Shown one piece after another: positions 1 through 13,112 of a stretch of DNA of 13,112 nt. Positions within the stretch are counted from its first letter, which is position 1, and each line of letters starts with the position of its first letter. The notes under the pieces were generated by a model. The model saw nothing but the letters and a program-made list of their open reading frames with translations, was not told the origin of the DNA and made no database searches. A program made the translations under genes and the position numbers. This DNA is from Hyphomicrobium sp. (lineage in GTDB: Bacteria; Pseudomonadota; Alphaproteobacteria; Rhizobiales; Hyphomicrobiaceae): NCBI GenBank assembly GCA_030598645.1, contig JAUVPN010000026.1, positions 1 through 13,112 on the forward strand, given 5' to 3'.

Positions 1-491
1 GGAACACCAATTGACGGGCTGTCCGTATCCCCAGCCATACGGCGGATTGGACGTACGGCCGACTCGGGGACCCTGGCCGCCAACTCAAAACCCAACGTCG
101 ACGTCGTTAAAGTAGCTTTGAAGGCGGACTGCAAATTGCTTTGTTAAGTCGCAGAGTCCAAGTTTAAGATTTCGCGGGCAACAAGCGCACATCTAGCTCC
201 CGTCTAAAAACGTCAGCTTTGGGCGGTAGTGCCGACGCCCCTGATGTTCGCAGCGGAAGCTACGGATGCAGCAGACAGCGGTGACGAGTTCCATCCTAGT
301 CTAGCTTTTTTGGAGAGTATTTGGGCTAAGCAAGATTAACATAGGGACCAAACCGACAACCCCCAATTCAACCGCCTATGGCGGATTACGGCGCACTGTG
401 TAGGCAGAGAATCGCAATCAGTGCCCTCTCTAACTATCAGAAGTTGGATACTTGTCTCGACCTATGTTGTTGGATATTTCCCATGTGACTA
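1..491. other. Intergenic or decayed region, no convincing gene
   Basis: No supported gene. Frame 2 is open from the window edge to TAG at 113-115 and gives a Pro/Gly/Tyr-rich peptide containing CPYPQPYGG, which could be the tail of a secreted protein starting outside the window. Frame 1 is open to TAA at 145-147. Neither has a recognisable motif. A small hairpin, CCGCC-TAT-GGCGG, lies near 371-383. Base composition looks more AT-rich than the right half of the window, consistent with non-coding or acquired DNA, but this is a visual impression. Confidence 0.4.
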
Positions 492-809
492 TTAGTTTGG
501 TTCATGGCTAAACCGTATTATTATTCTTGTGTTTTTGGCGTCTGTTAATGCGTTTACGGGGCTGTGTTTAGTCGTAGGTTTTTTGAAATTTGTTGTTCGC
601 CTCGGTCTCCTTATCGAGTCGTGTGGGGTTCGTTTTGCGCCCTTCTTGATCACGCGTTGAGCAGCAAGCCGGATCATAGCGCCAGCACCGGCGGCGGGTG
701 CGAGTGCATCGGCTTCGGACTGCAGAGCGGTGGCTCCCGCACCCTGCGCAAAGAGACAGAAAGAGGCAGCGAGTGCCGCACGAGAGAAAATTTTGAATTT
801 CTTGACCAT
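492..809 (-). CDS. Small exported cationic protein, function unknown
   Basis: Predicted 105-residue exported protein that I do not recognise. The start is the ATG at 807-809 because GAGGAG lies about 7 bases upstream of it; an upstream in-frame start near 854 has no comparable ribosome binding site. Residues 1-27 form a signal peptide: VKKFKIFSR basic end, Ala/Phe/Leu core, and a likely cut after AQGAGA. The mature part begins acidic (SEADA), then has a short Ala/Gly stretch (APAAGAGAM, 38-45) followed by a strongly basic region rich in Arg and Lys (about 51-81). The layout (signal peptide, Ala/Gly segment, basic tail) resembles the two glycine-zipper peptides further right, but it lacks the GxxxG series and is at best a distant relative. 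Two variant copies of the shared palindrome lie 72 and 91 bp upstream. Expression and role are inference only. Confidence 0.6.
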   Translation of the reverse strand: MVKKFKIFSRAALAASFCLFAQGAGATALQSEADALAPAAGAGAMIRLAAQRVIKKGAKRTPHDSIRRPRRTTNFKKPTTKHSPVNALTDAKNTRIIIRFSHEPN

Positions 810-881
810 GTTGAACTCCTCATCACCAGACAATGACGCGGGTTTTGTATTCATCCCAGTCCGGTTCCGTGGGATTATGAT

Positions 882-897
882 TGTTTCCGAAGGAACA
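882..897. promoter_or_regulatory. Variant copy 1 of the shared palindrome
   Basis: TGTTTCCGAAGGAACA matches the consensus TGTTCCCTAGGNAACA at 13 of 16 positions. It ends 72 bases before the start of the minus-strand gene at 809 and sits 3 bases from a second variant. An operator or -35 role is inferred from recurrence upstream of other secreted-protein genes in this window. Confidence 0.45.
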
Positions 898-900
898 GCG

Positions 901-916
901 CGTTCCCAAGGAAATA
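901..916. promoter_or_regulatory. Variant copy 2 of the shared palindrome
   Basis: CGTTCCCAAGGAAATA keeps the TTCCC-AGG core and matches 13 of 16 positions of the consensus, counting the free position as a match. It lies in tandem with the copy at 882-897 upstream of the minus-strand secreted-protein gene. The GGAAC on the minus strand has no CGTT 16-17 bases downstream, so a simple EcfG promoter is not supported here. Confidence 0.4.
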
Positions 917-1017
917 CCCGTAGGCCCGCACGAGCGATCTAATTTTCTCGCAACACCGGCCCCCCAGCATGACAACGCGCTAATCAAGAACAGGCAACGA
1001 GGCCTATATTTGAGTTG

Positions 1018-1551
1018 TCAATCCGGCATTGCATCCCCTTCGGCACCGAGAACGAAACGGTACAGGTGCCAGAATTTCCTGTCGCCGTAGTATACGCGAC
1101 CCTCCAGCCATTCGACGGAACGGTAGAGCGGTCGCAGTCCGAGATCAGCCATAATTGCGCAGGCCCCCTCGAAAGTCGTGACCTTAGCGCCAGGATTACC
1201 CGCCCAGCCGTCCCTATCGCCGAGCAGAGTCACGTAGATGAGACCATCCGCCTTTGCCAGGTGCTTCAGTCGCATGAGAAAGGCGCGCAAGTCGTAGGCG
1301 ACAAGATGGGAGACCAATGATGCAAGGACGAGGTCGTAGCGCTTGACGCTGTAAAAGTCCTCAAGAGCCGTCTTGCGAAAGGTGATCCCGTCAGGGAGAG
1401 CCATATCGGCCGGAGGATAAGGATCAATGGCATCGACCGCGTAACCGATCTCGGCGAATCGCTTCGCGATCGAACAGTCGCGCGCACCGATATCAAGCAA
1501 GTGACCCGGCTTCAGCTGTGCGATGGAACTAAGTATGGCAATGGGAGACAT
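1018..1551 (-). CDS. Class I SAM-dependent methyltransferase, substrate unknown
   Basis: A 177-residue protein with a compact Rossmann-type methyltransferase fold. Motif I is LLDIGARDC (18-26), the SAM-binding loop; the usual second glycine is replaced, giving DIGARD instead of DxGxG. An acidic residue at the end of the second strand (AIDP, D43) would bind the ribose. ALEDF (62-66) and RYDLVLASLVSHL (71-83) fit motifs II-IV. The C-terminal half (VEWLEGRVYYGDRKFWHLYRF) is aromatic and basic and probably forms the substrate side. The family methylates small molecules, lipids or proteins; nothing here picks one. The start is the ATG at 1549-1551: an in-frame TGA lies three codons upstream, so no earlier start is possible, although no clear ribosome binding site is seen. 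It has no partner on its strand nearby. Confidence 0.75.
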   Translation of the reverse strand: MSPIAILSSIAQLKPGHLLDIGARDCSIAKRFAEIGYAVDAIDPYPPADMALPDGITFRKTALEDFYSVKRYDLVLASLVSHLVAYDLRAFLMRLKHLAKADGLIYVTLLGDRDGWAGNPGAKVTTFEGACAIMADLGLRPLYRSVEWLEGRVYYGDRKFWHLYRFVLGAEGDAMPD

Positions 1552-1633
1552 GTGGCGTCACGCCTTCGATTTTTCTTAATCTTTCAGTCGCCGCTAATAA
1601 ACCGAATAGTGATCTTGCCAATCGGGAGACAGT

Positions 1634-1654
1634 GCCGCTCTGCGAATGAGCGGC
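1634..1654. other. Perfect 7-bp hairpin in intergenic region
   Basis: GCCGCTC, a 7-base loop, then GAGCGGC. It lies between the divergent methyltransferase and 69-residue peptide genes. No T-run follows it in either direction strongly enough to call a terminator (plus strand continues TCGTTCTT). Role unknown. Confidence 0.35.
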
Positions 1655-1699
1655 TCGTTCTTCAGGATCCTTTCAATGATTAGACTTGGCGTTACGCGC

Positions 1700-1715
1700 T
1701 GTTCCCTAGGTAACA
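1700..1715. promoter_or_regulatory. Copy of the shared palindrome upstream of the 69-aa peptide
   Basis: TGTTCCCTAGGTAACA, a 16-bp near-perfect palindrome with one mismatched pair. It ends 113 bases before the ATG at 1829 and also lies in the divergent region 148 bases from the methyltransferase start. The left flank, GGCGTT then six bases, is repeated at the same spacing in the copy at 3133-3148, so the conserved element may extend beyond the 16 bp. No CGTT occurs at EcfG spacing. Confidence 0.5.
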
Positions 1716-1828
1716 GCAATCAGTCCCGCGACTAACTATTTCAACGCCGCTATCGTTTCTAATTCAGTAGAGCTTCGTTCAGCCAGAAACCAGGATCAAT
1801 CTCGAAAATTTAATGGGGACACAAGACG

Positions 1829-2038
1829 ATGAAAAATGCAGCAATCTTCTTAGCAGTGGCCATGGTCGGCTTATCGGTTGGCGATGGTGTGCACGCTCAG
1901 CAGTCGTCATCCGAGCAGATGCGAAGGACCAAATCTCAACATGCAGCCGGTGCACATCCAGGAGCTAGTCTTGGTGCACTTGTTGGTGCCGGCGCTAAGT
2001 CTAGCCGCCGTACCTCGCGCCGTACCTCGCGCCGTTAG
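1829..2038 (+). CDS. Secreted glycine-zipper peptide with Arg-rich tail (paralogue A)
   Basis: A 69-residue precursor. Residues 1-23 are a signal peptide (MKNAAIFLAVAMVG..., cut after VHA, before QQ). The mature part of about 46 residues contains a glycine zipper, GxxxGxxxGxxxG, at G41, G45, G49 and G53 (GAHPGASLGALVGAG), followed by a basic tail with RRTS repeated (RRTSRRTSRR, 60-69). Glycine zippers pack helices in membranes and are common in small envelope proteins. The 87-residue gene at 2755-3018 aligns without gaps over residues 1-54, with identical zipper positions. The start has GGGGA about 10 bases upstream. It is preceded by the shared palindrome at 1700-1715. Membrane activity, DNA or polyanion binding, or a structural envelope role are all possible; none is shown. 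Confidence 0.65.
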   Translation: MKNAAIFLAVAMVGLSVGDGVHAQQSSSEQMRRTKSQHAAGAHPGASLGALVGAGAKSSRRTSRRTSRR

Positions 2039-2171
2039 GTCGGAAGAGCTTATCGATGTCGGATGAACACAAGTTGGCAGTTCTAGACGCACTAGCTGTG
2101 CGTGCCAATTCAGTGGTTTCTTCCTGCACTTGGCCAGCAAAGTAACTGCATGCCAAAATCAAGGTCCGAGC

Positions 2172-2702
2172 ATGGGTATCGAAATACAAGCGATAAGAAC
2201 CGAGCATATTGTCGGATTTCATAGAGTGCTTGGAACGATAGCAAGGGAGCGCCGTTTCCTATCTTTTCTGGACGCGCCGCCGTTCGAGGCGTCCGAACGG
2301 TACGTGAAACAGGTTATAGATAATCGGCAGCCCTTGTTTGTTGTCGTTACCCTCGACGGAGAAGTGGTTGGCTGGTGTGACATTCTACCGGCGGGACGGC
2401 CCCTGCATGCTCACGTCGGGGTGCTGGGTATGGGGCTGACAGGACCGTACAGGGGGCAAGGTATTGGCAGACGACTGATTGATGTCACTCTGGCTAAAGC
2501 ACGTCGGCTCGGCCTCTGGAGAACCGAGCTATCAGTGTACGCCGACAATACTCCTGCCATCCGGCTCTACCAGACCGTCGGGTTCGAGATCGAAGGCACC
2601 AAGAAACAAGAGACACAAATAGATGGCCGCTTTATCGATGTCCTGATGATGGCGAAACTGGTAGTCCCAAAGAGCGGCAGTACGGACGAAAAGTTAGGGT
2701 AG
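2172..2702 (+). CDS. GNAT-family N-acetyltransferase
   Basis: A 176-residue acetyl-CoA-dependent acyltransferase. The ATG at 2172 is chosen because AAGG lies 7 bases before it and translation opens directly into the first strand (MGIEIQAIRTEHI); an in-frame ATG at 2130 would add 14 residues without a good ribosome binding site. Motif A, which binds the CoA pyrophosphate, is YRGQGIGRRLI (93-103), preceded by the strand HVGVLGMGLT. Motif B follows as LWRTELSVYADNTPAIRLYQTVGF (115-138), the usual N-x-x-A-x-x-L-Y-x-x-x-G-F pattern. Full length for the family. The acceptor cannot be read from sequence: protein N-termini, amines, antibiotics and polyamines are all known for GNATs. It lies between the two paralogous glycine-zipper peptide genes and converges with the second. 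Confidence 0.88.
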   Translation: MGIEIQAIRTEHIVGFHRVLGTIARERRFLSFLDAPPFEASERYVKQVIDNRQPLFVVVTLDGEVVGWCDILPAGRPLHAHVGVLGMGLTGPYRGQGIGRRLIDVTLAKARRLGLWRTELSVYADNTPAIRLYQTVGFEIEGTKKQETQIDGRFIDVLMMAKLVVPKSGSTDEKLG

Positions 2703-2703
2703 G

Positions 2704-2761
2704 GCGATAAAAGATGCGCCGCTAGCATGCAGCTTTGAGAAGGTTTCCTTGGCTTTATCGC
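2704..2761. terminator. Long-loop inverted repeat between convergent genes
   Basis: GCGATAAA (2704-2711) pairs with TTTATCGC (2754-2761) across a 42-base interval. It starts two bases after the acetyltransferase stop codon, and its right arm covers the stop codon of the minus-strand peptide gene. The A/T ends would give a short U-run on either transcript, so a bidirectional terminator is plausible, though the loop is long for an intrinsic terminator. Confidence 0.35.
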
Positions 2762-3018
2762 GAAGCTCTTACGCGTCGTAGGGGCGCGGGTTTTTTTCGG
2801 CTGGGCTGGTTGGTGCCGTGCATGCGGTAAAATGTATCGCGTCCGAAACTACGGCGTGCTCCAACACGTGCACCAACAATTGCGCCGGGACTTGCACCGG
2901 CTGACCGTTCAGCTGTCTTAGCTCCCAGCTGCCGGATTCCCGCTTGTTGGGCATGAGCACCATCGCTGAGCGATAAAGTGACTATTGCGGCTGCAATTAT
3001 GATTGTTGCCTTGTTCAT
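2755..3018 (-). CDS. Secreted glycine-zipper peptide with basic tail (paralogue B)
   Basis: An 87-residue precursor, paralogous to the peptide at 1829-2038. Signal peptide 1-23 (MNKATIIIAAAIV..., cut after AHA, before QQ). The glycine zipper G41, G45, G49, G53 (GASPGAIVGARVG) sits at exactly the same residue numbers as in paralogue A. After the zipper the two diverge: this one carries a longer basic tail (RRSFGR, then RKKPAPLRRVRASR). The start is the ATG at 3016-3018; a TTG start five codons upstream is less likely. Upstream, GGGACT is a weak ribosome binding site. The shared palindrome at 3133-3148 ends 114 bases upstream, almost the same distance as in paralogue A (113), suggesting the whole promoter was duplicated. 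A run of seven T at about 2790 within the tail could be a frameshift site, so the last 20 or so residues are less certain. Confidence 0.6.
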   Translation of the reverse strand: MNKATIIIAAAIVTLSLSDGAHAQQAGIRQLGAKTAERSAGASPGAIVGARVGARRSFGRDTFYRMHGTNQPSRKKPAPLRRVRASR

Positions 3019-3132
3019 TTCTCGAAGTCCCAACTAGATTTGGAAATAGGTCCGGATACGAGGCTGAGCAGACGTATTAACCGGATTACCAACGTCAGGA
3101 CCCGTCCCATACGTAAGCTCGGCGTTGGGCAC

Positions 3133-3148
3133 TGTTCCCTAGGGAACA
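3133..3148. promoter_or_regulatory. Perfect copy of the shared palindrome between divergent genes
   Basis: TGTTCCCTAGGGAACA is a perfect 16-bp palindrome between the minus-strand 87-residue peptide gene and the plus-strand 90-residue gene. It contains GGAAC on both strands. A single site could therefore control both genes. The plus-strand GGAAC forms part of the EcfG-like promoter listed separately. Confidence 0.6.
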
Positions 3149-3168
3149 ATCGAGAGTTCACGCTCGTT
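3143..3168 (+). promoter_or_regulatory. EcfG-type general stress promoter (GGAAC-N17-CGTT)
   Basis: GGAAC at 3143-3147 and CGTT at 3165-3168 are separated by exactly 17 bases. This matches the known alphaproteobacterial general-stress sigma factor (EcfG, controlled by PhyR/NepR) consensus GGAAC-N16/17-CGTT. It would start a transcript near 3175 with a leader of about 60 bases before the ATG at 3236. Use in vivo is inferred. Confidence 0.6.
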
Positions 3169-3235
3169 CTATCGTCACGTGTGTCCACTGGATCGCAGTG
3201 AGCGCGATGCATGCAATTCGTGAAAGGAACGAACA

Positions 3236-3508
3236 ATGACGACAAAGGTCATGAAGAACGGCATCCTTGGTAGCGCAGTTCTTGTGTCCGCTATGATTGG
3301 CCTGCTGGCGAACGGCGCGGCTCAGGCGCATGGCGCCGAGGGATTCCATTTGCAGGGCTATCAATTCGACCGGCAATTGAATGCGATGGCGCCCGGCATC
3401 GCGACGACGACTGCTCTTAATCAGCACCTTCTCAATACTGTCTGCGTCCGCAACGGACGTTGCCCGAACTTAGGCGATCCTACGACAGCGCTGCTACTGC
3501 TCGGGTGA
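3236..3508 (+). CDS. Small secreted protein, function unknown
   Basis: A 90-residue precursor that I do not recognise. AAGGA lies 7 bases before the ATG, a strong start; an internal Met at residue 6 is an alternative. Residues 1-31 are a signal peptide (LGSAVLVSAMIGLLANG core, cut after AQA). The mature part of about 59 residues is neutral, His/Gln/Asn-containing, and has two cysteines (C70, C76, in CVRNGRC), which could form a small disulphide loop if the protein is periplasmic. It ends in a hydrophobic TALLLLG. It is preceded by an EcfG-type promoter, so general-stress induction is likely. Unlike its divergent neighbour it has no basic tail or glycine zipper. Confidence 0.65.
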   Translation: MTTKVMKNGILGSAVLVSAMIGLLANGAAQAHGAEGFHLQGYQFDRQLNAMAPGIATTTALNQHLLNTVCVRNGRCPNLGDPTTALLLLG

Positions 3509-3537
3509 ATCAAGACTCCATGGGGCATGGACATCTC

Positions 3538-3566
3538 GTCGCGCTCGCTTTTCAAGTGAGCGCGAC
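3538..3566 (+). terminator. Stem-loop downstream of the 90-aa gene
   Basis: GTCGCGCTCGC pairs with GTGAGCGCGAC across a 7-base loop (TTTTCAA), 11 pairs with one G-T wobble. It starts 29 bases after the stop codon at 3508. There is no U-run after the stem, so it may act as an RNA 3'-end stabiliser or a weak terminator. Confidence 0.45.
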
Positions 3567-3817
3567 AGTCGTGCTTGGTGCGCGTGAATTAATAGCCGTC
3601 CTTTGCCAGTCTTACTGCGCTCATACTTTTTCCCGTTCAGGCAATGTCTGGTTGTCTGCCGTGAACGTGCGGTCAACATCGGGCCGACAGCGCTGCAGAC
3701 ACTGCGCTCTAACCTCCGACCTTAGCTGGAGGTATCTCTAGGCTGACGTCAAGGATTCGCCATCACTCAGGCCGGCCCGTCGTCTTCACGAATGTGGGCG
3801 TCAACCGTCGCACCGAC

Positions 3818-3833
3818 TGTTCCCTAGGAAACA
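3818..3833. promoter_or_regulatory. Copy of the shared palindrome upstream of the 763-aa gene
   Basis: TGTTCCCTAGGAAACA, a 16-bp near-perfect palindrome ending 80 bases before the ATG at 3914. A CGTT lies at 3852-3855, but the spacing from the degenerate GGAAAC is about 19-20 bases, outside the usual EcfG range. An operator role is inferred from recurrence. Confidence 0.5.
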
Positions 3834-3913
3834 TCACAAGCGATCCAGCTCCGTTACCAATGGAACACATGGGGTGTCTGACGCGGGATGTTTGCAACGC
3901 CTGGAGAGGTGCA

Positions 3914-6205
3914 ATGTTGATCCTGCATTCAAGTAAGTTTTTGAGGACGGCCGCGTTTGGTGCGGCGTCCATACTGGTGACGTCGCTGTCGTCACCTGCT
4001 CAGGCTGTGAAAGATCCATTTAATGACGTGACACTCAATTGGTATGCTCCCAAAACCAGCAACGGTCGTGCGGGCACGGTGTCGATCTTTGTTGTTCCCG
4101 ACCAAGGCGGTGACGTCTATACGCGCGTGAGTGCACAGCCATTGGAAGCCACGTTCGCTGCCGGAGCTAGCGTGAAGAATCATCATAGGATCTACGGTTA
4201 TGCAGTGGCCGTGGGAGCGCCGGCGGACCCGAGGTTATTTAAGTATGGTACGCCTCCTCCGTATCACAAAGGCGCCTTCGACGTTGATCATGAAGGCAAA
4301 AAACATATCAGCAGGCTTGTAAAGTTTGAATTAGACGCTGCTACGGCTTTGATCTGGGGATCGTCGAATAAAATTACGGGAGCTAACCGTGCGCAGGAGG
4401 TCGTCGCCAAATGCAATGAGACGTACGGTGGCGTCATTCCCGCGGGCCGTGAACAACCGCTCGGTGAGACATACCCCATCGAGGTCTTTCTCATGGTCTC
4501 TGCGGGTAAGAAGAAAGCATCGGGTGGCGTACTTACCACCGATGGCTGGGTCTCAAACCGTGCCGGAGATGTCATCGAGGTTGTCCATCGGACGATCGAT
4601 GCCACCGTTTATTGCACAACTGATGAATACAGATCGTCAGAGTTGTCCCAAAAACCTCTGAATGTTGACATTCGCGCCAAACAGAAAGGCGATACGTGTC
4701 CCAAAGATAGCGAAGTGACGGCGTACATCGACTACGATCGGCCGACAACTGCGCGCTTCTGGATCGTCCGCAATGGGCGTAGAGGAAAGAAGTTCACGGT
4801 CAAATCCCGCGAGATCTCCTTAGCTGGCAAGACGTGGCATCGTGTTGAGCGCATGCAGAGCTACAAGTTGGATCCTGGCATCAGCCGATTCCAGGTCGAA
4901 GTTGAAGGTGGCTCAAAAAGCAAATCCAAGGTGCTTAATGTCACCTGTCCGCCGTTTAAGGTGTTCTCGACTTGGCTGAAATATGAGGTGGCCAAGACGC
5001 CCTATTGTCCCAAGCAAGTGAAGGAAACGACCACCTTTAAGACGACGCAACCCGGTTCCATACCCTATCGGATCAAGGTTCAGGGCGGGCTCGTGGCCCA
5101 CGAAGGTATCACCTTGGCGAAGCGCGAGGGCGATGCGTATGTAGCCAAGGTCACACGTACGCTCAGCATGAATGAGTTCGACAAAGATATGATGGCCGAA
5201 GTCAAAGGCGACTCCTCAGCCAACTCCGGCTGGACGCGGCTGAAGGTCGATTGTCTGGACGTTGTGGGTGCGACGCTGACCCTACGCGATAAGAACGGTC
5301 CGTCGTGCAAGCGCCAGGAGAAGGCGGCCATCGCGATCCGTACGGATCTTGAAGGCCCCGTTCCTTACCGATTGGATTGTACGGGCGGGCGTTCCTTTAC
5401 CGGAACCGCTGCGGCCTACAAGACAGGCAACGGCAAGTTTATCGGCGTCGACATGCGCAAACTCGCCATTACGAAGACCGAGCACATCAACTGCGCGCTG
5501 AAGACCACGATCAAAGGTAACACTAAGATCGTGGCGTTGCGGGGTCACAAGTACAAGTGCGTCAACCGCAACGTGGGCTCTGCAAGCAACGACGTGTCGA
5601 GCGTGCCCGATCCGTCGCACGATCGACCCAAGCCGAACGTGGTCTTTGACCCGATCCCGAACTTCAAGTGCGTCAACGGCCGCAAGGTCGGTGGCAAGTG
5701 CAAGTGTCGTCGCGGTCATCGCCTCGTCCGCCTGAATGGACGGCGCTACCGTTGCGACAAGGAAAAGCCGGACGTGGCAAGCCCACCGCCAACGCGGATT
5801 CCCGATCCCAAGGTTGTCTCCTGCCGCAATGGTCGCAAGATCAAGGGCAAATGTAAGTGCCGTCGGGGTCATCGCCTCGTGCGCATTGGCAGCTGGCACT
5901 ACCGCTGCGAACCGGGACGCGCTGTGGCGAAGGGCAGCGACAAGACCAGCCGTGATACAGCGGCTGATCGGCGACGCCGCGCAGCCCTGAAGAAGGCGCA
6001 GGAAGCTAAGAGGCGTGCTGAGGCAAAACGCAAGCGCGATGCCGCCAATAAGGCTGCTGAGGTGCGGCGCATGCGAAAGAAAGCAGAGCAAGCCAGGCGC
6101 AGACGCGATGCTGCCCGAAAAGCCCTGGAAGCAAAGCGCAAGGCGGCCGCAAAGCGCCGCTCATCGATGAGAGGGACAAAACCACGGCGCCACGTCGTGC
6201 GGTAA
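3914..6205 (+). CDS. Large secreted mosaic protein: Cys-bracketed modules, duplicated Cys motif, Lys/Arg tail
   Basis: A 763-residue exported protein of unknown function. I start it at ATG 3914 because GGAGAGG lies just upstream and a signal peptide follows at once (1-31, cut after PAQA); an in-frame ATG at 3794 would bury the signal and overlap the palindrome. Layout: an N-terminal domain (32-250); three modules of about 85-90 residues, each bracketed by cysteines (262-345, 365-447, 465-549), the last two sharing the phrase PYR near their middle, probably beta-sandwiches; two 29-residue repeats with identical spacing C-x9-C-x-C-x15-C (586-614 and 637-665, both reading GKCKCRRGHRLVR); and a strongly basic, probably helical tail (685-750, Ala/Lys/Arg-rich). 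Cys motifs of this broad type occur in exported Rhizobiales proteins. A cell-surface or periplasmic role, with the tail binding an anionic polymer, is inference. A terminator follows the gene. Confidence 0.8.
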   Translation: MLILHSSKFLRTAAFGAASILVTSLSSPAQAVKDPFNDVTLNWYAPKTSNGRAGTVSIFVVPDQGGDVYTRVSAQPLEATFAAGASVKNHHRIYGYAVAVGAPADPRLFKYGTPPPYHKGAFDVDHEGKKHISRLVKFELDAATALIWGSSNKITGANRAQEVVAKCNETYGGVIPAGREQPLGETYPIEVFLMVSAGKKKASGGVLTTDGWVSNRAGDVIEVVHRTIDATVYCTTDEYRSSELSQKPLNVDIRAKQKGDTCPKDSEVTAYIDYDRPTTARFWIVRNGRRGKKFTVKSREISLAGKTWHRVERMQSYKLDPGISRFQVEVEGGSKSKSKVLNVTCPPFKVFSTWLKYEVAKTPYCPKQVKETTTFKTTQPGSIPYRIKVQGGLVAHEGITLAKREGDAYVAKVTRTLSMNEFDKDMMAEVKGDSSANSGWTRLKVDCLDVVGATLTLRDKNGPSCKRQEKAAIAIRTDLEGPVPYRLDCTGGRSFTGTAAAYKTGNGKFIGVDMRKLAITKTEHINCALKTTIKGNTKIVALRGHKYKCVNRNVGSASNDVSSVPDPSHDRPKPNVVFDPIPNFKCVNGRKVGGKCKCRRGHRLVRLNGRRYRCDKEKPDVASPPPTRIPDPKVVSCRNGRKIKGKCKCRRGHRLVRIGSWHYRCEPGRAVAKGSDKTSRDTAADRRRRAALKKAQEAKRRAEAKRKRDAANKAAEVRRMRKKAEQARRRRDAARKALEAKRKAAAKRRSSMRGTKPRRHVVR
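5669..5755 (+). repeat. Coding repeat copy 1 (29-residue Cys motif)
   Basis: Encodes residues 586-614 of the 763-residue protein, with cysteines at 586, 596, 598 and 614. It is a direct duplicate of 5822-5908, separated by 66 bases that encode a Pro-rich linker. An even, paired set of four cysteines suits two disulphides or a metal site. Confidence 0.8.
5822..5908 (+). repeat. Coding repeat copy 2 (29-residue Cys motif)
   Basis: Encodes residues 637-665, with cysteines at 637, 647, 649 and 665, spacing identical to copy 1. GKCKCRRGHRLVR is unchanged between copies, while the intervening positions differ (LNGRRYRC against IGSWHYRC). The DNA has also drifted, so the duplication is not recent. 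Confidence 0.8.
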
Positions 6206-6232
6206 TCAGGCGTCGAAATCTACAAAACAAAC

Positions 6233-6268
6233 GAAGCGCGTCCGGAAACGGGCGCGCTTCTCTTCGTT
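6233..6268 (+). terminator. Intrinsic terminator after the 763-aa gene
   Basis: GAAGCGCGTCCG pairs with CGGGCGCGCTTC, 12 pairs with one wobble, closed by a GAAA tetraloop, then TCTTCGTT. It lies 27 bases after the stop codon. The stable stem and tetraloop make this the clearest terminator in the window, although the T-run is interrupted. Confidence 0.75.
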
Positions 6269-6384
6269 GCACAGAGAACTTCTCCCGCAACTACAACCTT
6301 TGAGAAATGCCAAAGTGCAGTGCCACGACAGGCGAGGTTAGGAATAAGGGATAGCATGAAACGCTTGCATCGCTATTCCATGTC

Positions 6385-6505
6385 AATGTCCGCTTTGGGT
6401 CATGAGCAGACATTTGAAGGCTCATTTGAGATGTCCGCTTTACCCCCGAAAGCGGACATTTTGAGAGGCGTCTGCGATGTCCGCTAAGTGCCAAAAGCGG
6501 ACATT
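6385..6505. repeat. Composite block of three palindromic repeats (P1-P2-P3)
   Basis: Three related palindromes in order. P1 is at 6385-6414, ATGTCCGCTTTGGGTC then AGCAGACAT. P2 is at 6431-6459, arms ATGTCCGCTTT and AAAGCGGACAT with loop ACCCCCG. P3 is at 6477-6504, arms ATGTCCGCT and AGCGGACAT around AAGTGCCAAA. Spacers are about 17 bases. Partial versions of the same block occur at three other places in the window, all intergenic. This is a dispersed, REP-like element of Bradyrhizobium-type genomes, from memory. Confidence 0.85.
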
Positions 6506-6879
6506 GGGTCGAATGGTCGTACTGGAGCGCTATGCGCTTCTAGAACGGGTTGCTCATTGCACGTGTGCATTAGAGGTAGAGCGTCCCCCACGTCTGGCAG
6601 ATGGAGACACCACGGGCCCACGTTCGACAGGCCACTCGCTAGTGAAGGCTCAGCGAGAAAGGCCCCTTATGCGCGTTAGCAGCGTTCCCGATCAAATCTG
6701 ATATACGCCGCCTGAGCCTGAGTGGCCGGTTCACAACATGAACCCAGCAAACGCGATTCATTTGCGCTGTTTAGGTTGCGTGAACGATGAGTTTAAGTCG
6801 TGGTTCGCTCTCGTCTATGGTCGGAATGTGGGGAACTGGGCCCACCTAGTGATCGCCCAAAAGAGCACGGAGCATAACC

Positions 6880-7395
6880 ATGGAATCCTTTGCCCTTACA
6901 CTCATTGATAAACCCCGCCAAAGTGAGAAGTGGCAATTCCAAGTTGACGGACGTGCTGCGCGACTTCTTGGCCCGGATGGACAGACAGCGGCAACCTTCA
7001 CACCAGACCAAGCTTATCAGGATGTCGAAGTTGTACGCTTCGCCAAAAGCGGACACAACGTTGGCATTTCAGCTGACGGCCAAACTCTTCATTTCACGGC
7101 GTGGCCCAAAGCTTACAAAGGTATCAAGGCATTTACAGAACTCTCTCCCCTTGCGGCCAGCACGCCCGAATTACAGAGTTTGAGACGCGTCGGATTAATC
7201 CGATTGATCATAGGCGCTGCATTGTTCGTCGGAGGGGGGATTTTTTCTCTTGATGGCCTGCTCGCACTTGGCGGCTTCGGAGGTGGCGGCAAACACTACT
7301 TATTTTATGGTGCCATACTATTTGGCGCAGTGTTCCTGTACCAAAGCTCCCATTACTACGCCGAGGCTAGGAGGCTAGCCAAAATCCACACGTGA
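6880..7395 (+). CDS. Membrane protein with two C-terminal helices, function unknown
   Basis: A 171-residue protein. The ATG at 6880 has ACGGAG 7 bases upstream. Residues 1-100 are a soluble, strand-rich domain (KWQFQVDGRAARLLGPDG, then ISADGQTLHFTAWP), which reads like a small pleckstrin-homology-type or other beta domain, but I cannot assign a family. Two transmembrane helices follow: about 104-124 and 140-157, separated by a glycine-rich turn (GGFGGGGKH). The end is short and charged (EARRLAKIH). No signal peptide, so the soluble domain is probably cytoplasmic. It stands alone between repeat blocks, with its own terminator-like hairpin after the stop. No upstream copy of the palindrome seen further left. 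Confidence 0.7.
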   Translation: MESFALTLIDKPRQSEKWQFQVDGRAARLLGPDGQTAATFTPDQAYQDVEVVRFAKSGHNVGISADGQTLHFTAWPKAYKGIKAFTELSPLAASTPELQSLRRVGLIRLIIGAALFVGGGIFSLDGLLALGGFGGGGKHYLFYGAILFGAVFLYQSSHYYAEARRLAKIHT

Positions 7396-7396
7396 A

Positions 7397-7456
7397 CGAC
7401 GTAGGTGTTTGGGAAGACACCGCCGTACTCTGGTGACACCCCTACGTCGCATTTTG
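7397..7456 (+). terminator. Terminator-like inverted repeat after the 171-aa gene
   Basis: CGACGTAGGTGT (7397-7408) pairs with ACACCCCTACGTCG (7436-7449) apart from a 2-base bulge, followed by CATTTTGTT. The loop of about 27 bases can itself form a smaller hairpin. It begins two bases after the stop codon, supporting a role in ending this transcript. Confidence 0.55.
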
Positions 7457-7489
7457 TTCAAAAGCAGCCATTGAGGTGGGCGTCCGGCA

Positions 7490-7562
7490 AGTCGGCTTTA
7501 CCCCCGAAAGCAGACATTCTAATAGGCAGCCGAAGTGTCCGCTAAGTGCCAAAAGCGGACAT
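7490..7562. repeat. Palindromic repeat block, P2-P3 form
   Basis: A decayed P2 copy (7490-7516: GTCGGCTTTACCCCCGAAAG, then CAGACAT) and a P3 copy (7535-7562: GTGTCCGCTAAGTGCC, then AAAAGCGGACAT), about 18 bases apart. P1 is missing. It lies between the convergent membrane-protein and dehydrogenase genes. The remaining bases to 7663 hold nothing I can identify. Confidence 0.8.
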
Positions 7563-7663
7563 CGGCGTATTCCAGCCGAATGCCTGTTCAACTTGCTTGG
7601 TTAGAGTACCGCCGGTCTGCTTGCCGTGATGCCATGCGCTGAATAGGTAGCATGCGTCTGTGG

Positions 7664-9070
7664 CTATATGCCTATTGCGCTATAGGCGTCAGCAGCGCGT
7701 CTTATCGCAATCGAGTATGCTGCGGTTCTCAGATCGGGTACGCGAGAACTACCGGTCCAAACGGAATCGATCTGTTCATAAGCGGATCGCATCATGTCAT
7801 CCAGCCCGGATCTCACGAGATCAATCTCCCTAGCCCCCTCAAGGAAAGATCGAGCCGTTTCCAATGGAAAGCTTGTGCCAGTCATGGTTTCCAGAGAGCG
7901 AGCCAGAATCTTGTGGCTTGCTTCGTGATGACGCCGCTCCATCAAGCCGAAAGGAATGTGGGTCAGGTTCTTCACCCACTCGAAATAGCTGACGACGACA
8001 CCACCAGCGTTGACGTACAAGTCCGGTAGAACAACGATCCCGCGATCACGCAAGATGGCGTCGGCCTCGAATGTTGTTGGACCGTTAGCAGCCTCGACGA
8101 TCAGCTTGGCGCGGATCTGGGCCGCGTTGCCGGCATGGATCACCTGCTCCGTGGCCGCCGGAATAAGGATATCGCAATCGCGCACGAGCATTGATGCGCC
8201 ATTCGTGACGAATTCCGCGTCCGGATACCCGCCAACCCCGCCCGCCCTCTGGAGGTGTTGCTTGAGCCGCTCAATGGGCAGACCATCCTCTGCATACACC
8301 GCTCCATCCCGCTCGATCACGCCGATCACTCGGCAACCGTCCTCCTCGCTCAGAAACTTCGCCGCGTGATAGCCGACATTGCCCAGACCCTGGATGATCA
8401 AAGACTTGCCTGCCAGGGTGGGAGCAAGCCCGGCTCTTGCCAAGCCTTGCTCGTGGCGAAAGAATTCTCGCAATGCGTATTGGACGCCGCGACCCGTGGC
8501 CTCGATCCGTCCTTCGATACCCCCGGCTGCAAGCGGTTTTCCAGTAACGCAAGCAAGCGCATTTATGTCATTCGGAGACCAGCGGCGGTACTCGTCCGCC
8601 ATCCACACCATTATCATCTCGTTGGTGCCCATATCGGGCGCTGGAACATTCTGGCTCGGACCAAGGAAATTGTGCCGCGCTAGCTCCTGCGTGAACCGCC
8701 TAGTGATCCGCTCGAGCTCCTCACGCGACCATTGTGATGCATCGATGCGCAGGCCACCCTTGGATCCACCAAAGGGTAAGCCCATCAAAGAGCATTTGTA
8801 CGTCATGAGGGCAGCCAGCGCCTCGACCTCTTGCTGATCCGCATCCGGCGAATATCGAAGGCCACCCTTGGTAGGCGTGAAATGCGTGCTGTGCACTGCC
8901 CGCCAGCCGAAAAAGGTCACCATGCGGCCGCGGAGGCGGACACCGAAGCGTGCGACGTACGTGGCATTGCAGACGCGGATTTTCTCCGCCAATCCATCCT
9001 GCATAGGCACATAGCGTGCAGCTGCATCAAATTGGCGGTTTACGTCGTCGAGAAACGATTGACCTCCCAT
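7664..9070 (-). CDS. Glu/Leu/Phe/Val-type amino-acid dehydrogenase, probably glutamate dehydrogenase
   Basis: A 468-residue cytosolic enzyme that oxidatively deaminates an amino acid to its 2-oxo acid with NAD(P), reversibly. The N-terminal dimerisation and substrate domain carries TKGGLRYSP (67-75), the substrate lysine in TYK (K92), the catalytic lysine in PFGGSKGG (K104) and PAPDMGT (143-149) with the conserved Asp146. The Rossmann domain shows GLGNVG (228-233), with an acidic residue at the end of the next strand (VIERDG, E253), which favours NAD over NADP. AANGPTT and NAGGVVVSYFEWVKN follow as in glutamate dehydrogenases. Length and layout fit the small hexameric class. The ATG at 9068-9070 has AGGGAG upstream. 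Leucine or phenylalanine specificity cannot be excluded. It has no operon partner, and a palindromic site lies upstream. Confidence 0.92.
   Translation of the reverse strand: MGGQSFLDDVNRQFDAAARYVPMQDGLAEKIRVCNATYVARFGVRLRGRMVTFFGWRAVHSTHFTPTKGGLRYSPDADQQEVEALAALMTYKCSLMGLPFGGSKGGLRIDASQWSREELERITRRFTQELARHNFLGPSQNVPAPDMGTNEMIMVWMADEYRRWSPNDINALACVTGKPLAAGGIEGRIEATGRGVQYALREFFRHEQGLARAGLAPTLAGKSLIIQGLGNVGYHAAKFLSEEDGCRVIGVIERDGAVYAEDGLPIERLKQHLQRAGGVGGYPDAEFVTNGASMLVRDCDILIPAATEQVIHAGNAAQIRAKLIVEAANGPTTFEADAILRDRGIVVLPDLYVNAGGVVVSYFEWVKNLTHIPFGLMERRHHEASHKILARSLETMTGTSFPLETARSFLEGAREIDLVRSGLDDMMRSAYEQIDSVWTGSSRVPDLRTAAYSIAIRRAADAYSAIGI
7670..7687 (-). other. Hairpin over the dehydrogenase C-terminal codons
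   Basis: GCCTAT, 6-base loop, ATAGGC, covering the last sense codons just before the dehydrogenase stop codon. No U-run follows on the minus strand. It may contribute to transcript ending but is too short to call a terminator. Confidence 0.3.
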
Positions 9071-9092
9071 GAAGCACTCCCTACTGGTCGCA

Positions 9093-9104
9093 ATGTTGCA
9101 ACAT
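9093..9104. promoter_or_regulatory. Palindromic operator candidate upstream of the dehydrogenase
   Basis: ATGTTGCAACAT is a perfect 12-bp palindrome 22 bases before the dehydrogenase start, close enough to overlap a promoter or leader. Amino-acid dehydrogenase genes are often controlled by Lrp/AsnC-type regulators, which bind palindromes of about this size, but no regulator gene is in the window. A further hairpin, GCCACC-TCAT-GGTGGC, lies at 9125-9140. Confidence 0.45.
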
Positions 9105-9208
9105 GTGCCCTGCGTATCGCAACAGCCACCTCATGGTGGCCCAGAGGAGGGGTAGCGGTCATCGAGAAAAGCAAACCGGTGCCCTGCCCCGCAAAGCGAT
9201 GCTGGTTT

Positions 9209-9321
9209 CTAAGTTAGAATCCGGCGGAGTCTCGCGTGCGTCATAGATGTCCGCTTTACCCCCCGAAAGCGGACATTCTCAGCTGCGTCATCCACGTCCG
9301 CTAAGTGCCAAAAGCGGACAT
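9209..9321. repeat. Palindromic repeat block, leader plus P2-P3
   Basis: P2 at 9247-9275 (with one extra C in the loop) and P3 at 9295-9321. It is preceded at 9209-9235 by a leader reading AGTTAGAATCCGGCGGAG, which matches 11290-11316 at 22 of 27 positions. The repeated element is therefore longer than the palindromes. It lies between the divergent dehydrogenase and cytochrome genes, whose whole gap (9071-9426) has no other gene I can support. Confidence 0.8.
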
Positions 9322-9426
9322 TGAGGTGTCGACAAGAACGATCATGGGAAGGAAGCTATCGGCTCGATCAAGAAAGGCGCTTGCGCCCAATCTCGGGAAG
9401 CCGAGCAGAAAGACAGAGCCAGCCGG

Positions 9427-9702
9427 GTGTCTGCACGCATCTTCACGTTACTTGTGATCATGGTCTGCCCACTAATCTCAATGGCCGCTTTGTCAGGTAA
9501 GGCGATTGCCGATGAACAAGCCTTCAAGGAGCATTGCGGCGAATGTCATGCCCGCGCAGCCTCACTTGCGCGAAATCTAAAGGGATCAACGGCCGAAGAA
9601 CGTACCACCATGCTGGCCCAGTTTCTCGAAACGCATCACACCAAAGATGCCAAGGCACGCACGGCGGTCATCGACTATCTGGTCGGCCTGTCAGCAAAGT
9701 GA
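9427..9702 (+). CDS. Small exported c-type cytochrome
   Basis: A 91-residue precursor with one haem-binding motif, CGECH (37-41), attached covalently to haem in the periplasm. An N-terminal hydrophobic stretch (IFTLLVIMVCPLISMAALS) is a signal peptide, probably cut before DEQAF. The start is uncertain: GTG at 9427 has no good ribosome binding site, and ATG at 9460 would leave a shorter signal. After the haem motif the protein is short and helical (about 50 residues). The only later methionine is M62, and H70/H71 are alternatives for the sixth ligand. It ends with DYLVGLSAK, as in small class I cytochromes. It faces a ferric-reductase-like flavocytochrome with 4 bp between the genes, so an electron-transfer partnership is possible but not shown. 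Confidence 0.8.
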   Translation: MSARIFTLLVIMVCPLISMAALSGKAIADEQAFKEHCGECHARAASLARNLKGSTAEERTTMLAQFLETHHTKDAKARTAVIDYLVGLSAK

Positions 9703-9706
9703 TTGG

Positions 9707-11125
9707 CTAACGCAGGCCGAAGGCCGTAACTGCCGCAACGAGAACCAGAAGGACGGCGAGACACTCTCTGCGGCGCTTTTTATCAAGACGTCCTCTTCCT
9801 GCAGCGTAATCAAAGCGCTCGTAGCCAATTGAATGGGGCAGCACACCAGAGTTCAGGAGCGCGTCGGCTACAAGCTCCATCATGCGGGCGGGTCCACAAA
9901 TGAGGGCGGTCACATGTTCGGGTGCCAATCCCTTGAGCAAGTCGCGTATTTGCCTCTCACTGGGAGGCCCAGGCAGAAAACCTGTCCCTTCACTTGCTTC
10001 GTCGACGAGGCAGGTCAAGGAAAAATCAAGGTGTGACTGCAGTTCTCGCAACCGTTCCAACCCGGCCAGGGCAGACGGTGTTCGCGCTGAATAGAGTAGA
10101 CGGAATGTTCGCTTGTCGCCCTCAGCGGCGGCTTGTTCTAACATGCCGAGCAGCGGCGCGATGCCGACGCCTCCGGCAATCATGAGAACCGGCCCGCGGC
10201 CGTCGGGCAGAATGAAGCTGCCATGGGGTCCATCCACCGCGACGCGCGTGCCGGGTTCAACCGATGCAAAGCTATTGGTGCAATCTCCTACCTCACGTAT
10301 CACGAGCCGAAGATTTGGTAGATCGGCTGGGCCGGACGCAATCGAGAACGGGTGATCATGGAAGGGCGGACGGTTGGGCGCGAGCGTGATCCACATAAAT
10401 TGGCCACCGCGAAATTGCAGGTTCGTCGTAGAGCGCCCGTGCAGCAACATCTCCACGACATGAGGGCTGAGCCGGTGCAAACGCTCAACGCGCCAGTCCC
10501 CTCGCCACATCCTTCTCGGCCGGACGAAGTAAACGACGCTGATTGCACCAACAGACATTGCCGCAAACAGCAACCAAACGAGGGCCAAGGGAAGTTCATT
10601 GCTGTAGGTTCCGGCCGTCATCGCGTGATGCAGTGCTAGGCCCGCCACAGCGATTGCGAGCAAGCTATGGGATGCCCGCCAATATTCGTACCTCACGAAT
10701 GATCGGGTACGGATGGAGGCGAAGGCGACGAGGACAAGCAGGCCAACGATCGCGACAACGCCGCTCCTGAGACGATTGCTCGCGAGCATGCCGGTCAGCC
10801 GATGCCAGGCAGCGGTCGGGTCAGCGTAGAGCGTCGGGGCGAGATAGATCAGAGGGTGGAGAACCGCAAAGAAGACCAGCACATAGGCTGCGAGGCGGTG
10901 GAAGCCCATCGTGCGATCGATGCCCACCTGCCCGGAAACACTCTCAAACCTGCCGGAACTCAGGAACTGCAGGAACATCAGTGCAGCGGCCGTGAGGCCG
11001 AAGCCAGTGCCAAGCTCGCTCCACACGCTTGCTGCCTCAACACCACTCGCCAAAGCGGCCAGGATGGGAAGAAGAGCGGCAGCGATGAATAGGCTAGCAA
11101 GTGCCTGCCCAGATAGGCTCGGCAT
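9707..11125 (-). CDS. Ferric reductase/NADPH-oxidase-like flavocytochrome b
   Basis: A 472-residue inner-membrane oxidoreductase expected to pass electrons from NAD(P)H through FAD and haem b across the membrane, to ferric iron, oxygen or a periplasmic acceptor. The N-terminal half has several helices with haem-ligand candidates H76, H90, H153 and H166/H167, as in the ferric-reductase transmembrane family. The FAD domain carries HPFSIAS (258-264). The nucleotide domain has IAGGVGIAPLLGML (316-329), CGPARMM (410-416) and YERFDY (435-440). Unusually, a further hydrophobic segment (455-470) follows a KKRRR stop and ends the protein. I start at ATG 11123-11125; a TTG at 11176 would add 17 residues. 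No strong ribosome binding site is seen at either. It converges on the small cytochrome c gene. Confidence 0.85.
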   Translation of the reverse strand: MPSLSGQALASLFIAAALLPILAALASGVEAASVWSELGTGFGLTAAALMFLQFLSSGRFESVSGQVGIDRTMGFHRLAAYVLVFFAVLHPLIYLAPTLYADPTAAWHRLTGMLASNRLRSGVVAIVGLLVLVAFASIRTRSFVRYEYWRASHSLLAIAVAGLALHHAMTAGTYSNELPLALVWLLFAAMSVGAISVVYFVRPRRMWRGDWRVERLHRLSPHVVEMLLHGRSTTNLQFRGGQFMWITLAPNRPPFHDHPFSIASGPADLPNLRLVIREVGDCTNSFASVEPGTRVAVDGPHGSFILPDGRGPVLMIAGGVGIAPLLGMLEQAAAEGDKRTFRLLYSARTPSALAGLERLRELQSHLDFSLTCLVDEASEGTGFLPGPPSERQIRDLLKGLAPEHVTALICGPARMMELVADALLNSGVLPHSIGYERFDYAAGRGRLDKKRRRECLAVLLVLVAAVTAFGLR

Positions 11126-11485
11126 CCGACGCTTGTTTTGCGTGCCTTCCTTCAACTCACCACTAGCCCAAATCAAAGCCTAGTTCAGTCGGCCGAAGTC
11201 ACGCTGAGACGCTACGCGACTAGTATTGCAGCTGAACCATCGAGGACAGCCTCCTCAGTCTGACCTACTCCAGGAAGCAGTACCAGTCTCCAAATTAGGA
11301 TCCGGCGTAGGCTCGCTCCCGTCCTCAATGTCCGCTCTTGGGTCAGAAGCAGACATTCGAGCGTGCGTCAGGGATGTCTGCTTTACCCCCAAGAGCGGAC
11401 ATACGCCCGCGAGGAACCCGGGTGGTGCTCCCCTGCTATCAGTCGATTTCTGCCCATGCGGGATCGCAGGCGTGTGCCGCCGTCG
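11126..11485. other. Intergenic region with repeat block
   Basis: Between the flavocytochrome start and the YhhJ-like stop. It holds the repeat block at 11290-11402. Overlapping plus-strand open frames here read through the palindromes (peptides beginning MSALGSEAD or MSALPPRAD) and are typical artefacts of this repeat. No gene is supported. Confidence 0.6.
11290..11402. repeat. Palindromic repeat block, leader plus P1-P2
   Basis: The leader at 11290-11316 (AATTAGGATCCGGCGTAGG) matches that at 9209. P1 is at 11327-11357 (AATGTCCGCTCTTGGGTC, then AGCAGACATT) and P2 is at 11374-11402 (ATGTCTGCTTTACCCCC, then AAGAGCGGACAT). P3 is missing. P1's arms carry changes, as do P2's, so this copy is diverged. 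Confidence 0.8.
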
Positions 11486-12613
11486 TCATTGGGCGCGCGC
11501 CAGCATCGTGCGGAAGCGAGCAAGCGCGATCGTGAGGAAGATCGCCCCCAAAACTATGAGCACAGCAATATGCCGCCAGACGACATCAATGCCGGCAGCG
11601 CGATACAGAACCGATTGCGCAAAGTTCACGAAATGCACGGACGGCGAAACCTGTATTGCGACCTGAAGCGGTTCGGGCATGCTCTCCAGCGGCGAAAAGG
11701 CACCTGAGAGCATATTGAGAATGAGAAAGACCGGAATAGCGAGCAGCGTAAACTGCGGCATCGTATTCGCAATCGTAGCGAGCAAAATCCCCAACGATGC
11801 CAAAGCGAACAGATAGACGGCTGTTCCCCCGACAAATAGGGCGATTGAGCCCTGGATCGGAACTTCGAGCACGTACTGCACGACGATGACGAGCCCAAGC
11901 GTCGCGGCAACGAGGATCACCAAGCCGTTGGCCCAGATCTTCGCGGCAGCGATTTCACTGGCCCGGATCGGCATCACCAATAAGTGTTCAATAGTGCCGC
12001 GCTCTCGTTCCCGGATGACTGCTGCGCCGACAAGGAGAATGGTCAGTATGCCCAAGCCTTCCAGCACCGCCAGGACCGCCTGGAACCAGATGCCTTCAAG
12101 ATTTGGATTAAAGAACGCGCGGGTGACAGCAACCACGGGCAGTTGGGCCTCGACGCCGCGTGACTGGAGGTAGTTCCGTGTTTCCTGCTGCACGATGGAC
12201 TCGACGTAGCTCCCGCCGACGCCAGCTTGCGTCATTGCAGTAGCGTCTATGTTCAGCTGCAGTGTCGGAACGCTCTCCCGCAACACGTCGGCTTCGAAGT
12301 CCGACGGGATGTCGAGTACGAACGCGTAAGTGCCGCGATCCATCTCTCGATCGATCGCGGAGCGATCGATGAGGTCAGGGCGACGGAAATACGGCTTAAG
12401 GAGTCCATCTCGAATACGGGCTGAGAGCGCGGAGCGATCGGAGTCGACGATCGCGATCGCCGCGTTATTGACGTCCGTTCTGATTCCCGTCGCTTCGCTG
12501 TAAATATTGAGCGAGAAGGCATAAATGATGAAGGCGAACAGCACCTTGTCGCTGGCAAGGCTGGAAAACTCCTTCAGGCCGAGGCGATAGACGTTGGAGA
12601 GCCAGCGTCCCAT
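11486..12613 (-). CDS. yhhJ: ABC-2 type permease, YhhJ-like
   Basis: A 375-residue inner-membrane permease. One N-terminal helix (about 22-38) is followed by a large extracytoplasmic domain (45-170) and about five C-terminal helices from 180 on. RERERGTIEHLLVMP (201-215) is the hallmark cytoplasmic loop of ABC-2 exporters. This matches the YhhJ/YbhR group, which in Escherichia coli lies beside RbbA (YhiH). The start is ATG 12613: AGGAGG lies 7 bases upstream. A GTG at 12619 overlaps the preceding stop but sits too close to the AGGAGG. The upstream gene ends at 12616, so the two are translationally coupled. It probably forms the membrane half of an exporter with the RbbA-like protein; the cargo is unknown. 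The extracytoplasmic domain (EATGIRTDVNNAAIAIVDSD) is as in drug- and sterol-export relatives. Confidence 0.87.
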   Translation of the reverse strand: MGRWLSNVYRLGLKEFSSLASDKVLFAFIIYAFSLNIYSEATGIRTDVNNAAIAIVDSDRSALSARIRDGLLKPYFRRPDLIDRSAIDREMDRGTYAFVLDIPSDFEADVLRESVPTLQLNIDATAMTQAGVGGSYVESIVQQETRNYLQSRGVEAQLPVVAVTRAFFNPNLEGIWFQAVLAVLEGLGILTILLVGAAVIRERERGTIEHLLVMPIRASEIAAAKIWANGLVILVAATLGLVIVVQYVLEVPIQGSIALFVGGTAVYLFALASLGILLATIANTMPQFTLLAIPVFLILNMLSGAFSPLESMPEPLQVAIQVSPSVHFVNFAQSVLYRAAGIDVVWRHIAVLIVLGAIFLTIALARFRTMLARAQ

Positions 12614-12615
12614 CC

Positions 12616-13112
12616 TCACACCTCCTGCTTGCGCAACAGCAGACTGGCGGCGACCAGGTAGCCAAGTCCGAATGCGACAAGAATCAGATACTCAGGATAG
12701 AAGGCGGCGAAGTCTCGGGCTTTGGAAATCGTTCCCATGCTAATGTTCTGGAACCAGAGAGACGGAAAGCTCATGCCGATGATGCGACCCGCACCCTCCA
12801 GTGTCGCGGCGGGATAGAGGTAGCCAGAAAAGCTGACCGCGGGGACCGTACAAATGATGGCGGTCCCAATGATCGCCGCGACTTGAGAGCGTACGAAGCA
12901 GGATACCAGCGTTCCAAGAGCGGTCGCAGCAAAAACGTAGAGGATCGCACCCAAAACGAGGGCTGCCACCGAGCCCTTCACGGTCACATCAAACAAGACC
13001 CAGACGAGCACCATGAGGCTGAGAAAGCTGGCAAGCCCGACAGCGACGTAAGGCATCAGCTTGCCGAGCAGGAACTCGCTAACGCTCGCAGGCGAAGCGT
13101 ACAGGTTGCTGA
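12616..13112 (-). CDS. rbbA: RbbA-like ABC ATPase/permease, C-terminal part (partial)
   Basis: The gene's 5' end lies beyond the window; 165 residues are visible. Reading continues upstream of the internal ATG at 13056 without a stop (NLYASPASVSEFLLGKLMPY), so that ATG is not the start. The visible part holds the last membrane helices of an ABC-2 permease domain: VRSQVAAIIGTAIICTVP, SGYLYPAATLEGAGRIIG and the end LLLRKQEV. These phrases recall the C-terminal permease domain of RbbA/YhiH, a protein with two ATP-binding cassettes fused to a permease; the cassettes would be outside the window. A stand-alone permease is the alternative. It overlaps the ribosome-binding region of the YhhJ-like gene, so both are one operon. 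An HlyD-type periplasmic adaptor gene would be expected further upstream on the same strand. Confidence 0.8.
   Translation of the reverse strand, partial: SNLYASPASVSEFLLGKLMPYVAVGLASFLSLMVLVWVLFDVTVKGSVAALVLGAILYVFAATALGTLVSCFVRSQVAAIIGTAIICTVPAVSFSGYLYPAATLEGAGRIIGMSFPSLWFQNISMGTISKARDFAAFYPEYLILVAFGLGYLVAASLLLRKQEV

Follow-up and report, generated by a model that had tools for sequence, protein, structure and literature searches.

Class II promoters of Escherichia coli carry a dyad for the activator CAP (TGTGA-N6-TCACA), centered at -41.5, together with a -10 element, and promoters of sigma-EcfG (the PhyR/NepR/EcfG system of the general stress response) follow the consensus GGAAC-N16/17-CGTT. 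In Sinorhizobium meliloti, Clr (SMc02175) is described, in the parts of the two studies drawn on here, as a cAMP/cGMP-loaded, cluster-G activator of the CRP type with the binding consensus HGTYHC-N4-GRWACA (PMC10127613, PMC5498481). The Clr sites printed there lie at -42 to -76, are intergenic and often divergent, and the targets named include the periplasmic SMc02178, of unassigned function, as well as SMc02177 and SMb20495, which have FecR/TPR domains (PMC5498481); the organism has 28 cyclase genes (PMC10127613).

We analyzed a window of 13,112 nt from an uncultured Hyphomicrobium sp. (positions 1 to 13,112 of contig JAUVPN010000026.1, assembly GCA_030598645.1), the left part of which contains a recurrent palindrome. 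Taking into account its matches to the Clr consensus, its co-occurrence with clr, its intergenic placement and its fixed spacing to a -10-like hexamer in relatives, we consider with considerable confidence that the copies are boxes for an orthologue of Clr (CRP cluster G), as predicted from the boxes themselves and the genomes of relatives. The switch is already known from rhizobia and related bacteria; the target genes in this window are new. The predicted boxes and the genes facing them, named by start and strand, are listed here.

492..809, minus strand: exported basic protein of 105 aa (signal-peptide rule; ORF from the inner ATG at 809)
874..879, minus strand: -10-like hexamer CATAAT of gene 809-
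882..897: second predicted box of gene 809-, full consensus, center at about -22.5 from the putative start; +29 hexamer ACTGGG, not -10-like
901..916, minus strand: relaxed Clr box, placed where a class II activator of gene 809- would be expected; +29 hexamer, counted from the box center, CATAAT; putative transcription start at 867
1018..1551, minus strand: methyltransferase-like protein, not exported, facing the 1700 box; Methyltransf_23 below its cut-off
1700..1715: predicted Clr box, flanked by methyltransferase 1551- and gene 1829+; core on both strands, full consensus on the minus strand
1829..2038, plus strand: exported protein of 69 aa, glycine zipper GxxxGxxxGxxxG and basic tail
2755..3018, minus strand: exported glycine-zipper protein of 87 aa, paralogue of 1829+ (homologue P0026)
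3133..3148: predicted Clr box, perfect palindrome, between divergent 3018- and 3236+
3170..3175, plus strand: -10-like hexamer TATCGT of gene 3236+
3236..3508, plus strand: exported protein of 90 aa, CVRNGRC motif; homologues 69-83% identical
3818..3833: full-consensus predicted Clr box, candidate class II position of gene 3914+; weak TACCAA at +29
3852..3867, plus strand: second full-consensus predicted Clr box of gene 3914+, over the putative -10/start, center at about -7.5
3914..6205, plus strand: exported protein of 763 aa, with tandem beta-sandwich domains, Cys-rich repeats and a long Lys/Arg-rich C-terminal helix

The motif TGTTCCCTAGGNAACA occurs exactly at 1700-1715, 3133-3148 and 3818-3833, while 882-897 differs from it by two mismatches on the minus strand (three on the plus strand) and 901-916 by three. 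These five positions, and their excess over chance, had been proposed from the sequence alone and hold on rescanning: at up to three mismatches, with both strands counted, the window contains 10 matches compared to 0.12 in shuffles. The sequence-only reading had, however, missed a sixth site at 3852-3867, which has three mismatches to TGTTCCCTAGGNAACA on the minus strand and fits the full Clr consensus on the plus strand. Five full matches to that consensus, HGTYHCNNNNGRWACA, are present, all intergenic and all in the left 4 kb, where the shuffle mean is 0.02 (0.07 for the whole window) and none of 300 shuffles reaches five; by direct reading, 901-916 is one base off and thus provides a relaxed sixth. 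The looser core GTNNCNNNNGNNAC stands out less, at eight places compared to 2.9 in shuffles, three of 300 of which reach eight. The 16-bp dyad, and its intergenic and often divergent placement, are shared with the S. meliloti regulon as printed.

Not all of these boxes are independent observations. The GGCGTT flank previously noticed beside both the 1700 and 3133 boxes is indeed present, but is part of a longer 54-nt repeat (1662-1715 and 3095-3148, 74% identical) that ends in the two boxes. Since its left arms are alike beyond shuffles (26 of 40 positions identical in register; local-alignment score of 12, where the highest of 200 shuffles scores 10), these two boxes are not fully independent. 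In addition, the genes 1829+ and 3018- are paralogues (alignment score of 82 for the mature parts, compared to 49 for the best of 300 shuffles), and the 882 and 1700 boxes share six further adjacent bases, GCGCGT, in inverted sense. A 24-nt repeat (414-437 and 1716-1739), considered as a promoter relic, scores 14, the best shuffle scoring 13.

We extended the analysis to 397 Hyphomicrobiales genomes, with the motif taken at up to one mismatch and Clr homologues at E<=1e-30 (the genome G023 lies outside this sample). The motif is found in 38 genomes and a Clr homologue in 51, some of which are 34-40% identical to Clr and may not be orthologues; both occur together in 21 genomes compared to 4.9 expected (Fisher p = 2e-11), 14 of these 21 belonging to one family, so that kinship enters into this association. 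When the motif was reversed as a control, Clr accompanied it in 6 of 34 genomes (p = 0.42). All 12 genomes with at least two distinct sites carry Clr, 10 of the 12 again being from that one family, and the recognition helix of crystallized Clr (7PZA) is present in each, as GASRPKVN in 10 and GASRPKIN in two. In 10 of these 12 genomes, a cyclase signature follows clr at a distance of approximately 1-1.2 kb; most motif-rich relatives thus have clr beside a cyclase gene, in contrast to the 28 cyclase genes given for S. meliloti. In G118, this neighbor matches Pfam Guanylate_cyc, and clr matches cNMP_binding plus HTH_Crp_2. The closest of the 397 genomes by glutamate dehydrogenase, G224 (76%) and G243 (73%), both carry Clr, with clr beside a cyclase, and the 103 genomes of their family contain 358 perfect TGTTCC-N4-GGAACA sites compared to 57 for the control, although G243 itself has no such perfect site. 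We note that some Clr-carrying genomes show little or no excess of the motif at up to one mismatch (7 compared to 8 for the control in G262, 29 to 26 in G388, 15 to 12 in G243 and 16 to 12 in G381).

With upstream starts allowed for all genes alike when calling genes in relatives, 59 of 64 sites in Clr-carrying genomes, some of them among the matches listed, are intergenic, compared to 9 of 17 in genomes lacking Clr at this threshold. Of these 64, 50 are all the sites with up to one mismatch in Clr-carrying genomes (47 intergenic), to which 14 perfect TGTTCC-N4-GGAACA sites among the matches listed from G118, G224 and G353 (12 intergenic) are added; seven intergenic sites have no called neighboring gene.

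The position of the boxes is informative about mechanism. In relatives, [CT]AnnnT stands at +29 in 15 of 63 gene-facing flanks (some among the matches listed), where other offsets give a mean of 1.1 and a maximum of 4, and it does so in 1 of 39 flanks facing away from a gene (likewise in part among the matches listed) and in 2 of 34 in genomes without Clr. A -10-like hexamer at this fixed distance places the box center at -41.5, which points to class II activation, and the window follows the same geometry: [CT]A is found at +29 in six of eight oriented boxes (the next best offset for those six gives four), among them both orientations of the 1700 box (TATTTC on the plus strand, CATTGA on the minus strand) and of the 3133 box (TATCGT and TATGGG). 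The full [CT]AnnnT is present in two of the eight, and at four of the six fitting boxes the first two bases alone fit; the two without [CT]A are the second boxes of tandem pairs, with the split into first and second boxes being guided in part by the hexamers themselves. A generic sigma-70 scan of positions 1-6500 found two promoters, compared to 3.4 in shuffles. The position at -41.5 lies at the promoter-proximal edge of the range printed for S. meliloti Clr, and is that of CAP at class II promoters, from which these boxes differ in their TGTTC-N6-GAACA half-sites. The Clr helix GASRPK(V/I)N likewise differs from the RE(T/M)VGR motif given in PMC10127613.

Binding of a different regulator, either a repressor or another CRP/FNR-type protein with the same TGTTCC-N4-GGAACA half-sites, is improbable, yet is the alternative that survives best. 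It would account for the two boxes that overlie putative core promoters, and for the 17 of 38 motif genomes without Clr at E<=1e-30. These 17 genomes have, however, one site each, in 8 of 17 cases inside a gene, as chance would give, and all 12 genomes rich in the motif share a Clr with the GASRPK(V/I)N helix. The earlier suggestion of a repressor overlapping the -35 element likewise fits poorly with the -41.5 phasing, which belongs to an activator, despite the two second boxes. It is very improbable that the likeness of the boxes merely reflects recent copying of a promoter cassette, rather than selection for one regulator. While the 54-nt repeat, the paralogous pair and the bases shared beside 882 and 1700 would be expected from such copying, no other pair of 70-nt flanks is alike above shuffles, save those of neighboring boxes on the same DNA, similar boxes precede unrelated genes in other genomes, and copying would in any case be compatible with Clr binding. 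General stress promoters, in which GGAAC of the palindrome is the (doubled) -35 of sigma-EcfG as first proposed, are just as improbable and were rejected: GGAAC-N17-CGTT is present at 3143, but five of six boxes lack GGAAC-N16/17-CGTT, the acetyltransferase gene contains a further copy (2232), the base profile of relatives has no CGTT at +23 to +27, and a -35 element does not need a 16-bp dyad.

Returning to Clr, a cyclase in the source organism would raise cAMP/cGMP, and Clr loaded with the nucleotide would bind at -41.5 and recruit RNA polymerase in class II fashion. The divergent pair 3018-/3236+ would then be activated from the single 3133 box, 1829+ (and perhaps the methyltransferase as well) from the 1700 box, and the upstream boxes would serve 809- and 3914+. 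On this geometry, transcription is predicted to begin near 867 (minus strand), 1749 (plus), 3099 (minus), 3182 (plus) and 3867 (plus). With less certainty, the second boxes at -22.5 (809-) and -7.5 (3914+) might limit expression at high Clr occupancy, possibly making these two promoters self-limiting. That the clr-cyclase pair of this lineage runs a cell-surface program in which small secreted proteins, glycine-zipper peptides among them, are made from self-limiting promoters that shut off at high occupancy, with a peak at middling cAMP/cGMP, is a tentative and rather unlikely extension of this scheme.

Five of the six window genes facing boxes are predicted to be exported, with signal peptides and genes called by our own rules rather than SignalP. 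All five genes to which signal peptides had been assigned pass our rule, and the acetyltransferase fails it, as does the methyltransferase. The claim that a box precedes every exported-protein gene is correct for the left cluster, whereas further right a CxxCH protein (9427-9702) passes the rule and the window scan found no full-consensus box beyond 3867. The 105-aa protein has no match in Pfam or NCBIfam, the plasmids searched contain no relatives of the 90-aa protein, and neither plasmids nor viral contigs searched contain relatives of the 763-aa protein, for a model of which a fold search gave no family (best chains listed Ig-like/complement-type, TM 0.10-0.18 by query length). An Rfam scan gave no match at gathering score. 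Counting against the Clr reading, the genome with the best match (61%) to the ABC permease at 11486-12619 lacks a Clr match at E<=1e-30.

A single regulon, as originally suspected, is thus supported, and its regulator can be named as Clr; that it consists of secreted proteins applies to this cluster, and in relatives the regulon is not confined to exported proteins. The proposed motif search, run in these relatives, finds exported products for 24 of 65 adjacent genes (some among the matches listed) compared to 42 of 197 in the background, an enrichment of less than two-fold (one-sided p = 0.011, uncorrected for kinship), and for 17 of 51 when considering the 50 sites with up to one mismatch alone. 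Exported FecR-domain proteins follow five sites in four relatives, and exported TPR proteins follow three sites in three. Both domains recur among the S. meliloti targets printed in PMC5498481, a hint that Clr and the cell envelope have long been connected. SMc02178, periplasmic and with no function assigned there, is a further likeness to the window targets. Compared with those printed targets, the window targets are unrelated small exported proteins, and no legume symbiosis is implied.

An anonymous palindrome therefore becomes a named, testable cAMP/cGMP circuit outside S. meliloti, the symbiont of the Clr studies cited in part here (PMC10127613, PMC5498481), and Clr co-regulation, as predicted, would give a first clue to four small exported proteins, as well as to a family-less, surface-type protein of 763 aa. 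Together with the neighborhood of clr and cyclase, the constant position at -41.5 should also allow prediction of Clr targets across the whole bacterial family. Against the reading as Clr boxes, earlier loci with relatives of the 763-aa protein carry a full-consensus box in none of 13 cases, some of these loci overlapping and many falling short of the start codon, and three additional loci around one gene have no full-consensus box. Methyloceanibacter marginalis, with a relative at 39% identity, likewise offers no support: it has no TGTTCCCTAGGNAACA at up to two mismatches, seven looser motifs compared to six for the control, and no Clr at E<=1e-30. Among seven larger loci with distant relatives, one has a full-consensus box upstream: in G477, from the family of G224 and G243, a distant homologue is preceded by a perfect box whose +29 hexamer is CAGTGT.

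The dyad TGTTCC-N4-GGAACA, which recurs in the left part of the window, is, judged by its sequence, very probably the Clr box of Sinorhizobium meliloti, an identification that agrees with the literature. Clr, a cAMP/cGMP-dependent activator of the CRP type, has been studied by ChIP-seq and EMSA, with 20 activated promoters; its consensus HGTYHCNNNNGRWACA, with the core GTNNCNNNNGNNAC, was derived from six verified sites, and the box-to-start distance is −42 to −76 for most Clr promoters (PMC10127613). The identical consensus appears in PMC5498481, which also describes SMc02178 as a periplasmic Clr target of unknown function. The Clr switch is already known, and its use in the window appears to be new; among the literature matches listed, the papers on this regulator concern, by title, S. 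meliloti, which is not proof of absence elsewhere.

The sequence-only reading had placed three exact copies of a 16-bp palindrome (1700, 3133 and 3818) and two variants (882 and 901) ahead of genes for exported proteins. These positions were confirmed, as were the gene starts (809 and 3018 on the minus strand; 1829, 3236 and 3914 on the plus strand), and a simple signal-peptide rule accepts five of five downstream products but rejects the methyltransferase and the acetyltransferase. At up to three mismatches, the 16-mer gives 10 matches in the window (both strands counted), compared to 0.12 in dinucleotide shuffles. The full Clr consensus occurs in five places, all intergenic in the left 4 kb (0.02 in shuffles of that region), whereas the looser core stands out less (8 places in the window vs 2.9 in shuffles). 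Because the exported-looking product of 9427–9702 (CxxCH) has no box, the rule that a box precedes an exported gene is confined to the left cluster.

Probable Clr-type boxes of the window (named by left coordinate) and, for each orientation, the hexamer at +29, counted in bp from the box centre
882–897: full Clr consensus match, intergenic, left 4 kb; minus strand ACTGGG (no fit)
901–916: near match, one base off; minus strand CATAAT
1700–1715: full Clr consensus match, intergenic, left 4 kb; plus strand TATTTC, minus strand CATTGA
3133–3148: full Clr consensus match, intergenic, left 4 kb; plus strand TATCGT, minus strand TATGGG
3818–3833: full Clr consensus match, intergenic, left 4 kb; plus strand TACCAA
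3852–3867: full Clr consensus match, intergenic, left 4 kb, overlooked in the sequence-only reading; plus strand TGTTTG (no fit)

The order was entered through Methyloceanibacter marginalis, via a 39% match to the 763-aa protein (3914–6205, plus strand), and 397 Hyphomicrobiales genomes were sampled for the motif TGTTCCCTAGGNAACA at up to one mismatch and for a Clr homologue at E ≤ 1e-30 (Clr+ genomes; G- and L-numbers below denote genomes of relatives and loci in them). The motif is present in 38 of the 397 genomes and Clr in 51, with both together in 21 vs 4.9 expected (p = 2e-11), and the reversed control motif has no link to Clr (6 of 34 carriers are Clr+, p = 0.42); these p-values are weakened by kinship, since a single family accounts for 14 of the 21 genomes with both and for 10 of the 12 motif-rich ones, leaving seven and two, respectively, outside it. 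There are 50 distinct sites in the 51 Clr+ genomes vs 17 in the 346 others, and all 12 genomes with at least two sites are Clr+. The Clr of all 12 shares the recognition helix of crystallized Clr (7PZA), in the form GASRPKVN in 10 and GASRPKIN in G353 and G388, and in 10 of the 12 a cyclase signature (KTIGDAYM) lies about 1–1.2 kb past clr (L053, L055, L056, L057, L059, L060, L062, L063, L065 and L067); in G118, Pfam recognizes a CRP protein with a cNMP-binding domain and, following it, a protein with MASE7 and Guanylate_cyc domains. We note that motif excess over the control is small in some Clr+ genomes (7 vs 8 in G262, 29 vs 26 in G388) and absent in three genomes with relatives of the 763-aa protein (7 vs 6 in G001, 13 vs 15 in G023, 12 vs 17 in G029). 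At E ≤ 1e-30, Clr is missing from G001 and G029; in G023, which lies outside the sample, the only CRP-type proteins do not exceed 31% identity to Clr, and the SRPK helix is absent.

Intergenic sites make up 59 of the 64 examined in Clr+ genomes, compared to 9 of 17 in genomes without Clr, and a gene start lies within 300 bp of 52 of the 59. An alignment of 63 gene-facing flanks reveals one phased signal, the hexamer [CT]AnnnT with its first base 29 bp away from the centre of the box, found in 15 flanks (other offsets: mean 1.1, maximum 4), in 1 of 39 flanks facing away and in 2 of 34 in genomes without Clr. By its placement, this hexamer is a putative −10 element, which puts the box at −41.5, where class II activators bind. 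Within the window, [CT]A stands at +29 in six of eight oriented boxes (base rate 0.10), the next best offset for these six fitting four, and the last T is found in only two. The non-fitting boxes, 882 and 3852, are the second members of tandem pairs, a first/second split that was partly guided by the hexamers themselves. Relative to the starts that their partners define, they would be centred near −22.5 and −7.5, respectively, over the core promoter, a position from which high Clr occupancy may hold expression down. Overall, the window boxes are a well-supported Clr-type case.

The proposed regulon of secreted proteins survives as an enrichment but not as a rule: 24 of 65 genes adjacent to sites in relatives encode exported-looking products, compared to 42 of 197 genes elsewhere (p = 0.011, one-sided), with 17 of 51 for the sites at up to one mismatch in the 397-genome sample alone. 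Exported FecR-domain proteins stand behind five sites (G224, G262, G334 and two in G118; L030, L032, L084, L100 and L116) and exported TPR proteins behind three (G224, G262 and G118; L080, L086 and L124). The S. meliloti Clr targets include SMc02177, which has a FecR domain but is Clr-independent in nodules, and SMb20495, with a TPR domain (PMC5498481); both domains are common to the two sets of targets, which is no proof of orthology. Other recurrent neighbors are a metallo-beta-lactamase fold, DUF3307, cytochrome b561 and TetR, each named from one member in Pfam and the rest by like start, as well as DUF2147, for which both members were tested. Clr-type boxes in G224, G359, G370 and G402 (L081, L042, L102 and L041) stand ahead of the protein with the metallo-beta-lactamase fold (start IGSGDAFGSGGRLQT and like); against the Apyc1 family, which degrades cyclic nucleotides, its G224 member scores 19.4 bits, below the cut-off of 50, hence our guess that this protein acts in cyclic-nucleotide turnover. 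Short ORFs with what look like double-glycine leaders (ASGG, IVSGG and VVSGG; L107, L108 and L109) lie behind Clr-type boxes in G388; they resemble secreted bacteriocin/RiPP precursors and hint at a possible further link of small secreted peptides to Clr.

Among the exported proteins of the window, the 69-aa (1829–2038, plus strand) and 87-aa (2755–3018, minus strand) products are paralogues that share a glycine zipper (GxxxGxxxGxxxG) and have basic tails, and the 90-aa product (3236–3508, plus strand) has homologues at 69–83%. Structure prediction for the 763-aa protein (mean pLDDT 79, pTM 0.37) gives beta-sandwich domains in tandem and a terminal helix rich in Lys and Arg. Pfam and NCBIfam give no family at E ≤ 0.001 for these four or for the 105-aa protein (492–809, minus strand). 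For the 763-aa protein, 24 relatives were found, its own cluster included; they form a family of long, Cys-rich, exported proteins that combine beta-sandwich domains with a C-terminal helix rich in Lys, Arg and Ala and have no Pfam family. A perfect box stands some 200 bp ahead of a distant homologue (26%) in G477, counted to a start codon of our choosing, and the hexamer at +29 of this box is CAGTGT; six other larger loci of 763-aa relatives, some of which extend little upstream, have no full-consensus box.

The window probably comes, though not with certainty, from within the G224 family or close to it. The glutamate dehydrogenase (7664–9070) is closest to those of G224 (76%) and G243 (73%), both Clr+ and of the same family, with others at 62% or below (12 of 397 genomes at E ≤ 1e-140). 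The 103 genomes of this family hold 358 perfect TGTTCC-N4-GGAACA sites vs 57 for the reversed control (none in G243), and nine hold 763-aa relatives, mostly partial. Contrary to this placement, the best match of the ABC permease (61%) is in a genome that has no Clr hit, and relatives of the 763-aa protein are present in 7 of 30 Methyloceanibacter-family genomes and 1 of 51 Clr+ genomes.

The GGCGTT flank shared by boxes 1700 and 3133 is part of a 54-nt repeat joining the two boxes, which are not independent evidence. Boxes 882 and 1700 have six flanking bases in common, and flank comparison between separate promoters gave no likeness beyond these two cases. REP-like palindromic repeats (GTCCGCTTTACCCCCGAAAGCGGACATT and kin) lie in four intergenic places (6384–6507, 7448–7565, 9234–9324 and 11320–11402). 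A 24-nt stretch at 414–437 matches the right flank of box 1700 (1716–1739) at 79% identity and is perhaps a decayed promoter copy.
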